From positions 62,001 to 126,000 of the forward strand of contig NZ_CP034438.1 of NCBI RefSeq assembly GCF_003952265.1: DNA of 64,000 nt, read 5' to 3'. This document shows positions 1-64,000 of this stretch, in pieces. A program made the position numbers and the translations under genes. The notes beneath the pieces are model-generated. The model was not told the DNA's origin. It saw only the letters and a program-made list of their open reading frames with translations, and did no database searches. The stretch comes from Flaviflexus salsibiostraticola (lineage in GTDB: Bacteria; Actinomycetota; Actinomycetes; Actinomycetales; Actinomycetaceae). Positions within the stretch are counted from its first letter, which is position 1. Each line of letters begins with the position of its first letter.

Positions 1-803
1 TGAACGACTACCCGCCGTCCAAGCGCGTCTACATGTCGACGGGGTCGCAGGGTGAGCCGATGGCGGTGCTGTCCCGCATCGCCAACGAGAACCACCAGAG
101 TATCGCGGTCGGCCCGGGCGACACCGTCATCTTCGCCTCGTCCCTCATCCCCGGCAATGAGAACTCCGTATTCCGCCTCATCAACGGGCTCATGCGCCTC
201 GGCGCCAAGGTCATCCACCAGGCGAACGCCCGCGTCCACGTCTCGGGCCACGCCTCCGCCGGTGAGCTCCTCTACTGCTACAACATCGTCCAGCCGACCG
301 CGGTCATGCCCATCCACGGCGAGATCCGGCACCTCGTTGCCAACGGCGCGCTCGCCGTCAAGACCGGCGTGCCGGCCGAGAATGTCATGCTTGCCGAGGA
401 TGGCGCCGTCATCGACCTCGTGGACGGCGAGGCGTCGATGGTCGGAGCCGTGCCCTGCGGATACGTGTATGTTGACGGCTCGTCCGTCGGCGATATCACC
501 GAGGCCGAGCTCAAGGACCGCCGCATCCTCTCCGAGGAGGGCTTCGTTGCGATCTTCGCGGTCGTCGACACGGCGAAGCGCGCCATCATCTCCGGCCCCC
601 ACATCCAGGCTCGCGCCATGGCCGAGGATGATGATGTGTTCGAGAAGGTGCTTCCGGAGGTGACGAAGGCGCTCCAGGACGTCCTCGACAACGACGGTGA
701 CACGTACCAGATGCAGCAGGCGATGCGCAGGGCGGTCGGCCGCTGGGTCTCCCGCAGGCTCCGCCGCCGCCCGATGATCGTCCCCACCGTCATCGAAGTC
801 TGA
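1..803 (+). CDS. rnj: Ribonuclease J, C-terminal part (5' end outside window)
   Basis: The frame is open from base 3, so the gene starts upstream and only about the last 266 residues are visible. RNase J is a metallo-beta-lactamase/beta-CASP nuclease with 5'-exo- and endonuclease activity in mRNA decay and rRNA maturation. Visible family motifs are STGSQGEP near the start of the fragment, VSGHAS around window residue 75, and MPIHGE about 25 residues later. These are the beta-CASP signature region. The rest matches the RNase J C-terminal dimerisation domain and ends in a basic tail. A strong hairpin follows directly. Confidence 0.93.
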   Translation, partial: NDYPPSKRVYMSTGSQGEPMAVLSRIANENHQSIAVGPGDTVIFASSLIPGNENSVFRLINGLMRLGAKVIHQANARVHVSGHASAGELLYCYNIVQPTAVMPIHGEIRHLVANGALAVKTGVPAENVMLAEDGAVIDLVDGEASMVGAVPCGYVYVDGSSVGDITEAELKDRRILSEEGFVAIFAVVDTAKRAIISGPHIQARAMAEDDDVFEKVLPEVTKALQDVLDNDGDTYQMQQAMRRAVGRWVSRRLRRRPMIVPTVIEV

Positions 804-811
804 TTCTCATC

Positions 812-841
812 GAGGAGGCCGCCCCACGGGGCGGCCTCCTC
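812..841 (+). terminator. GC-rich hairpin after rnj
   Basis: A perfect 13-14 bp inverted repeat (GAGGAGGCCGCCCC and its complement) with a 2-4 nt loop starts 8 nt after the rnj stop codon. No T-tract follows, as is common for actinobacterial terminators. Confidence 0.75.
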
Positions 842-1095
842 AGTATCGGAGGGACGGGAGAGAAGTTTGGGGGCTCTGATCTCCAACCGATCGTCGTGTG
901 GGTTCCTCATGGGGAGAGATGCCCGGGGAGATGGCGCGCCTATGGCGCTCTCGTGTGTCTCATGGCACAATCTGTCCGAAGGACCCTCGTGTCCGCATCG
1001 TGAGAACCTTCGGGGGACTGGCACACAATGCCGCCACGAGCGGGCCACGACCCGACCAGGGGAGTGACGGCGGGGCACAAGAGGCAGGAGCCGCA
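842..1095 (+). other. Non-coding leader ahead of the cyclodeaminase gene
   Basis: About 250 nt without a convincing gene. An open frame runs upstream from the cyclodeaminase start but shows no family similarity. Three short hairpins are packed together: GGCA/TGCC (1020-1032), CCGC/GCGG (1031-1043) and CGGG/CCCG (1041-1054). The last two both carry CACGA in the loop. I do not recognise a known riboswitch here. Confidence 0.35.
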
Positions 1096-2148
1096 ATGAC
1101 GCAATTCGTCGGTGTGAAGGATATGGCGAGGTGGATCGCGCGTGACGGGCTGCAGCCCGTCATCCGGGCAATCGCCGCGGGCATTGAAGAGGACCTCGCC
1201 AAGTGGGAGGCGTTCGAGAAGATCCCCCGCATCGCCACGCACTCCGACATCGGAGTCATCGAGCTCATGCCGATCTCCGATGAGGACCTGTACGCCTTCA
1301 AGTATGTGAACGGGCACCCGTCCAACCCCCTGCGCGGAATCCAGACCATCGCCGCCTTCGGCGCGCTCGCCGATGTCAACACCGGTCATCCGGTCTTCCT
1401 CGCGGAGATGACGCTCCTGACAGCCATGAGGACAGCAGCGATGTCGGCCGTGGCCGCCACACACCTCGCCCGCCCGGGATCGACGCGGATGGCAATGATC
1501 GGCGCGGGCTCGCAGGCCGAATTCCAGGCGCTGGGCATGCGCGAGCTCATCGGCGTCGACGAACTCCTCATCTATGACGCTGATGGGCAGGCGACGGCCA
1601 AGCTCGCCGACAACCTCGAGCCTCTCGGCTTCCGCGTCAAGGAATGCTCAAGTGCCCACGAGGCGGTGACGGACGCCGACATCATCACCACCTGTACAGC
1701 CGACAAGCAGCAGGCGACGGTCCTCCTCGACTCCCACGTCGAGCCCGGTGTCCACATCAACGCGATCGGCGGTGACTGCCCCGGTAAGACCGAGCTCGAT
1801 CCCCGTATCCTCCAGCGAGCACGGGTCTTCGTCGAGTTTGAGGAGCAGACGAGGATCGAGGGCGAGATCCAGCAGCTGCCCGCCGACTTCCCTGTCACGG
1901 AGATGTGGCGGGTCGTGACCGAGCGCGCCGAAGGCCGCCTCAGTGACCGCGACATCACCGTCTTCGACTCGGTCGGCTTCGCGCTCGCGGACCTCAGCGC
2001 CCTGCGCGTGTGCTGGCGTGCGACGGCCGGAACGGACCTGCAGACCGATATCGACCTCATCGCCGATCCGCGTGACCCAAAGGACCTGTTCTCCCTCATC
2101 ATGCACCCCGTTGAGTCGACCGAGTCCCTCGAAGAGCGCCTCGCGTGA
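1096..2148 (+). CDS. Ornithine cyclodeaminase / mu-crystallin family protein
   Basis: A 350-residue NAD(P)-dependent protein of the OCD/mu-crystallin family. Members deaminate and cyclise L-ornithine to L-proline or act on related amino or imino acids. The Rossmann dinucleotide motif GAGSQA lies at about residues 136-141. The family segment INAIGGD..GKTELD follows at about 220-235. The start is the ATG at 1096 because GGCAGGAG sits 5 nt upstream. A longer in-frame extension from 898 lacks similarity. The gene stands alone between a terminator and ftsK. True ornithine cyclodeaminase activity is probable but not certain; alanine dehydrogenase-like or lysine-directed relatives exist. Confidence 0.85.
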   Translation: MTQFVGVKDMARWIARDGLQPVIRAIAAGIEEDLAKWEAFEKIPRIATHSDIGVIELMPISDEDLYAFKYVNGHPSNPLRGIQTIAAFGALADVNTGHPVFLAEMTLLTAMRTAAMSAVAATHLARPGSTRMAMIGAGSQAEFQALGMRELIGVDELLIYDADGQATAKLADNLEPLGFRVKECSSAHEAVTDADIITTCTADKQQATVLLDSHVEPGVHINAIGGDCPGKTELDPRILQRARVFVEFEEQTRIEGEIQQLPADFPVTEMWRVVTERAEGRLSDRDITVFDSVGFALADLSALRVCWRATAGTDLQTDIDLIADPRDPKDLFSLIMHPVESTESLEERLA

Positions 2149-2204
2149 GATAGTCCGCCCCCGGCGGTTCGGCGCGTGGGTAGGAAACAGGCTGGTCGGA
2201 GAAC

Positions 2205-2210
2205 TATCCT
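2205..2210 (+). promoter_or_regulatory. -10 hexamer TATCCT of ftsK, leaderless type
   Basis: TATCCT ends 7 nt before the in-frame GTG at 2218 and no Shine-Dalgarno lies between. Transcription would begin at or next to the start codon. Confidence 0.55.
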
Positions 2211-2217
2211 CGAGGGT

Positions 2218-4695
2218 GTGAGCAAGTCAGAACCCAGGAGACCCGGCCGCAAAGCCTCGCAGGAGACGAGCGGGCGCCGCGTGCGGCGCCGCCAGGACCC
2301 GCCGAAGACGGAGGTCCAGCCCGAGCCTGCTGTGGAGCCGTCGCCGGCCCGGCAGGATGGGCTCGCGCTGACACTCGTCGGTGCGGCGATCATCGTCGCG
2401 CTGCGGGAATGGTTCCAACTGTCGGGTGCCCTCGGCTCCGTCATCCATCACGTGACGGCTGGCCCCGTCGGCCTGCTCTCCGTTCTGGTCCCGATTGTCC
2501 TTGTCTTCTTCGCCGTCCGCCTGTTCCGGGACTCGACGAGGGGCGCCAATCGGAGCCTCGTCATCGGTACGGTCCTTCTCATCCTCGCCATCACCGGCAT
2601 CCTCCACATCGTCCTCGGCGCGCAGAGCCCCCTCGAGTCGATCGAGTCGGTTGAAGCGGCCGGCGGGATCGTCGGATGGCTCGTCGGCGGCGGCTTGTCC
2701 TACCTGCTCTCGCCGTGGGGCGCCGTCCCCATTCTCGTCCTCCTCGCGATCTACGCGATTCTCTACGGCAGCTCGACGTCGATCCGGCAGATTCTCGATC
2801 GCTACAGTGCCGCACAGCCGACGGAGCGGCGCGAGCCCCTCGGGGAGCGTCTGAGGCGCCGGCGCCGGGAGGCGATCGAGGCCGAGGACGAGCCGTACGA
2901 GGAGCCGTATGAGATCGAGGAGGCGCCCGATCTGCCAGCCCCGATCGCGACACCGAAGAGGCGGTCGAAGCCTGCCCCCGCTTCTCCGTCCACCGCCGTC
3001 ATCGACCCTCCCGAGGCGCCCGAGCCGACCGCTGACACCGAGCCCGAGTCGCCGACCGTCTTCGAGCAGCCCGAGCTCTCGCCGAGCCTCGCCTACGAGC
3101 TGCCGGACATGGGGATGCTGGCCGCGGGCGCCCCGCACAAGGAGCGCTCCGAGGTCAACGACTCGGTGGTCGCGACGCTGACGAACCTGTTCGAGGAATT
3201 CGCGGTCGATGCTCAGGTCACCGGCTTCTCCCGCGGGCCGACAGTGACTCAGTACGAGGTCGAGCTGGGCCCCGGCACCAAGGTCGAGAAGATCACTCAG
3301 CTGTCGAAGAACATCGCCTACGCGGTGGCCTCGGCCGATGTTCGCATCCTCTCGCCGATCCCCGGCAAGCAGGCCATCGGCATCGAGATCCCCAATGCCG
3401 ACCGGGAGACCGTCGTTCTCGGTGACGTGCTGCGCTCCTCGGTGGCGAACAAGCAGACGCATCCGCTCGTCGTCGGCCTCGGCAAGTCCGTCCAGGGGAA
3501 CTACGTGGTCGCGAACCTGTCGCGCATGCCGCACCTGCTGGTCGCCGGCGCGACGGGCTCGGGCAAGTCGTCCTTCATCAACTCGATGATCACGTCGATC
3601 CTCATGCGTGCGACACCGGATCAGGTCCGGCTCATCCTCGTCGACCCGAAGAGGGTCGAGCTCACCGGCTACGCGGGTATTCCCCACCTCATCACCCCGA
3701 TCATCACGAACCCGAAGAAGGCGGCCGAGGCCCTCGAGTGGGTGGTCGAGGAGATGGACAGGCGCTACGACGACCTCGCCGCCTTCGGGCACCGCCACGT
3801 CGACCAGTTCAACGAGGCTGTCCACGCCGGCCATATCCAGCCCCTGCCCGGCTCCGAGCGGGAGATCAAGCCCTACCCCTACCTCGTCGTTGTCGTCGAC
3901 GAGCTTGCCGACCTCATGCTCGTCGCCCCCCGCGATGTCGAGTCCTCGATCCAGCGGATCACCCAGCTCGCCCGCGCCGCCGGCATCCACCTCGTCCTCG
4001 CCACCCAGCGGCCCTCGGTTGACGTCGTCACCGGCCTCATCAAGGCCAACGTGCCCTCGAGGCTCGCGTTCTCCACCTCATCGCTGGCCGATTCTCGCGT
4101 CATCCTCGACCAGCCCGGTGCCGAGAAGCTCATCGGCCAGGGCGATGCCCTGTTCATGCCCTCCGGCGCATCGAAGCCCATCCGCGTCCAGGGCGCCTGG
4201 GTCGGGGAGTCTGAGGTCGAAAAGGTCGTCGACTACGTCAAGACGAAGATGACCCCCGAGTACCGGGAGGACGTCACGGTCAAGGCCGAGTCGAAGAAGC
4301 AGGTCGACGACGACATCGGCGACGACCTCGACATCCTCCTCCAGGCGGCTGAGCTCGTCGTCTCGACGGACTTCGGCTCGACCTCGATGCTCCAGAGGAA
4401 GCTCCGCATCGGCTTCGCAAAGGCGGGGCGGATGATGGACCTGCTGGAATCGCGCGACATTGTCGGCCCCTCCGAGGGGTCAAAAGCCCGCGAGGTTCTC
4501 GTCAAGCCCGAGCAGCTTCCCGAGGTGCTGGCCATGCTCCGGGGCGAGGAGCCGCCCGGCGGTGCCTACGAGTCGGCCATCGATGAGGAGCCGGTGGACG
4601 GCACCCAGGTCCTTCCCGCCGCCCGTGAAGCAGAAGAGTACTGGGACGAGGATGACGACGACTCCGAAGACGCCTGGCAGCTGACCGGTCGGTGA
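2218..4695 (+). CDS. ftsK: DNA translocase FtsK
   Basis: An 825-residue membrane-anchored motor that pumps chromosomal DNA through the division septum and assists dimer resolution. Hydrophobic segments in the first ~200 residues form the membrane domain, followed by a Pro/Glu/Ala-rich linker. The RecA-like motor carries Walker A GATGSGKSS and a Walker B segment ending VVVVDELADLM. The C-terminal ~65 residues match the winged-helix gamma domain that reads polar DNA motifs, followed by an acidic tail. GTG 2218 is chosen because a -10 hexamer lies just upstream; the GTG at 2176 would overlap that promoter. A pseudogene follows. Confidence 0.95.
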   Translation: MSKSEPRRPGRKASQETSGRRVRRRQDPPKTEVQPEPAVEPSPARQDGLALTLVGAAIIVALREWFQLSGALGSVIHHVTAGPVGLLSVLVPIVLVFFAVRLFRDSTRGANRSLVIGTVLLILAITGILHIVLGAQSPLESIESVEAAGGIVGWLVGGGLSYLLSPWGAVPILVLLAIYAILYGSSTSIRQILDRYSAAQPTERREPLGERLRRRRREAIEAEDEPYEEPYEIEEAPDLPAPIATPKRRSKPAPASPSTAVIDPPEAPEPTADTEPESPTVFEQPELSPSLAYELPDMGMLAAGAPHKERSEVNDSVVATLTNLFEEFAVDAQVTGFSRGPTVTQYEVELGPGTKVEKITQLSKNIAYAVASADVRILSPIPGKQAIGIEIPNADRETVVLGDVLRSSVANKQTHPLVVGLGKSVQGNYVVANLSRMPHLLVAGATGSGKSSFINSMITSILMRATPDQVRLILVDPKRVELTGYAGIPHLITPIITNPKKAAEALEWVVEEMDRRYDDLAAFGHRHVDQFNEAVHAGHIQPLPGSEREIKPYPYLVVVVDELADLMLVAPRDVESSIQRITQLARAAGIHLVLATQRPSVDVVTGLIKANVPSRLAFSTSSLADSRVILDQPGAEKLIGQGDALFMPSGASKPIRVQGAWVGESEVEKVVDYVKTKMTPEYREDVTVKAESKKQVDDDIGDDLDILLQAAELVVSTDFGSTSMLQRKLRIGFAKAGRMMDLLESRDIVGPSEGSKAREVLVKPEQLPEVLAMLRGEEPPGGAYESAIDEEPVDGTQVLPAAREAEEYWDEDDDDSEDAWQLTGR

Positions 4696-4818
4696 TCGGA
4701 GAGTCGAACCGCCGTTGGTGACGTAGATTCCCGTGGCGATCTCGGTCTGACAGGCCTACTGTGCCGTCATAGGCCGAGAACACTGAGTCCTTCTGAGCCG
4801 ATCACCCGGAGGAGGATC

Positions 4819-5401
4819 GTGAAGAAGAACCTCGTCATCGCAGTAAGCTCGGCCTTTCTGCCGCCGCTGTCGCGGGGGCGACATGGCCGTGGGGCGGCGA
4901 GTCCACCAGTTCGGGCCAGAGAATCGACACTGCTCCCGTCATCTACGCCTCCTTTGACGATGCGCAGAGTCAGCACGACGGGACTCTCGTCGTCACAGTG
5001 ATATCGCGTGATGGAGAGTATGTCGACCACGGCGGGGACGGCACGCCCGATTCTCCCGGCGATCCGGGTCTTCCTATGGAGCACCTGACGGCACGAGTCG
5101 ATGAGGTGCTGTCCGGTGACGAGTCGCTTGCGGGCAGCGAACTGACCGTCGTTCAGTCTGTGCTTGGGACGATAAGCGAGACGACGTCCGAGGAGCATCT
5201 CGTCCCCGAGAGGACATTTGTCATCATCGCGTCGGAGCACGAGCCCAAGGGACCATCGAGGGCACCGCGTGGTCAACGCCTCTCGCAGGCCAGGGTGTCT
5301 TACCTGTCATCGACGGCCGCGCTGCTCCGACGCGTTCGGACGTCTTCCCCGAGACGTTCAGCGATGGTCCGGTTCCCCTGGCAGCGCTCGACGAGAAGTA
5401 G
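4819..5401 (+). pseudogene. Twice-frameshifted gene for a small exported protein
   Basis: A good Shine-Dalgarno (GGAGGAGG) precedes GTG 4819, which encodes MKKNLVIA. The coding sense then moves to another frame near 4840 and gives an Ala-rich hydrophobic export signal and a mature part containing TAPVIYASFDDAQ. It moves again near 5250 to a third frame (GTIEGTAWSTPLAG) and closes at TAG 5399-5401. Joined, the three pieces make one coherent exported protein of about 190 residues. I recognise no family. Either the gene is decaying or the assembly contains two indels. Bases 5402-5513 hold nothing recognisable. Confidence 0.7.
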
Positions 5402-5513
5402 GGCTGCGCCCAGCCAGCGGAGCCGACCTGAGGGGTTCGCGGTCACGGACAGCGACATGCGACAGGGGCCCAGCAGCAGGGTCGCTCCTGACCACCAGCT
5501 CCGTGCGGTCCGG

Positions 5514-6806
5514 CTATCTCCAGGGAGTGACCGACTCGACCTGGCGGGTCGGCGGATCCGTGCGCTCCGCGCGCTCGCTGCCCTCCATGACCGGATAGGT
5601 GACGTCGGCGCGGGCCTGCAGCTCGGCCGGTCCCAGCGTGAGTACGGTCGGCGGGTTGGCCATCACCTCGTTGAGGACGTAGAGACGGTTGGCTCCTGGT
5701 GCGTCCTGCGTGACGGCAGTCCAGTCAAGCGCAGTGACCGATGCAGGACCTTCTGCGGGCACCTCGACGGTCGCCGTCCCGAGGTAGCCGGTGGTGACCC
5801 GGTAACCATGGTTGGCGATGGTTTGGCCGGAGATGAGGTTGCCCATCGACCAGGCCACCCACATGCCCTCACCGCGCGGTCCGCCGTCGAGCTCGGCGAC
5901 CGGCTCGGGCACGTGGGAGTGATTGCCGTAGACGAGGTCGACCTCGCCGGAGTCGGCCAACTCCTGGGCGATGGTCACCTGCTCCTCGATGGGCTCCGAC
6001 ACGTACTCGGTGCCCCAATGCATGGAGGCGACGACGAGATCGGCGCCCTGCTCGCGCGCTGATTGCGCCATATCGACAACGTCCGAGGTGTCGTACGGGC
6101 CGAGCTCGCCGATGACGAACCACGACCACGGCTGCTCGGCGCGGATCGGAATTCCGTTCGTCAGGGTGGTGGCGGAGATGTGGGCGACGGTCACCGTGCG
6201 CCCTTCGACTTCCAGGTCATAGAACTGCGCCTGCGTCGACTCATCCTCGGTGCGGGCGCCGCCGTGGAAGCCCATGCCGTTCTCCTCGAGCACGGTGTTC
6301 GTGCGGACGACGCCCTCGAAGCCCCTGTCCATCGTATGGTTCGTCGCCGTGTTGCAGCCGTCCCAGCCGACCTCCTTGAGGGAGGGGATGAGATCGGCCG
6401 GGGCTCCGAACATCGGATATCCAGAATAGTCGGTGCCCTCGGGCGCGATCGGAACCTCGAGCGAGCACAGCGCAAGGTCCGCGCCACTGATCCAGTGCTC
6501 GATGTGCTCGTACTGGTACGTGAAGTCGAAGTCATCCGCGCCGACACGGGCGCTCTCATAGATCGAGGGGTGGAGGAGGATATCGCCACCGGAGACGATC
6601 GACAGCTCCGCAATCGGCTCGTCGGGATTGCTCTCGGGCGTGTTGGGCGCGGCCTCGGGCGTACTGTCGGGGGTCTCCTCGACAGGCGTACTCGCCTGGT
6701 CGCTGGGCGCGGAGGCATCGGTGCTCTCAGTGTCGGCGATGACACTGGAGCAGGAGGCGAGCAGGAGGCTGGCGGCGAGAGCCGCGACTGCTGTGCGGGT
6801 CGACAT
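5514..6806 (-). CDS. CapA/PgsA-family lipoprotein (PGA_cap domain)
   Basis: A 430-residue lipoprotein. Residues 1-19 form a signal peptide with the lipobox LLASC, followed by a Ser/Thr/Pro/Glu-rich linker to about residue 65. The rest matches the PGA_cap metallophosphoesterase-like domain of CapA, named after poly-gamma-glutamate capsule synthesis. Family motifs are SGGDILLHPS, ALCSLEVPI, TNHTMDRG, SMHWGTEY and YGNHSHV. No capB or capC partner lies nearby, so a polyglutamate capsule cannot be inferred; many such proteins are of unknown function. The start is the ATG whose own -10 lies 6 nt upstream. It faces away from pgsA. Confidence 0.85.
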   Translation of the reverse strand: MSTRTAVAALAASLLLASCSSVIADTESTDASAPSDQASTPVEETPDSTPEAAPNTPESNPDEPIAELSIVSGGDILLHPSIYESARVGADDFDFTYQYEHIEHWISGADLALCSLEVPIAPEGTDYSGYPMFGAPADLIPSLKEVGWDGCNTATNHTMDRGFEGVVRTNTVLEENGMGFHGGARTEDESTQAQFYDLEVEGRTVTVAHISATTLTNGIPIRAEQPWSWFVIGELGPYDTSDVVDMAQSAREQGADLVVASMHWGTEYVSEPIEEQVTIAQELADSGEVDLVYGNHSHVPEPVAELDGGPRGEGMWVAWSMGNLISGQTIANHGYRVTTGYLGTATVEVPAEGPASVTALDWTAVTQDAPGANRLYVLNEVMANPPTVLTLGPAELQARADVTYPVMEGSERAERTDPPTRQVESVTPWR

Positions 6807-6812
6807 GGCACC

Positions 6813-6845
6813 AGCATAGGGGAGGAGGTGGTTTCGGCGTAGGCT
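6813..6845. promoter_or_regulatory. Back-to-back leaderless promoters of capA-like gene and pgsA
   Basis: Only 45 bp separate the two divergent start codons. On the minus strand TATGCT (6818-6813) lies 6 nt before the capA-like ATG. On the plus strand TAGGCT (6840-6845) lies 6 nt before the pgsA GTG. Confidence 0.55.
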
Positions 6846-6851
6846 GGGAGA

Positions 6852-7427
6852 GTGAACTCTCAACCTCCGGTGCTCAACGTCGCGAACGCAGTGACGGTTG
6901 TCAGGCTGCTGCTCATCCCTCTGTTCATCTGGGCGTTCTGGGACGCCGATCCGGCGTCCCGCTATCTCGCGACCGGCATCTTCTTCATTGCCACGCTGAC
7001 CGACAAGCTCGACGGGTATCTCGCCAGGTCCCGGAATCTCATCACCGATTTCGGCAAGCTCGCGGATTCGATCGCGGATAAGGCCCTCATCGGCGCTGCT
7101 CTCATCATGCTGTCCTGGCACGACATGCTCTGGTGGTGGGTCACGATTATCATGCTCGCCCGCGAGATCGGCATCACGATCATGCGGATGTACATGAAGA
7201 AGAAGGCTGTCATGGCAGCCGGTAAGGGCGGCAAGCTCAAGATGTTCCTCCAGTCCCTCTTCATCGGCGGTCTCCTCATGCCGTGGCGGGATTTCCTTCC
7301 GGATGGACTCGCGCTCACGATGGAATGGCTGACGTGGGCTCTGGTCGCAGCCGCGCTCGTCGTCTCGATCGTCTCCGCCATCCAATATGTTCAGGACGCA
7401 CGAAGGATCAATCGTGAAACCAACTGA
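6852..7427 (+). CDS. pgsA: CDP-diacylglycerol--glycerol-3-phosphate 3-phosphatidyltransferase
   Basis: A 191-residue integral membrane enzyme that makes phosphatidylglycerol phosphate, the committed step to phosphatidylglycerol and cardiolipin. The CDP-alcohol phosphotransferase signature runs through residues ~50-80: TDKLDGYLAR, then G and two Asp residues in FGKLADSIADK. Several hydrophobic helices surround it. GTG 6852 is the only start compatible with the conserved N-terminus. pncC begins inside its last 14 nt, so the pair is translationally linked. Confidence 0.94.
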   Translation: MNSQPPVLNVANAVTVVRLLLIPLFIWAFWDADPASRYLATGIFFIATLTDKLDGYLARSRNLITDFGKLADSIADKALIGAALIMLSWHDMLWWWVTIIMLAREIGITIMRMYMKKKAVMAAGKGGKLKMFLQSLFIGGLLMPWRDFLPDGLALTMEWLTWALVAAALVVSIVSAIQYVQDARRINRETN

Positions 7428-7917
7428 ACTGCGGCCCGCCGAGATCCTTCTCGAGCGCGGCGACACGATCGCCACTGCCGAGTCCCTCACCGGAGGAGCC
7501 GTGTGCGTGCGCCTCGTGGAGACAGAGGGGATCTCGGCGATCCTCCTCGGAGGGATTGTCAGCTATACGGACGAGATGAAGGCCCGGATGCTGGGAGTCG
7601 ATACGACTCTGCTCGACGAGCAGGGGCCCGTCTGCGGGCAGGTGGCTTCACAGATGGCGCAGGGCATCGCCCGCGTGACCGGAGCCGTCCACACCGTCTC
7701 GACGACCGGCGTCGCAGGCCCTGGTCCTGCCGACGGCCACGAGCAGGGCACCGTCTGGATCGGCCGGGAGGATGGCAGAGCCTTTGGGTTCACCTTCCCG
7801 GGGACCCGAGCCGAGGTCAGTGAATCGACTGTTATCGCCGCCGTGCATCTCCTCGCCGATCTGGAGCTCCCCGCCGACCTGGCCAAATTCCTCACGGCCG
7901 AGGAAACCTGGAGATAG
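7414..7917 (+). CDS. pncC: CinA C-terminal domain amidase (NMN deamidase PncC type)
   Basis: A 167-residue stand-alone CinA C-terminal domain protein. The family hydrolyses nicotinamide mononucleotide to nicotinate mononucleotide in pyridine nucleotide recycling. The signature TAESLTGGAVCVRL is at residues ~17-30 and the loop STTGVAGPGPADG near residue 105. The start is GTG 7414 because GAAGGA lies about 7 nt upstream. This gene usually sits between pgsA and clgR in actinobacteria, as here. There is no N-terminal molybdopterin-like domain. Confidence 0.9.
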   Translation: MKPTELRPAEILLERGDTIATAESLTGGAVCVRLVETEGISAILLGGIVSYTDEMKARMLGVDTTLLDEQGPVCGQVASQMAQGIARVTGAVHTVSTTGVAGPGPADGHEQGTVWIGREDGRAFGFTFPGTRAEVSESTVIAAVHLLADLELPADLAKFLTAEETWR

Positions 7918-7985
7918 CCTGTGCGACTGATCGCTTCGGTGGGAATGCGGGAACAAAAGTCGGGAATGAACCGTTGGAGATGGTG

Positions 7986-8372
7986 ATGGCAATGGAAACA
8001 CGAACCGGCGTAAACCGGAAGAACCATGCAGACATTGTTCGCCCCCGCGAGGCGCGTGCGTCTGAACCTGTGCTCCTCCGCCGCGAACTGGGCGATGTGC
8101 TTCGCGCCTACCGCCAGCGACAGGGTCGCACCCTTCGAGAGGTGTCCTCGGACGCCCGCGTCTCGCTCGGTTACCTCTCCGAGGTCGAGCGCGGACAGAA
8201 GGAAGCCTCGTCAGAGCTTCTCCTCTCAATCACCCAGGCGCTCAACGTGCCCCTGGGCCACGTCCTCCGGCTCGTCGCCGACCGGATCGACCTCTCCGAG
8301 GGCCGGGTGCCGCCGAGCTTCCGTGTCCCCGACACTGTTCAGGAGGCGCTGGCCGAGGCCGGAGTCAAGTGA
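7986..8372 (+). CDS. clgR: ClgR-type helix-turn-helix transcriptional regulator
   Basis: A 128-residue XRE-family regulator. ClgR homologues activate clp protease and other proteolysis genes in actinobacteria. The helix-turn-helix covers residues ~33-90 (RELGDVLRAYR, GRTLREVS, LGYLSEVERG), with a family-typical acidic tail. ATG 7986 is chosen because GGAG lies 6 nt upstream; ATG 7992 is an alternative. The position between pncC and DUF3046/recA is the conserved actinobacterial order. A strong terminator hairpin follows. Confidence 0.88.
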   Translation: MAMETRTGVNRKNHADIVRPREARASEPVLLRRELGDVLRAYRQRQGRTLREVSSDARVSLGYLSEVERGQKEASSELLLSITQALNVPLGHVLRLVADRIDLSEGRVPPSFRVPDTVQEALAEAGVK

Positions 8373-8381
8373 CAGATCACT

Positions 8382-8414
8382 GTGAGAGGCCGCGGCGCTG
8401 CCGCGGCCTCTCAC
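8382..8414 (+). terminator. Hairpin terminator after clgR
   Basis: A perfect 15-bp inverted repeat (GTGAGAGGCCGCGGC and its complement) with a GCT loop begins 9 nt after the clgR stop. Only a short T-poor stretch follows. Confidence 0.8.
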
Positions 8415-8421
8415 GTTCTCG

Positions 8422-8646
8422 ATGATGAATCACTCAGAATTCCACGACGTGCTCGCCGATGTCTTCGGGCCGGCGTACGGGCAGGCCCTTGCTCGGACGC
8501 TGGCTCTACCCGGCCTTGGGCACCGCACGGCCGACGAGCTCCTCGAGGCAGGGGAGTCGCCGCAGAAGATCTGGACCGCGATCTGTTCCGAGATGAATAT
8601 CGAGGACGAGGCGTTCCGGCACCGCGTCAACAGGGACGAGCGCTGA
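8422..8646 (+). CDS. DUF3046 family protein
   Basis: A 74-residue conserved actinobacterial protein of unknown function. It matches the DUF3046 pattern: SEFHDVLADVFGPAYGQALA near the start, an LPGLGHRTADELL segment, and KIWTAICSEM before the end. Two adjacent ATG codons (8422, 8425) could start it. The family is almost always found just upstream of recA, as here, so the context supports the call. No enzymatic motif is visible. Confidence 0.87.
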   Translation: MMNHSEFHDVLADVFGPAYGQALARTLALPGLGHRTADELLEAGESPQKIWTAICSEMNIEDEAFRHRVNRDER

Positions 8647-8668
8647 TCTCGGCGCGCCGCATTTATTC

Positions 8669-8680
8669 GAACGAATGTTC
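8669..8680. promoter_or_regulatory. SOS (LexA) box upstream of recA
   Basis: GAACGAATGTTC matches the Gram-positive/actinobacterial LexA consensus GAAC-N4-GTTC exactly. A possible -10 (TACGAT, 8684-8689) follows, so LexA bound here would block recA transcription. Confidence 0.88.
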
Positions 8681-8847
8681 AGTTACGATGTTCTCCGGAG
8701 CATCGCGGCCCCGGCTTTCCACAGCGTGGAGAACACCGGGGTTATTGTGCCAAAGGCGTGGCCTAGCGTTGCTCTTAGGATGCCGCTCGGAGAGGGCGGG
8801 TTCCCTATTCGACGCCTGCTCTACCCGCATCTATCAAGGAGACACCA

Positions 8848-9915
8848 TTGGCCGCAAAATCTGACGACCGCCAGAAGGCGCTCGACACGGCTCTCGCGCA
8901 GATCGACCGCCAGTTCGGCAAGGGTTCGATCATGCGCCTCGGCGATCAGGCCGCACAGAAAGTCAAAGTCATTCCCACCGGCTCGGTTGCCCTTGATGTT
9001 GCACTTGGGATCGGCGGGCTTCCCAGGGGCCGCGTCGTCGAGATCTACGGCCCGGAATCGTCCGGTAAGACGACCGTCGCCCTTCACGCCGTCGCCCAGG
9101 CCCAGAGGGCGGGCGGCATTGCCGGCTTCATCGATGCGGAGCACGCGCTTGACCCCGCCTACGCGCGCAACCTCGGCGTCGACACCGATGCCCTCATCGT
9201 CTCGCAGCCGGACACAGGCGAGCAGGCGCTCGAGATCATGGACATGCTCATCCGCTCGGGCGCACTCGACATCGTCGTCATCGACTCCGTCGCCGCGCTC
9301 GTCCCCAAGGCCGAGATCGAAGGCGAGATGGGCGACTCGCATGTCGGTCTCCAGGCCCGCCTCATGTCCCAAGCACTGCGCAAGATCACGGGTGCGCTCT
9401 CCGCATCCGGCACGACCGCGATCTTCATCAACCAGCTTCGCGAGAAGATCGGCGTCTTCTTCGGCTCGCCCGAGACGACGACGGGCGGCAAGGCTCTCAA
9501 GTTCTACTCGTCGGTCCGTCTCGACGTGCGCCGCATTGAGACGCTCAAGGAGGCAGGCTCGCCGATCGGCAACCGCACCCGCGTCAAGGTTGTGAAGAAT
9601 AAGATGGCACCGCCGTTCAAGCAGGCCGAGTTCGACATCATGTACGGCAAGGGCATCTCCCGCGAGGGTAGCCTCATCGACATGGGAGTCGACAACGGCA
9701 TCGTCCGCAAGTCCGGCGCGTGGTTCACCTACGAGGGTGAGCAGCTCGGCCAGGGCAAGGAGAAGGCGCGCGCCTACCTCGCGGAGAACACGGATACCGC
9801 CTCCGAGATCGAGCAGAAGATCCTCGAGAAGCTCGGCATCGGCGAGTACGCCGATGTCCCGAGCGCGGACAGCCCGGATGCCATGGCCGACGAATCGGTG
9901 CCCGCGGACTTCTGA
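8848..9915 (+). CDS. recA: Recombinase RecA
   Basis: A 355-residue recombinase that forms ATP-dependent filaments on single-stranded DNA, drives strand exchange and triggers LexA self-cleavage. Walker [10 protein letters not shown] is at residues 68-76, and the family blocks [11 protein letters not shown] and NQLREKIG are present. Length is normal and there is no intein. The TTG start at 8848 fits the conserved N-terminus and has AAGGAG about 6 nt upstream. A ~150-nt leader separates it from the SOS box. The stop overlaps the recX start by one base. Confidence 0.98.
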
Positions 9916-10421
9916 TGAAGATCACGGGCGAGGAGTCCCCGGAGGAGCTCCGCGAGGAGGCCAGGGCGATTGTCCTGCGGCAGTTGGCGATGATGGACCG
10001 ATCGCGCCAGCAGCTGCTCGACGCCCAGATCTCTCGCGGGGTCCCCGAGGAGATCGCGATCGAGATCGTCGACAGGTTCGAGGAGGTCGGGCTTGTCGAC
10101 GACGAGAAGTTCGCCGCCATGCTCGTCCGCTCGAGGATGGCCGAGAAGCCCGTCTCGCGAACCGGTCTCGCTCGGGAGCTCTCTCGGAAAGGCATCGACC
10201 GTGAAGTCGCCGATGCTGCCCTCGAGGAGATCAGTCCGGACGATGAGCGCGAGGCGGCCATCGCCCTCGCCGAGAAGAAGGCTCGGTCGACACGAGGGCT
10301 CGATGATGCGGTCCGTCGTCGCCGCATCTACGGCGCCCTTGCCCGCCGCGGCTTCAACCCGGACCAGATCATGCACGCGCTCCGCTCCGTATTGGATGAC
10401 ACGGACGATTCAAGCTATTAG
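9915..10421 (+). CDS. recX: Regulatory protein RecX
   Basis: A 168-residue modulator that binds RecA filaments and limits their growth. It is mostly helical, with three-helix repeat units typical of RecX (SRGVPEEIAIEIVDRFEEVGLVDD is split here by family spacing; RRIYGALARRGF near the C-terminus). It overlaps the recA stop by one nucleotide (TGATG), so co-transcription and coupling are expected. The stop TAG lies inside a repeat-rich stretch preceding the next gene. Confidence 0.92.
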   Translation: MKITGEESPEELREEARAIVLRQLAMMDRSRQQLLDAQISRGVPEEIAIEIVDRFEEVGLVDDEKFAAMLVRSRMAEKPVSRTGLARELSRKGIDREVADAALEEISPDDEREAAIALAEKKARSTRGLDDAVRRRRIYGALARRGFNPDQIMHALRSVLDDTDDSSY

Positions 10422-10457
10422 GCTTGGAATTACTTAATCAAGTTCTATGGCTTGAAT
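10408..10457. promoter_or_regulatory. AT-rich repeat cluster, candidate operator of the satD-like gene
   Basis: Four half-sites related to TTCAAG/CTTGAA occur in 50 nt: ATTCAAGC (10408-10415), GCTTGGAAT (10422-10430), AATCAAG (10436-10442) and CTTGAAT (10451-10457). They form two inverted repeats. The stretch is much more AT-rich than its surroundings and lies directly before the satD-like start. Confidence 0.45.
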
Positions 10458-10467
10458 AGGAGTGGTC

Positions 10468-11052
10468 ATGTTCGTCCTCACCCTTGATCAGATCGGCTCC
10501 CGACGCGATATCGACCGGGTTCCGGACCTCCTCGCGCGCTATGACAGCGCCGACATGGTCCGCTCCTTCGAGCGCACCGTTGGCGACGAGGTCCAGGGTG
10601 TGACCGACGATGCCGCCACAGTCCGAACAATCGCCCTCGAAACTCTGCGCGACGGGCATTGGCACATCGGGATCGGCTCCGGTCTCGCCAAGCTGGGCGG
10701 GAGTGCCCGCGAGGGCAGTGGACCCGCCTTCGAGAATGCACGGACCGCGGTCGAAGGGGCTAAGAGCACCACCCGCTTCACGCCGTCGATCGCCGTCGTC
10801 GGAACGAACGAGGGGACAGCGGCGGAGGCCGAGGCGCTGCTGAGACTCCTCGGCAATCTCATCGAGTCACGGACGGAGGCCCAGTGGGAGGCGATCGATG
10901 CTCACCGGGCCGGCGAGACGGGACAGCAGATCGCCGAGCGGCTCGACATCAGCTCTGAGGCCGTGTCCCAGCGTCGAGGGTACGGTGCCCAAACGCTCGA
11001 AGAGGCCTGCTGGCCGCTCCTCGATCGCCTGCTCGCAGAATCGGAGGACTGA
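10468..11052 (+). CDS. SatD-family protein with C-terminal helix-turn-helix
   Basis: A 194-residue protein resembling the SatD family. Family-like features are the N-terminal LTLDQIGSRRDID strand, the GDEVQG motif at residues ~38-43, and WHIGIGSG with GPAFENAR in the middle. Residues ~145-175 (GQQIAERLDISSEAVSQRRG) look like a DNA-binding helix-turn-helix. The ATG at 10468 is chosen because AGGAG lies 5 nt upstream. It overlaps the next membrane-protein gene by one base, the typical SatD plus DUF3307 partnership. Biochemical function is unknown. The GDExQG motif recalls nucleotidyl-cyclase folds, but that is speculation. Confidence 0.7.
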   Translation: MFVLTLDQIGSRRDIDRVPDLLARYDSADMVRSFERTVGDEVQGVTDDAATVRTIALETLRDGHWHIGIGSGLAKLGGSAREGSGPAFENARTAVEGAKSTTRFTPSIAVVGTNEGTAAEAEALLRLLGNLIESRTEAQWEAIDAHRAGETGQQIAERLDISSEAVSQRRGYGAQTLEEACWPLLDRLLAESED

Positions 11053-11432
11053 TGGACATCCTCATCGCGGTCCTCGCGCTCCTCATCTCCGCCGTCGTTG
11101 GCTGGCTCGTCGTCGAGGGTGTGCTCGCCATCGCCCGCGTGGTTCCCGATGTGCGAGAGGGGAAGCTCATCCTCGAGCCTGAGCCGCCCAAGCGTCGTGT
11201 GCTGCGCGGCGGGACCGTCATCGGGATCCTCGAGCGCCTCTCGGTCACCGGCCTCATCATCGTCGGTCAACCCGGCCTCATTGCCGCCGTCGTCGCCATC
11301 AAGTCGCTCGGCCGCTGGTCTGAGCTCAAGGAGGACCCGGCCGTCAGCGAGCGCTTCATCATCGGCTCGCTCGCGAGCTGCATGTGGGCCGGGGCCTGCG
11401 GCTTCATCGCCCTCCAGCTCATAGTGGCGTGA
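11052..11432 (+). CDS. Small membrane protein resembling the DUF3307 C-terminal region
   Basis: A 126-residue protein with an N-terminal hydrophobic helix (residues ~3-28) and two further membrane segments (~60-82 and ~105-125). The stretch GILERLSVTGLIIVGQ, the KSLGRWSELKE motif and ERFIIGSLAS resemble the C-terminal half of DUF3307 proteins, which pair with SatD. The usual N-terminal DUF3307 half is missing, so this may be a minimal version. It starts on the last base of the satD-like stop. Function is unknown. Confidence 0.6.
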   Translation: MDILIAVLALLISAVVGWLVVEGVLAIARVVPDVREGKLILEPEPPKRRVLRGGTVIGILERLSVTGLIIVGQPGLIAAVVAIKSLGRWSELKEDPAVSERFIIGSLASCMWAGACGFIALQLIVA

Positions 11433-11626
11433 CCGCCCGCGGTAGGCTCCAGCGGGTCCGAACTGCCTGCCGACGCACCCGGGTCCGCCCGAGATCAGCG
11501 TTCATGAAGGGTTTGTCGGCCCGGAATCTCGGGGACCCGGTCATGTTCGGACGATTCTCCCGCATTGACCGGCCTTCCCGAAGGACCGTCGCCTCACAGA
11601 GTTCCATCTCTGCAGGCTGTGAGCCC

Positions 11627-11632
11627 TACAAT
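11627..11632 (+). promoter_or_regulatory. -10 hexamer TACAAT of miaB, leaderless type
   Basis: TACAAT ends 8 nt before the miaB ATG, with no Shine-Dalgarno between. The rest of the 208-nt gap (11433-11640) holds no gene I can support. Confidence 0.6.
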
Positions 11633-11640
11633 GGTGGGCG

Positions 11641-13200
11641 ATGACTGAGACAGCCCTTCCTCGCACCTACGCCATCCGCACCCTCGGGTGCCAGATGAAC
11701 GTCCACGACTCTGAACGTCTCGCCGGCCTCCTTGAGGGTGCCGGTTATCGACATGTCGACACCGTGCCAGAGGCGGCCGCGCGGGCCACGGACGCCGGTG
11801 ACGCAGGCGCGGACATCATCGTCCTCAACACGTGCTCGGTCCGCGAGAATGCGGCGAGCCGTCTCTTCGGCAATCTCGGCCAGCTCGCGGCGGTCAAGCG
11901 TGACCGACCCGGCATGCAGATCGCGGTCGGCGGCTGCCTCGCGCAGCAGATGCGGGACGGGATCGTCGAGCGGGCCCCCTGGGTCGATGTCGTCCTCGGC
12001 ACCCACAACCTCGACGTCCTGCCGACCCTGCTCGAGCGCGCGCGCCACAACAGCGAGGCGGCCGTCGAGATCGAGGAGTCGCTCAAGGTGTTCCCGTCGA
12101 CTCTGCCGACAAAGAGGGAGTCGGCCTACGCGGCATGGGTGTCGATCTCCGTCGGCTGCAACAACACGTGCACGTTCTGCATCGTTCCCCACCTGCGCGG
12201 CAAGGAGCGGGACCGCCGTCCCGGTGAGGTCCTCGCCGAGATCGGTGCGGTTGTCGCCGATGGCGCCCTCGAGGTGACGCTCCTCGGGCAGAACGTCAAT
12301 TCGTACGGCGTGGGCTTCGGTCAGAAGGGCGCCTTCGCCGATCTCCTGCGCGCCTGTGGCGGCATCGAGGGACTCGAGAGGGTCCGGTTCACGTCGCCGC
12401 ACCCGGCAGCGTTCACCGACGACGTCATCGACGCGATGGCGGAGACGCCGAACGTCATGCCCTCGCTCCACATGCCGCTCCAGTCCGGCTCCGACAGGAT
12501 CCTGCGGGCGATGAGGCGCTCCTACCGCTCCGCGAAGTTTCTCGGCATCCTCGAGCGCGTGCGAGAACGGATTCCCCACGCCGCCATCACGACCGATATC
12601 ATCGTCGGCTTCCCGGGGGAGACCGAGGAGGACTTCCAGGCGACACTCGACGTCGTCGAGCAGTCGCGCTTCTCCTCCGCGTTCACCTTCCTCTACTCGC
12701 CCCGGCCCGGTACACCGGCGGCCGACATGCCCGACCAGGTCCCGGCTGACGTCGCAAGCGAGAGATATAACCGGCTCGTCGCCCTGCAGAACCGGATCTC
12801 GCTCGAGGAGAACCAGGCGGTCGTCGGCAGGACCGTCGATATCCTCATCGCCGAGGGCGAAGGCCGCAAGGATGCCGATACCGCGCGTCTGACGGGGAGG
12901 GCCGAGGACAACCGTCTCGTCCACGTCGCCCTACCCGATCACCTGCGCCCGCACGTCGACTCGTTCTCGAGCGACGATCACGCTGAAGTGCTGCCGCGGC
13001 CGGGAGACATGGTGACGGCGACCGTCACCTACGGAGCTCCGCACCACCTCCTCGCCGATTCTGCACTGACCGGTGGCACCTTCTCGGTCCGGCGGACGCG
13101 TGCGGGGGATGCGTGGGAGAGGGCCCGCAGGCGCGTCGCCGAGCTCGATGCTGAGGCGGCCGCCCCGGTCACGCTCGGCATGCCGACGGTGCGACGATGA
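11641..13200 (+). CDS. miaB: tRNA-2-methylthio-N6-isopentenyladenosine synthase MiaB
   Basis: A 519-residue radical SAM enzyme that methylthiolates i6A37 in tRNA. The N-terminal MTTase domain has its cluster cysteines in [16 protein letters not shown] and GGCLAQQ. The radical SAM cluster motif CNNTCTFC is at residues ~174-181. A C-terminal TRAM RNA-binding domain spans ~400-475. miaA, which makes its i6A substrate, starts within the miaB stop (ATGA overlap). The C-terminal tail beyond TRAM is slightly longer than usual. Confidence 0.96.
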
Positions 13201-14111
13201 TCATTGCCGTCGTCGGGCCGACCGCTGTCGGCAAGTCGGCGGCGGCCATCGATCTCGCCCACCGGCTCGGCGGGCCCGACGCCGCCGAGATCATCGGCGC
13301 AGATGCTCTGCAGCTGTATCGGGGCATGGATATCGGCACCGCGAAGGTGACTGCAGCTGAACGGCGCGGCATCGCCCACCACCAGATCGACGTGCTCGAC
13401 ATCAGTGAGGAGGCGTCGGTCGCCGCCTACCAGGCGCGTGCCCGACGTGACGCCGAGGTCATCGTGGCAAGGGGGCGGACCCCCATCGTCGTCGGCGGCT
13501 CGGGTCTTTACGTCTCTGCCATCCTCGATCGGATCGACTTTCCCGGCACTGTGCCCGAGGTGCGGACCCGGCTCATGGCGGACCTCGAGCGGCTCGGCGG
13601 GGCGGCGATGCATGCGCGGCTCGCGCAGATCGATCCACCGTCGGCCGCCGTCATCGACGCCCGCAACGAGCGCCGCGTCGTCCGCGCCCTCGAGGTCAAC
13701 GAGGTGACCGGTCGGTCCTTCCAGCCCGTCTTCCCCAGGCATACCTCCTTCTATGATGACGTCATCATGGTCGGGCTTGAGATGTCGGGGGATGTGCTGG
13801 AGGCTCGGATCGAGGCGCGTACGCGGACGATGATCGAGGAGGGACTCCTCGACGAGGTGCGGTGCCTCCGGGAGAGGGGCTTGGACAATGCGCCGACGGC
13901 ACGCATGGCGACCGGATATCGGGAGGCCCTCGCCGTCCTTGACGGCGACATGACGCTGTCCGAGGCCGCCGATGCCATCACCGCCGCCACCCGCCGGCTC
14001 GTGAAGAAGCAGCTCACCTGGTTTCGCCGGGACCCGCGGATCGCCTGGATCGACGCCGGTGACGCCGCGGCGCAGATCGAGCAGATCATCGAAGAGACGT
14101 CAGCCCAGTAG
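13197..14111 (+). CDS. miaA: tRNA dimethylallyltransferase MiaA
   Basis: A 304-residue enzyme that transfers a dimethylallyl group to A37 of tRNAs reading UNN codons, giving MiaB its substrate. The P-loop GPTAVGKSA is at residues 7-15. The [15 protein letters not shown] block and GGSGLYV follow. The C-terminal [14 protein letters not shown] is typical. It overlaps miaB by 4 nt. Its TAG stop coincides with the -10 hexamer of the next gene, dapF. Confidence 0.96.
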
Positions 14112-14114
14112 ACT
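14109..14114 (+). promoter_or_regulatory. -10 hexamer TAGACT of the dapF homologue
   Basis: TAGACT overlaps the miaA stop codon and ends 6 nt before ATG 14121. No Shine-Dalgarno is present. Confidence 0.55.
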
Positions 14115-14120
14115 GGTGCC

Positions 14121-15020
14121 ATGATCATTCCGGCACTTGAAGGCCTCACTCTGTCGAAGGGCAACGCGGGCGGCACCGATGCCATCATCGTCCCCGACCT
14201 CGACGGGCACCGCGATTTCGGACCAGACGACATCGCTCTCATCTGCGACCGGCGAAGCGGCGTAGGCGCCGACGCGCTCATGCGCATCGTCCGCATCGTC
14301 GGCGGCACGGGCGAGACAGGCTGGCGTATCGACGCCTGGGACGCCTCCGGCGACCTCATCGATGATCCGGGGCCGCTGGTGCGGCTCGCCGCCCACTATC
14401 TGCGCGTCTCGGGACTCATCCTCATGGAGGACGGCCAGACAGTCGACTTCGAGACGGCCGGAGGTCCTCGTGCGGCAACGCGATCGGGCGCGGGCTACGC
14501 CGTCGCGGCCGCTCTCGCGCTGCCCGCGAGCGATGAGGGCCTTGAGCGCGGCTTCGACGTGGCGGTCACCCTCGATGGTGTGGACGGGATGATGGCGGGG
14601 TTGACGATCAGCTCCGACCGCAGATCCGTCGTCGTCGCAGTCGAGCGGGAGGAGGACCTCACGTCAGCCACTGGCGGCGTCCAATACGATCCGAACCCGA
14701 GGGCGCCGGGCCTCGTCCTCGTCCACCCCGAGGGCGACACGGCCTTCCTCGACTTCGATGGAGTCGAACGGCCGGCGACGGTCTTCCAGCTGCGTGCGTT
14801 CGAACGCGGGGTTGAGGGGCCTGCCGGGGATCGTTGGGTCCGCGATGCGGCAATCGCGCTCGCGACGTGGGCGGGGGAGTCCGCAACGGGCATCTACCAC
14901 GCCGAGTCCGGACGTTATCGCACGGAGGTCCGGTTGACCGGTGGCGAGGTCGAGATCACCGGCATGGCCGAGATCGTCGCGGAGTTTATGCTGACGGGGC
15001 TCGCCGGCGAGGGTCGCTGA
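14121..15020 (+). CDS. DapF-like protein lacking both catalytic cysteines
   Basis: A 299-residue homologue of diaminopimelate epimerase in the conserved actinobacterial position after miaA. The fold is recognisable from ICDRRSGVGAD (41-51), RLAAHYLRVSGL (88-99) and FERGVEG (227-233). DapF normally uses two cysteines as acid and base, in CGNG and SCGTG motifs. Here the first motif is DDPGPLVR, with Pro83 at the Cys position. The second has Asp237 at the Cys position. The N-terminal GNDF motif is also altered (GGTDA). The reading frame is intact, so it is probably a non-epimerising descendant rather than a pseudogene. Its present role is unknown. Confidence 0.85.
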   Translation: MIIPALEGLTLSKGNAGGTDAIIVPDLDGHRDFGPDDIALICDRRSGVGADALMRIVRIVGGTGETGWRIDAWDASGDLIDDPGPLVRLAAHYLRVSGLILMEDGQTVDFETAGGPRAATRSGAGYAVAAALALPASDEGLERGFDVAVTLDGVDGMMAGLTISSDRRSVVVAVEREEDLTSATGGVQYDPNPRAPGLVLVHPEGDTAFLDFDGVERPATVFQLRAFERGVEGPAGDRWVRDAAIALATWAGESATGIYHAESGRYRTEVRLTGGEVEITGMAEIVAEFMLTGLAGEGR

Positions 15021-15606
15021 CCTTCAGCACCCGGAAGCCGCCAGACGAACCGATCCGGTCGACCTCGTACCCGCGCGTCCCGAGCCACGAGGACAGCGAG
15101 TCGGAGCCGAGGTTCTTCGAGACGACGATGTCGGCGTACCCATCCAGGTGCTCGAACCAGTCGAGAAGCAGCTGCTGAAGGGCCGGCTTGCCGATGCGGA
15201 CAGGCGGGTTGGACCAGATGGCTGCGATGCCGCGCTCGCGGGCGAGTGCGAGCCCCTCATCGGGGTCCGCGACGATAACATTCGTCAACCCGGCGCGAGC
15301 GGCGTTGGCGGCAGTCAGTGCTCGAGCCCGTTCGTTGACGTCCACGGCGAGCACGGTCGCGTTGGGGGAGGCGGAGGCCAGTGCGAGAGTGATGGGCCCC
15401 CAGCCGCAGCCGACATCGACCAGAAGTCCCTCCTCAGGCGGATCCTCGCAGTATTTGAGCAGAACCTGGGTTCCCTTATCGATTCTGTCGTGAGAGAATA
15501 CACCGCCCGCCGTCTCGACGGTGAAGACCTCGCCACGGATCGTGAACCGGTGCTCACGCCGCTTGTCTGGTCCGATCGGCTCGGGGGAGAAATAGTGGTC
15601 TGACAC
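14986..15606 (-). CDS. Class I SAM-dependent methyltransferase, RsmC/small-domain type
   Basis: A 206-residue methyltransferase similar to the catalytic half of RsmC, which methylates a guanine of 16S rRNA. The SAM motif VDVGCGWGPI is at residues ~63-72, AVDVNERA at ~89-96, and SNPPVRIG at ~132-139 is the NPP(F/Y)-type target-base motif. The GTG start is supported by a minus-strand -10 (TAGTTT) 6 nt upstream. It runs convergent to dapF and the ends overlap by 35 nt. Whether it acts on rRNA is an inference. Confidence 0.85.
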   Translation of the reverse strand: MSDHYFSPEPIGPDKRREHRFTIRGEVFTVETAGGVFSHDRIDKGTQVLLKYCEDPPEEGLLVDVGCGWGPITLALASASPNATVLAVDVNERARALTAANAARAGLTNVIVADPDEGLALARERGIAAIWSNPPVRIGKPALQQLLLDWFEHLDGYADIVVSKNLGSDSLSSWLGTRGYEVDRIGSSGGFRVLKVSDPRRRAPSA

Positions 15607-15612
15607 AGGACC

Positions 15613-15618
15613 AAACTA
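15613..15618 (-). promoter_or_regulatory. -10 hexamer TAGTTT of the methyltransferase gene
   Basis: Reading the minus strand, TAGTTT ends 6 nt before the GTG start at 15606, a leaderless arrangement. It lies in the short gap shared with divergent hflX. Confidence 0.45.
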
Positions 15619-15635
15619 CCGCACAGGGACGGCAC

Positions 15636-17105
15636 GTGAGAGAATGGCCGTACGAAAAGGAGAGTGCCATCACCCAACGCGATATGAGTTCCCGGGAGGG
15701 GACAGCCCTGCAGGCAGACGCAGATTACCGGGCAGATTACACGGGCGACAGCCTCGATCGCGAGGAGCGCTCAGCGCTCCGGCGCGTACCGAATCTCACG
15801 ACAGAGCTCGACGACATCACCGAGGTCGAATACCGACAGCTCCGCCTCGAGAATGTCATCCTCGTCGGCGTGTGGACCTCGGGAACGGTGGAGGACGCTG
15901 AGGTGTCCCTCCGTGAGCTTGCGGCCCTCGCCGAGACTGCGGGATCGGTCGTCCGGGGCGGTGTGCTTCAGAGGCGGGCCAAGCCCGACAACGCGACCTA
16001 TCTTGGATCGGGCAAGGCCAAGGAGCTCGCTCAGCTCGTCGCCGAGACTGGGGCCGATACCGTCATCGTCGACACCGAGCTGTCCCCGAATCAGCGGCGC
16101 AACCTCGAGGACGTGGCGAAGGTCAAGGTCATCGACCGCACCACCCTCATCCTCGACATCTTCGCGCAGCACGCGAAGTCGCGCGAGGGTAAAGCACAGG
16201 TCGAGCTCGCCCAGCTCGAGTACCTTCTTCCTCGCCTGCGCGGCTGGGGCGAGTCGATGTCCCGCCAGGCCGGTGGCCGCGTCGGTTCCGGAGACGGCAT
16301 CGGGGCCCGTGGTCCCGGCGAGACGCAGATCGAGCTCGACCGCCGTCGGATCCACCAGAGGATGGCGAAGCTCAAGCGCGACATCGCGGCCATGGAACCC
16401 GCGCGCCGCACCCAGCGCTCCAACCGGCGCCGCAACGCGCTGCCCTCCGTTGTCGTGGTGGGCTACACGAACGCCGGTAAGTCCTCGCTCATGAACCGTC
16501 TGACGGATGCGGGGGTGCTCGTCGAGAACGCGCTGTTCGCCACCCTCGATCCGACCGTGCGCCGCAGTGCGACGGAGGATGGGCGCGTGTACACGATCTC
16601 GGACACCGTCGGATTCGTCCGGTCGCTGCCAACCCAGCTCGTCGAGGCGTTCCGCTCGACCCTCGAGGAGGCCGCCGAGGCGGACCTTCTTCTCCATGTC
16701 GTCGATGCCTCGCATCCGGATCCCGTTGGCCAGGTCGATGCTGTCCACGCGGTCCTCGCCGATGTCGAGGGTGCGGAGGATGTTCACGAGCTCATCATCC
16801 TGTCGAAGTCCGATCTGGCGGACCCCGTCGACGTTGCGGCGCTTCGCTCCCGGTACCCGGGCTCGGTCGTCGTGTCCGCGAAGACGGGTGAGGGAATCGA
16901 GCTGCTCCGCTCCCGCATCGCCGAACTCCTGCCGCGACCCTCGGTCAAGGTCGACGTCACCGTCCCGTTCGACCGCGGCGATCTCATCTCACGCGCCCAC
17001 ACCGAGGGAGAGATCCTCTCCGAGGAGTACAGCGAAGACGGCACGGTGATCTCCGCTCTTGTCGATCCTGAGCTTGCGGCGGACCTCCGCAGTGCCGGTG
17101 ATTGA
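15636..17105 (+). CDS. hflX: GTPase HflX
   Basis: A ribosome-associated GTPase that splits stalled or heat-damaged ribosomes. The N-terminal HflX domain contains GSGKAKEL, TELSPNQRRNLE and GPGETQIELDRR. The G domain has GYTNAGKSS (G1), DTVGFVRSLP (G3) and SKSDL (G4). The start is uncertain. GTG 15636 is the first conventional codon in frame and is given here. However, the only good Shine-Dalgarno (AAGGAG, 15657-15662) lies 6 nt before an in-frame ATC at 15669, and the first ATG is 15684. The dinG-like start lies inside its 3' end. Confidence 0.93.
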   Translation: MREWPYEKESAITQRDMSSREGTALQADADYRADYTGDSLDREERSALRRVPNLTTELDDITEVEYRQLRLENVILVGVWTSGTVEDAEVSLRELAALAETAGSVVRGGVLQRRAKPDNATYLGSGKAKELAQLVAETGADTVIVDTELSPNQRRNLEDVAKVKVIDRTTLILDIFAQHAKSREGKAQVELAQLEYLLPRLRGWGESMSRQAGGRVGSGDGIGARGPGETQIELDRRRIHQRMAKLKRDIAAMEPARRTQRSNRRRNALPSVVVVGYTNAGKSSLMNRLTDAGVLVENALFATLDPTVRRSATEDGRVYTISDTVGFVRSLPTQLVEAFRSTLEEAAEADLLLHVVDASHPDPVGQVDAVHAVLADVEGAEDVHELIILSKSDLADPVDVAALRSRYPGSVVVSAKTGEGIELLRSRIAELLPRPSVKVDVTVPFDRGDLISRAHTEGEILSEEYSEDGTVISALVDPELAADLRSAGD

Positions 17106-18948
17106 TGTTCTCGATGCCGTCGTCGACTCGATCGGCGGCAGCCGCCGAGAGGGGCAGGTCGAGATGGCGGAGGCCGTCTACGATGCCCTCGACGGCGGCG
17201 GGCATCTGCTCGTCCAGGCCGGCACCGGTACCGGCAAGTCCATGGGCTATCTCGTGCCCGTCGCAATGTGGTGCGCGAAGACCGGCGGCCGCGCCATCGT
17301 CTCCACGGCGACGCTCGCCCTCCAGCGGCAGATCACGCAGGAGGATGCCCCCCGCGTCGTCGACGCTGTCGCCGAGGCAACAGGCGTGCGCGTCAAGACG
17401 GCCCTGCTCAAGGGCTGGCAGAACTACGCCTGCCTGAAGAGGATCAACCAGGACGGTCAGGAGGCCCTCTTCGGCGATGGTGAGGCGACCCGCATGGGGG
17501 AGCAGGTCGTTCGGGCCCGTCAGTGGGCGCTCGAGTCCGAAACGGGCGACCGGGATGCTCTTGTCCCCGGGGTTCCTGATCTCGTGTGGCGCCAGATCTC
17601 GGTGTCGAAGCAGGAGTGTGACGGCCGGGAATGCCCCCTGTTCACCGAGTGCTTCCCTGAGAAGGCAAGGCAGGCCGCCATGGAGGCGGACATCGTCATC
17701 ACCAACCACGCGATGCTGGGGGTTCAATCCTCGGGTATCGAGGTGCTGCCCCCTGCCGGAGCCATCGTCGTCGACGAGGCGCACGACCTCGTCGGCCGCG
17801 TCACCAACCAGTTGACGATCCGCATCGGCTCCTCCGACATCTCTCGCATCTCCCGGATGATGCGGGGGCTGGGCAAGCTCGATTCCGAGTTCGTCCGCCA
17901 TGGCGACAGTCTTCTCGCCGCCCTGAAGGACGTCGACGGGCGCATGCGACTCATCCCGGACTCCGTGCGGGAGTCCCTGGGCGCGATGGCTCGCGCGCTC
18001 AAGGAATCGTGCGAGTCGGAGCAGTGGGCCAAAGCCTTCATGAAGGACGTCGACGATCTGCTCGCCGATGATGGGTGCGTCGTGTGGGCCTCGGAGCAGA
18101 CCCTCTATGGAGCTCCTCTCGACGTGGCCGGCCCAATCGCCGACAAGATCTTCGCCGAACGAGCCACGGTGCTCACCTCGGCGACCCTCGAGGTCGGGGG
18201 CTCCTTCAAGCCGATGGCGCATCAGGTTGGCCTCGCTTTTCCCAGTCAGGGGCCATGGGAAGGAATCGACGTCGGATCGCCCTTCGACTACGGCAGACAG
18301 GGAATCCTCTACGTCGGCGCCGATCTGCCGCCGCCCGGCCGCGACGGCCAGAGTGACGAGGCCCTCGAGCGGATGGCAGAGCTCATCCGCTCCTCGGGAG
18401 GTGGAGCGCTCGGCCTGTTCTCATCCCGGCGCGGCGCCGAAGCCGCGGCCGAGTACCTGCGCAAGCACCTGGACGTTCCGATCCTCTGCCAGGGCGAGGA
18501 CCAGCTGTCGACTCTCGTCGACCAGTTCAAGGCGGATGAGCACTCATGCCTCATCGGTACGCTGTCGCTGTGGCAGGGGATCGACATTCCCGGCCCCGCG
18601 TGTCGCCTCGTCCTCATCGATCGGATCCCATTCCCCCGGCCGGACGACCCCGTCTCGCAGGCGCGGACAGAGCAGATCTCCCGGCACGGCGGGAACGGTT
18701 TCATGCAGGTGTCGGCGACGCACGCCGCCATTCTCCTGGCACAGGCCGCTGGCCGGTTGCTGCGGAGTACGAGCGATCGCGGTGTCGTCGCCGTCTTCGA
18801 TTCTCGTCTCCTCACGAAGGCATACGGCGCGTACCTGAGGGCGGGGATGCCGCCCATGTGGCCGACCTCCGACCTGGAGATCGCCAAGACGTCACTCGAG
18901 CGCCTGAGTCAGAGCCTCGTGACGACGGAGCAGAGCAGCAGGGCATAG
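17092..18948 (+). CDS. dinG: DinG-type ATP-dependent DNA helicase
   Basis: An XPD/DinG-like superfamily 2 helicase of about 618 residues. Walker A GTGTGKS lies at residues ~44-50, and the DEAH box (VVDEAHDL) at ~226. Four Cys residues between motifs Ia and II (YACLKR, ECDGRECPLFTEC) probably hold an iron-sulfur cluster. The C-terminal helicase half ends with LLAQAAGRLLRS, the QxxGRxIR motif. GTG 17092 or 17098 gives the best N-terminus; both overlap the end of hflX. It converges with lexA, and two weak hairpins (18955-18986) may end both transcripts. No SOS box is seen upstream. Confidence 0.9.
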   Translation: MPVIDVLDAVVDSIGGSRREGQVEMAEAVYDALDGGGHLLVQAGTGTGKSMGYLVPVAMWCAKTGGRAIVSTATLALQRQITQEDAPRVVDAVAEATGVRVKTALLKGWQNYACLKRINQDGQEALFGDGEATRMGEQVVRARQWALESETGDRDALVPGVPDLVWRQISVSKQECDGRECPLFTECFPEKARQAAMEADIVITNHAMLGVQSSGIEVLPPAGAIVVDEAHDLVGRVTNQLTIRIGSSDISRISRMMRGLGKLDSEFVRHGDSLLAALKDVDGRMRLIPDSVRESLGAMARALKESCESEQWAKAFMKDVDDLLADDGCVVWASEQTLYGAPLDVAGPIADKIFAERATVLTSATLEVGGSFKPMAHQVGLAFPSQGPWEGIDVGSPFDYGRQGILYVGADLPPPGRDGQSDEALERMAELIRSSGGGALGLFSSRRGAEAAAEYLRKHLDVPILCQGEDQLSTLVDQFKADEHSCLIGTLSLWQGIDIPGPACRLVLIDRIPFPRPDDPVSQARTEQISRHGGNGFMQVSATHAAILLAQAAGRLLRSTSDRGVVAVFDSRLLTKAYGAYLRAGMPPMWPTSDLEIAKTSLERLSQSLVTTEQSSRA

Positions 18949-19003
18949 CAGCTTCGCCGCGCTCCGGCGGAGTCACATGCGGTGACGATGTGCGCCTCGG
19001 GGA

Positions 19004-19651
19004 TCAGAGGGCGCGGATCACGGTGACAACACGGCCGAGGATTGTCGACCTGTCGCCGGGAATCGGGGCATACGCGGGGTTCTGCGGAAGCAGCCAGACG
19101 TGTCCGTCCTTCCGGTCGAACGTCTTGACGGTGGCTTCGTCGTCGATGAGTGCGGCGACGATGTCGCCCTTCTCGGCGACCTGCTGGCGTCGGACGACGA
19201 CCCAGTCGCCATCGAAGATGCCGACGTCGATCATGGAATCGCCGGAGACTTCGAGCATGAACATCTCACCGGTGCCCGTCATCTGACGGGGAATCGAGAA
19301 GACCTCCTCAACCATCTGGTCGGCGAGGATGGGTGAGCCGGCGGCGATGCGGCCGACGAGGGGGACCTCAACTGAGTCGGCGTGGGAGAACCCGAGTTCG
19401 ATCGGGGGATTCTGCCCCGGCATTGCCTCGAGCGCGGCATCGGTCAACATGAGGGTGCGGGGCCTGCGCGGGTCGCGCTCGATGAGGCCCTTCTTCTCCA
19501 GCGCGTCGAAGTGGTACTTGACCGAGGAGGGGCTCGAGAGGCCGATGCCGGTGCACGTCTCCCTCACGGTTGGGGCGTACCCATTGTCGGCGATGAACTG
19601 TCGCAGGAACTCGAGAATCGTCAGCTGCCGTCCCGAGGGCTTCTCGCTCAT
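19004..19651 (-). CDS. lexA: SOS repressor LexA
   Basis: A 215-residue repressor of the DNA-damage regulon. The N-terminal winged helix-turn-helix covers residues ~1-70. The cleavage site is the Ala104-Gly105 bond in RIAAGSP. The catalytic dyad is Ser139 (SGDSM) and Lys176 (ATVKTF). ATG 19651 is chosen because AGGAG lies 5 nt upstream. Its promoter carries a LexA box, so it is autoregulated. It is divergent from a small SOS-boxed gene and nrdR, the common actinobacterial arrangement. Confidence 0.97.
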   Translation of the reverse strand: MSEKPSGRQLTILEFLRQFIADNGYAPTVRETCTGIGLSSPSSVKYHFDALEKKGLIERDPRRPRTLMLTDAALEAMPGQNPPIELGFSHADSVEVPLVGRIAAGSPILADQMVEEVFSIPRQMTGTGEMFMLEVSGDSMIDVGIFDGDWVVVRRQQVAEKGDIVAALIDDEATVKTFDRKDGHVWLLPQNPAYAPIPGDRSTILGRVVTVIRAL

Positions 19652-19708
19652 GCTCACTCCTGCACCGTGGACCCGGAATCTGTCCGAACCGCTTTCTAAG
19701 TTGTGACA

Positions 19709-19800
19709 AGGATATGCGGAGTCGACAGAGACAATCAAACACTTGTTCTAATCGGCATGTCGTGTATAAGATGCAAACAGATGTTCGAGAACAAACGTTC
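19709..19800. promoter_or_regulatory. Divergent SOS control region of lexA and the small membrane-protein gene
   Basis: Minus strand: -35 TTGATT (19738-19733) and -10 TATCCT (19714-19709) for lexA. Plus strand: -35 TTGTTC (19743-19748) and -10 TATAAG (19765-19770) for the small gene. SOS box 1, AAACACTTGTTC (19737-19748, one mismatch to GAAC-N4-GTTC), overlaps both -35 elements. SOS box 2, GAACAAACGTTC (19789-19800), is a perfect match just downstream of the plus-strand start. Confidence 0.8.
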
Positions 19801-19817
19801 GACAGAGGAGTCAGATC

Positions 19818-20096
19818 ATGGGTGCTGTGCTCGACAGAAGGTCACACGCAGGGACGCTGAGGCCGGTTGATCTCCCGCGGCTGCGCGCCGTATCGGCTCG
19901 CGCTCCCATCGATGTCCCCGCACTGACCGTGACCCGCCCCGAGCGAGTCGAGCTTCAGGCCGTGCCGGACATCGCCCCGGAGCATGAGCGTGATCTTGGA
20001 GGAATGGAGCGGCTGGTGGGCGTGCTCAAGGTCGGCATCATCGCCTCCGCCAGCGCAGCCTTTGCGTTCGGTCTTGAGCTCTGGCTCACTTTCTAG
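19818..20096 (+). CDS. SOS-boxed small single-span membrane protein
   Basis: A 92-residue protein with a basic, Pro-rich N-terminus and one C-terminal membrane helix (residues ~68-90, VLKVGIIASASAAFAFGLEL). It ends two residues after that helix. GAGGAG precedes ATG 19818. The slot between lexA and nrdR in other actinobacteria usually encodes a LysM protein that blocks division or remodels the wall under SOS (Rv2719c, DivS type). This one has the membrane anchor but no LysM domain. Two LexA boxes precede it, so damage induction is expected. A role as a division inhibitor is inference. Confidence 0.7.
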   Translation: MGAVLDRRSHAGTLRPVDLPRLRAVSARAPIDVPALTVTRPERVELQAVPDIAPEHERDLGGMERLVGVLKVGIIASASAAFAFGLELWLTF

Positions 20097-20103
20097 GTCA
20101 GTG

Positions 20104-20109
20104 TAAAGT
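20104..20109 (+). promoter_or_regulatory. -10 hexamer TAAAGT of nrdR, leaderless type
   Basis: TAAAGT ends 6 nt before the GTG start of nrdR and no Shine-Dalgarno intervenes. I see no clear NrdR box pair in the few bases available. Confidence 0.5.
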
Positions 20110-20115
20110 GAAAGG

Positions 20116-20580
20116 GTGCACTGTCCTTTCTGCCACAATACTGATTCCCGAGTCATCGACTCCCGTTCTCTCGATGACGGGCAGGCGATCCGGCGCCGGC
20201 GGGAATGTCCCGCGTGCAAACGCCGATTCACAACCACTGAGACGGCGTCCCTCGTCGTCGTCAAGCGTTCCGGCGCGACCGAGCCGTTCTCCCGCGAAAA
20301 GATCATAGCCGGGGTATGGAAGGCCTGTCAGGGTCGCCCAGTCTCCCGCAGTGACCTCGCGGTTCTCGCGAGCCAGGTGGAAGAGGCGGTGCGCGCATCA
20401 GGAGCCGCCCACATCAACTCGGACGACATCGGCCGAGTCATTCTCGGCCCGCTCCGCGACCTCGACCAGATCGCTTACCTGCGATTCGCGTCCGTCTATT
20501 CGAACTTCGAAACGCTCGACGACTTCCAGCACGCCATTGAAGAGCTTCGCGCAGGTGGATCCAAGGAGTCTGAGGACTGA
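20116..20580 (+). CDS. nrdR: Transcriptional repressor NrdR
   Basis: A 154-residue ATP/dATP-responsive repressor of ribonucleotide reductase genes. Cys3, Cys6, Cys31 and Cys34 form the N-terminal zinc ribbon (HCPFC, ECPAC). Residues ~48-138 form an ATP-cone with [17 protein letters not shown] at its start. The family's GTG/ATG-Cys start (MHCPFC) fixes the start codon. Its targets, the nrd genes, are not in this window. Tandem hairpins separate it from the convergent acyl-CoA ligase. Confidence 0.97.
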
Positions 20581-20617
20581 CCTTGCCTCTCCTGCAGACG
20601 GAGTTCCACGACTAGAT

Positions 20618-20649
20618 GAGTGCCGCCGCCCTGTTGGGCGGCGGCACTC
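20618..20649. terminator. Bidirectional terminator hairpin 1
   Basis: A perfect 14-bp stem (GAGTGCCGCCGCCC and its complement) with a TGTT loop, about 37 nt after the nrdR stop, in a convergent gap. Confidence 0.8.
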
Positions 20650-20659
20650 TTGGCTTCAC

Positions 20660-20684
20660 GGGTGGCCGATCACATCGGCCACCC
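20660..20684. terminator. Bidirectional terminator hairpin 2
   Basis: An 11-bp stem (GGGTGGCCGAT and its complement) with a 3-nt loop, just before the end of the convergent acyl-CoA ligase gene. Confidence 0.7.
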
Positions 20685-20692
20685 GGCTTTCA

Positions 20693-22522
20693 TCAATTCT
20701 GCGGGGGTGTCGGTCCCTGCTCGTCGTCGTTCGCGGGCTCCGGAGCCGATTGCTGGTTCCTGCCCTCCTGCGGGCGGGTGCGCTCCTCGATCCGCTCGCG
20801 CAGTTCGGTGGCGCGTCCCTTGAGATCATCGCCCGTGGCGGAAAGCTTCTTGCGCCACACACCAGCCTGTAATTCGAGGTCCTGGAGCTGGTCGCGCACC
20901 GAGCGCCTCATGACCTTGCCGAGCTGGGAGCGGGGGAGTTCATCCATGATCGCGATCGAGCGCGGCATCGAATAATGGGAGAGCTTGTCCTGGGTCCACT
21001 TTCGAACGTTTTCGAGGTCAATCGAGGCACCGGGCTCGAGAACGAGCGCGGCAACGACAGCCTCGCCGCGGCTGCCGTCGGGCATGCCGACGACCGCGAC
21101 ATCGTGGATGCCGGGCATCGATCGCACCGCCTCCTCGACCTGTGACGGGTAGATGTTGAAGCCGGAGGTGATGATGAGCTCCTTGCGGCGATCCGCCATG
21201 ACGAGGAGCCCGTCATCCATCCGCACGAGATCTCCCGTGCGCAGCCACTCGCCGTCGACGAGGGTCTGCTCGGTCTCTTCGGGGTTGTTGAGGTAGCCGA
21301 CGAAGATATTCGGCCCGCGCACGAGGAGCTCGCCGATCTCGCCCTCGGGAACCTCATTCTCGATGTTCTCCGGGTCGACGATCTTGACGTCGACGGACGG
21401 GAACGGCAGTCCGAGGGTTGACGGCCTGCGGGCGGCGGAGACGGGGGAGCCGGAGATGACCGGCGAGGCCTCTGTCATACCGTAGCCCTCGATGAGAAGG
21501 GAATCTGTCGCCTCTTCCCAGCGTCGGGCGAGGTCCGGATCGAGCGGCATAGCCCCCGAGACGGAGTAGCGCAGCTTCGTGAATGGCTTATCTCCGTTGA
21601 AGGCCTGGAGGATGCGCTCATACATCGGCGGGACACCGCCGAAGAACGTGATCGGGTGCCTCTTGTTCGCCGCAATGAGCATCTCCGGGTCGAATGACGG
21701 AAGCACGTTCTGAGTTGCGGCGAGTCCGATCGAGAGGATGAGGGACAGTATCATGCCGAATGCGTGGAAGAACGGCAGGATCGATCCAACGGTCTCCTTT
21801 CCGCGCTCGAATTGGAGCCAGGCGATGACCTGCTCGAAGTTCGACATGAGATTGAAGTGGGTGAGGCAGACGGCCTTCGGGGAGCCCGTCGTGCCACCCG
21901 TGTGCAGATAGACGGCCACGTCGTGGAGGTCGGGACCCTCTGCGACGAAGGAGGACGGCGCGGAGGCCACCATCTTCTCGAAGGAGTAGACGTGGGCGGG
22001 CACCCTGCCCCTCATCTTGTCGCGCTGTGCGCGGGCCGCCTTGACCGGTAGCTTGAGGAGCATCCGTGAGCGCCTCGGCAGGGCCGCCGTCAGATTGACG
22101 GCGATGATCGTCCGGCCGGGCAGCATGTCGGCGAGGTCGACGAGCGTCTTCTCCCAGCCGACGACCACCTGGGCGCCATCGTTCTCGATCTGCGCGACGA
22201 GCTCCTTCGCGGGGGCGAGCGGGTTGTGCTCGGCGAGGATCGCGCCGATCGACCAGGTCGCGTAGGCGAGCGCCACATGCTGTGTGCAGTTCGGGAGGAT
22301 CGCGGCGACCACGTCGCCGCGCTTGATGCCGGCCAGCGTCAGCATCGAGGCGGTCTTGCGAACCATCTCTCCGAGCTCTGCGTAGCTGGTCTTCTCACCG
22401 ATGAAGTCGATGGCATGGCGGGTCGGGAAGTCCGCCACTGCCCGATCGAGCAGATCGGGAAGCGGTTTCGTTGGAAGCTCGATCTCATCCGGGACACCCG
22501 GAGAGTAATGCTGACGGGCCAT
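20693..22522 (-). CDS. Long-chain fatty acid--CoA ligase (FadD-like)
   Basis: A 609-residue AMP-forming acyl-CoA synthetase. The AMP-binding P-loop LHTGGTTGSPKA is near residue 215. GYGMTEASP lies near 350 and the hinge region GEWLRTGDL near 435. The family FAAL insertion is not apparent, so CoA thioester formation is expected. A ~45-residue polar C-terminal tail (Glu, Gln, Pro) extends beyond the domain. The ATG at 22522 has AGGAG about 7 nt upstream; 33 nt of in-frame extension are rejected. A palindromic candidate operator precedes it. Substrate chain length is not readable. Confidence 0.88.
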   Translation of the reverse strand: MARQHYSPGVPDEIELPTKPLPDLLDRAVADFPTRHAIDFIGEKTSYAELGEMVRKTASMLTLAGIKRGDVVAAILPNCTQHVALAYATWSIGAILAEHNPLAPAKELVAQIENDGAQVVVGWEKTLVDLADMLPGRTIIAVNLTAALPRRSRMLLKLPVKAARAQRDKMRGRVPAHVYSFEKMVASAPSSFVAEGPDLHDVAVYLHTGGTTGSPKAVCLTHFNLMSNFEQVIAWLQFERGKETVGSILPFFHAFGMILSLILSIGLAATQNVLPSFDPEMLIAANKRHPITFFGGVPPMYERILQAFNGDKPFTKLRYSVSGAMPLDPDLARRWEEATDSLLIEGYGMTEASPVISGSPVSAARRPSTLGLPFPSVDVKIVDPENIENEVPEGEIGELLVRGPNIFVGYLNNPEETEQTLVDGEWLRTGDLVRMDDGLLVMADRRKELIITSGFNIYPSQVEEAVRSMPGIHDVAVVGMPDGSRGEAVVAALVLEPGASIDLENVRKWTQDKLSHYSMPRSIAIMDELPRSQLGKVMRRSVRDQLQDLELQAGVWRKKLSATGDDLKGRATELRERIEERTRPQEGRNQQSAPEPANDDEQGPTPPQN

Positions 22523-22538
22523 CTTGATCTCCTCACGC

Positions 22539-22565
22539 AAAATTATGGAACGCACTCCATTTTGC
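22539..22565. promoter_or_regulatory. Inverted repeat upstream of fadD-like gene, candidate operator
   Basis: CAAAATTATGGA (22539-22550) and TCCATTTTG (22557-22565) form an imperfect inverted repeat around ACGCAC. It is an AT-rich island 16 nt before the fadD-like start, in the gap after serA. TetR- or GntR-type lipid regulators bind such sites; the regulator is not in this window. Confidence 0.4.
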
Positions 22566-22579
22566 CATGCGGAGCGACG

Positions 22580-23788
22580 TCAGTCTCGAGAAAGCACCCT
22601 CAGACGGATGGTCTCCTCGGCTTCGGCGAGCTCAGCGACGGCTTCCTCTGGAATGTTCGACGAGATGTCGGTCACCGAGTAGCCCACCTGGCCCTGCGTT
22701 GCGAGCTGCTGGGCGTCGATGTTGGCACCCGATTCCGCGAAAATCCGGTTGACCTTCGCCAGGGCGCCCGGCATGTTCGAGTGCACCCAGGCTATCCGGT
22801 ACCGTGCGGATTTGGCAGGGGAGTCGACGATCTGCGGCATATTGATCGACATGTCGGTCGCGCCCTTGCGGTAATAGGACACAAGCTTTTCGGACACGAA
22901 CAGGCCGATGGCCCGCTGCGCCTCCTCGGTCGAGCCGCCGACGTGAGGCGTGAGGATGACATTGGGCAGGCCCGTGAGGACCGAATCGAAGTGATCGCCG
23001 TTGGCGCGGGGCTCAGTCGGGAAGACGTCGACACCGGCACCCGCGATCGAACCGTCTTCGATTCGGGCGGCGAGCGCATCGATATCGACGAGGAAGCCGC
23101 GCGACAGGTTGAGGAAAATCGCTCCGGGCTTCATCATCGCGAACTCCTTCTCGCCGAAGAGGTTCCTGTTGGAGGCGCGGCCGTCGACGTGGATGGAGAC
23201 GATGTCGGCGACCTCGAGGAGCTCCTCCATCGAGTTCATGCGGCGAGCGTTGCCGATGATGAGCTTCTCGGCCGTGTCGTAGAAGACGACCCTCATGCCG
23301 AGCGCCTCGGCGACGACCGAGAGCTGCATACCGATGTTGCCGAAACCGATGATGCCGAGAGTGCGACCACGGACCTCGTGGGCGCCGACGGCGGACTTCT
23401 CCCAGATGCCACGGTGCAGCGCATCGTTCTGGACAGGAAGGCGGCGCGAGAGCGAGATGATCTCGCCGATGGCCAGCTCGACAACGGATCGCGTATTCGA
23501 GTACGGGGCGTTGAAGACGGCGACGCCGCGGTTCGTGGCGGCCTCGAGGTCGATCTGGTTGGTGCCGATCGCGAAGGTGCCGATGGCGAGCAGATCGGGG
23601 TGTGCGTCGATGACCTTCTGGGTCACCTCGGTCTTCGATCGGATGCCCAGCATGTCGAAGCCCTCGAGGGCCTCGATGAGGTCGGACTCGTCGAGCGCAC
23701 CGTGGTGGCGCACGACCTCGATGCCGGCGCGGACGAACGCGGCATCAGCATTTGAATGGGGATTTTCAAGAAGCAGGGCACGGGTCAT
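22580..23788 (-). CDS. serA: D-3-phosphoglycerate dehydrogenase, ACT-domain form
   Basis: A 402-residue NAD-dependent dehydrogenase for the first step of serine synthesis. The Rossmann motif GFGNIGMQ is near residue 155. Catalytic Arg, Glu and His lie in NLSRGFLVD, FPTEP and TPHVGGS. Residues ~325-400 form a C-terminal ACT domain (WVHSNMPGALAKVNRIF) for serine feedback. The length fits the E. coli-type enzyme; the long actinobacterial type has an extra domain that is absent here. The start is the ATG of MTRALLLENPH. Confidence 0.92.
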   Translation of the reverse strand: MTRALLLENPHSNADAAFVRAGIEVVRHHGALDESDLIEALEGFDMLGIRSKTEVTQKVIDAHPDLLAIGTFAIGTNQIDLEAATNRGVAVFNAPYSNTRSVVELAIGEIISLSRRLPVQNDALHRGIWEKSAVGAHEVRGRTLGIIGFGNIGMQLSVVAEALGMRVVFYDTAEKLIIGNARRMNSMEELLEVADIVSIHVDGRASNRNLFGEKEFAMMKPGAIFLNLSRGFLVDIDALAARIEDGSIAGAGVDVFPTEPRANGDHFDSVLTGLPNVILTPHVGGSTEEAQRAIGLFVSEKLVSYYRKGATDMSINMPQIVDSPAKSARYRIAWVHSNMPGALAKVNRIFAESGANIDAQQLATQGQVGYSVTDISSNIPEEAVAELAEAEETIRLRVLSRD

Positions 23789-23846
23789 TGCTCTATCTTC
23801 GCGCCACCGGCGCCGCCTCGGCAAATGAAACCCATCTGCTGAGAAG

Positions 23847-24248
23847 CTATGCGTCGAAGATCTCTCGAGCCGACGGATCGCACTCGTCGAGGAATGCGGA
23901 GATCCGGTCGACTTCGGCTGTCTCGCCGATTGCCGCGGCGGCGCGGCCGAGGCAATGGAGCGCCTGGAGGAAACCGCGGTTCGGTTCATGTGAGGCAGGG
24001 ACGGGGCCCTTGCCCCGCCAACCAGCCCTGCGCAGCGCGTCGAGGCCGCGGTGATAGCCGACTCGTGCGTATGCATAGGAATCGAGCTCGCGGCCCTCGG
24101 TCCAGGCCAGCTCCGCGAGTCGCGCCCACGCGAGGGGCGACTGCGGATGCCGGCGGGCGACCTCGTCGGGTGCTGCGCTCTCGATGAGCGCGCGAACCTC
24201 AGGCTCGTCAGGCAGGTGCGTGGCCTCAGGGCCGATTGAGATGTGCAT
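23847..24248 (-). CDS. DUF3151 family protein
   Basis: A 133-residue conserved actinobacterial protein of unknown function. It is helical with a TPR-like look (SPLAWARLAELAW, YAYARVGYHRGLDALRRAGWRG) that matches DUF3151. Its ATG overlaps the stop of the upstream helD-like gene by one base, so the two are co-transcribed. No catalytic motif is visible. Confidence 0.82.
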   Translation of the reverse strand: MHISIGPEATHLPDEPEVRALIESAAPDEVARRHPQSPLAWARLAELAWTEGRELDSYAYARVGYHRGLDALRRAGWRGKGPVPASHEPNRGFLQALHCLGRAAAAIGETAEVDRISAFLDECDPSAREIFDA

Positions 24249-26317
24249 CAGATCTCCGTTCCAGGGGTGAGGATGAGGTGCTGGGTGGGCCGCGTCATGG
24301 CGACATAGAGGTCACCCGGCTCCGCTATTGTCCCATCGACGATGACCGAGTCGAACTCGAGCCCCTTCGCTTCCCGCGGCGTCATCGTATGGATCTGCGG
24401 ATGATCGATGGCGGGCGGGTTCTCGGAGATGATGGCGATGAGGCCCTGGCCCTCACCGTATTCGGCGGTGAGGAACGCGAGCTCCTGCTCGATCGCGACG
24501 TCCAGCTCCTCGTATCGGAGAGAGCGGTCGACCTCGCGAACGGCGTTGACCGGATGGCGGAGGCTGATGCCGCGCCGGTTCATCGCCGCCTCGGCCTCCT
24601 CGAGTACAGCCGCCGGAGTGCGGTAGGAGATCGTCAGCACCTCTTCTCGCATATGGCTCGCGAGCGGTCCGAGCAGCTCTCGCCAGCCGCCCTCGGGGGC
24701 GCCCGACGGGCGCTGATCGAGGTCGCCGACGATCGTCAGCGACCGGGACGGGACACGCCGGGCAACCATGCGCCACGCGAGGGGCGACAGCTCCTGGGCC
24801 TCGTCGACGACGACGTGCCCGTACGCCCACGTGCGGTCCTGTGCGGCGCGTTCCGCCAGGGGGAGGCGCCTGCCGCCCTGGCGCTGGCGCTCCGCCAGCA
24901 TCCTGCCGGTGACGATACCGCCGCCGAGGTCCATGCTCGCCAGTGTCGCGCTCGCGTACGATTCGAGGCTGTCGTCGTCCGACTCCGCCGCGGGAACGTC
25001 GCCGAGCAGCTCGGCGAGCTCGTCGAGGATTGGAATGTCGGCCTCGGTGAAACCGGATCCTCGCGGTCGCTCGAGCAGGGCACGCTCGTCGTCCGACAGT
25101 TCGGGTGCGAGCCGCTTGAGCAGACCGGGGTGGGCATAGAGGTGCTCGAGGAGCCACGTCGGAGTCGCGGGCAGCCAGCAGAGATTGACGGCGCGGCGGA
25201 CCTGCTCGTTGGACGCGATGTCGGCCTTGAGCCAGTCCTGCTCCTCCGTGTCCGAGACTTCGAGGTACTTCCTCACGAGCTCCTCGATGACGGCGCGGGC
25301 GTAGGACTGGCGCGCCTCATTGTGCGGCCGATCGCCGCGGCGGGCACGCGCGTGGCCGATCGCGATGACGTCGGGCGTCAGCTCGATATCGAAGGAGTTG
25401 ATCCGGAGGGTCGTCGGCGTCGTGAGCGGGCGCTGGAGATAGTCGACGGCGCGCCGCGCGATTCGGACCCAGACGGCTCTGCCCTTGATCTCCTCGACCT
25501 CAGGGCGGTCGACTCCGGTCGCGGTCACCCCTGGGAGAAGATCGGCGACGGTCGACGACACGACGTCGGATTCGCCGAGCGAGGGCAGGACGCGTGAGAT
25601 GTAGGAGAGGAACGAGGGGGAGGGCCCGAGGATGAGGACGCCGGAGTTCGCGAGCCGGTTGCGGTGCGCGTAGAGCAGGTAGGCGGCGCGGTGGAGTGCG
25701 ACGGCGGTCTTGCCGGTGCCGGGGCCGCCCTGAACGATGAGGACGCCGGTGGAGTCGGCGCGGATGATGCGGTCCTGCTCAACCTGAATGGTGGCGACGA
25801 TGTCCCCCATGTGGCCCTGACGGGCGGAGCCGAGAGAGGCCATGAGGGCGCCCTCGCCGGTGAGGTTGAGATTGGCGGTCGCCTCCGTATCCGACGTCAA
25901 CAGCTCATCCTCGACCGAGATGACCTTCCGCAGGCGGGACTGGATGTGGCGGCGGCGCACCATGCCCTGTGGGTTGAGGGCCGTGGCCTGGTAGAACGGC
26001 TCGGCCTGAGGGGCTCGCCAATCGAGAAGAATCACATTGCGATCCTCGTCACGGAGCCCGATGCGCCCGATATGGCCCACGTCACCCGATTCGGTGTCGA
26101 GCCTGCCGAGGACCAGCTGGTGCTCGACGTGCGACAGGCGGGCGAGATGGTCCTCGTAATCTGCCGCGAACGAGTCTCGTTGGAACAGCTCCTCGGGGTT
26201 CCCGCGACCCCCCTGTCGGCGGATCTCCGCCAGTTTGCGGGTGTAGCCCGCAGCTAAGGAGTCGAGCCGTGAGTACGCCCTGTCGACGTAGGCCTGCTCC
26301 TCGGAAACTGCATCCAT
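24248..26317 (-). CDS. HelD/HelR-type RNA polymerase recycling ATPase
   Basis: A 689-residue UvrD-like superfamily 1 ATPase. The family removes stalled RNA polymerase from DNA, and actinobacterial HelR can displace rifampicin from polymerase. Walker A is GGPGTGKTAVALHRAAYLLY. Walker B is VVVDEAQELSPLAW, followed by GDLDQR and the C-terminal AKGLEFDSVIVDG and YVAMTR motifs. The N-terminal coiled-coil arm (residues ~1-60) is the secondary-channel element of HelD. ATG 26317 is supported by GGAG 6 nt upstream; ATG 26335 is an alternative. It could instead act as a DNA helicase. Confidence 0.85.
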   Translation of the reverse strand: MDAVSEEQAYVDRAYSRLDSLAAGYTRKLAEIRRQGGRGNPEELFQRDSFAADYEDHLARLSHVEHQLVLGRLDTESGDVGHIGRIGLRDEDRNVILLDWRAPQAEPFYQATALNPQGMVRRRHIQSRLRKVISVEDELLTSDTEATANLNLTGEGALMASLGSARQGHMGDIVATIQVEQDRIIRADSTGVLIVQGGPGTGKTAVALHRAAYLLYAHRNRLANSGVLILGPSPSFLSYISRVLPSLGESDVVSSTVADLLPGVTATGVDRPEVEEIKGRAVWVRIARRAVDYLQRPLTTPTTLRINSFDIELTPDVIAIGHARARRGDRPHNEARQSYARAVIEELVRKYLEVSDTEEQDWLKADIASNEQVRRAVNLCWLPATPTWLLEHLYAHPGLLKRLAPELSDDERALLERPRGSGFTEADIPILDELAELLGDVPAAESDDDSLESYASATLASMDLGGGIVTGRMLAERQRQGGRRLPLAERAAQDRTWAYGHVVVDEAQELSPLAWRMVARRVPSRSLTIVGDLDQRPSGAPEGGWRELLGPLASHMREEVLTISYRTPAAVLEEAEAAMNRRGISLRHPVNAVREVDRSLRYEELDVAIEQELAFLTAEYGEGQGLIAIISENPPAIDHPQIHTMTPREAKGLEFDSVIVDGTIAEPGDLYVAMTRPTQHLILTPGTEI

Positions 26318-26372
26318 TGATTCTCCATCGCTCATGAGACATACAATTATCCAAGAGAGACAACTGGTTGTC
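26317..26372. promoter_or_regulatory. PAC2-gene promoter with palindrome, divergent from helD-like gene
   Basis: On the plus strand TTGATT (26317-26322) and TACAAT (26342-26347) could serve as -35 and -10 with a 19-nt spacer. A perfect 14-bp palindrome, GACAACTGGTTGTC (26359-26372), lies just after the expected start point and upstream of helD on the other strand. Confidence 0.45.
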
Positions 26373-26393
26373 ATCATCGAGCGGAGGTGGAGC

Positions 26394-27314
26394 ATGACGG
26401 ACCTGCTGGAATTCACGTCGGATCCCGACGAGGCCCCGCAGCAGATCTCGACACTCATCTGCGCGGTCGGCGGAGGCCCGTTCGACGCCGGGGGGATCGC
26501 GGGATCGATCGCCCAATCCTTCGGAGAGGGCGAACTCATCGCCTCCTTCGACCCGGATCTCATCTTCGACTTCCGCTCCGAGCGGCCCATGATCACCTTC
26601 GAGAACGGCGCAATGACCCGCATGGTCGACCCGCGCCTCGACGTGTTCGTCGTCGAGGACATCGAGGGCGAAAAGCTTCTCATCCTGCGCGGCAACGAGC
26701 CGGATCTGCGCTGGCATTCGCTTGCCGAGGGCGTGCTTCAGCTCGCGACCCAGTTCGGCGTGGAGAAGTTCTACGCCATCGGCGGATTGCCGTCCGGGAT
26801 ACCGCACACGAGACCGGTCGATCTGCTCATCCGCGGTTATCGCCGGACCCACCCCGAGCAGGACGCGACCTACATTCAGTCCGTCAACTTCTCCGAGTTC
26901 CTCGTCTACACACTGGGCACGTCCGGAATCGACACGTCATCGGTCCTCGCCCGGGTGCCCTTCTACCTCGTCAACGGCGTCTATGCCGCGGCTGCGGGTG
27001 CGGTAGCCACGTTCGTGGCCGACGATTCGGGACTGGCGCTGCCCGTCGGCGACCTCGAGCGCGTCGCCCAGACCGAGTCCGACCAGATTGAGGCCGTGTA
27101 CGGCGAGCAGGAGGACTTCCGCTCGCTCGTCGCCTCCCTCGAGGACGACTACGACACGGAGGGGCCGAACTCGGGCTTCATCCTGCCCAATGATGAGCTT
27201 CCAGAGATCCCCACCGCTGACGAGATCGGGGAGGCCGCGGAGAAGTACCTGGCTCGTCGCACCGACAGGCCCCAGCGGAAGCGGGGTCGGCACGCCCGAC
27301 GCCCAGAGGAGTAG
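26394..27314 (+). CDS. PAC2 family protein
   Basis: A 306-residue protein of the PAC2 family, whose eukaryotic members are proteasome assembly chaperones. Bacterial function is not established. Family features are VGGGPFDAGGIAGS near residue 29, the DLIFDFRSERP segment, and the YAIGGLPSGIPHTRP loop. A highly charged, basic C-terminal tail follows. ATG 26394 has GGAGGTGGAG directly upstream. The downstream MFS gene begins 3 nt after its stop. No proteasome genes are visible in this window. Confidence 0.85.
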   Translation: MTDLLEFTSDPDEAPQQISTLICAVGGGPFDAGGIAGSIAQSFGEGELIASFDPDLIFDFRSERPMITFENGAMTRMVDPRLDVFVVEDIEGEKLLILRGNEPDLRWHSLAEGVLQLATQFGVEKFYAIGGLPSGIPHTRPVDLLIRGYRRTHPEQDATYIQSVNFSEFLVYTLGTSGIDTSSVLARVPFYLVNGVYAAAAGAVATFVADDSGLALPVGDLERVAQTESDQIEAVYGEQEDFRSLVASLEDDYDTEGPNSGFILPNDELPEIPTADEIGEAAEKYLARRTDRPQRKRGRHARRPEE

Positions 27315-27317
27315 TCT

Positions 27318-28646
27318 GTGCGGATCTGGCTGGCGGGTATGGCCATCTACATTATGGCCATCGCCGCACGCACCAGCTTCGGCGTCGCATCGCTCGACGC
27401 GCTCGCCCGATTCGACATCTCGGCAGCGGAGCTGTCGATGTTCACCGTCATCCAGCTCGGCGTCTATGCGGCCTGCCAGATTCCGCTCGGCATGCTCCTC
27501 GATCGCTTCGGCTCGCGGCCGATTCTCGTCATCGGCGCCATCATCCTCGCGGGCGGCCAGATCTGGCTTGCGCTCGCCGCCACCTATCCGTCGGCGCTTG
27601 CCGCCCGGGTTCTCATCGGCATGGGCGATGCCTCGGCGTTCACGTCTGTGCTCCGGCTCGTTCCGCAGTGGTTCCCGCCGCGACGGGTGCCGCTGTTCAC
27701 GCAGCTGACGGGAATCGGCGGTCAGGCGGGGCAGGTCATCTCCTCCATCCCGTTCGCGATGATGCTCGCCCGGTTCGGGTGGGAGACCGCCTTCATCTCG
27801 CTCGGGCTCACGGGCGCGGCGGTCGCCCTCATCGCCGCCCTCTTCATCAGGGAGAAGGAGAGGTTCTCGACGTCGACGACGAAGACGAGCGGGGGTACCT
27901 TCAGCCACCCGGGGGTGTGGCAGGGCTTCTGGACGCACTTCACCCTCGGTTTCCCGGGGCACGTCTTCCTCCTGCTGTGGGGAGTGCCGTTCATGGTCGC
28001 CAACGGCATCGACCAGCAGACGGCGGCGGCCATGCTCATCATCGCCGCCGCCGCGGGCGTCGTCACCGGGCCGCTCGTCGCACGCATGACCTCACGGCAT
28101 CCGCTGCGCCGGCCGATGCCGATCGTGGCCATCATCGCGGTCTTCACTCTCTCGTGGGCGTACCTGCTGCTCATTCCGCGACCGATCCGCCTGTGGGAGT
28201 TCGCGGTGCTCCTCGTCGTCATCGCCCTGACCGGATCCGGCTCGTCGATCGCCTTCGATCTCGGTCGCACGGCAGTCCCGCTCAGCAGGCTCGGCACCGC
28301 GAACGGCATGATCAATCAGGGAGGCTTCGTCGCCGCGCTCAGCGCGTCCTTCCTCATCGGGCTCGTCCTCGACTGGCGGGCACCGGACGGCGACTACAGT
28401 ACGGGCGACTTCAAGCTCGCTATGGCCTCGCAGTTCATCATCGTCGCGATCGGTGTCGTCGGCTTCCTCGCGGTCAGCCCCTTCGCGAAACGTCGATTCG
28501 AGAGGGACCGGGGACTGCGAATCGTCCCTGCGAGGGTCGCGATCGAGCGGATCATTCGGGAACGTCGTGCAGAGGCGCGGCGGAGGGAATCAGATCAGAG
28601 TAGAGCCGGGCGGGCAGCGGGAGACGATGCACCTCCCGGTGCATAG
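27318..28646 (+). CDS. Major facilitator superfamily transporter
   Basis: A 442-residue membrane protein with about 12 hydrophobic helices. The MFS motif A region LGMLLDRFGSRPI sits between helices 2 and 3. The start is GTG 27318, with GAGGAG 8 nt upstream, and it is coupled to the PAC2 gene. The basic tail (RRESDQSRAGRAAGD) overlaps the convergent spermidine synthase-like gene by 95 nt. The substrate cannot be read from the sequence. Confidence 0.85.
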   Translation: MRIWLAGMAIYIMAIAARTSFGVASLDALARFDISAAELSMFTVIQLGVYAACQIPLGMLLDRFGSRPILVIGAIILAGGQIWLALAATYPSALAARVLIGMGDASAFTSVLRLVPQWFPPRRVPLFTQLTGIGGQAGQVISSIPFAMMLARFGWETAFISLGLTGAAVALIAALFIREKERFSTSTTKTSGGTFSHPGVWQGFWTHFTLGFPGHVFLLLWGVPFMVANGIDQQTAAAMLIIAAAAGVVTGPLVARMTSRHPLRRPMPIVAIIAVFTLSWAYLLLIPRPIRLWEFAVLLVVIALTGSGSSIAFDLGRTAVPLSRLGTANGMINQGGFVAALSASFLIGLVLDWRAPDGDYSTGDFKLAMASQFIIVAIGVVGFLAVSPFAKRRFERDRGLRIVPARVAIERIIRERRAEARRRESDQSRAGRAAGDDAPPGA

Positions 28647-29301
28647 CCGGCCAGGGGGCCATCGAGGCGCCGACCGTGATGTTGCCGTAGCGCCTGCCCG
28701 ACCAGACGGCGGGATCGGTGATGGCGACGACGTGGTCGAACACCGCCATGAGGGTGGCGAGCTCCGGCTTGTAGTGGCGGGAGAGATTGACGAGATAGAC
28801 GCCGTCGGGTGCCAGAGCGCTCCTCGCATCGACCGCCGCCTCGTACGTCATGAGCTGATAGGGGACCGTCCCCTGGGCGAAGGCGTCCCGCACGATGATG
28901 TCCCAGCCACGGCCGGCCTGGCCCCGCATGACCGAGCGGCCCTCCGCGACCCTGATCCGCAGCTGCGGTGACCGGGGGAGGGGAAACCATTCGCGGACCT
29001 TCTCGGCGAGAATCGTGTCGATCTCGACGGCGAGCTGGTGGGCCTGGGGGTGGGAGGAGGAGAATGCGCGGGCCAGCGCGCATCCGGCCCCGCCGATGTG
29101 GAGGGCCCTCATCTTCGTGCCCCGCGGGCGGGCCGCCTCGGCGAGGATGCGCATGTGCTGCATGTACTCGAACTCGAGGTACTCGGGGTCGTCCAGATCG
29201 ATCGCCGACGAGGGCACCCCGTCCAGATAGAGTATGAGCAGCGAAGGGCGATCGGGATCGACCTCGATGCGGGCGGTTCCCATCGTCGTCATTTCTTCCA
29301 T
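28552..29301 (-). CDS. Spermidine synthase-like methyltransferase-fold protein
   Basis: A 249-residue Rossmann-fold protein resembling spermidine synthases. The nucleotide-binding motif LHIGGAGCALARA is at residues ~73-85. The polyamine synthase segment following it is VRDAF at ~150, where true enzymes usually have a DxxD-type pair. Substrate identity is therefore doubtful. The start ATG 29301 is supported by a -10 (TAGGCT) 7 nt upstream. Its 3' end overlaps the convergent MFS gene by 95 nt. Confidence 0.75.
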   Translation of the reverse strand: MEEMTTMGTARIEVDPDRPSLLILYLDGVPSSAIDLDDPEYLEFEYMQHMRILAEAARPRGTKMRALHIGGAGCALARAFSSSHPQAHQLAVEIDTILAEKVREWFPLPRSPQLRIRVAEGRSVMRGQAGRGWDIIVRDAFAQGTVPYQLMTYEAAVDARSALAPDGVYLVNLSRHYKPELATLMAVFDHVVAITDPAVWSGRRYGNITVGASMAPWPAMHREVHRLPLPARLYSDLIPSAAPLHDVPE

Positions 29302-29308
29302 GCCCACC

Positions 29309-29314
29309 AGCCTA
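29309..29314 (-). promoter_or_regulatory. -10 hexamer TAGGCT of the spermidine synthase-like gene
   Basis: On the minus strand TAGGCT ends 7 nt before ATG 29301, with no Shine-Dalgarno between. It is the same hexamer and spacing class as pgsA. Confidence 0.5.
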
Positions 29315-29326
29315 AGGGAGGCGTCC

Positions 29327-30532
29327 ATGTCTCGCGGCCCGCGCTCGGCCTCCGCCCGCCGGTCACTCGGCAGCGATGACTCGCAGACGCCGATCCTCCA
29401 CGTCGACATGGATGCGTTCTTCGTCGAGGTCGAACTCCTTGAAAGGCCACACCTGCGCGGCCTGCCGGTCGCTGTGGGCGGCGCGGAGCGCGGCGTCGTC
29501 ACCTCAGCGTCCTACGAGGCACGCTCCTTCGGTGTCAATTCCGCCATGCCGGTGGCGCAGGCGAAGCGCCTCTGCCCCGACCTCATCATGATCCCCGTCC
29601 GGCACGGCGTGTACTCGGCGGTGTCCCGCCGCGTCATGGAGATCCTCGGCTCGTTCACGCCACTGCTCGAACAGGTCTCCGTCGACGAGGCGTTCCTCGA
29701 CGTGTCGGGCGACCGGAGGCGCACCCCCGTCCAGATCGCCACTCTCATCCGCGAGGAGATCAGGGCCAGGGAGGGAGTGCCCGCCTCCGTCGGCATCGCC
29801 GCCACCAAGCACGTCGCGAAGATCGCCTCCGCGCACGCGAAGCCCGACGGTCTACTCCTCGTCCCCAGGTCCGAGACCGCCGCCTTCCTCGGCGAGCTGC
29901 CGCTCGGCGCGATCTGGGGCGTCGGCGAGGCGACGAGAAAACGGCTCGAGCAGCGCGGCATCCGCTCCGTCTCCGATATTCGAGAGCTCTCACGTGACGA
30001 CCTCGAGCGCGTGCTCGGCAGGTCGGGGGTGAAGCTGTGGGAGCTCGCGAACGGGATCGACCCGCGCCCCGTCGTCACCTCGCGGCCGGAGAAGTCGATC
30101 GGCAGGGAGGAGACGTCGTTCGATCTGCTCACCGATCCGGACCACGTGCGGGCGCGGATGCTCGAGCAGGCCCATGACTGTGCGCGGCGCCTGCGCGCCC
30201 GCTCGCTCGTCGCATGGCGCGTCACCATCAAGGTCCGCGACGCCTCCTTCACGACCATCACCCGCTCCCACACCCTTCAGGCCCCGACAAACCTCGCCCA
30301 CGAGATCTACCGCGTGGCATCGACGCTGCTGGAGATGCCGCGCGGCGGGGTGCGCCTCATCGGGGTGCGGGTGGAGAACCTCGAGCCGGGGGACTCGGGC
30401 CAGGCCACGCTCGAGGACGGCGGACGCACCGAGCAGGCTGAAAAAGCCCTGGACACAATCAGGAAACGCTTCGGGACGGGGGCAGTGGGACCCGGCACCC
30501 TGCTATCGGGATCGGAGGGGGAGCGGCTATGA
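29327..30532 (+). CDS. dinB: DNA polymerase IV (DinB, Y-family)
   Basis: A 401-residue translesion polymerase. Catalytic motifs are HVDMDAFF near residue 25 and SVDEAFLD near 120. VGIAATKHVAKIAS and the helix-hairpin-helix GVGEATRKRLE follow, with a little-finger domain at the C-terminus. ATG 29327 has GGGAGG 7 nt upstream. The extreme C-terminus shows no obvious beta-clamp motif of the usual QxxLF form. No LexA box is seen upstream, so it may not belong to the SOS regulon here. Confidence 0.93.
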   Translation: MSRGPRSASARRSLGSDDSQTPILHVDMDAFFVEVELLERPHLRGLPVAVGGAERGVVTSASYEARSFGVNSAMPVAQAKRLCPDLIMIPVRHGVYSAVSRRVMEILGSFTPLLEQVSVDEAFLDVSGDRRRTPVQIATLIREEIRAREGVPASVGIAATKHVAKIASAHAKPDGLLLVPRSETAAFLGELPLGAIWGVGEATRKRLEQRGIRSVSDIRELSRDDLERVLGRSGVKLWELANGIDPRPVVTSRPEKSIGREETSFDLLTDPDHVRARMLEQAHDCARRLRARSLVAWRVTIKVRDASFTTITRSHTLQAPTNLAHEIYRVASTLLEMPRGGVRLIGVRVENLEPGDSGQATLEDGGRTEQAEKALDTIRKRFGTGAVGPGTLLSGSEGERL

Positions 30533-30561
30533 TGGGGAGGTACGACACTAGGGAGGTTGCC

Positions 30562-30930
30562 ATGGCGCTGTCGGAATACGAGCAGAAGATGCTCGAGCAG
30601 CTCGAGGCTCAGCTCCGCGACGAGGATCCTAAGCTCGCTGAGTCATTTCAACCTGCCCGTCAGGTCTCGCTCAAGAGGCTCGTCCTCGGAGTGTTCATCA
30701 TCGTCGCCGGTCTCGGCGTCCTCGTCGCCGCGGTCGCCTTCAGCCTGAGCTGGCTGGGCATCATCGGCTTCGTCGTCATGCTCGGCGGAGCGATGTACAC
30801 GTTCTCAGGCCCGATCGGGTCAATCTCGGCCAATTCTGGGTCCACACAGCCGAGCGGGGACCCGAAGGCCTCCTTCATGTCCCGCCAAGAGGAGATGTGG
30901 AACCGCCGCCGCGAGCAGGACGGCCGCTGA
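30562..30930 (+). CDS. DUF3040 membrane protein
   Basis: A 122-residue protein of the DUF3040 family, commonly found before mraZ in actinobacteria. The N-terminal motif ALSEYEQKMLEQLEAQLRDEDP is followed by two membrane helices (residues ~38-58 and ~62-82) and a polar tail. ATG 30562 has GGGAGG about 6 nt upstream. It starts 29 nt after dinB ends. A classical terminator follows, so it is separate from the dcw transcript. Confidence 0.86.
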   Translation: MALSEYEQKMLEQLEAQLRDEDPKLAESFQPARQVSLKRLVLGVFIIVAGLGVLVAAVAFSLSWLGIIGFVVMLGGAMYTFSGPIGSISANSGSTQPSGDPKASFMSRQEEMWNRRREQDGR

Positions 30931-30958
30931 CCCCCACATCCCTCCACCGCTTTCGATG

Positions 30959-30980
30959 ACCCGGCTTCGGCCGGGTTTTT
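30959..30980 (+). terminator. Rho-independent terminator after DUF3040 gene
   Basis: A 7-bp stem ACCCGGC/GCCGGGT with a TTCG loop, followed by a run of five T. It isolates the dcw cluster from upstream transcription. Confidence 0.9.
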
Positions 30981-31135
30981 CGTGCGCTCAGAGTGCCCAG
31001 CGCGACGCTCCGAGCCGAGCGGACGCTCCGCGCGATTCGGCCGTGCCTGAGAGACCCCTGAAGGGACCTTTTCCCCTCCACCCGCCAATCCCTTGTCATT
31101 GCAGTGAATTCTCGATGAGACGCACGCGTTTGCCC

Positions 31136-31167
31136 TTGCACGTGGGGGGAAGTGGGGTAAAGTGGGG
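31136..31167 (+). promoter_or_regulatory. mraZ promoter with triple MraZ-type operator
   Basis: -35 TTGCAC (31136-31141) and -10 TAAAGT (31158-31163) are 16 nt apart. GTGGGG occurs at 31142, 31152 and 31162, exactly 10 bp apart. MraZ is known to bind direct repeats of TGGGN with 10-bp spacing at its own promoter. The repeats fill the spacer and overlap the -10, so binding should repress. Confidence 0.85.
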
Positions 31168-31196
31168 CGCAGTTGATGGCCGGGGAGGTGTATCAG

Positions 31197-31628
31197 ATGT
31201 TCCTAGGCACGTACGAGCCCAAACTCGACGACAAGGGACGCCTGATTCTGCCTGCCAAGTACCGTGAGCAGCTCGCTGGCGGTCTGGTCATCACGCGCGG
31301 TCAAGAGCACTGTCTCTATGTGTTCAAGGTCGAGGACTTCATGCAGATGCAGGAGGACGCCCGGAAGGCCCCCCTCTCCAACAAGGAGGCCCGCAACTAT
31401 CTGCGGGTTTTCCTCTCGGGAGCGGTCGACCAGGAGCCCGACAAGCAGGGTCGGATCACGATCCCTGCGAACCTGCGGGCGTATGCGGACCTCGAGCGCG
31501 ACCTCGCGGTCATCGGCGCGGGCAGCCGCGTCGAGATCTGGAACTCGCAGGCATGGACCAGCTTCCTGGAAGAGCAGGAGGCCGCGTTCGCCGAGCGGGA
31601 CGAAGAGATCATCCCAGGAGTTCTATAG
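31197..31628 (+). CDS. mraZ: Transcriptional regulator MraZ
   Basis: A 143-residue AbrB-fold regulator of the dcw cluster. It carries two SpoVT/AbrB-like repeats: [20 protein letters not shown] near the start and a second unit with [16 protein letters not shown] near residue 88. ATG 31197 (MFLGTYEP) is the conserved start, with GGGGAGGTG 6-8 nt upstream. TTG 31173 and ATG 31176 would add only residues lacking conservation. It begins the long wall/division operon. Confidence 0.95.
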
Positions 31629-31632
31629 CCGT

Positions 31633-31708
31633 CTTGGCGGCGGCCCCCTCCCGTGGTTCTGGCACCAATTCCCCAATGCCAGAGATACGGGAGGGGACCA
31701 CCGTCAAG
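31633..31708 (+). ncRNA. Structured RNA between mraZ and rsmH, resembles the actinobacterial mraW motif
   Basis: A three-tier hairpin is readable. The outer helix CTTGGCGG (31633-31640) pairs with CCGTCAAG (31701-31708), with one G-U. The middle helix CCCCTCCCGT (31645-31654) pairs with ACGGGAGGGG (31687-31696). The inner helix TCTGGCA (31658-31664) pairs with TGCCAGA (31677-31683), with a 12-nt loop. It ends just before the rsmH Shine-Dalgarno (AGGAGGT, 31717-31723). The published mraW RNA motif occupies this place in actinobacteria; assignment needs a covariance-model match. Confidence 0.7.
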
Positions 31709-31726
31709 GCTTCATCAGGAGGTGCC

Positions 31727-32668
31727 ATGAGCGCAGCAGACAAGCATGTTCCCGTGCTCGTCGACACCTGCATGGAGCTCCTCGCGCCCGCACTCGACGG
31801 TCCCGCCCTCCTGTTCGATGCGACGCTCGGCATGGGCGGCCACACCGAGGCGGCGCTGACGAGGTTCCCCGAGCTCCGTGTCGTCGGGATCGACCGCGAC
31901 CCGGAGGCGATCCGGCTTGCCTCGGAGAGGCTGGCCCCCTTCGGGGACCGGTTCACCGCCGAGCATGCTGAGTACGACATGATCGACGAGATCGCCGAGA
32001 AGCATGGTCGACCGAACGCGATCCTCATGGATCTCGGCGTCTCCTCCCTCCAGCTCGACGACGCGAGCCGCGGCTTCGCCTACTCCCAGGACGCTCCGCT
32101 CGACATGCGGATGGACACCTCGCAGGGACGGACGGCGGCTGAGCTCATCGCCGAGTCCTCCCATGGGGAGCTCGCCCGGATCATCTCCCATTACGGGGAG
32201 GAGAAGTTCGCGTCGCGGATCGCGTCGCGGATCGTCGAGCACCCGAACAGGGCGTCGCTGACCACAGCCGAGCTCGCCGAGCTCGTCAAGTCCGCGATCC
32301 CGGCCGCGGCCCGACGAACGGGCGGCAACCCGGCGAAGCGGACGTTCCAGGCTCTGCGCATCGCGGTCAACGATGAGCTCGGCATCCTCGAGCGGGCGAT
32401 CCCGCGGGCAATGGCGGTGCTCCAGGTCGGCGGCAGACTCGTCGTCGAGTCATATCACTCGCTCGAGGACCGCATCGTCAAACGGGCCATGCAGGGCATG
32501 TCAGCCTCGACGACACCGATCGGCGTCCCGATCCAGATGGACTCCCCACCCTTCCGACTTCTCACCAAACGTGCGATTCAGGCCGATGAGGCCGAGATCG
32601 CGGCGAATCCCCGATCAGCGTCGGTACGTGTCCGTGCCTGCGAAAAACTCCACGAAGGAAGACGATGA
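31727..32668 (+). CDS. rsmH: 16S rRNA (cytosine-1402-N4) methyltransferase RsmH (MraW)
   Basis: A 313-residue SAM-dependent enzyme that N4-methylates C1402 in the 16S rRNA decoding centre. Family motifs are HVPVLVDTCMELL at the N-terminus, DATLGMGGHTEA near residue 31, LMDLGVSSLQLDDASRGF near 103, and SYHSLEDRIVK near 245. ATG 31727 has AGGAGG 4-8 nt upstream. The stop overlaps ftsL by 4 nt. The long RNA hairpin upstream may control its translation. Confidence 0.96.
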   Translation: MSAADKHVPVLVDTCMELLAPALDGPALLFDATLGMGGHTEAALTRFPELRVVGIDRDPEAIRLASERLAPFGDRFTAEHAEYDMIDEIAEKHGRPNAILMDLGVSSLQLDDASRGFAYSQDAPLDMRMDTSQGRTAAELIAESSHGELARIISHYGEEKFASRIASRIVEHPNRASLTTAELAELVKSAIPAAARRTGGNPAKRTFQALRIAVNDELGILERAIPRAMAVLQVGGRLVVESYHSLEDRIVKRAMQGMSASTTPIGVPIQMDSPPFRLLTKRAIQADEAEIAANPRSASVRVRACEKLHEGRR

Positions 32669-33060
32669 GCGCTACAGCCCATGCACCAGCTCGCCCTGCA
32701 CGCCGGCCCATCGTCGCTGGTCTGCCCACGATCGAAGTTGTCCCCAGCCCCGCACCAGTCCGGGGCTTCGTTGCCGCAACGGTCGTCTGCATCCTGCTCT
32801 TCTGCGGTGCGCTCGCGACCGTCTTCGGGCTCAACACCGCGATGGTGGAAGGGGCGTACGAGATCCAGCAGAAGCAGGTCCTGCTCAATGATCTTGCCGA
32901 CACCCAGGGCACCCTGACCGACCAGATCGCGGAGGCCTCGACAGCCGTCGAACTGCGGGTCCGTGCCGAAGCCCTCGGGCTAGTCCCAGCTGCTGAGATT
33001 CGACACGTTGACCTGGGAGAAGGTGTCGTTAGCGCCGGCATCGGAGGCAACGCGCCATAA
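32665..33060 (+). CDS. ftsL: Cell division protein FtsL-like
   Basis: A 131-residue bitopic membrane protein in the ftsL position. A Pro/Ala-rich cytoplasmic segment precedes one membrane helix (residues ~34-56, GFVAATVVCILLFCGALATVFG). A short extracytoplasmic coiled-coil-like region follows (QQKQVLLNDLADTQGTLTDQI), ending in the ALGLVPAAEIRHVDL motif common to actinobacterial FtsL. It would form the FtsQLB-type complex that controls FtsWI. Overlaps: 4 nt with rsmH and 1 nt with ftsI. Confidence 0.85.
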   Translation: MSATAHAPARPARRPIVAGLPTIEVVPSPAPVRGFVAATVVCILLFCGALATVFGLNTAMVEGAYEIQQKQVLLNDLADTQGTLTDQIAEASTAVELRVRAEALGLVPAAEIRHVDLGEGVVSAGIGGNAP

Positions 33061-34964
33061 TGGCTGACGTGAGCACCACGTCCCGGCCCAGGCTGCCCTC
33101 TTTCTTCAGGCGAGATCGTACGCGCCCGAGCGGCAGCCTGACCTCTCGGCTCCGGGTCATCGTCATTCTCTTCGCGGTCTCGATTGCCCTGCTCGGACTC
33201 CGTCTCATCGACCTTCAGGTGGTCAGGGCCGACACGCTCTCGGAGACTGCGATCCAGTTCCGCTCGCGGACCTACACGATCCCCGCCGAGCGCGGCCAGA
33301 TTCTCGACGCGAACGGCAATGTTCTCGCGGTCTCTCGCGAGCGATACAACGTTGCCGTCAATCAGAACCTCGTCGAGTCGTACGTGCGACGCGATGAGGA
33401 CGGCACGATCGTCGGCCGCGGGGCTCCTGCGGCCGCGAATGTTCTGTCCCCCATCCTCGGGATCGATGAGGCGCGCCTGGCCGGCATCCTCCACGGTGGT
33501 GAGACGAAGCGCAGCTGGGTCTATCTCGTCAAGGATGTCTCTCCCGAGGTGTGGCGGCAGATCAACTCCTATGGGATCCCCGGCATCGAACCCGAACAGT
33601 TCATGCGAAGGGAGTACCCGAACGGTCGCGTCGGCGCCTCGATCCTCGGCTTCCTCGGGGAGGATGGCGAGGGTGAGCATGGGGGCCAGGCGGGCATTGA
33701 ACGGAGCATGGACGAGCACCTCACCGGCGTCGATGGCTCGCTCACCGTTGAGATCTCTCGCTCCGGGGCCGTCATCCCCACCGGTCGGACCATCGAGAAA
33801 CCGGCCGAGCACGGCGCAAGCGTGTCGCTGACCGTCGACGTCGACCTGCAGTTCGCCCTCGACGAGGCCCTTGAGCGGTCCGTCGCCGAACAGGGCGCCG
33901 AGTGGGGATCCGCAATCGCCATCGAGGTGGGCACGGGCCGTGTGCTCGCGCTGTCCGACACGCACACGTTCGACCCGGAGAATCCGGGCTCGGGCGGATC
34001 CGTCGGGTCTCGGGCGATCCAGTCGCCCGTCGAACCCGGCTCCTCCGGCAAGCTCATGACATTCGCGTCCGCCATCGACCAGGGACAGGTCAGCGCGACC
34101 TCCGTCTTCCCAACCGCCTCGACCCTGACCATGCCGAACGGCGAAACCATCCGGGACAATGAGCCGCACGCGGCCGAGAACCTCACCGTCGCCGGCATTC
34201 TCGCCAAGTCCTACAACACCGGCCTCATCCAGATCGGCGACACCGTGCCGGACGAGGTGCGCTTCGAGTACATGCAGGCCTTCGGCCTGGGCCAGCGCAC
34301 CGGGATCGAGCTCCCAGCAGAATCGCCGGGCATCCTCGCGGACTACACGACGTGGGGCCCGCGCGAGCGATACACGACGATGTTCGGGCAGGCCTATGCG
34401 TTGACGACAGCGCAGCTCGGCCAGATGACGGCAACGATCGCGAACGGCGGTGTCCGCACCGATCTCCACATCGTCGACTCGATCATCCTCCCGGACGGGA
34501 CGGTCGAGCCGACTATCGTCGACGAGCCGGTCCGCGTCGTCGAGGAGGAGACGGCGCAGGAGATGCTCGGGATCATGCAGGCCGTGACCGAGAACGGCTC
34601 GACGGGCTACTATGCCCGCATCGATGGTTACAACGTGGCCGGCAAGACCGGCACCGCGCAGATGCCCGACGGGAGCGGCGGGCTCAGCCACCGCGTCGGC
34701 ACCTTCGCGGGTGTCGTCCCCGCCGACGATCCCCAGATCGCCGTCGCGGTCGTCGTCTACAACGGGCAGGGCCCGGGCTACGGCTCGGAGACGGCCGCCC
34801 CCGTGTTCGGCGAGTTCGGCGCCTTCGCCGTCCGGCACCTGGGAATCCCGCCCTCGCCCGTGCCCCTCGTCCAGTACCCGTGGTCGGAGATTGAGCTGCA
34901 GCAGGCCGCGGCCGGCGGACTCCTGTCCGAGAACGGATCATATAGAGAGTCGGTGGATCGATGA
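33060..34964 (+). CDS. ftsI: Septal transpeptidase FtsI (class B penicillin-binding protein)
   Basis: A 634-residue peptidoglycan transpeptidase of the divisome. An N-terminal membrane helix (~residues 30-52) precedes the PBP dimer domain (AERGQILDANG near 77). The transpeptidase active site is Ser328-Ser-Gly-Lys331 (EPGSSGK); SYN and KTGTAQ complete the SxN and KTG motifs. The usual STFK tetrad is SSGK here, which still satisfies SxxK. It overlaps murE by 4 nt. No PASTA domains are present. Confidence 0.95.
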   Translation: MADVSTTSRPRLPSFFRRDRTRPSGSLTSRLRVIVILFAVSIALLGLRLIDLQVVRADTLSETAIQFRSRTYTIPAERGQILDANGNVLAVSRERYNVAVNQNLVESYVRRDEDGTIVGRGAPAAANVLSPILGIDEARLAGILHGGETKRSWVYLVKDVSPEVWRQINSYGIPGIEPEQFMRREYPNGRVGASILGFLGEDGEGEHGGQAGIERSMDEHLTGVDGSLTVEISRSGAVIPTGRTIEKPAEHGASVSLTVDVDLQFALDEALERSVAEQGAEWGSAIAIEVGTGRVLALSDTHTFDPENPGSGGSVGSRAIQSPVEPGSSGKLMTFASAIDQGQVSATSVFPTASTLTMPNGETIRDNEPHAAENLTVAGILAKSYNTGLIQIGDTVPDEVRFEYMQAFGLGQRTGIELPAESPGILADYTTWGPRERYTTMFGQAYALTTAQLGQMTATIANGGVRTDLHIVDSIILPDGTVEPTIVDEPVRVVEEETAQEMLGIMQAVTENGSTGYYARIDGYNVAGKTGTAQMPDGSGGLSHRVGTFAGVVPADDPQIAVAVVVYNGQGPGYGSETAAPVFGEFGAFAVRHLGIPPSPVPLVQYPWSEIELQQAAAGGLLSENGSYRESVDR

Positions 34965-36397
34965 AGCTGTCCTCCCTTGCCGCGCTCGGCGTGGCGGTCA
35001 CCGGTGAGGCCGACATCGTCGGCGTCGCGGCCGACAATCGCACGGTCGCCCCGGGCGACCTGTTCGCCGGCGTCCCCGGCGAGCATGTGCACGGCGCACG
35101 GTTCGCCGCGGATGCGGTGGGCCGCGGAGCGGCCGCCGTCCTCACCGACGAGGCGGGGGCAGAGCACGTGCCCGCCGGCATCCCCGTTGCCATTGCCGCC
35201 GATGTCGCGGCCGTCCTCGGCCGCGTCGCGGCTCTCGTCTACGGCGAGCCGGCCGACCGGCTCCGCAGCTTCGCGGTGACCGGCACGAACGGAAAGACGA
35301 CGACCGCCTACATGGTCGAGCACATCCTCGCCCGCCTCGGCTGCGTGACGGGCCTGGTCGGCACGGTCGCGCTCCAGATCGCAGGAGAGGACGTCCCGGC
35401 CAGTCTGACGACACCCCAGCCCGCCGACCTTCAGCGCTTCCTCGCGGACCTCGTCGCGGCGGGGGGAACCGACCTTGTCATGGAGGTCTCCTCCCACGCC
35501 CTCGCCCAGCGCAGGACGGACCCGATCCGCTACACGGTCGCGGGCTTCACCAACCTCACCCAGGACCATCTTGACTACCATGAGACGCTCGAGGAGTACT
35601 TCGAGGCGAAGGCGCTGCTGTTCGCCGAGGAGAAGTCTGAGCGCGGCGTCATCTGGACCGACGACGAGTATGGCGCCCTCCTCCACGAGAGGCTCATGCG
35701 CGAGGGCAGGCCCGTCGCCTGGGCCGGCCGCACGCAGCGTGACGGAAGGGGATGGCTCGTCGAGGGTGAGGGCGAGTTCACCCTGACGGGCGAGCAGACC
35801 TACACCTGTCAGACCGGCTTGCCCGGAGACTTCAACGTGGCCAACGCCGCGCTCGCGGCAGCCATGGTGCTCGAAGCGGGCGTTCCGGGGGCCGAGACGG
35901 CGATCGCCGACATCTCTCCCGCTGTTCCGGGGCGCATGGAGGTGCTGAGCGAGCGTCCGCGCGTCGTCGTCGACTTCGCCCACAATGCCGATGCCCTGGA
36001 GAAGGCGATCTCCTCCCTGCGGAGGGACACGGCCGGCCGTCTCATCACCCTCACCGGGTCGGCGGGGGACAGGGACGCGCTCAAGCGCCCGATCATGGGC
36101 AGAGTCGTCGCCGAGGGCTCCGATGTCTTCTATCTCACCGATGATGATCCGCACAGCGAGGACCCGGCGACGATTCGGGCGCAGATCCGCGCGGGCGCTG
36201 AGGGTCTCGTCGAGATCCGGGAGATCGGGGACCGTGCCGAGGCCATCGCCGACGCGATCCTCACGGCAGGAGACGACGACACGGTTCTCCTCGCCGGCCG
36301 GGGCCATGAGACTATTCAGGAAGTCGGGAGCGACCTTATCGAGCTTGACGACCGGGTGGTCGCGAGGGACGCTCTCGCCCGAAGGGACAGGCCATGA
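34961..36397 (+). CDS. murE: UDP-MurNAc-tripeptide synthetase MurE, probably L-Lys or L-Orn adding
   Basis: A 478-residue ATP-dependent Mur ligase that adds the third stem-peptide residue. ATP-binding motif TGTNGKTTT is at 107-115, STTPxP-like SLTTPQP at 148-154, and EVSSHAL at 175-181. Enzymes using meso-diaminopimelate carry DNPR, with Arg contacting the substrate carboxylate. Here the motif is Asp395-Asp-Pro-His398. This argues against meso-DAP and for a basic diamino acid such as lysine or ornithine. VVVDFAHNADAL replaces the common YAHTPDAL. It is coupled to ftsI and murF by 4-nt overlaps. Confidence 0.93.
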   Translation: MKLSSLAALGVAVTGEADIVGVAADNRTVAPGDLFAGVPGEHVHGARFAADAVGRGAAAVLTDEAGAEHVPAGIPVAIAADVAAVLGRVAALVYGEPADRLRSFAVTGTNGKTTTAYMVEHILARLGCVTGLVGTVALQIAGEDVPASLTTPQPADLQRFLADLVAAGGTDLVMEVSSHALAQRRTDPIRYTVAGFTNLTQDHLDYHETLEEYFEAKALLFAEEKSERGVIWTDDEYGALLHERLMREGRPVAWAGRTQRDGRGWLVEGEGEFTLTGEQTYTCQTGLPGDFNVANAALAAAMVLEAGVPGAETAIADISPAVPGRMEVLSERPRVVVDFAHNADALEKAISSLRRDTAGRLITLTGSAGDRDALKRPIMGRVVAEGSDVFYLTDDDPHSEDPATIRAQIRAGAEGLVEIREIGDRAEAIADAILTAGDDDTVLLAGRGHETIQEVGSDLIELDDRVVARDALARRDRP

Positions 36398-37785
36398 TTC
36401 CACTTTCTCTTGCCCGCACAGCGATTGCCGCCTGCGGCACCCTGCTCGCGGACGGCCACGGCGAGGACGAGGTCCGCGCCGTCACCATCGATTCGAGGTC
36501 GATCACCGGAGGCGAGCTCTTCGTCGCGATCACCGGTGACCGCGTCGACGGGCACGACTACGCCAAGCAGGCGCTCGACGCGGGCGCGACCGGTGTGCTC
36601 ATCGAGAATGACGAGCGCGCCCTCGCAACGGGAGCGGATCCCGCTCGGCTCATCCGCGTCCCCTCGACTCAGGACGGGCTCGGGCTCCTCGCGAAGGACA
36701 GTCTCGCTCGCATCCGCCAGATCGCCTCACCCCTCGTCGTCGGTGTGACCGGCTCGGTCGGCAAGACGACGACGAAGGATCTTCTCGCCTCGGTCCTTGC
36801 GGGCCGCGGGCCGATCATCGCCCCGCCCGGCTCCTTCAACAACGAGCTCGGGCTGCCTCTGACCGTGCTGCGTGCAGACGAGACGACGGCGACCCTGGTT
36901 TTGGAGATGGGCGCCGACAGGATCGGCAACCTCGAGCACCTCACGTCGATCGCGCCCCTCGACATCGGCGCCGTCCTCGCGGTCGCACGCGCCCACCTCG
37001 GGGAATTCGGCGGTATCGAGAATGTCGCGAAGGCCAAATCGGAGCTCGTCTCCGGGATCCTTCCAGGGGGCACTGCCGTCCTCAATGCGGACGACCACCG
37101 CGTGAGGGCGATGTCGGCCAAGGCGTCGACTGTCCTCACCTTTTCGGCGAGTGGGAATGGCGACGTATTCGCATCGGACATCGTCGTCGGCGCCGATGGT
37201 CGGGCCTCCTTCACTCTTCACCACAGCGGATCCTCCGCCCGGGTCGACCTCGGCCTCGTCGGTGAGCACCATGTCTCCAATGCCCTTGCCGCTGCCGCGG
37301 TCGCGCTCGCCGCAGGTCTGCCGCTCGATGAGATCGCCGCTGGCCTGAGCGGGCTCGGAGCCTCCTCTCCGCACCGGATGGACGTGTGGAGCGCCGGTGA
37401 TCTCACCGTCATCGACGACTCGTACAACGCGAACCCGGACTCAATGCGGGCCGGCCTGCGCGCACTCGCGCAGCTGACCGGCGAGGGCCGTTCGCTCGCG
37501 GTGCTCGGCGCCATGCTCGAGCTGGGAGAGGACTCCGACCGTGAACACGAGGCGATCGGGCGTGAGGTCGCAGCCCTCGGGATCGACACCCTCATCGCGG
37601 TCGACGCGCCCTCGCTCGCCGCGGGTGCGCGGAGTGCAGGGGTCGAGACGCTCGAGGCGGCATCGGTGAGCGAGGCGTGGCCTCTCCTGCTTGAACGCGC
37701 GGATTCTGGCACTATCCTTTTCAAGGGCTCGAACGGATCGAAGATCTGGCAGCTCGCCGATCGGCTGAAGGAGCAACTGTGCTGA
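36394..37785 (+). CDS. murF: UDP-MurNAc-tripeptide--D-Ala-D-Ala ligase MurF
   Basis: A 463-residue Mur ligase that adds D-Ala-D-Ala to the UDP-MurNAc-tripeptide. The ATP motif TGSVGKTTTKDLL is near residue 111. GSFNNELGLPLT and EMGADRIGNLEHL follow, and VIDDSYNANPDSM near residue 338 is the MurF signature. It overlaps murE by 4 nt and mraY by 7 nt, consistent with a single coupled operon. Confidence 0.96.
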   Translation: MIPLSLARTAIAACGTLLADGHGEDEVRAVTIDSRSITGGELFVAITGDRVDGHDYAKQALDAGATGVLIENDERALATGADPARLIRVPSTQDGLGLLAKDSLARIRQIASPLVVGVTGSVGKTTTKDLLASVLAGRGPIIAPPGSFNNELGLPLTVLRADETTATLVLEMGADRIGNLEHLTSIAPLDIGAVLAVARAHLGEFGGIENVAKAKSELVSGILPGGTAVLNADDHRVRAMSAKASTVLTFSASGNGDVFASDIVVGADGRASFTLHHSGSSARVDLGLVGEHHVSNALAAAAVALAAGLPLDEIAAGLSGLGASSPHRMDVWSAGDLTVIDDSYNANPDSMRAGLRALAQLTGEGRSLAVLGAMLELGEDSDREHEAIGREVAALGIDTLIAVDAPSLAAGARSAGVETLEAASVSEAWPLLLERADSGTILFKGSNGSKIWQLADRLKEQLC

Positions 37786-38864
37786 GCATCATGGTGTCCA
37801 TGGGAGTGGCGATGATCATCTCCCTCTTCGGCACCCCTCTCTTCATCAAGCTTCTGGTGAAGAAGCAGTACGGCCAGTTCATCCGCCAGGATGGACCGAC
37901 CTCGCATCAGACGAAGCGGGGGACGCCGACGATGGGTGGGGTGGTCATCATCCTCGCGACCGTCATCGGCTACGCGGTCGCAAACCTGACGGCGGGCCGA
38001 CTGCCCGGCGCCTCCGGCTGGCTCCTCATGTTCCTCATGGTGGGCATGGGCGCGATCGGTTTCGCGGATGACTACATCAAGATCTCCAACCAGCGCTCGC
38101 TCGGGCTGAGCCCGCTTGGCAAAATGGTTGGGCAGGCGCTCATCGGCATCCTCTTCGCGGTCCTCGCACTCCAGTTCCGCAACGCCGACTACCGAACACC
38201 CGCGTCCCTGCGCATCTCGTTCGTCCGCGACACGGACATCACCCTTGCCTTCTGGGGCGTGGGTTTCGGCGTCGTCCTCTTCGTCATCTGGGCGAACTTC
38301 CTCATCACGGCCTGGTCGAACGCGGTCAACCTGACCGACGGTCTCGACGGTCTCGCGACGGGTGCGTCGATGATCGCCTTCGGCGCCTACACGATCCTCA
38401 CGATCTGGCAGTCGAACCAGTCCTGCCTCTCCCTGCTCGACCCGTCGACCGGCTGCTACGAGGTGCGCGACCCGCGCGACCTCGCGATGATCGGTGCCGC
38501 GATCGTCGGCGCCTGCTTCGGGTTCCTCTGGTGGAACGCCTCGCCGGCCCAGATCTTCATGGGCGACACCGGCTCGCTCGCCCTCGGCGCGGCCTTCGCG
38601 GGCATGTCGATCCTGTCCCGCACCGAGTTCCTCGCGGTCCTCATCGGCGGCCTCTTCGTCATCATCGTCATCTCCGATGTCATCCAGATCGGCGTCTTCA
38701 AACTGACGAAGAAACGGGTATTCCGCATGGCACCGCTCCATCATCATTTCGAACTCAAGGGCTGGGGTGAGGTGACGATCGTCATCCGCTTCTGGATCAT
38801 CGCCGCATTGCTCGCGGCCCTCGGCGGCGGGCTGTTCTACACGGAATGGCTCTCACTCCAGTGA
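37779..38864 (+). CDS. mraY: Phospho-N-acetylmuramoyl-pentapeptide transferase MraY
   Basis: A 361-residue polytopic enzyme that makes lipid I from UDP-MurNAc-pentapeptide and undecaprenyl phosphate. The signatures are GTPTMGGVVII, FADDYIK (catalytic Asp pair), NAVNLTDGLDGLA, IFMGDTGSLALG and MAPLHHHFELKGW. The GTG start lies inside the end of murF. murD starts 19 nt before its stop. Confidence 0.97.
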   Translation: MLSIMVSMGVAMIISLFGTPLFIKLLVKKQYGQFIRQDGPTSHQTKRGTPTMGGVVIILATVIGYAVANLTAGRLPGASGWLLMFLMVGMGAIGFADDYIKISNQRSLGLSPLGKMVGQALIGILFAVLALQFRNADYRTPASLRISFVRDTDITLAFWGVGFGVVLFVIWANFLITAWSNAVNLTDGLDGLATGASMIAFGAYTILTIWQSNQSCLSLLDPSTGCYEVRDPRDLAMIGAAIVGACFGFLWWNASPAQIFMGDTGSLALGAAFAGMSILSRTEFLAVLIGGLFVIIVISDVIQIGVFKLTKKRVFRMAPLHHHFELKGWGEVTIVIRFWIIAALLAALGGGLFYTEWLSLQ

Positions 38865-40273
38865 GGCGCACACCGAGGCTCCGAGAGCTGGACGGGGCAC
38901 GCATCGCAGTCGCCGGCATGGGCATCTCAGGCACGGCGAGCCTCGCCGCGCTGTCCGAGCACACCGGCGCCGTGCTGTCCGCGTGGGACGGCCGAGGCGA
39001 CGAGGCCGAGGCGCGGCTTCTCACCCCGCGGGCACTCCTCGACTGGCAGCCGGACATCGTCGTCGTCTCCCCGGGCCTGCCCGCCGTCGGTGACGTCCAC
39101 ACCGCCCTGCGGAAGGCTGGTATCCCGATCTGGTCCGAGGTCGAGCTCGCCTGGCGCCTGCGGGCGCGCGATGAGGATGGCGAGGCCGCTCCGTGGCTTG
39201 CCGTGACGGGCACGAACGGCAAGACGACGACAGTCCAGATGGCGGCGGCGATGGCGGCTGAGGCGGGGGTGCGGGCAGCCGCGGTGGGGAACGTGGGCGA
39301 CCCGATCGTCACTGCCGTCACCCGCGGGGACGGTCCGGATCTCCTCGTCGTCGAACTGTCCTCCTTCCAGCTCCACTCCACGTCGACCATGTCTCCGCTT
39401 GCCGCGGGCTGCCTCAACATCGCCGATGACCACCTTGACTGGCATGGATCGCGCGAGGCGTACCACGCCGACAAGGCGCGGGTCTACGAGAACACGCAGC
39501 TCGCCTGCCTCTATCCGGTCGATGACCGCGCCGTCGCGGCAATGGTCGAGGAGGCCGACGTCATCGAGGGGGCCCGCGCCATCGGCCTGACCCGGGGGAT
39601 TCCCGCACCGGGCCAGATCGGCCTCGTTGAGGACATCGTTGCGGAGCGCGCCTACGGCGCCGACCGCTTCCATTCCGCCCATGAGCTCTTCCAGTTGGAG
39701 GATCTTGCCCACCTCGCCCACGGCGAGGTGCCGCTCCACCTGCTGAGCGACGCGATGATGGCGGCGGGACTCGTCCGCGCCGCCGGGATCCCACCGAGTG
39801 CGATCCGATCCGCACTGCGGAGCTTCAGCCTCGGCGAGCACAGGATCGAGACCGTCGCCGTCACGGACGGGGTGACGTGGATCGATGATTCGAAGGCGAC
39901 GAACGCCCACGCCGCGCGGGCATCGATCCGCGCCCAGGAGGACGGTTCGATCGTGTGGATCGCGGGCGGGGTGAGCAAGGGGGCCGAGTTCGAGTCCCTC
40001 GTTGCGGACATCGCGCCGAGGCTGCGGGCCGCGGTCATCATCGGCGTCGAGCAGGAGCCGCTGCTGCGGGCACTATCGTCGCAGGCCCCGGGCGTGCCCG
40101 TCGCCGTCATCCCACCGAGCTCCGCTACAGTCATGGCAGAGGCCGTGTCGGCGGCTCGCGAGTTCGCCGGCACCTCGGGCGTTGTCATGCTGGCGCCGGC
40201 CTGCGCCTCCTGGGACCAGTTCGCGTCCTACGCCGATCGCGGCGACCAGTTCACCCGTGCAGTCTTGGAGTAG
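38846..40273 (+). CDS. murD: UDP-MurNAc-L-alanine--D-glutamate ligase MurD
   Basis: A 475-residue Mur ligase adding D-glutamate to UDP-MurNAc-L-Ala. IAVAGMGISG opens the UDP-binding domain, and TGTNGKTTTVQM near residue 124 is the ATP loop. ELSSFQL and NIADDHLDWHGS follow, and WIDDSKATNAHAA begins the C-terminal domain. ATG 38846 overlaps mraY by 19 nt; GTG 38861 is an alternative start. Confidence 0.95.
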   Translation: MALTPVRRTPRLRELDGARIAVAGMGISGTASLAALSEHTGAVLSAWDGRGDEAEARLLTPRALLDWQPDIVVVSPGLPAVGDVHTALRKAGIPIWSEVELAWRLRARDEDGEAAPWLAVTGTNGKTTTVQMAAAMAAEAGVRAAAVGNVGDPIVTAVTRGDGPDLLVVELSSFQLHSTSTMSPLAAGCLNIADDHLDWHGSREAYHADKARVYENTQLACLYPVDDRAVAAMVEEADVIEGARAIGLTRGIPAPGQIGLVEDIVAERAYGADRFHSAHELFQLEDLAHLAHGEVPLHLLSDAMMAAGLVRAAGIPPSAIRSALRSFSLGEHRIETVAVTDGVTWIDDSKATNAHAARASIRAQEDGSIVWIAGGVSKGAEFESLVADIAPRLRAAVIIGVEQEPLLRALSSQAPGVPVAVIPPSSATVMAEAVSAAREFAGTSGVVMLAPACASWDQFASYADRGDQFTRAVLE

Positions 40274-41494
40274 ATGATGAGCGTCCCCCTCACACCCGAG
40301 CGGTCAAGAGACGTCATCCGCCAAGCGATCCTCCTCATTCTCACCTCGACCCTCATCCTCACGGTTCTCGGGGTCGTCATGGTCTTCTCGGCGACGTCGG
40401 TCTCGTCGATCTCGGTCGCCATCGCCTTCGATGACCCGAGCGCGCGATTCGCGATGGCACAGCGCCAGCTCCAATTCGCCGTGGTGGGACTCATCTCCCT
40501 GGCGGTCTTCTCCCTCGTCCCGGCAGCATTTTATCGGAAGGCGGCATGGCCGCTCTTCGTGCTTGGGATCGTCCTCCAGCTCCTCGTGCTCACACCCCTC
40601 GGTATTTCGGTCGGCGGCAACACGAACTGGATCTCGCTCGGTGGCGTCAACATCCAGCCGTCCGAGTTCCTCAAGCTCGCCGCGGCGCTGTGGCTCGCCG
40701 TCATGCTCGGCAGAATCGCCCGGGAGGACATGACCGACCTCAGGCGGGTCCTCAACCCTGCAGGCGCGGGCGCGATCGCCGCGCTCATCGCCGTGCTCGC
40801 CGGCCAGGACATGGGAACCGCCATCATCTACGTCCTCATGTTCGCGGTCGCGTTCTACCTCGCCGGGATCCCGGGGCGCTGGTTCGCCAGTGCCGGGCTC
40901 TTCGTCGGTCTGGCCGCTGTCATCCTCGTCGCCATCCAGAGCTCGCGGCTCAACCGCATCATCGACTACGCCCAGAACCTGTTCACGATGCCGGACATCC
41001 ACGAGCCCACGCAGTCCGACTACGCCATGTGGGCCTTCGGGACGGGTGGGATCGGCGGCGTCGGCCTCGGCGCCTCCCGTGAGAAGTGGAACTACCTCCC
41101 CGAGGCGCACAACGACTTCATCTTCGCCGTCATCGGCGAAGAGCTCGGCTTCTTCGGCGGGCTCGCCGTCATCCTCCTCTATGTCGTCCTCGGCTTCGGG
41201 ATGCTGAGGATCATCACCCACCACAGTGAGATGTGGGTGCGCTGCTTCGTGGCGATGGTCGCCATGTGGCTGGTCGGCCAGGCGCTGCTCAACATGATGG
41301 TCGTGACGGGCGTGCTTCCCGTGTTCGGCGTGCCACTGCCGTTCATCTCCCAGGGCGGGTCCGCCCTTGTCGCCTGCCTTCTCGCGGTCGCGGTCGTCAT
41401 ATCCGCGGCGCTCAGCCACCCCGGGGTGGCGAAGTCGCTTCGCCTTCCCCGCATGTCCTACCGGTCCACAGCCGCCCTGAGGAGCACACGATGA
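40274..41494 (+). CDS. ftsW: Septal peptidoglycan polymerase FtsW
   Basis: A 406-residue SEDS glycosyltransferase with about ten membrane helices. It polymerises lipid II together with FtsI at the septum. Family signatures are GGNTNWISLGGVNIQPSEFLKLA near residue 115, EAHNDFIFAVIGEELGFFGG, and GVPLPFISQGGSALVACL near the C-terminus. It starts immediately after the murD stop (ATG 40274 or 40277) and overlaps murG by 4 nt. Confidence 0.96.
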   Translation: MMSVPLTPERSRDVIRQAILLILTSTLILTVLGVVMVFSATSVSSISVAIAFDDPSARFAMAQRQLQFAVVGLISLAVFSLVPAAFYRKAAWPLFVLGIVLQLLVLTPLGISVGGNTNWISLGGVNIQPSEFLKLAAALWLAVMLGRIAREDMTDLRRVLNPAGAGAIAALIAVLAGQDMGTAIIYVLMFAVAFYLAGIPGRWFASAGLFVGLAAVILVAIQSSRLNRIIDYAQNLFTMPDIHEPTQSDYAMWAFGTGGIGGVGLGASREKWNYLPEAHNDFIFAVIGEELGFFGGLAVILLYVVLGFGMLRIITHHSEMWVRCFVAMVAMWLVGQALLNMMVVTGVLPVFGVPLPFISQGGSALVACLLAVAVVISAALSHPGVAKSLRLPRMSYRSTAALRSTR

Positions 41495-42588
41495 GAATCC
41501 TGGCCGCCGCCGGCGGCACCGCCGGCCACGTCAACCCCATGCTCGCCACGGCCGAGCAGCTGGTCGCCCGCGGTCACGAGGTCATCGCCGTCGGGACCGC
41601 GACCGGTCTCGAGGCCGAGCTCGTCCCTGCGGCCGGCCTTGAGCTCGTGACGATCGATCGCATTCCTCTGCCGCGCAGACCCTCAGTTGACCTGCTCCGC
41701 CTTCCCGGCCGGCTCGCCGGCGCCGTCGGCGACCTGCGGTCCGTCATCCGGGACCGCGACATCCGCGTTGTCCTCGGCTTCGGCGGGTATGTCTCCGCAC
41801 CGGCCTACCTGGCGGCGCGCATGGAGAGGATCCCGGTCGTCATCCAGGAGCAGAACGCCCGCGCCGGCATCGCCAACCGCCTCGGCGCCCGCTGGGCGAA
41901 GGCCGTCTCCCTCACCTTCGGGACGACCCGGCTCAAGGCCAGGGACGGGGTCACCCGGGTGACCGGCCTTCCGCTGCGCCCCGCGATCAGCGTCCTCGCT
42001 GCGGACCGGCGCGACCCTGAGAGGTCCCGCGCCCGCCGACGGGCCGCGGCCGAGCGCTTCGGATTCAATCCGGACGAGCGGATCATCGTCGTCACCGGCG
42101 GCTCCTCGGGAGCCCGTCGGCTCAACACGGCCTTCTCGGCGGCTGGCGCGGACATCGTCGACCATGCACAGGTGCTCCACGTGACGGGCAGAGGCAAAGA
42201 ATCGGATATCGCCCCGGGCGTCGTCGGCGACCGCTACCGGACGGTCGACTATGTGACGGACATGGAGGAGGTCTACGCGATGGCGGATCTCGTCGTCACC
42301 CGGGCCGGTGCGGGCATGGTCGCCGAACTGGCGGCTCTCGCCATCCCCGCAGTCGTCGTCCCGCTCCCGATCGGCAACGGGGAGCAGTACCTCAATGCCC
42401 AGCCCTCCATCGAGGCCGGGGGCTTCCTCCACATCGCTGATGAGGACTTCACGGCGGATGCTGTCCGCGACCGAATCATCCCCCTCCTGACGGAGGAGGA
42501 GCTCACGCGACGCTCGTTGATCCTCGCCGGCGCGGGTGTCTCGGATGGGGCGGCGGCCGTCGCCGACCTCGTGGAGGGTGTCCTATGA
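41491..42588 (+). CDS. murG: UDP-GlcNAc--lipid I transferase MurG
   Basis: A 365-residue GT-B glycosyltransferase that adds GlcNAc to lipid I, making lipid II at the inner membrane face. The N-terminal AAGGTAGHVNPMLA motif, GFGGYVSAPAYLAA, the VIQEQNARAG loop, GGSSGARRLN and the donor-site TRAGAGMVAEL are all present. ATG 41491 overlaps the ftsW stop (ATGA), and the C-terminus overlaps murC by 4 nt. Confidence 0.96.
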   Translation: MRILAAAGGTAGHVNPMLATAEQLVARGHEVIAVGTATGLEAELVPAAGLELVTIDRIPLPRRPSVDLLRLPGRLAGAVGDLRSVIRDRDIRVVLGFGGYVSAPAYLAARMERIPVVIQEQNARAGIANRLGARWAKAVSLTFGTTRLKARDGVTRVTGLPLRPAISVLAADRRDPERSRARRRAAAERFGFNPDERIIVVTGGSSGARRLNTAFSAAGADIVDHAQVLHVTGRGKESDIAPGVVGDRYRTVDYVTDMEEVYAMADLVVTRAGAGMVAELAALAIPAVVVPLPIGNGEQYLNAQPSIEAGGFLHIADEDFTADAVRDRIIPLLTEEELTRRSLILAGAGVSDGAAAVADLVEGVL

Positions 42589-43928
42589 GATTCCATTTCA
42601 TCGGCATCGGCGGAGTCGGCATGGCGGCCGTCGCCGAGCTTCTCGCCGCCCGCGGTCAGACCGTCGAGGGGTCCGACAGGTCCGCCTCGGCCAACACGGC
42701 ACGCCTCGAGAGCCTCGGCATCGGCATCCACATCGGCCACGAGGCGGGACATGTTCATCCCGAGGCGACGCTCGTCGTCTCCTCGGCGATCAAGGACTCC
42801 AACCCGGAGCTGGCGGTGGCACGCTCCCGCGGTCAGCGCATCATCCACCGCTCGGAGGCCCTCGCGCTCGCAGCAGCGGGCATGGACTTCATCGCCATTG
42901 CAGGAGCCCACGGCAAGACAACAACGTCGGGAATGCTGGCGGTCGCGCTGACAGCCGTCGGCCTCGAACCGTCCTACGCCGTCGGGTCGACGCTCCCGGG
43001 CGGCGCCTCCGGCGCGAAGCTGGGGGAGGGCGCCGCGTTCGTCGCCGAGGCGGATGAAAGCGATGGCTCGTTCCTCAACTACTCGCCGATGATCGAGGTC
43101 GTCACCAACATCGAACCCGATCACCTCGATCACTACGGCGACGTCGATGCCTTCGAGCAGGCTTTCGTCGACTTCGCTGAGCGCCGGCTTCCCGGTGGGC
43201 TCCTCGTCGCCTGCAGCGACGATGAGGGCGCGCGGCGCCTGCTGGCGAGCGCCGGTGGTCGCCGCTGGTCCTATGGGACGGATGGGCCCGTCGGGGCCGA
43301 CGCCCACGTTCACCTCGAGATCACCGGTCCAACGACCGGCCGGGTCTCCTTCACGTCGATGTCCGACCAGAGCTCCGCCGAGCTCTCCCTCGCGGTCGCG
43401 GGCGACCATATGCTCCGCAACGCGGCAGCCGTGTGGGCCGTCGGCCTCGAGCTCGGCGTCGACCCGGTGGCGATGGCGGAGGCGATCGGGACGTTCAAGG
43501 GCACGGGCAGGCGCTTCGAACGCAGGGGAACGGTCCGCGGCATTGAGGTCGTCGACGACTATGCACACCACCCGACCGAGGTCGCCGCGACGCTGACGGC
43601 GGCCCGCGCGCAGACGGAGGGCAGCCTCCGCGTCATCTTCCAGCCCCACCTGTACTCCCGAACCCTCAACTTCGCGGCCGAGTTCGCACGCGCACTCGAC
43701 CTCGCCGATGACGTCATCGTCACCGGCGTCTACGGCGCGCGAGAGGAGCCGGTTGAGGGTGTTGAGGGCAGCATCATCACGGACAGGATGGTCCGCGGCG
43801 AATTCATTGCGGACATGCACGAGGCGGCCGCCGCCATGACGGAGCGCGCCGAACCCGGTGACCTCATCGTCACGATGGGAGCGGGCAGCGTGACCGTCCT
43901 GGCGTCGGAGATCCTGGCGGCGCTGTGA
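42585..43928 (+). CDS. murC: UDP-MurNAc--L-alanine ligase MurC
   Basis: A 447-residue Mur ligase that adds L-alanine to UDP-MurNAc, the first stem-peptide step. FIGIGGVGMAAVAE opens the UDP-MurNAc domain, AGAHGKTTTSGM is the ATP loop near residue 107, and EADESDGSF and VVDDYAHHPTE are signature blocks. It overlaps murG and ftsQ by 4 nt each. Confidence 0.97.
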   Translation: MRFHFIGIGGVGMAAVAELLAARGQTVEGSDRSASANTARLESLGIGIHIGHEAGHVHPEATLVVSSAIKDSNPELAVARSRGQRIIHRSEALALAAAGMDFIAIAGAHGKTTTSGMLAVALTAVGLEPSYAVGSTLPGGASGAKLGEGAAFVAEADESDGSFLNYSPMIEVVTNIEPDHLDHYGDVDAFEQAFVDFAERRLPGGLLVACSDDEGARRLLASAGGRRWSYGTDGPVGADAHVHLEITGPTTGRVSFTSMSDQSSAELSLAVAGDHMLRNAAAVWAVGLELGVDPVAMAEAIGTFKGTGRRFERRGTVRGIEVVDDYAHHPTEVAATLTAARAQTEGSLRVIFQPHLYSRTLNFAAEFARALDLADDVIVTGVYGAREEPVEGVEGSIITDRMVRGEFIADMHEAAAAMTERAEPGDLIVTMGAGSVTVLASEILAAL

Positions 43929-44926
43929 GACCGCCGAAGCAGCCCCGCCGCTCGGCCCCCCGGTCGGCAGAGCCACAGCCCACGGGTGAACCGGTCCGCC
44001 AGGCGGCACCCCGAGAGGTGCCGGTCGAGGATCGGCCGCCCGCCTCGCGGCCGGTGCGGGACCAGGCTCCAGAGAGTGCCCCGCCCTCGTCTCGGGAGCC
44101 GGGGCTGAGCGTGCGGGCGCGGGTTGCGAAGCTCCGCCGTGAGCGCATGAAGAGTGCCGCTCCGAAGCCTCCCGTCCCCACGCATCGGAAGCGATCCTCG
44201 GATCCGTATCCGTTGAGTGAGAAGATCGCGCTCCGCAGGAGGGCCCGCCGCAGGACTCTCCTCATACGACTCGCGGTCGCCGCGGGCGTGCTCGCACTCG
44301 CGGGGGGCGCGGTGTGGCTCCTGTTCTTCTCCACCGTCTTCTCGGTGCGGGACGTCAATGTCGCGATCGAGGATCCCGCCGGGGTCGTCGACGAGGCGGA
44401 GATATCCGCGATTCTCGGCGAAGCTGAGGGAACACCTGTTCTTCGTCTCGCCGAGGGCGAGCTTGAGGAGAGGCTGCTCGGGATCCCGGCCGTGGCGAGT
44501 GCCCGCGTCGACGGGGCCTTCCCGAGCGGCGTCACTGTGGAGATCACCGCCCGTGTCCCGGTCGCCTGCGTCGGTGCCGGCGACAGTTGCGAGGGTATTG
44601 CGGCCGATGCGACTCGGCTCGATGTGGGCCCGGACCTCATGGCCACGCTGCCGAAGGTCTCGATGGACCTCGAGTCGGAGTGGGCGGCGGAGCATCTCCA
44701 GGGTCTGCTCGACGCGATTGCGGCACTGCCGGAGGACGTCCACGGCCGCGTCCGCGGCGCCTCGATCACGGAGAGTGGGCTCATTGAGTTCGCACTCGAC
44801 TCAGGCACGATCAAGTGGGGCCGCTCCGAGGAGAACGAGAAGAAGGCGCGGGTCATCACCGTCCTTCTCACCCAGGAGGCCGGGACCTACGACGTGACAC
44901 TGCCCGGTGCGCCGGTCACGTATTGA
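43925..44926 (+). CDS. ftsQ: Cell division protein FtsQ/DivIB
   Basis: A 333-residue bitopic divisome protein. The first ~115 residues are a basic, Pro-rich cytoplasmic region. One membrane helix (~residues 118-140) precedes a POTRA domain beginning at VFSVRDVNVAIEDPAG. The GTG start overlaps the murC stop by 4 nt. It ends about 110 nt before ftsZ, the first real gap since mraZ. Confidence 0.88.
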   Translation: MRPPKQPRRSAPRSAEPQPTGEPVRQAAPREVPVEDRPPASRPVRDQAPESAPPSSREPGLSVRARVAKLRRERMKSAAPKPPVPTHRKRSSDPYPLSEKIALRRRARRRTLLIRLAVAAGVLALAGGAVWLLFFSTVFSVRDVNVAIEDPAGVVDEAEISAILGEAEGTPVLRLAEGELEERLLGIPAVASARVDGAFPSGVTVEITARVPVACVGAGDSCEGIAADATRLDVGPDLMATLPKVSMDLESEWAAEHLQGLLDAIAALPEDVHGRVRGASITESGLIEFALDSGTIKWGRSEENEKKARVITVLLTQEAGTYDVTLPGAPVTY

Positions 44927-44953
44927 CGAGTTTCGAGTTCCGGCGCGTCGCGG

Positions 44954-45034
44954 TTGAATGGGCCCCATCCTCTCCGTAACTTATGCGCGAGGTTGGAGCC
45001 AAGAAACCTCAACCAGCACTTGAGGTCCCGGAGG
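44954..45034 (+). promoter_or_regulatory. ftsZ promoter and structured leader
   Basis: -35 TTGAAT (44954-44959) and -10 TAACTT (44977-44982) have a 17-nt spacer. The leader can form GAGGTT:AACCTC (44989-44994 with 45005-45010) or CCTCAA:TTGAGG (45007-45012 with 45020-45025). These are mutually exclusive because they share CCTC. The second helix lies 5 nt before the Shine-Dalgarno GGAGG (45030-45034). Confidence 0.6.
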
Positions 45035-45038
45035 AAAT

Positions 45039-46223
45039 ATGTCGACAATCAACAACGCAGCCAACATCAAGGTGATCGGAGTCGGCGGCGGTGGTGTCAA
45101 CGCCGTCGACCGTATGATTCAGGACGGGCTCTCCGGGGTCGAGTTCATCGCCGTCAACACGGACGGCCAGTCGCTCGTCAAGTCTGAGGCGGAGACGAAG
45201 CTCGACATCGGCAGGTCGGTCTCCAACGGTCTCGGCGCGGGTGCCGACCCGGCGATCGGCCGCAAGGCCGCCGAGGAGAACGTCGACATCATCCGCGCCG
45301 CCCTCGAGGGCGCGGACATGGTGTTCGTGACCGCCGGCGAGGGTGGTGGCACGGGCACGGGCGCCGCTCCGATCGTCGCGAACGCGGCCCGTGATCTTGG
45401 TGCGCTGACCGTCGGCGTCGTCACCCGCCCCTTCGACTTCGAGGGCCGCCAGCGGGCCAACAATGCCGCCGCGGGCATCAAGGAGCTGCGCCAGGCAGTC
45501 GACACCCTCATCGTTATCCCCAACGACCGGCTCCTCGAGATCGCCGAGAAGGAGCTGTCCGTCCTCGAGGCCTTCCACATGGCGGACGAGGTGCTCCGCT
45601 CCGGCGTCAAGGGCATCTCTGACCTCATCACCATCCCGGGCCTCGTCAACCTCGACTTCGCCGACGTCAAGGCCGTCATGAAGGACGCCGGAACGGCGAT
45701 CATGGGCATCGGCTCCGCCTCGGGCGAGGATCGTGCGATGAGGGCGACGGAGAACGCAATCTCCTCCCCGCTTCTCGAGGCCCGCATCGACGGCGCCCAC
45801 GGCGTCCTCCTGTCCTTCCAGGCCGGCGCGGACTTCTCCATGCAGGAGCTCGCACGTGCCTCGCAGCTCGTCAAGGAGTCGGTCGACCCGAACGCGAACA
45901 TCATCGTCGGCCACATCATCGAGGATTCGCTCGGTGACGTCGTCAACGTGACCGTCATCGCGGCAGGCTTCGACGAGGCGGATGACCACATTGTGTCCGG
46001 TCGGATCCCCGGCGCCCAGCAGGTCCCGCCGAGCGTGCCCGCCGAGCCCGTCGAGCAGCCCGTCAAGGCCGCCGCCGTCGAGGAGGCCGACCCCGGCCAC
46101 CTCGTCTCGCCCGCGTCGCCCGTCGCTCCCTCCGCGCATGCCGCACCGGCGCGCAGGGTCTCGGGCGATGAGCGGATCCGCGCGGATCTCGACATCCCCT
46201 CCTTCCTCTTCAACGAGGACTGA
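45039..46223 (+). CDS. ftsZ: Cell division GTPase FtsZ
   Basis: A 394-residue tubulin-like GTPase that forms the Z-ring. The tubulin signature [10 protein letters not shown] is near residue 105, and [13 protein letters not shown] opens the GTP pocket. A ~70-residue Ala/Pro/Val-rich linker leads to the conserved tail [12 protein letters not shown], which recruits partners such as SepF. ATG 45039 has GGAGG 4 nt upstream. The GAGGA near its stop may serve as the ribosome site of the next gene. Confidence 0.98.
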
Positions 46224-46225
46224 CG

Positions 46226-46960
46226 ATCACGGGCGGGATTCTCCGCGTCGATCTGCCCGGCGCCGCTGCTGGCTTCACCATGCGGGAGCCGGGTGGCGCC
46301 TTCGCGGGCAATGTCGCCCAGCACGTCGGGGACGAGCCGGCGAACGTCGATCTCTGGAGGCGGCGACTCGAAGCTGAGACGGGGCCGCTGGCCTGGATGA
46401 ACCAGGTCCACGGCACCGCCATCGTCCCGGCGGATCACGCTACCGCGCCCGAGGCTGACGGTCTCATCCTTCACCCGGGCCAGGGCGGCGCCGTCATGGT
46501 CGCCGACTGCGTGCCGCTCCTCATGTGCGGCGGATCCGGCCGGCTCGGCGCCGTCGTCCATGTCGGCCGGGCAGGGCTGCTCGGCGGTATCGTCGACCGA
46601 GCGGTGGACCTCTTCCATCGCGCCGGCATCACGCAGATCGCGGCGGTCATCGGCCCCGCAGTCTGCGGCGCCTGCTATGAGGTGGGCGATGAGCTGGCGG
46701 CTGAGGCTGAGCGGACCCTTCGGGGCAGCTCCAGCACAACGCGGTGGGGGACTCGCGGAATCGACATCCCGGGGTCGGTGGCTCGTATCCTCAATCGCCG
46801 CGGCGTCGACGTCGCCTCGGTCGGTGTCTGCACGATGGAGGATGAGCGGTTCTTCTCCCACCGCAGGCAGCACGGCAGGGCCGGCAGATTCGCAGGATTC
46901 CTCGTGCTCGATCGCGACACTCCGTCGCGCTTGCCCGCCGCGGAACTTCCCCTGTTCTAA
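46226..46960 (+). CDS. pgeF: Multicopper polyphenol oxidase (laccase)-domain protein PgeF/YfiH, apparent ATC start
   Basis: A ~244-residue YfiH/PgeF-family protein. The family includes peptidoglycan editing factor, which hydrolyses misincorporated amino acids from UDP-MurNAc peptides. Family motifs are MNQVHG with the metal-ligand His, ADCVPLLM, HVGRAGLLGG, GPAVCGACYEVG and FFSHRRQHG. The first ATG (46280) would remove the conserved first strand (LRVDLPGAAAGFT) and has no ribosome site. An in-frame TGA at 46169 and the absence of ATG, GTG or TTG after it leave ATC 46226 as the best start: GAGGA lies 6 nt upstream. Confidence 0.85.
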   Translation: MTGGILRVDLPGAAAGFTMREPGGAFAGNVAQHVGDEPANVDLWRRRLEAETGPLAWMNQVHGTAIVPADHATAPEADGLILHPGQGGAVMVADCVPLLMCGGSGRLGAVVHVGRAGLLGGIVDRAVDLFHRAGITQIAAVIGPAVCGACYEVGDELAAEAERTLRGSSSTTRWGTRGIDIPGSVARILNRRGVDVASVGVCTMEDERFFSHRRQHGRAGRFAGFLVLDRDTPSRLPAAELPLF

Positions 46961-46998
46961 CTTGAAGGTGGCATGCCACTGATGGAAGGGGGAGCGCC

Positions 46999-47409
46999 AT
47001 GGGAATGTTCGAGCGCTTCATGGAGAAAGCCTCGCTCTCGGACGAGAGCGAAGAATTCCTCGACGATGAGGGATACGAGTATGACGACTACGACGAGGAG
47101 GCCCCTGTGAGCAGCATCAGGGCCGTCACGCCCGCCGAAGAGGTCTCGCGGATCGCCACCTGCTGGCCCCGCACATTCGCAGATATCCAGACTTTCGCCG
47201 ACGAGTTCCGCAAGGACCTGCCCGTCATCCTCAATCTGTCGCAGGCGGATGATGCGGCCCGACAGAGGATCGCCGACTTCGCGCTCGGAGTCTGCTACGG
47301 CCGCGGCGGCAACCTCAACCAGATCTCGGACGACGTGCTGCTCATGACGCCGTACTCGGTTCGGATGGAAGAGCACCGCGCCGACGGGGGCAATAGACTG
47401 GGTCGATGA
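46999..47409 (+). CDS. sepF: Cell division protein SepF
   Basis: A 136-residue Z-ring membrane anchor and FtsZ-bundling protein. An N-terminal amphipathic stretch (MGMFERFMEKASL) is followed by an acidic Tyr/Asp linker. The compact SepF domain spans residues ~55-125 and contains DLPVILNLSQADDAARQRIADFALG. GGGGG/AGCGCC precedes ATG 46999. The PLP protein yggS, usually found between pgeF and sepF, is absent here. yggT starts on its stop codon. Confidence 0.93.
   Translation: MGMFERFMEKASLSDESEEFLDDEGYEYDDYDEEAPVSSIRAVTPAEEVSRIATCWPRTFADIQTFADEFRKDLPVILNLSQADDAARQRIADFALGVCYGRGGNLNQISDDVLLMTPYSVRMEEHRADGGNRLGR
47394..47399 (+). promoter_or_regulatory. -10 hexamer TAGACT of yggT inside sepF
   Basis: TAGACT ends 6 nt before the yggT ATG, within the last codons of sepF. 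It would give a leaderless yggT message in addition to read-through. Confidence 0.45.
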
Positions 47410-47702
47410 TCCTTCTCCTCACGATCCTGTTCTGGGCGCTGTCGCTCTATACGTTTGTCCTCTTCGGCCGAGTCGTCATCGATCTGGTCTCCACGTTCTC
47501 CCGCGACTGGAGACCGACCGGATTCATGCTCATCGTCGCGAACGTCGTGTACCGCCTGACGGACCCGCCCCTGCGGTTCCTCCGGCGCTACGTTCCGCCG
47601 CTTCGTATGGGTCCTGTCGCGCTCGATATGGGGTTCATCGTGCTGTTCTTCGGGGTCTCCATCGCCCAGTGGATTGTCCAGAGAATCATCATCGGCCTCT
47701 AG
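47406..47702 (+). CDS. YggT family membrane protein
   Basis: A 98-residue membrane protein of the YggT family, found next to sepF and divIVA in many bacteria. Two hydrophobic segments (residues ~2-25 and ~70-95) flank the family motif YRLTDPPLRFLRRYVPP. ATG overlaps the sepF stop (ATGA). Function is not settled; a role in membrane or division organisation is inferred from context. Confidence 0.9.
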   Translation: MILLLTILFWALSLYTFVLFGRVVIDLVSTFSRDWRPTGFMLIVANVVYRLTDPPLRFLRRYVPPLRMGPVALDMGFIVLFFGVSIAQWIVQRIIIGL

Positions 47703-47732
47703 CGGGCACACAAACCGGTTCCTGCACTGGCA

Positions 47733-47765
47733 TTGACCGTGTGACAGGATTGACTGGTGTAGTCT
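47733..47765 (+). promoter_or_regulatory. Possible divIVA promoter
   Basis: TTGACC (47733-47738) and TAGTCT (47760-47765) lie in the ~110-nt gap before divIVA. The 21-nt spacer is long, so the -10 is better supported than the -35. A TTGACT copy (47750) lies between them. Confidence 0.4.
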
Positions 47766-47810
47766 TATGTTCGATCCAGCACTTACTGACTGAAACTACG
47801 AGGTGAAGAT

Positions 47811-48392
47811 ATGGCGCTGCTCACTGAAGAGGATGTCGTAAACAAGACATTCGCTGAAACTCGCTACCGCGAAGAGGGCTACAACCAGGATGAGGTTGAT
47901 GACTTCCTCGATGAGGTGGCAGAGACCATCAAGCAGCTGATCGAGGAGCGCAATACGCTGCGCGACGAGCTCGCTGCCGCGAAGGCGCGCGTGGGTGAGC
48001 TTGAGGCCGGCGGCGCCGAGGCGCCCGCAGCCGCAGCCGGAGCGACGGCCGCCCCTGTCCAGACCACGGAGCAGACCGGCGATCTCGCCGGACCCGCCGT
48101 CGGCGTCCTCGCACTGGCTCAGGAGCTTCACGACAAGTACGTCGCGGAGGGCCGCGAGGAGGGCGACCGTATCCTCGCGGAGGCGAACGCCGAATCCACT
48201 CGCATCATCCGCGAGGCGGAGGAGCAGCACAACCGCACCCTGACGAAGCTGGAGCAGGAGCGCGGTCTCCTCGAGCGCAAGATCTCGGAGCTGCGCGACT
48301 TCGAGCGCGACTACCGCTCCCGCATGAAGTCCTACCTCGAGTCGCTCCTGGCCAACGTTGATTCGGGCCACACGAGCACCGGAAACATCTAG
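47811..48392 (+). CDS. divIVA: Polar growth scaffold DivIVA/Wag31
   Basis: A 193-residue coiled-coil protein that binds curved membrane at poles and septum and recruits wall-synthesis machinery in actinobacteria. The N-terminal DivIVA domain includes LTEEDVVNKTFAETRYREEGYNQDEVDDFL. A first coiled coil (~30-65) and an Ala/Pro/Thr linker lead to a second long coiled coil (~100-180). It has its own upstream gap and a terminator after it, ending the dcw region. Confidence 0.94.
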   Translation: MALLTEEDVVNKTFAETRYREEGYNQDEVDDFLDEVAETIKQLIEERNTLRDELAAAKARVGELEAGGAEAPAAAAGATAAPVQTTEQTGDLAGPAVGVLALAQELHDKYVAEGREEGDRILAEANAESTRIIREAEEQHNRTLTKLEQERGLLERKISELRDFERDYRSRMKSYLESLLANVDSGHTSTGNI

Positions 48393-48404
48393 AGACTCGG
48401 AGTT

Positions 48405-48430
48405 CGATGGCGGCCTTCGGGCCGCCATCG
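48405..48430 (+). terminator. Hairpin terminator after divIVA
   Basis: An 11-bp stem (CGATGGCGGCC and its complement) with a TTCG loop lies 12 nt after the divIVA stop. lspA begins 7 nt later. Confidence 0.8.
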
Positions 48431-48437
48431 TCATGCC

Positions 48438-48920
48438 ATGTATCGACGCGCACTCGCCTTCGGCCTCTTCGTCATCCTCCTCGACCAGATCACGAAGTGG
48501 TGGGCCGAGAGCGCCCTCGCGGGCGGCGAGCGGATCCCCGTCATCGGGGACTTCCTGTCCTTCGTCCTTGTCTACAACCCCGGTGCGGCGTTCTCCCTCG
48601 GAACCGGCAGCACCTGGCTCTTCACGATCTTCTCGGCCGTCGTCGTCGCCGTCATCCTCTGGGTGCTGCGCCAGTGCGGGTCACGGGCGTGGGCGATCAC
48701 GCTCGGCATCATCGCCGGCGGCGCGGTCGGCAACCTCATCGACCGGCTGTTCCGCGACCCGTCCTTCGGGCAGGGCCACGTCGTCGACTTCATCAGCTAC
48801 AACGGCTGGTTCGTCGGCAACATTGCGGACATCGCCCTCGTCCTTGGGGTCGTCGCCCTCGTCATCATTGAGATGAGGGGCATTCCCTTCAGCGGCGCAG
48901 AGGAGTCGGCCGATGAGTGA
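48438..48920 (+). CDS. lspA: Lipoprotein signal peptidase LspA
   Basis: A 160-residue membrane aspartyl protease that cleaves signal peptides of diacylglyceryl-modified prolipoproteins, such as the CapA-like and ZnuA lipoproteins in this window. Four membrane helices are visible. The catalytic Asp residues lie in GNLIDRLF and NIADIAL, with VYNPGAAFS and VVDFIS also conserved. It overlaps rluD by 8 nt. Confidence 0.96.
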
Positions 48921-49842
48921 GGCCCGTACGTACTTCGTCCCCGATGGTCTGGCGGGCGAGCGCATCGATGTCGGGGTTGCCCGGCTGACAGGTCTGTCCC
49001 GCTCGAAGGCCGGTGACCTCGTCGACTCCGAATCCGTCACCGTCGAGGGCCGCGTCGTCTCTCGATCGCGGCGCCTCATGGCAGGGGAGCGGATCGATGT
49101 CGTCCTGCCGGCCCCGCCGGCCGCGGAGCCCATCGAGACACCGATCGATATGGACGTCGTCTACGAGGACGCCGACATCATCGTCGTCGACAAACCGGCC
49201 GGCGTCGCCGCGCACCCGTCGGTCGGATGGGAGGGACCGAACGTCGTTGGGGCTCTGCGCGCCGCAGGAGTGACCATCACGTCCTACGGTCCCGCCGAGC
49301 GAAAGGGTATCGTCCACCGACTCGACGTGGGCACCTCGGGGCTCATGGTCGTCGCCAAGTCCGAGCGGGCCTACACGACCCTCAAGCGCGCCTTCAAGGA
49401 GCGCACTGTCGACAAGATCTACCACTGCCTCGTCCAGGGCCATCCGTTCCCCGAGAAGGGGACGATCGACGCCCCGATCGCCCGCGACCATCGACACTCG
49501 TGGAAGATGGCGGTGGTGGCGGGCGGCAGGCCCTCGATCACGCACTACACGACGATCGAGACACTCGGCGGGGCGGCGCTCCTCGAGGTCGATCTCGAGA
49601 CGGGCCGCACCCACCAGATCAGGGTCCACATGGCGGCGATCCACCATCCCGCCGTGGGCGATCCGCTCTACGGCTCGGACCCGACACTGTCGGAGAAGCT
49701 GGGGCTGGACAGGCAGTGGCTGCACGCATGCCGACTGGCTTTCGAACATCCGGGGACCGGCAGGCGCGTCGAGTTCGAATCCGACTACCCCGAGGACCTG
49801 CAGCGGGCCCTCGACCGCATGCGACAGGGGGACCTGTGGTGA
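48913..49842 (+). CDS. rluD: Large-subunit rRNA pseudouridine synthase, RluD family
   Basis: A 309-residue pseudouridine synthase. An N-terminal S4 domain (residues ~10-70) precedes the catalytic domain with HRLDVGTSG, whose Asp (near residue 140) is the nucleophile. GRTHQIRVH and PAVGDPLYG follow. It is the usual partner of lspA in actinobacteria. The target positions (1911, 1915, 1917 for RluD) are by family analogy. The GNAT gene overlaps its stop. Confidence 0.92.
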
Positions 49843-50288
49843 TCATCGAAGTGACGACCGACGAGGACATGGCGGCCGCGTGGGCCGTCCGCAAAGAGGT
49901 GTTCGTCGACGAGCAGAAGGTGCCGATCGAGGAGGAGATCGACGACCTCGACCTCGCGCCAACAACGATCCACCTTCTTGCGAAGGATGACCGGGGCCCG
50001 GCCGCCACCGGCAGGATCCTCCTCGACAGCCCGGGTCACGTCCACCTCGGCCGCATCTGCGTCGCCGCGCGGGTGCGCGGCACCGGTCTTGGCAGGCGGC
50101 TCATGCTTGCCCTCGAGGAGACGGCACAGAAGGCCTATGCGGACGGGGGTCGACTGACGATCGCGCTGTCAGCCCAGCGCGGCGCGCAGGGCTTCTACGA
50201 GGCGCTCGGTTACGGCTATGTCAGCCATCGGGAGTATCTCGATGCGGGGATCTGGCACAAGGACATGGTCAAGACTATCAACGGCTGA
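49839..50288 (+). CDS. GNAT family N-acetyltransferase
   Basis: A ~149-residue acetyltransferase. The acetyl-CoA loop is [12 protein letters not shown] (Q/RxxGxG/A pattern) near residue 80, and the N-terminal [22 protein letters not shown] is typical of the ElaA-like group. ALGYGYVS near the C-terminus is also typical. GTG 49839 overlaps the rluD stop and has AGGGGGA 6-7 nt upstream; GTG 49836 is an alternative. The substrate is unknown. Confidence 0.85.
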
Positions 50289-50423
50289 CGGTCTTTCCGC
50301 CCCGCGAAGCGGATGCGAACGGGCGCGGTCGAGCGGTGCACACCTGCAACCTGTTGGGTGCAGCGCGCCACGGGAGACCAACACTGTGATGATGGCCTTG
50401 TCGAATGTCTCGTCGGGTGGTCC

Positions 50424-50429
50424 TAGACT
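50424..50429 (+). promoter_or_regulatory. -10 hexamer TAGACT of dnaE, leaderless type
   Basis: TAGACT ends 6 nt before ATG 50436 with only TTGAGG's tail between. The preceding gap (50289-50423) holds no gene. Confidence 0.55.
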
Positions 50430-50435
50430 TGAGGT

Positions 50436-53400
50436 ATGGCCATTGCTGATCAGGATTTCGCGCACCTTCATGTCCACACCGAGTACTCGATGCTGGACGG
50501 GGCCGCGAAGATCGGCAAGCTGGTCGATGCCGCGGTGGCGAACGGCCAGAAGGCTCTCGCAATCACCGACCACGGATATCTCTTCGGCGCGTACGACTTC
50601 TACCGCACTGCGAAGAAGGCCGGCATCAAGCCCATCATCGGCATTGAGGCCTACATGACCCCGGGCATCTCCCGGTTCTCCAAGGAGCGTGTCCGCTGGG
50701 GCACGGAGGCGCAGCGGGCGGACGACGTGTCGGCCAACGGCGCCTACACGCACATGACCCTGCTCGCCTACTCGACCGAGGGCATGCACAACCTGTTCCG
50801 TATGGGGTCAAGGGCCTCGCTCGAGGGCCAGATGGGGAAGTGGCCCCGCATCGACCGCGAGCTCCTCGAGTCCTACTCGACGGGCCTCATCGGCACGGCC
50901 GGATGCCCGTCGGGTGAGGTGCAGGTGCGCCTGCGGCTCGGCCAAGAGGCGGAGGCGATCCGCGCGGCGGGCGAGATGCAGGAGATCTTCGGCCGAGAGA
51001 ACTACTTCGTCGAGATCATGGATCACGATAATGAGATCGAGCGGCGGGTGCGCAACGAGCTGCTCGAGCTGGCCAAGAAGATCGGTGCGCCGATCATTGC
51101 GACGAACGACTCCCACTATGTCCACGAGGATGATGCGAAGATCCAGGACGCGATGCTGTGCATCAACTCCGGCTCGACCCTGACCGATCCGGACCGGTTC
51201 AAGTTCGACGGACACGGCTACCATCTGCGCTCGACGGCTGAGATGGAGAGGCTGTTCGGTGACATCCCCGGGGCGCTGTCGAACACGATCGCCATCGCCG
51301 AGCGCTGCGAGATGGAGTTCGTGACATCCGCGGATGGTGCGAACTTCATGCCGGAGTTCCCAACCCCGCCCGGCGAGGATGAGACGTCCTGGTTCATCAA
51401 GGAGGTCGAGAACGGCCTCCACGAGCGCTTCGGCGAGCGGATCCCGGCCGATGTGCGGGCGAGGGCAGACTACGAGGTCGAGGTCATCACCCGCATGGGG
51501 TTCCCCAGCTACTTCCTTGTCGTCTCCGACTACATCAAGTGGGCGAAGTCCCAGGGGATCAGGGTGGGCCCCGGGCGTGGTTCCGGCGCCGGCTCGATGG
51601 TGGCCTACGCCCTGCAGATCACCGATCTTGATCCGATCCCGCACGGGCTCCTGTTCGAGCGGTTCCTCAACCCGGAGCGCGTCTCCATGCCCGATATCGA
51701 CGTCGACTTCGATGAGCGCAGGCGCAACGAGGTCATCGAGTACGTCGAGGAGAAGTACGGCAAGGACAACGTCTCCCAGGTCGTCACCTACGGAACGATC
51801 AAGTCGAAGCAGGCGCTCAAGGATGCGTCGCGCGTTCTCGGCTTCCCCTTCGAGGTCGGCGAGAAGCTGACAAAGGCGATGCCTCCCTCCGTCCAGGGCA
51901 AGGACATTTCGCTCGGCGATGTCTTCGACAAGGGCGCGAAGCGCTACGCCGAGGCGTCGGAGTTCCGGAGCTTCGTCGAGTCGACGAACGAGAACCGCGA
52001 GGTCTTCGAGCTCGCCACCGGCCTCGAGGGGTTGACGAGGCAGTGGGGTGTCCACGCCTGTGCGGTCATCATGTCCTCGCGGAAGCTCGAGGATGTCATC
52101 CCGATCATGCAGCGGCCGCAGGATGGCGCCGTCATCACCCAGTTCGAGTACCCGCAGTGCGAGGAGCTCGGTCTGCTCAAGATGGACTTCCTCGGCCTGC
52201 GCAACCTCACCGTCATCGAAGATGCTCTCGAGAACATCCGCCGCAACGGCAAGGAGCCTCCCGTCATGGAGGAGGTGCCGTTCGACGACCGTGAGGCATA
52301 TGAGTTGATGGCCCGGGCGGAGACACTCGGCGTGTTCCAGCTTGATGGCGCCGGCATGCGGACCCTGCTCAAGCAGATGAAGCCCGACAACTTCGAGGAC
52401 ATCTCCGCCGTCTCGGCCCTGTACCGACCGGGTCCGATGGGCGCCGGCTCGCACACGAACTACGCGCTGCGCAAGAACGGCCTCCAGAAGATCACTCCGA
52501 TCCACCCGGAGCTCGAGGAGCCGCTCGAGGAGATCCTCGGAACGACCTACGGCCTGATCGTCTATCAGGAGCAGGTCATGCAGATCGCGCAGAAGGTCGC
52601 CGGGTTCTCGCTCGGCAAGGCCGATGTCCTGCGCAAGGCGATGGGCAAGAAACAGCTCGCGGTCCTCAACGCCCAGTTCGCGGACTTCGAGGCCGGCATG
52701 GTCGCGAACGGGTTCTCGAAGGACACGGTCAAAACCCTGTGGGACATCCTCGTCCCCTTCTCCGAGTACGCCTTCAACAAGTCCCACTCGGCCGCGTACG
52801 GCGTCATCTCCTACTGGACCGCCTACCTCAAGGCCCACTACCCGGCCGAGTTCATGGCCGCCCTCCTCACGTCCCAGAAGGACGACAAGAAGAAGCTCGC
52901 CCTCTATCTGGCCGAATGCCGCCGCATGGGCATCGTCGTCAAGCAGCCGGACGTCAATGTCTCCGCCGCTGAGTTCACGGCGGTCGGCGATGCGATCAAC
53001 GTCGGCCTGTCCGCCGTCCGCAACGTCGGCATGCATGTCGTCAATGGCATCATCTCCGCCCGCGAGGAGAAGGGCGCCTACACGTCCTTCCAGGACTTCC
53101 TCGAGAAGGTGCCCCTGCCCGTCTGCAACAAGCGCGCCATCGACTCCCTCGTCAAGTCCGGTGCCTTCGACTCGCTCGGCCAGAACCGCCGGCAGCTCGC
53201 GCTCTCAGCAGAGGAGGCCATCGACGTCGTCGTCGGCGTCAAGCGGAACGAGGCCGCTGGTCAGTTCGACCTGTTCGCCGACCTGGGCGGGGACGTCGAG
53301 CAGTTCAACCTGGTCGTGCCGGACCTGCCCGAGTGGGACAAGAAGACGAAGCTCGGCTTCGAGCGCGACATGCTCGGCCTCTACGTGTCGGACCACCCGC

Positions 53401-53972
53401 TGTCCGGGCTCGAATCCGCGGTCGAGCGCGCGGCGAACACGACGATCGTGTCGATCTTCGAGGGCGAGGAGCGCGCCGACGGTGAGCAGGTCACCGTTGC
53501 GGGACTGCTGACCTCGGTCGAGACTCGCGTGTCGAAGAAGTCCGGCAAGCTCTGGGCCCAGGTCACCCTCGAGGACCTGACCGGCTCGATCACGATCAAC
53601 GTCTTCCCCGCCACGTACCAGAAGGTGGCCGACCAGCTCGTCGTCGACTCCGTCATCGCCATCAAGTCCCGCGTCTCGAACCGGGATGGCGATGTCCAGC
53701 TCAACGCGCAGGACGTCTCCACGGTCGACACCTCGGGCGCCGACGAGCGGCCCTTTGACATCCATCTGCCCGAGGAGCGCTGCAGTGAGGACCTCATGGT
53801 GAGGCTCCGCTCGCTTCTCATCGACTACCCGGGCAACACCCCCGTGCGCCTTCACGTCAAGCGGCCATCCTCGACCGTCGTCGTTGCGATCGACCGCCGG
53901 TACCACGTCAACGCCGGCCCCGCGCTGGCAGCCGATGTCGCTGTCCTCCTCGGACAGAGAGCGCTCGGATGA
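50436..53972 (+). CDS. dnaE: DNA polymerase III alpha subunit DnaE
   Basis: The 1178-residue replicative polymerase. The N-terminal PHP domain begins HLHVHTEYSMLDGA. The palm domain has GPGRGSGAGS and the catalytic MPDIDVDFDE near residue 425. The fingers contain YQEQVM and the tandem helix-hairpin-helix region follows. An OB-fold near residue 1010 (TVAGLLTSVETRVSKKSG) precedes the C-terminal domain. The size and order match actinobacterial DnaE1. It overlaps the next small gene by 4 nt. Confidence 0.97.
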   Translation: MAIADQDFAHLHVHTEYSMLDGAAKIGKLVDAAVANGQKALAITDHGYLFGAYDFYRTAKKAGIKPIIGIEAYMTPGISRFSKERVRWGTEAQRADDVSANGAYTHMTLLAYSTEGMHNLFRMGSRASLEGQMGKWPRIDRELLESYSTGLIGTAGCPSGEVQVRLRLGQEAEAIRAAGEMQEIFGRENYFVEIMDHDNEIERRVRNELLELAKKIGAPIIATNDSHYVHEDDAKIQDAMLCINSGSTLTDPDRFKFDGHGYHLRSTAEMERLFGDIPGALSNTIAIAERCEMEFVTSADGANFMPEFPTPPGEDETSWFIKEVENGLHERFGERIPADVRARADYEVEVITRMGFPSYFLVVSDYIKWAKSQGIRVGPGRGSGAGSMVAYALQITDLDPIPHGLLFERFLNPERVSMPDIDVDFDERRRNEVIEYVEEKYGKDNVSQVVTYGTIKSKQALKDASRVLGFPFEVGEKLTKAMPPSVQGKDISLGDVFDKGAKRYAEASEFRSFVESTNENREVFELATGLEGLTRQWGVHACAVIMSSRKLEDVIPIMQRPQDGAVITQFEYPQCEELGLLKMDFLGLRNLTVIEDALENIRRNGKEPPVMEEVPFDDREAYELMARAETLGVFQLDGAGMRTLLKQMKPDNFEDISAVSALYRPGPMGAGSHTNYALRKNGLQKITPIHPELEEPLEEILGTTYGLIVYQEQVMQIAQKVAGFSLGKADVLRKAMGKKQLAVLNAQFADFEAGMVANGFSKDTVKTLWDILVPFSEYAFNKSHSAAYGVISYWTAYLKAHYPAEFMAALLTSQKDDKKKLALYLAECRRMGIVVKQPDVNVSAAEFTAVGDAINVGLSAVRNVGMHVVNGIISAREEKGAYTSFQDFLEKVPLPVCNKRAIDSLVKSGAFDSLGQNRRQLALSAEEAIDVVVGVKRNEAAGQFDLFADLGGDVEQFNLVVPDLPEWDKKTKLGFERDMLGLYVSDHPLSGLESAVERAANTTIVSIFEGEERADGEQVTVAGLLTSVETRVSKKSGKLWAQVTLEDLTGSITINVFPATYQKVADQLVVDSVIAIKSRVSNRDGDVQLNAQDVSTVDTSGADERPFDIHLPEERCSEDLMVRLRSLLIDYPGNTPVRLHVKRPSSTVVVAIDRRYHVNAGPALAADVAVLLGQRALG

Positions 53973-54160
53973 GCAGACCGACACCGCAATGCCCGATCAG
54001 GCCGGGGGAGCCCTGCACGCTGTGCCAGGCGTATGTCACCGGTCCTGAGGACTGCCAGACAGTCAAGCTCGTCATGGAAGACGAGGACCTGCGGGCGGAG
54101 CTGGCGGTCAAACGCCGCCAGCACCGAGAACGGATGAGGCAGGCACAGGGCGGGCCCTAG
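53969..54160 (+). CDS. Small Cys-containing conserved protein (DUF6767-like)
   Basis: A 63-residue protein with CPIRPGEPCTLCQ at residues 8-20 and GPEDC at 25-29. The four Cys spacing could bind zinc. A VMEDEDLRAEL segment and a basic Gln-rich tail follow. It resembles a short actinobacterial family I recall as DUF6767, but that name is not certain. It overlaps the dnaE stop (ATGA) and is presumably co-translated. Function is unknown. Confidence 0.7.
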   Translation: MSRPTPQCPIRPGEPCTLCQAYVTGPEDCQTVKLVMEDEDLRAELAVKRRQHRERMRQAQGGP

Positions 54161-54227
54161 GGAATGAGATCCGACCCCCAGCCTCAGCAGCGCCCCTTGG
54201 GCGACCTTTTCGTGAAAGCACAGTGAT

Positions 54228-55190
54228 ATGACTCGGGTTCAGCCCGGTGTGACAGCCTGCCTTGCCGCGGGCATTGCCAGCCTCCTCCTTCAGAAACTCG
54301 TGCCGGGGGCCAGCGCCCTTCTCGTCGCGATCATCGCGGGCATCGCCCTCGCCAACATTGTCACGCTCCCGGAGTGGATCGAGCCCGGCCGGGCTGTCGC
54401 CTCGAAGAAGGTGCTCCGATTCGGGATCGTTCTCCTCGGATTCTCGATCTCCCTCGGGGATATCGCCGCCCTCGGCTGGGGTGTGGTCCTCACCGTCATC
54501 CTCACCGTCTTCATCGGACTGTTCGGCACGATCGCCATCGGCAGACGTCTTGGCGTCAGCCACTCCCAATCGGTCCTCATCGGGGCAGGGTTCTCGATCT
54601 GCGGTGCTGCCGCCGTGGCGGGCGTCGAGTCGACGATCAGGCGGAAGGACTCGGAGGTCGCGACAGCGATCGGCCTTGTCGTCATCTACGGCACCCTCAT
54701 GATCGGGATCGTCCCGCTCGTGCTCGGCCTCGTCGGCTTCGACGACCGGCTCAACGGCCTCATCGCAGGCGCCTCCATCCACGAGGTCGCCCAGGTTGTG
54801 GCCGTCGGAGGGATCATGGGCGGGGGAGTGCTGACCGTCGCCGTCATCGTCAAGCTTGCCCGCGTGCTCATGCTCGCCCCGGTCATCGCCGTCCTCAACC
54901 TCATGGAGCGGGGCAGGGGCACGGGAGTCCAGGGATCACCGGTCCCCGCCTTCGTCGCCGGCTTCATCGCCGCCACCATCGTGACAACGTTCGTCGACCT
55001 GCCCGGCGTCCTCCTCAGTGCGATCTCGATCGTCCAGACGATCTGCCTCGCCTCCGCGATGTTCGCGCTCGGCCTGGGGATCCGATTCTCCGCGTTCAAG
55101 CAGGTCGGCTTCAGGCCGGTGCTGCTCGGTGCGCTGTCGACGCTCCTCGTCACGGCGGTCGCCAGCACGGGAATGATTCTGCTCGGCTAG
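54228..55190 (+). CDS. UPF0324 (YeiH-type) putative sulfate exporter
   Basis: A 320-residue membrane protein with about ten helices. The family motifs are LRFGIVLLGFSISLGDIAALG, GAGFSICGAAAVAGVESTI, ASIHEVAQVVAVGG and the C-terminal ALGLGIRF. YeiH relatives are annotated as putative sulfate exporters, with limited direct evidence. It stands alone, starting 67 nt after the small Cys gene. The ATG at 54228 fits the first helix. Confidence 0.87.
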   Translation: MTRVQPGVTACLAAGIASLLLQKLVPGASALLVAIIAGIALANIVTLPEWIEPGRAVASKKVLRFGIVLLGFSISLGDIAALGWGVVLTVILTVFIGLFGTIAIGRRLGVSHSQSVLIGAGFSICGAAAVAGVESTIRRKDSEVATAIGLVVIYGTLMIGIVPLVLGLVGFDDRLNGLIAGASIHEVAQVVAVGGIMGGGVLTVAVIVKLARVLMLAPVIAVLNLMERGRGTGVQGSPVPAFVAGFIAATIVTTFVDLPGVLLSAISIVQTICLASAMFALGLGIRFSAFKQVGFRPVLLGALSTLLVTAVASTGMILLG

Positions 55191-55252
55191 GTGCAGGACC
55201 GACAACATTCTGTTCGGCCAGCCGCTGGTCCGAGACCTTTCTGCTCGGCCGG
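55177..55252. repeat. Three degenerate copies of a 31-bp tandem unit
   Basis: TTCTGCTCGGCTAG (55177), TTCTGTTCGGCCAG (55208) and TTCTGCTCGGCCGG (55239) begin at exact 31-bp intervals. The first copy is the last coding bases of the UPF0324 gene; the others lie in the convergent gap. Confidence 0.6.
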
Positions 55253-55257
55253 CTGTG

Positions 55258-55291
55258 GAGAAGGGCAGCCCCACCCGGGACTGCCCTTCTC
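55258..55291. terminator. Hairpin between UPF0324 gene and convergent ABC operon
   Basis: An 11-bp stem (GAGAAGGGCAG and its complement) with a 12-nt loop in the convergent gap. It could serve both strands. Confidence 0.7.
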
Positions 55292-55313
55292 GGCTGTGCG
55301 TGGGGTGGCGCTC

Positions 55314-56072
55314 TCAGAACCGCCTGCTGCTGCGACGGACGAGGTGGATGCAGAGGGCGGCGAAGATGACGGTCCAGACGCCGACGTTGAGCAGAGCCTG
55401 CCACAGCGGCTCGTCGATCGCGTTGCCGTTCGTGTCGTACCCGGTGCCGCGCAGCAGTGGGTAGCGGGCGAGGGAGACATAGCCGTACATCGGCGTCAGC
55501 TTGGCGATGGTGAGCATCGTGCCCGAGAGCGGCACGAAGACGTTGCCGAGGAAGGCGAGGATGACGATGATGCCGGACGAGATGGAGGAGGCCGTTTCGG
55601 ACTTGAAGTAGAGGCCGAACACCAGCCCATAAAGGGCGAAGATCATGGACCCGGCCGCGAGCAGAAGGGCCGAGAACAGCCATGTCGTGCCCAGTGCCTC
55701 GGAGTCGAGGAGGAACCCGACGAGGTAGATGAGGGCAATGGGGATGAGGGCGACGGTCATGGCGAGAGCAGTCTTGACCGCGACGTACGTCCCCTGCTTC
55801 ATGGGGGTGAGGGCGAGCTGTCTGCCCCATCCCTGAATCTTCTCGACCGCCGCCATGCTCGAGATCGATGCGGTGGCCGTCGCGGCGCCGTAGGCGCTGA
55901 GCCCGATCATCGTCGACATGGCGACGTTCCCGTTGCCGACGCGCGCGTCTGATGAGCTCAGCGTCGTGCCGAAGATGACATACATGAACGCAGGGAGCGC
56001 CACGATGAAGAAGAGCGACGAATAGTCGCGCAGCACCCGAGCGAACTCAATCCGGTACATCGTGAGGTTCAC
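55314..56072 (-). CDS. ABC-2 type transporter permease
   Basis: A 252-residue permease with six hydrophobic helices in ABC-2 exporter arrangement. SMAAVEKIQGWGRQLALTPM is the coupling-helix segment typical of the DrrB/NatB-like group. The start ATG overlaps the stop of the upstream ATPase by 4 nt. The substrate (drug, lipid or other) cannot be deduced. Confidence 0.87.
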   Translation of the reverse strand: MNLTMYRIEFARVLRDYSSLFFIVALPAFMYVIFGTTLSSSDARVGNGNVAMSTMIGLSAYGAATATASISSMAAVEKIQGWGRQLALTPMKQGTYVAVKTALAMTVALIPIALIYLVGFLLDSEALGTTWLFSALLLAAGSMIFALYGLVFGLYFKSETASSISSGIIVILAFLGNVFVPLSGTMLTIAKLTPMYGYVSLARYPLLRGTGYDTNGNAIDEPLWQALLNVGVWTVIFAALCIHLVRRSSRRF

Positions 56073-56983
56073 GGGGTCTTCTCCTCGGTCATGTCGACGA
56101 ACGCGTCCTCGAGCGAGGGTGCAGAGATCTCCAGATCGCTGACCCCATCGATGCCGAGAAGGACGCGCGCGAGCCCGTCCGTATCTCGATCCCGCACGAG
56201 GAGGACCCCATCCTCGATCGTGTAGGACAGGTCGGTCGAGAAGTGCTTGAGGGCTTCGCGCACGGCCGCCTCATCGGCGATCCGCGCCGTGAGGACGCGA
56301 ATGTCGGTGTATTGGCGGATCTCCGACATCGGCCCGTCGGCGATGATCCGGCCGCGGGCGACGAGGATGACGCGCTCGGCGAAGGCCTGCGCCTCCTCAA
56401 GATAGTGGGTGGCGAAGATGATGGTGCGGCCCTCTCGGGCCTCAGCCTGCATGGTTGCCCAGAATGACCGGCGCGCAGTCACATCCATGCCCGCTGTCGG
56501 CTCATCGAGGACGAGGATCTGCGGGTTCGGCAGCAGCGACAGCGCGAACTTCAGTCGCTGCTGTTCGCCACCCGAGCAGAGGGACACCTTGCGGTCGGCG
56601 AGGTTGGCGATGCCGGCGCGATCGAGGGCCTCGCGCCCGAGGGTCGGGGTCCGGTACGTCGAGGCGACATAGTCGACGACCTCTCCGACCTTGAGGTCGT
56701 GGAGCAGCCCGCCGGTCTGCAGAACGGCGCTGATCTCGCCCTTGGCGACAGCGTCGCGGGGGGTGGAGCCGTTGACGGTGATGGTGCCCGATGTGGGGGT
56801 TGTGAGACCGAGAACCATGTCGAGGGTGGTCGTCTTTCCCGCACCGTTCGGGCCGAGGAAGGCGACGATCTCACCGCGTCGGATCTCGGCGTCGATTCCA
56901 TCCACCGCCCGCACGCGATTGAAGTGCTTGGTGAGGCCGGTTATCGTGATCGCGGATGGGGTCCCCGAGTCGTTGTGGAGCAT
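56069..56983 (-). CDS. ABC-2 type transporter ATP-binding protein
   Basis: A 304-residue ATPase. Walker A GPNGAGKTT is near residue 43, the signature CSGGEQQRLK near 137, and Walker B VLDEPTAGMD near 158, followed by ATHYLEEA. A C-terminal extension (~residues 215-304) with a regulatory domain is typical of DrrA-type ATPases. The start is the ATG of MLHNDSGTP; a 25-residue upstream extension is not conserved. It powers the permease encoded next. Confidence 0.9.
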   Translation of the reverse strand: MLHNDSGTPSAITITGLTKHFNRVRAVDGIDAEIRRGEIVAFLGPNGAGKTTTLDMVLGLTTPTSGTITVNGSTPRDAVAKGEISAVLQTGGLLHDLKVGEVVDYVASTYRTPTLGREALDRAGIANLADRKVSLCSGGEQQRLKFALSLLPNPQILVLDEPTAGMDVTARRSFWATMQAEAREGRTIIFATHYLEEAQAFAERVILVARGRIIADGPMSEIRQYTDIRVLTARIADEAAVREALKHFSTDLSYTIEDGVLLVRDRDTDGLARVLLGIDGVSDLEISAPSLEDAFVDMTEEKTP

Positions 56984-57001
56984 AGGCACATCATGCACCG
57001 C

Positions 57002-57084
57002 GGAATCCGCGGATTCCAAGTGTGGCGCCGATGATCGCCGATTGTTCACCTTCTGCACGGATCGGGTTCACCAGGGGAGGTGAA
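57002..57084. promoter_or_regulatory. Palindromes upstream of the ABC operon
   Basis: GGAATCCGCGGATTCC (57002-57017) is a perfect 16-bp palindrome located 19 nt before the ABC ATPase start. A second inverted repeat, TTCACC-N6-GGTGAA, lies at 57067-57084. CGGATCGGGT occurs twice around it. These are candidate operators; the regulator is not identified. Confidence 0.4.
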
Positions 57085-57123
57085 TTGTCCGGATCGGGTG
57101 AGCCCTCGAGCGGACCCGCCTCG

Positions 57124-57336
57124 CTAGTCCGCCGAGATGACGGTGATGGTCGTGCCGTGGACGGATACCGTATCGCCCTCGGACAGCTGCCGGCCCCGCT
57201 GCGTGCACCTCTCGCTGTTGACCTCGACCTCGCCCGCCTCGACGAGCTCGCGCGCGTGGGTGCCGGAGTCGGCGAGATCGGCGAGCTTGAGGAGCTGACC
57301 GAGCCGGATGGGGAGCCGTGCTTCGACGTCATTCAT
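57124..57336 (-). CDS. RNA-binding S4 domain protein
   Basis: A 70-residue single S4 domain protein: IRLGQLLKLADLADSG, ELVEAGEVEVNSE and RGRQLSEGDTV are the canonical S4 strands and helices. Such minimal proteins bind rRNA and are linked to ribosome assembly or rescue. It is the last gene of the zinc operon and overlaps the dedA-like gene by 8 nt, so it may be zinc-responsive by position. Confidence 0.87.
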   Translation of the reverse strand: MNDVEARLPIRLGQLLKLADLADSGTHARELVEAGEVEVNSERCTQRGRQLSEGDTVSVHGTTITVISAD

Positions 57337-57832
57337 GGATGAGCCTTCCCTGTGCGCGGCGCCGCCAGCGGAGGCCGAGCACGATGATGAGGACGAGGAG
57401 GAGAAGAAGTGCGATGCCGTAGGGTGATCCGGCGAATGCGGCGATGAGGGCGCCCCAGACGGAGAACCCGATGGTCGAGTAGATGAGGGCCCACGCCATG
57501 CATCCCGGGAGCATCGCCGCCGTGTATCGGGGCGGGGAGAACCTGATGAGACCGGCGGCGAACTGGATGATCGACTGGAAGCCGATCGTGAGGAAGGAGA
57601 GCGGAATGATGATCCATCCGCGGCGGTGGATCGTGTCGATGCCGGCCTTGACGGAGTCCTGTTCTGACCACGTGTAGAAGCGTCGGCGCCAGCCCGTCTC
57701 GGGCACATTCTTCGTCAGCCTCGTGGTGACGTAGTAGCCGATCCAGTATGTCGCCTGCGCCCGGCAGAACACGATGACGAGCAGGGCGAGGTAGACGAGC
57801 AGGAACGGGCCTGTCGAGAAGAACTCGCTCAT
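57329..57832 (-). CDS. DedA/VTT-domain family membrane protein (short)
   Basis: A 167-residue membrane protein with a VTT-like core: RRGWIIIPLSFLTIGFQSIIQFAAGLIRFSPPRYTAAMLPGC is split here as the family's helix-turn region with conserved R-F-x-P-x-R. DedA proteins are flippases for undecaprenyl phosphate or phospholipids. It is shorter than typical DedA (~200 residues). ATG overlaps the zur stop by 4 nt. Function here is inferred only. Confidence 0.72.
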   Translation of the reverse strand: MSEFFSTGPFLLVYLALLVIVFCRAQATYWIGYYVTTRLTKNVPETGWRRRFYTWSEQDSVKAGIDTIHRRGWIIIPLSFLTIGFQSIIQFAAGLIRFSPPRYTAAMLPGCMAWALIYSTIGFSVWGALIAAFAGSPYGIALLLLLVLIIVLGLRWRRRAQGRLIHE

Positions 57833-58242
57833 CCGGCCGCCTGGCAGTCGGCACACACGCCGTACACCTCGAAGGTGTGGGAGACGGATGAGAAGCCGTG
57901 CTTGGCGGCCACGGCATCGGCCCACTGCTCGATCGTCAGGTCCTCGAGCTCCTTCGTCACCCCGCAGCGGCGGCAGATCAGATGGTGGTGGTGAGCCTCG
58001 CGGACACACTTGCGGTAGAGCATCTCGCCGTCGCTGTCGCGCAGGCAGTCCACCTCGCCGTCATCCGCGAACAGCTGGAGTGTCCGATAGACCGTGGCCA
58101 GCCCGACGTCCTCACCCTGCTCCGTGATCATCTCGTGCAGCCGCTGGGCGGACATGAACCTGTCCGTCGAGTCGAGCGTGGCGCGGATGATCGAGCGGGC
58201 CCGGGTGGGCCGTCGGGAGGGCTGAGCTACGCCGTTCGACAC
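57829..58242 (-). CDS. zur: Fur-family zinc uptake regulator Zur
   Basis: A 137-residue Fur-family repressor. The winged helix covers residues ~1-80 (VGLATVYRTLQLFADDGEVD). The metal-binding dimer domain has the His cluster AHHHHLIC and two CxxC pairs (CRRC, CADC) that hold structural zinc. Its position after znuACB and the Zur-like boxes before znuA identify it as the zinc-responsive member rather than ferric Fur. GTG 58242 overlaps znuB by 16 nt. Confidence 0.9.
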   Translation of the reverse strand: MSNGVAQPSRRPTRARSIIRATLDSTDRFMSAQRLHEMITEQGEDVGLATVYRTLQLFADDGEVDCLRDSDGEMLYRKCVREAHHHHLICRRCGVTKELEDLTIEQWADAVAAKHGFSSVSHTFEVYGVCADCQAAG

Positions 58243-59138
58243 TCTGCACCTCTCAGTTGGTCATCCATGGTCGGATGAGGGTCCCCCTGGGGGGATCTTA
58301 CTAGGAGTGGGCGGATGATCGATAGGACGGCGTACAGTCCGACCGCGAGGGTGACGATCATCGCGCCCGGGGAGATGTCGTAGACGTACGTGATGATGAG
58401 GCCCGCCTCCGCGACGAGGACACCGATGAGCATGGCGAACCGCATCGTCGACACGAAGGATCGCGTGACGAGTTGGGCCGTGGCGACGGGGATGACCATG
58501 AGGGCAGACACCATGAGCACACCGACCACTCGCATCGCCACCGCAACCGTGAGTGCGGCCGTGACGGAGATGAGGACCGACAGGGCGCGCACGGGCAGAC
58601 CCGAGGCTGTCGCGAACTCCTGGTCGTGGCACAGCGCGAACAGGGCCGGCCGGAGCCCGACGCCGACGATGAGGACGACGACGGCGAGGACCAATGAGAG
58701 CCACAGGTCCATGACGGTCACGGTCGAGATCGAGCCGAATAGGTAGGCGTTGAGATTGTTCGTCGTACCACCGGCGATGCCGATGAGGAGGACGCCGCCG
58801 GCGATGCCGCCGTAGAACAGGAGTGCGAGGGCCACGTCGCCAGAGGCCTTGCCGCGGTCACGCAGGTACTCGATGATGAGGGCGCCGAGGATCGAGGCGA
58901 TGACGGCACCGGGCACAGCCCACTCATCGCGGTTCGAGGCCCCCGCGGCAGCCGCGGCGAGCCAGCCTGCGGCGACGCCCGTGAGGGCCATGTGGCCGAT
59001 GCCGTCGCCGAGAAGGGTCAGCCTGCGCTGGACAAGATAGGTGCCCATGACCGGGGCGGAGACGCCGACGATGGCGGCGACGATGAGAGCGCGGCGCAGG
59101 AGGCCGTTGCTCCACATCTCGACAAGTACGTCTATCAC
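58227..59138 (-). CDS. znuB: Zinc ABC transporter permease ZnuB
   Basis: A 303-residue permease of the zinc/manganese ABC-3 family with about eight helices. Typical segments are LLGDGIGHMALTGVAAGWL, LFGSISTVTVMDL and LMVSALMVIPVATAQL. GTG 59138 overlaps the znuC stop by 4 nt. It works with ZnuA (binding protein) and ZnuC (ATPase). Confidence 0.92.
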   Translation of the reverse strand: MIDVLVEMWSNGLLRRALIVAAIVGVSAPVMGTYLVQRRLTLLGDGIGHMALTGVAAGWLAAAAAGASNRDEWAVPGAVIASILGALIIEYLRDRGKASGDVALALLFYGGIAGGVLLIGIAGGTTNNLNAYLFGSISTVTVMDLWLSLVLAVVVLIVGVGLRPALFALCHDQEFATASGLPVRALSVLISVTAALTVAVAMRVVGVLMVSALMVIPVATAQLVTRSFVSTMRFAMLIGVLVAEAGLIITYVYDISPGAMIVTLAVGLYAVLSIIRPLLVRSPQGDPHPTMDDQLRGAECRTA

Positions 59139-59896
59139 AGCCCCTCCAAATCCGGCGTGCGGAACGACGTCCATTCGTCCGCGTGCTCGTGGTCATGATC
59201 GTGATCCGGATCGTCGTGCCAGGCAGTCGCCCGCGGAGCATCGCCCCGGCGGATGATCCTGCCGTGCTCGATGACGATCGTGTTGTCGATGAGGGGCCGG
59301 AGGTTCTGCAGCTCGTGCAGGACGACGACGATGGTGAGGCCCTCGTGGTGCTTCTCGGTGAGAGTGCGCGTCAGCGTCTCGCGGGATGCCCTGTCGACCC
59401 CGGAGAACGGCTCGTCGAGGAAGAGGAGCGATGGGTTCGAGACGAGCGCCCGCGCGAGCATGACGCGCTGCTGCTGCCCGCCCGAGAACGTTTGAACCGA
59501 TTCCTCGGCGCGATGGGCGAGGCCAACGCTGTCGAGCGCATCCATCGCCCTCTCCTTGTAGCCCCTCCCGAAGCGGAAGGTCCGCCCGTGGAGCAGGCCC
59601 GAGGCGACCACCTCAAGCGCGGTCGCGGGCACACCCGCCGTCGACGTGGGCCGCTGGGGTGCATATCCGATCTGGGCCCAATCGACGCTCCGACCCGGCA
59701 GTCTCTCCCCGAGGAGCTCGATGAGCCCTGTGTGGGGGTAGATGCCGAGCATGGCTCGTACGAGGGATGACTTGCCGGAGCCGTTCGGGCCGAGGATCGC
59801 CAGTGTTGTACCGTCCTCGATGTCGAGGTCTATTCCCGACAGGATCTGCGTGGATCCCATACGGACGCCGACATCACGGAGTCGTACGGCGGTCAC
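59135..59896 (-). CDS. znuC: Zinc ABC transporter ATP-binding protein ZnuC
   Basis: A 253-residue ATPase with Walker A GPNGSGKSS near residue 35, signature FSGGQQQRVML near 138, and Walker B LFLDEPFSGVD near 158. The C-terminal segment DDPDHDHDHEHADE is His/Asp-rich, suggesting zinc binding or sensing. GTG 59896 overlaps the znuA stop by 4 nt. Confidence 0.92.
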   Translation of the reverse strand: MTAVRLRDVGVRMGSTQILSGIDLDIEDGTTLAILGPNGSGKSSLVRAMLGIYPHTGLIELLGERLPGRSVDWAQIGYAPQRPTSTAGVPATALEVVASGLLHGRTFRFGRGYKERAMDALDSVGLAHRAEESVQTFSGGQQQRVMLARALVSNPSLLFLDEPFSGVDRASRETLTRTLTEKHHEGLTIVVVLHELQNLRPLIDNTIVIEHGRIIRRGDAPRATAWHDDPDHDHDHEHADEWTSFRTPDLEGL

Positions 59897-60945
59897 CGGC
59901 AGCCCAGGGCGTCGCGAAGCTTCGCGAGATTGGTTCGCATGACACCATCGTAATCGACGTCGTCATCCACCTGAGTCGCCACCGCATCGAGCACATCGAC
60001 CCGTACACCGGCCTCGTCGGCAAGTGCCTGGACGAGGCTGCGCTCCGCCTGGGACGTCGTGAAGATGACGTCGACGCCCGCGTCCTCGACGAGGGCGGTC
60101 ACCTCGGCCACGCGCTTCGGAGAGGGCTCGGTATCGATCTCGGTGCCGGCGATAGCCTGCTGGTCGAGGTCGTACGCGCCTGCGAGGTAGGTGAAGGCGG
60201 AGTGCGAGACGACAAACGTCGAGCTCTCGCACTGGGCGAGTCCGTCGCTGAAGTCCGTATCCAGCTGCTCCATGCGGCCGACGAGATCATCGGCGTTGGC
60301 GCGGAAGACGTCGGCATGCTCGGGGTCGATGGATGCGAGCTCATCGGCGATGGGGTGGGCGAGCAGGGCCATGCGGGCGGGGTCCAGCCAGAAGTGCGGA
60401 TCCGGGCCGTCGTGGCTGTGACCGTGATCGTCCGCGTGGTCGTCCTCGACGTGAGTCTCGTCTTCGTGCGCGTGGTCATCGTCGACGTGGGTCTCGTCTT
60501 CGTGCGCGTGGTCATCCTCGACGTGGGTCTCGTCTTCGTGCGCGTGGTCGTCCTCGACGTTCGCGTCTGCTGCCGGTGCCCCCGTCAGCTCCTGCGGCTC
60601 CCTGAGGTCAACGTGGTCGGCCGCGTCGACCACGTGAGTGGGGCTGGTCGCGGCCAGAGCGTCATCCATCGCGTTCTGGTAGCCGGAGAGGGTGACGACG
60701 AGATCGACGCGCTCGAGGTCGGTGACCTGGCGCGGCGAGAGCTCGAGGGAATGGTCGTCGGATCCTGGGGGAGTGAGTGATCTGACGGAGACCAGGTCGC
60801 CGCCGACCTCGGCCGCGACGTATTCCAGCGGGTACGTCGAGGTCACGATGCTGAGTGCGTCTGAGTCCGTGTCGGTATCGGCGGAGCAGGCGGAGATGAC
60901 CAGAGCGGAGGCGCCGAGAAGTCCGGCGAGGGCAGTTCTCTTCAT
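59893..60945 (-). CDS. znuA: Zinc-binding lipoprotein ZnuA
   Basis: A 350-residue cluster A-I metal-binding protein. Residues 1-19 form a lipoprotein signal with lipobox ISAC (Cys20). Likely zinc ligands are His in GSDDHSLE, PHFWLDP and SHSAFTY, plus an acidic residue near the C-terminus. Residues ~130-178 form a His/Asp/Glu-rich loop made of three 12-residue repeats (EDDHAHEDETHV type), the usual ZnuA zinc-collecting loop but unusually regular. ATG 60945 abuts a Zur-like box; ATG 60954 is an alternative start. Confidence 0.94.
   Translation of the reverse strand: MKRTALAGLLGASALVISACSADTDTDSDALSIVTSTYPLEYVAAEVGGDLVSVRSLTPPGSDDHSLELSPRQVTDLERVDLVVTLSGYQNAMDDALAATSPTHVVDAADHVDLREPQELTGAPAADANVEDDHAHEDETHVEDDHAHEDETHVDDDHAHEDETHVEDDHADDHGHSHDGPDPHFWLDPARMALLAHPIADELASIDPEHADVFRANADDLVGRMEQLDTDFSDGLAQCESSTFVVSHSAFTYLAGAYDLDQQAIAGTEIDTEPSPKRVAEVTALVEDAGVDVIFTTSQAERSLVQALADEAGVRVDVLDAVATQVDDDVDYDGVMRTNLAKLRDALGCR
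60448..60555 (-). repeat. 3 x 36-bp tandem repeat in znuA
   Basis: Units 60448-60483, 60484-60519 and 60520-60555 are nearly identical (a few substitutions). They encode the 12-residue His-rich repeat of ZnuA in frame, so changes in copy number would lengthen or shorten the loop without frameshift. Confidence 0.88.
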
Positions 60946-60980
60946 GAGAATCATTCTCGATCTAGTGAGAATGATTGTCA
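60946..60980. promoter_or_regulatory. Two Zur-like boxes before znuA
   Basis: GAGAATCATTCTC (60946-60958) is a perfect palindrome, and TGAGAATGATTGTCA (60966-60980) is a near-palindrome. Both fit the actinobacterial Zur pattern TGAxAATxATTxTCA. The first abuts the znuA start codon. They should repress the whole zinc operon when zinc is ample. Confidence 0.8.
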
Positions 60981-61013
60981 ATCTCAGGAGTGCGACGCTC
61001 GCCACGGTCGATG

Positions 61014-61041
61014 TTGGTTTCCAGCGCACTTCGGGGATACT
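61014..61041 (+). promoter_or_regulatory. Possible promoter of glycyl-tRNA synthetase gene
   Basis: TTGGTT (61014-61019) and GATACT (61036-61041) are 16 nt apart, about 50 nt before the glyS start. They lie outside the Zur boxes. Confidence 0.4.
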
Positions 61042-61090
61042 TGAGTTGTTGCCTCCGTGCCATCCAGGTACGGAATGAAGAAAGGTTCCC

Positions 61091-62475
<1,385 letters not shown>

Positions 62476-62476
<1 letters not shown>

Positions 62477-63609
62477 TGCATCGGAGGACCGGGCCCGGGG
62501 AGAATGCCCTTGAGCCGGGTGCGGCGAGGCGGGCTGCCATCTGGCAGGCCGCCATCGTCGTCCCGCTCGCTCTGGCAACCCTCCTCGGGCTCGTCGTCCT
62601 CTGGCCGGGCGAGAGCCCAGCCGGCTCCGTGCCGGTCACGGCGGAGTCCGTCACGCTCGAGACCGGCGTCATCACCCAGATCGGCGAGACCGACGAGGTC
62701 GGGTCGACCGAGGTGAGGATGTCGCTCACGGGGGCGGATATGGAGGTGCCCGTCCACGTCCCGGCAGAGATCGTCGCCAACGGCCTCGACGTGGGGGACC
62801 GGATCGAGGCGATGTTCACGCCGGCCGCGATCGGCACGGGCACGCCCTACATCTTCTGGGACTTCGAGCGGGACGTGCCGCTCTGGCTCCTCATCGGCGC
62901 CTACATTCTCGTCGTCGCCCTCGTCGCGCGCGGCAAGGGCCTGGCGGCGGTCGCGGGTCTCGCACTGTCGCTCGCGATCGTCGTCCTCTTCATGCTCCCG
63001 GCGCTGCTCGCGGGTCAGAACCCGCTCCTCGTCGTCCTCGTCGGGGCGGGGGCGATGATGTTCGCCTCCATCTACCTCGCGCACGGCATCTCGATCCGGA
63101 CGACGACGGCGATTCTCGGCACGGCCGGTGGCCTCCTCGTCACGGGACTGCTCGCGGTCATCGCCTCGGATCGGACGAACCTCACCGGCACCCTGTCCGA
63201 CTCGGCGCTCTCGCTCACCGGATACGGAATCCAGCTCGACCAGATCCTCATCTGCGGGATGATCCTCGCCGGCCTCGGCGCGCTCAACGACGTCACGATC
63301 ACGCAGGTGTCGACCGTGTGGGAGCTGAGGGCGGCGAACCCGGCATCCACTGCTGCGCAGCTCTACCGGCAGGGCATGGTCGTGGGCAGGGACCACATCG
63401 CCTCAACGATCTACACGCTGGCCTTCGCCTACGTCGGCACAGCGCTGCCCCTGCTCATGTCAGCCGCTGTCATCGACCGGACATTTCTCGATACACTGGC
63501 GACCGGCGAAATCGCGGAGGAGATCGTTCGCACACTCGTCGCGTCGATCGGTCTCGTCCTCGCCATACCCCTGACCACCGGAATCGCAGCGAGGCTGGCA
63601 CGTGCCTGA
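62476..63609 (+). CDS. YibE/F-like membrane protein
   Basis: A 377-residue YibE/F-family protein. One N-terminal helix (~residues 20-40) anchors a ~90-residue extracytoplasmic domain, followed by about seven helices. LGALNDVTITQVSTVWELR near residue 275 is the family signature. GTG 62476 overlaps the last base of the glyS stop, giving coupled translation. The family's function is unknown, though some relatives are annotated as exporters. Confidence 0.87.
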
Positions 63610-64000
63610 ACTGACCATCGGTCCTCTGACCGTCACCGACGTCGTCCTGGCCCCCATGGCCGGCGTCACCAACCCGCCGTTCCGCAGGCTCTGCCGGGAG
63701 GCGGGCGAACTCGGTGCCCGCCAGGCGGGCTACGAGGGGATCTCCGGGCTGTACGTCTGCGAGATGGTGACAACGCGTGCGCTCGTCGAGCGCCATCCGG
63801 AGACGATGCGGATGATCGAGCCCGATCCCGGTGACCCGATCCGCTCGATCCAGCTCTACGGCGTCGAGCCGAAGACCGTCGGCGCGGCGGTGCGGATGCT
63901 CGTCGACGAGGACCGCGCCGATCACATCGACCTCAACTTCGGATGCCCGGTCCCGAAGGTGACCCGGCGCGGCGGGGGAGCGGCGCTCCCGTGGAAGCTC
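63602..64000 (+). CDS. dusB: tRNA-dihydrouridine synthase (partial, 3' end outside window)
   Basis: The first 133 residues of a Dus-family flavoenzyme that reduces uridines in tRNA. VVLAPMAGVTNPPFRRLC at residues ~14-31 is the FMN-binding start of the family. IQLYGVEP and DLNFGCPVPKVTRRGGGAAL follow, the latter containing the catalytic-loop approach. GTG 63602 overlaps the yibE/F stop by 8 nt. The DusB label is by similarity of actinobacterial single Dus enzymes; the sub-type is less sure. Confidence 0.92.
   Translation, partial: MPELTIGPLTVTDVVLAPMAGVTNPPFRRLCREAGELGARQAGYEGISGLYVCEMVTTRALVERHPETMRMIEPDPGDPIRSIQLYGVEPKTVGAAVRMLVDEDRADHIDLNFGCPVPKVTRRGGGAALPWKL

Follow-up and report, generated by a model that had tools for sequence, protein, structure and literature searches.

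A cysteine-less DapF homologue maintained under purifying selection beside miaA in Flaviflexus

PhzF-type isomerases, which belong to the same superfamily as diaminopimelate epimerase (DapF), function without the cysteine pair on which DapF catalysis depends. DapF itself is widespread, and the one non-catalytic role known for it, stimulation of RppH, comes from work on Escherichia coli. There, the variant DapF(C73&217A) is described as an inactive epimerase that still binds and stimulates the RNA pyrophosphohydrolase RppH (PMC4227774; PMC7144940). A lysine route of DapA, DapB, Ddh and LysA without DapF is listed as complete in PMC9026213. Titles and abstracts of the open-access literature yielded nothing on cysteine-less DapF, on DapF together with Ddh or on DapF in the family Actinomycetaceae.

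The window analysed in this study is a stretch of 64,000 nucleotides from Flaviflexus salsibiostraticola. It contains, on the forward strand, miaB (11641..13200; PF00919, Radical_SAM) and miaA (13197..14111; PF01715), followed by a DapF-like gene of 299 codons (14121..15020, +) identified by an open reading frame without internal stop, by homology and by fold. A convergent methyltransferase-like gene with an MTS domain (14986..15606, reverse strand) comes next and overlaps the 3' end of the DapF-like gene, and hflX (15636..17105, +; PF13167, PF16360) follows. The protein has a single cysteine, C42. It scores 21.9 bits with TIGR00652, far under the curated cut-off of 114.65, and gave no match to PF01678 at E<=1; profile-profile comparison with canonical DapFs nevertheless established certain full-length homology (E 2.9e-52), and structural comparison by VIA-align on Foldseek's top 1000 chains found the DapF fold over its entire length. 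Among the best 8000 candidates of a protein search, 14 matched at E<=0.001, of which 12 were of the cysteine-less kind (one truncated) and two were canonical with CGNG. Flaviflexus huanghaiensis and F. equikiangi appear among the homologue names, and the cysteine-less homologue of the latter is annotated as diaminopimelate epimerase, an example of how such proteins can be wrongly labelled epimerases when naming follows the slot or a weak similarity.

In the preliminary description the gene had been taken for a DapF orthologue without both catalytic cysteines, and this was confirmed when the catalytic columns were read in 86 fetched DapF loci and the two of the window genome. Pro83 (codon 14367..14369, +) occupies the Cys73 column, and Gly236-Asp237 (codons 14826..14831, +) stand at Cys217 whether the alignment is gapped or not; the cysteine pair is absent from the slot copies of all six Flaviflexus genomes. 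Pocket positions are given in the H. influenzae/E. coli numbering. Ten of them (N11, N64, C73, N75, N157, N190, E208, R209, C217 and T219) are invariant in 52 canonical DapFs, and none is conserved in the six Flaviflexus proteins, where the canonical residue occurs in at most two of six. Of the DAP contacts among these positions, as taken from PMC12039745 (N11, N64, N157, N190, E208 and R209), the window protein keeps E228-R229 only. Since both thiols and almost every substrate contact are missing, the further claim that it is not a normal DAP epimerase also stands.

Retention was compared over 49 columns with a conservation of 96% or more among canonical DapFs, 12 of the pocket and 37 others. 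Flaviflexus retains 1/12 pocket columns and 17/37 others (p 0.036). In a related genus, g4, which we take to be Actinomyces, the late group retains 1/12 and 28/37 (p 5e-5) and the early group 8/12 and 36/37 (p 0.01). The pocket columns are lost selectively in the cysteine-less DapFs of both genera.

The reading frame is intact and free of stops in 6/6 Flaviflexus genomes, whose copies share 38-76% amino-acid identity. A sequencing error or artefact was rejected, the same state being found in six genomes and in metagenomic homologues. Using pairwise codon likelihood (own script, F3x4), omega=1 was rejected in all 15 Flaviflexus pairs (2dlnL 50.6-235), with omega values that are inexact because dS is saturated. 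dN is 0.149 against 0.144 for MiaA in the closest pair (G000-G005) and 0.716 against 0.272 in the most distant one (G001-G002), and amounts to 1.0-2.6 times that of MiaA in the pairs for which the ratio was calculated. Ten cysteine-lost g4 pairs with dS <0.5, five of them lacking both cysteines on both sides, gave omega 0.056-0.232 (each 2dlnL >=35.1), and ten canonical pairs from the genus gave 0.034-0.159. Divided by that of MiaA, dN comes to 0.3-1.5 in the canonical g4 pairs and 1.9-3.4 in four wider late-group pairs (the MiaA value of G053-G087 being unreliable), which indicates that constraint in the late group is relaxed, though far from absent. Catalytic residues lost and purifying selection acting on the protein are together the marks of a pseudoenzyme.

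The ends of the protein and a hairpin tip are strongly conserved. N-terminal residues 1-11 (MIIPxLEGLTL; 14121..14153, +) are invariant at 10 of 11 positions in the alignment, and residues 1-8 of the window protein are predicted to be disordered. In an extended beta-hairpin, DFDGVER (residues 211-217; 14751..14771, +) makes up the tip; D211, F212, D213, G214, V215 and R217 are invariant in the 11-sequence alignment A2, and G002, which lies outside A2, retains D, D, G and R alone. The motif was rejected as a new insert, since hairpins about as long occur among canonical DapFs, those of g4 included, so that the tip motif alone is special. Neither the DFDGVER tip nor the MIIPxLEGLTL start was seen in the cysteine-less DapFs of g4. 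At the C-terminus, conservation of GEGR may be due in part to the overlap with the methyltransferase gene (14986-15020 in the window), which exists in five of six Flaviflexus genomes and not in G002; the G002 protein, without the overlap, still ends LTGLAGEAMPGQ.

A leaderless-type -10 box, TAGACT (14109..14114, +), is predicted 6 nt ahead of the ATG. In Actinobacteria, a TANNNT motif some 12 bp upstream of the start codon is described as a leaderless-gene signal (PMC3160421), and by sequence it precedes the gene at the 6-nt spacing in all six Flaviflexus genomes; because its TAG doubles there as the stop codon of miaA, the conservation may in part be a shared one. The 6-nt spacing also occurs in 14/27 cysteine-lost g4 genes and 20/49 other slot genes, and the 7-nt spacing in 13/27 and 23/49, respectively. 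Since no cysteine-lost g4 gene shows both spacings, the box is present in 27/27 of them, and at 6-7 nt in 33/33 cysteine-less copies (6 Flaviflexus, 27 g4). Each of eight control spacings (3-5 and 8-12) had it in 0-2 of 87 loci, the separately acquired DapFs discussed below had it in 0/5, and a sigma-70 scan found nothing. Omega far below 1, the conserved box and the intact gene in 6/6 congeneric genomes bear out the earlier proposal that the gene is under selection for something.

As regards the lysine pathway, Ddh, LysA and DapB are above cut-off in 6/6 Flaviflexus genomes (DapB of G003 as inferred from the tally), and lysine auxotrophy was rejected on this ground as the cause of the loss in this genus. 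Profile search gave no match for DapD and weak sub-cut-off matches alone for DapE in the six genomes, the window genome included. DapC_actino is above cut-off in all six, so that, with DapD and DapE not found, another substrate is presumed for this aminotransferase.

The preliminary description had raised ddh and a second, cysteine-bearing DapF as genes to be looked for elsewhere in the genome, and both are there. The second DapF is canonical (GNDF, CGNG, ACGTG; G000:C1, about 18046-18946) and adjoins an aminotransferase that passes NF006756 (LL-diaminopimelate aminotransferase) and fails the TIGR03540 cut-off. A guaB-dapF-dapL cluster with canonical DapF was observed in the window genome (L003:4047-6114; G000:C1 about 18046-20113) and in G003 (L054), and dapF-dapL adjacency also in G102, G103 and G156. 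In a quick tree the second DapF clusters with G003, G102, G103, G154 and G156, outside the slot DapFs (support 100), and therefore looks separately acquired. The other four Flaviflexus genomes (G001, G002, G004 and G005; assemblies 96-99% complete) have no TIGR00652 match above cut-off. The host genomes do not evidently require the slot protein as an epimerase.

The state is genus-wide in Flaviflexus and, beyond what had been described before, is paralleled by repeated losses in g4 that go with absence of DapE. A DapF-like gene is present in 49/49 g4 genomes compared, and miaA was found alongside it in 47 of the fetched stretches (all but those of G044 and G071). Both cysteines are kept in 22 and one or both lost in 27: both in 16, C217 only in nine, C73 only in one, and the fragment G067 being readable for loss of C73 only. 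DapE is above cut-off in 20 g4 genomes, all with both cysteines, and not in the other 29, of which 27 have lost cysteines and two (G052, G082) keep them. The association is strong when kinship is ignored (Fisher 8e-12). In a kinship-considered test on the MiaA tree, three to four of five supported independent pairs ran in the expected direction and none in the opposite one (p 0.125). At least six changes of cysteine state are required in g4 by the DapF tree and at least nine by the MiaA tree.

Ddh is above cut-off in 26/27 cysteine-lost g4 genomes, the exception being G085 (L219), in which LysA, DapB, Ddh and DapD had no match; in the six remaining g4 genomes that lack Ddh, both cysteines are present. 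Beside its miaA, G085 still has a cysteine-less DapF with an open frame and a very diverged sequence. DapD is above cut-off in 34/36 g4 genomes tested, for example L228-L239 (one just below, G085 none), and is well conserved in sequence, also where DapE is absent and DapF cysteine-less.

Outside g4, three genomes are exceptions to a perfect DapE rule: G118 (L213) has lost both cysteines yet has DapE above cut-off, and the cysteine pair is intact in G216 and G158, which have no DapE above cut-off. DapD of G118 was found in short pieces only. Broken DapFs were observed outside the two genera in G023 (L052), truncated at 178 aa, and in G215 (L053), where the gene is split. Inspection of the miaA surroundings in 26 TIGR00652-negative genomes revealed a cysteine-less DapF-like gene in six (5/5 g4 and G118). 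Twenty of the 21 non-g4 genomes in this set had no DapF-like gene beside miaA, and in one of them, G100, the contig ends there; 19 of the 20 are without DapE above cut-off, and G009 has it. Most other Ddh-bearing genera examined are simply without the slot gene, so the family as a whole does not depend on its role. In an evenly drawn sample of 119 genomes of the order centred on G027, scored for presence only, DapF occurs in 110 and is above cut-off in 108, the two below being G008, a g4 genome, and G303, where the gene is in two pieces on separate contigs.

A single loss shared by Flaviflexus and g4 was rejected, since the DapF tree separates them with support 100. That tree, a quick search with SH-aLRT support only and long branches, joins Flaviflexus with G117/G118 at support 84, a grouping that may be long-branch attraction. 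G215, G023, G067, G071 and G044 were left out of the DapF trees, and G085 also out of the one in the kinship test. G044 and G071, from which no MiaA was recovered, are missing from the MiaA trees; for G053 and G087 the MiaA rows are fragmentary, with unreliable dN values and tree places, and both were excluded from the MiaA tree of the kinship test.

Overall, we present a conserved DapF-fold protein that has no epimerase active site and is under purifying selection. An active site lost from a protein that stays intact under selection points to a second, non-enzymatic job for a widespread protein, and the window gene is probably the native dapF of its lineage turned pseudoenzyme, with the protein body kept for a job other than thiol chemistry. 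Ddh makes meso-DAP directly and so bypasses the native epimerase, which, given Ddh, the failure to find DapD and DapE in the six genomes and the DapL-DapF pair in G000 and G003, has no evident substrate or task. The pocket has been erased, while selection maintains the fold, the open frame, the box at the start site and many residues outside the pocket. The retained job would be a function of the protein body independent of the thiols; a part in regulation or the binding of a partner is likeliest, and by analogy with E. coli DapF and RppH the binding of a partner protein seems most plausible, with the invariant N-terminal residues and the hairpin tip DFDGVER as candidate contact sites. The earlier suggestion of another role, ligand binding included, is upheld as to selection; binding of DAP as the ligand finds no support, the DAP-contact residues being unconserved in the genus.

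The main rival, which we regard as unlikely, is a new-chemistry enzyme in which the DapF fold is reused with other acid-base residues in the style of PhzF-type isomerases; the conserved polar residues might just as well belong to a new active site. Less probable still is a role of the very E. coli type, in which the protein would bind and stimulate an RppH-like Nudix hydrolase and so tune mRNA decay; superposition on other DapF structures is just as good, which makes the fold uninformative about an RppH interaction. A slowly decaying relic, open by chance in GC-rich DNA, would fit the vanished active site, evolution faster than that of canonical DapF, gene loss in many related genomes and the broken copies of G023 (178 aa) and G215 (split), but is nearly excluded by rejection of omega=1 in every pair tested, by six intact copies out of six at 38-76% identity and by the conserved -10 box and strongly conserved ends and hairpin tip.

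The pseudoenzyme reading extends, more tentatively and a little short of an even chance, to Actinomycetaceae as a whole: DapF would have there a second, catalysis-independent function under its own selection, and thiols and pocket would have been discarded repeatedly after Ddh bypassed the succinylase route and DapE was lost, the body and start box being kept and the window gene representing the pure form. These discards would comprise Flaviflexus, at least six state changes in g4 and one more in G118. A lineage in which the chemistry is discarded and the protein kept would be a natural separation of two DapF functions, and deletion of the gene in the four Flaviflexus genomes without detected canonical DapF should expose the non-catalytic role only.

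In comparison with known systems, the window protein resembles DapF (TIGR00652, PF01678) in full-length homology, fold, the miaA-dapF-hflX slot and a CDRRxGxGAD-type scaffold, and differs from it in lacking the catalytic cysteines, in unconserved DAP contacts, in scores below the curated cut-offs and in residing in genomes where Ddh replaces the epimerase. The cysteine-less slot DapFs of g4 share with those of Flaviflexus the slot, the start-site box, purifying selection and the link to DapE absence; they differ in that the losses are separate by the DapF tree and come in graded stages, from one cysteine lost to a fully erased pocket. PhzF-type isomerases have the two-domain superfamily fold of the window protein and likewise no cysteine pair. 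E. coli DapF as stimulator of RppH is similarly a protein body working without its thiols, in a species that retains the enzyme alongside the RppH role.
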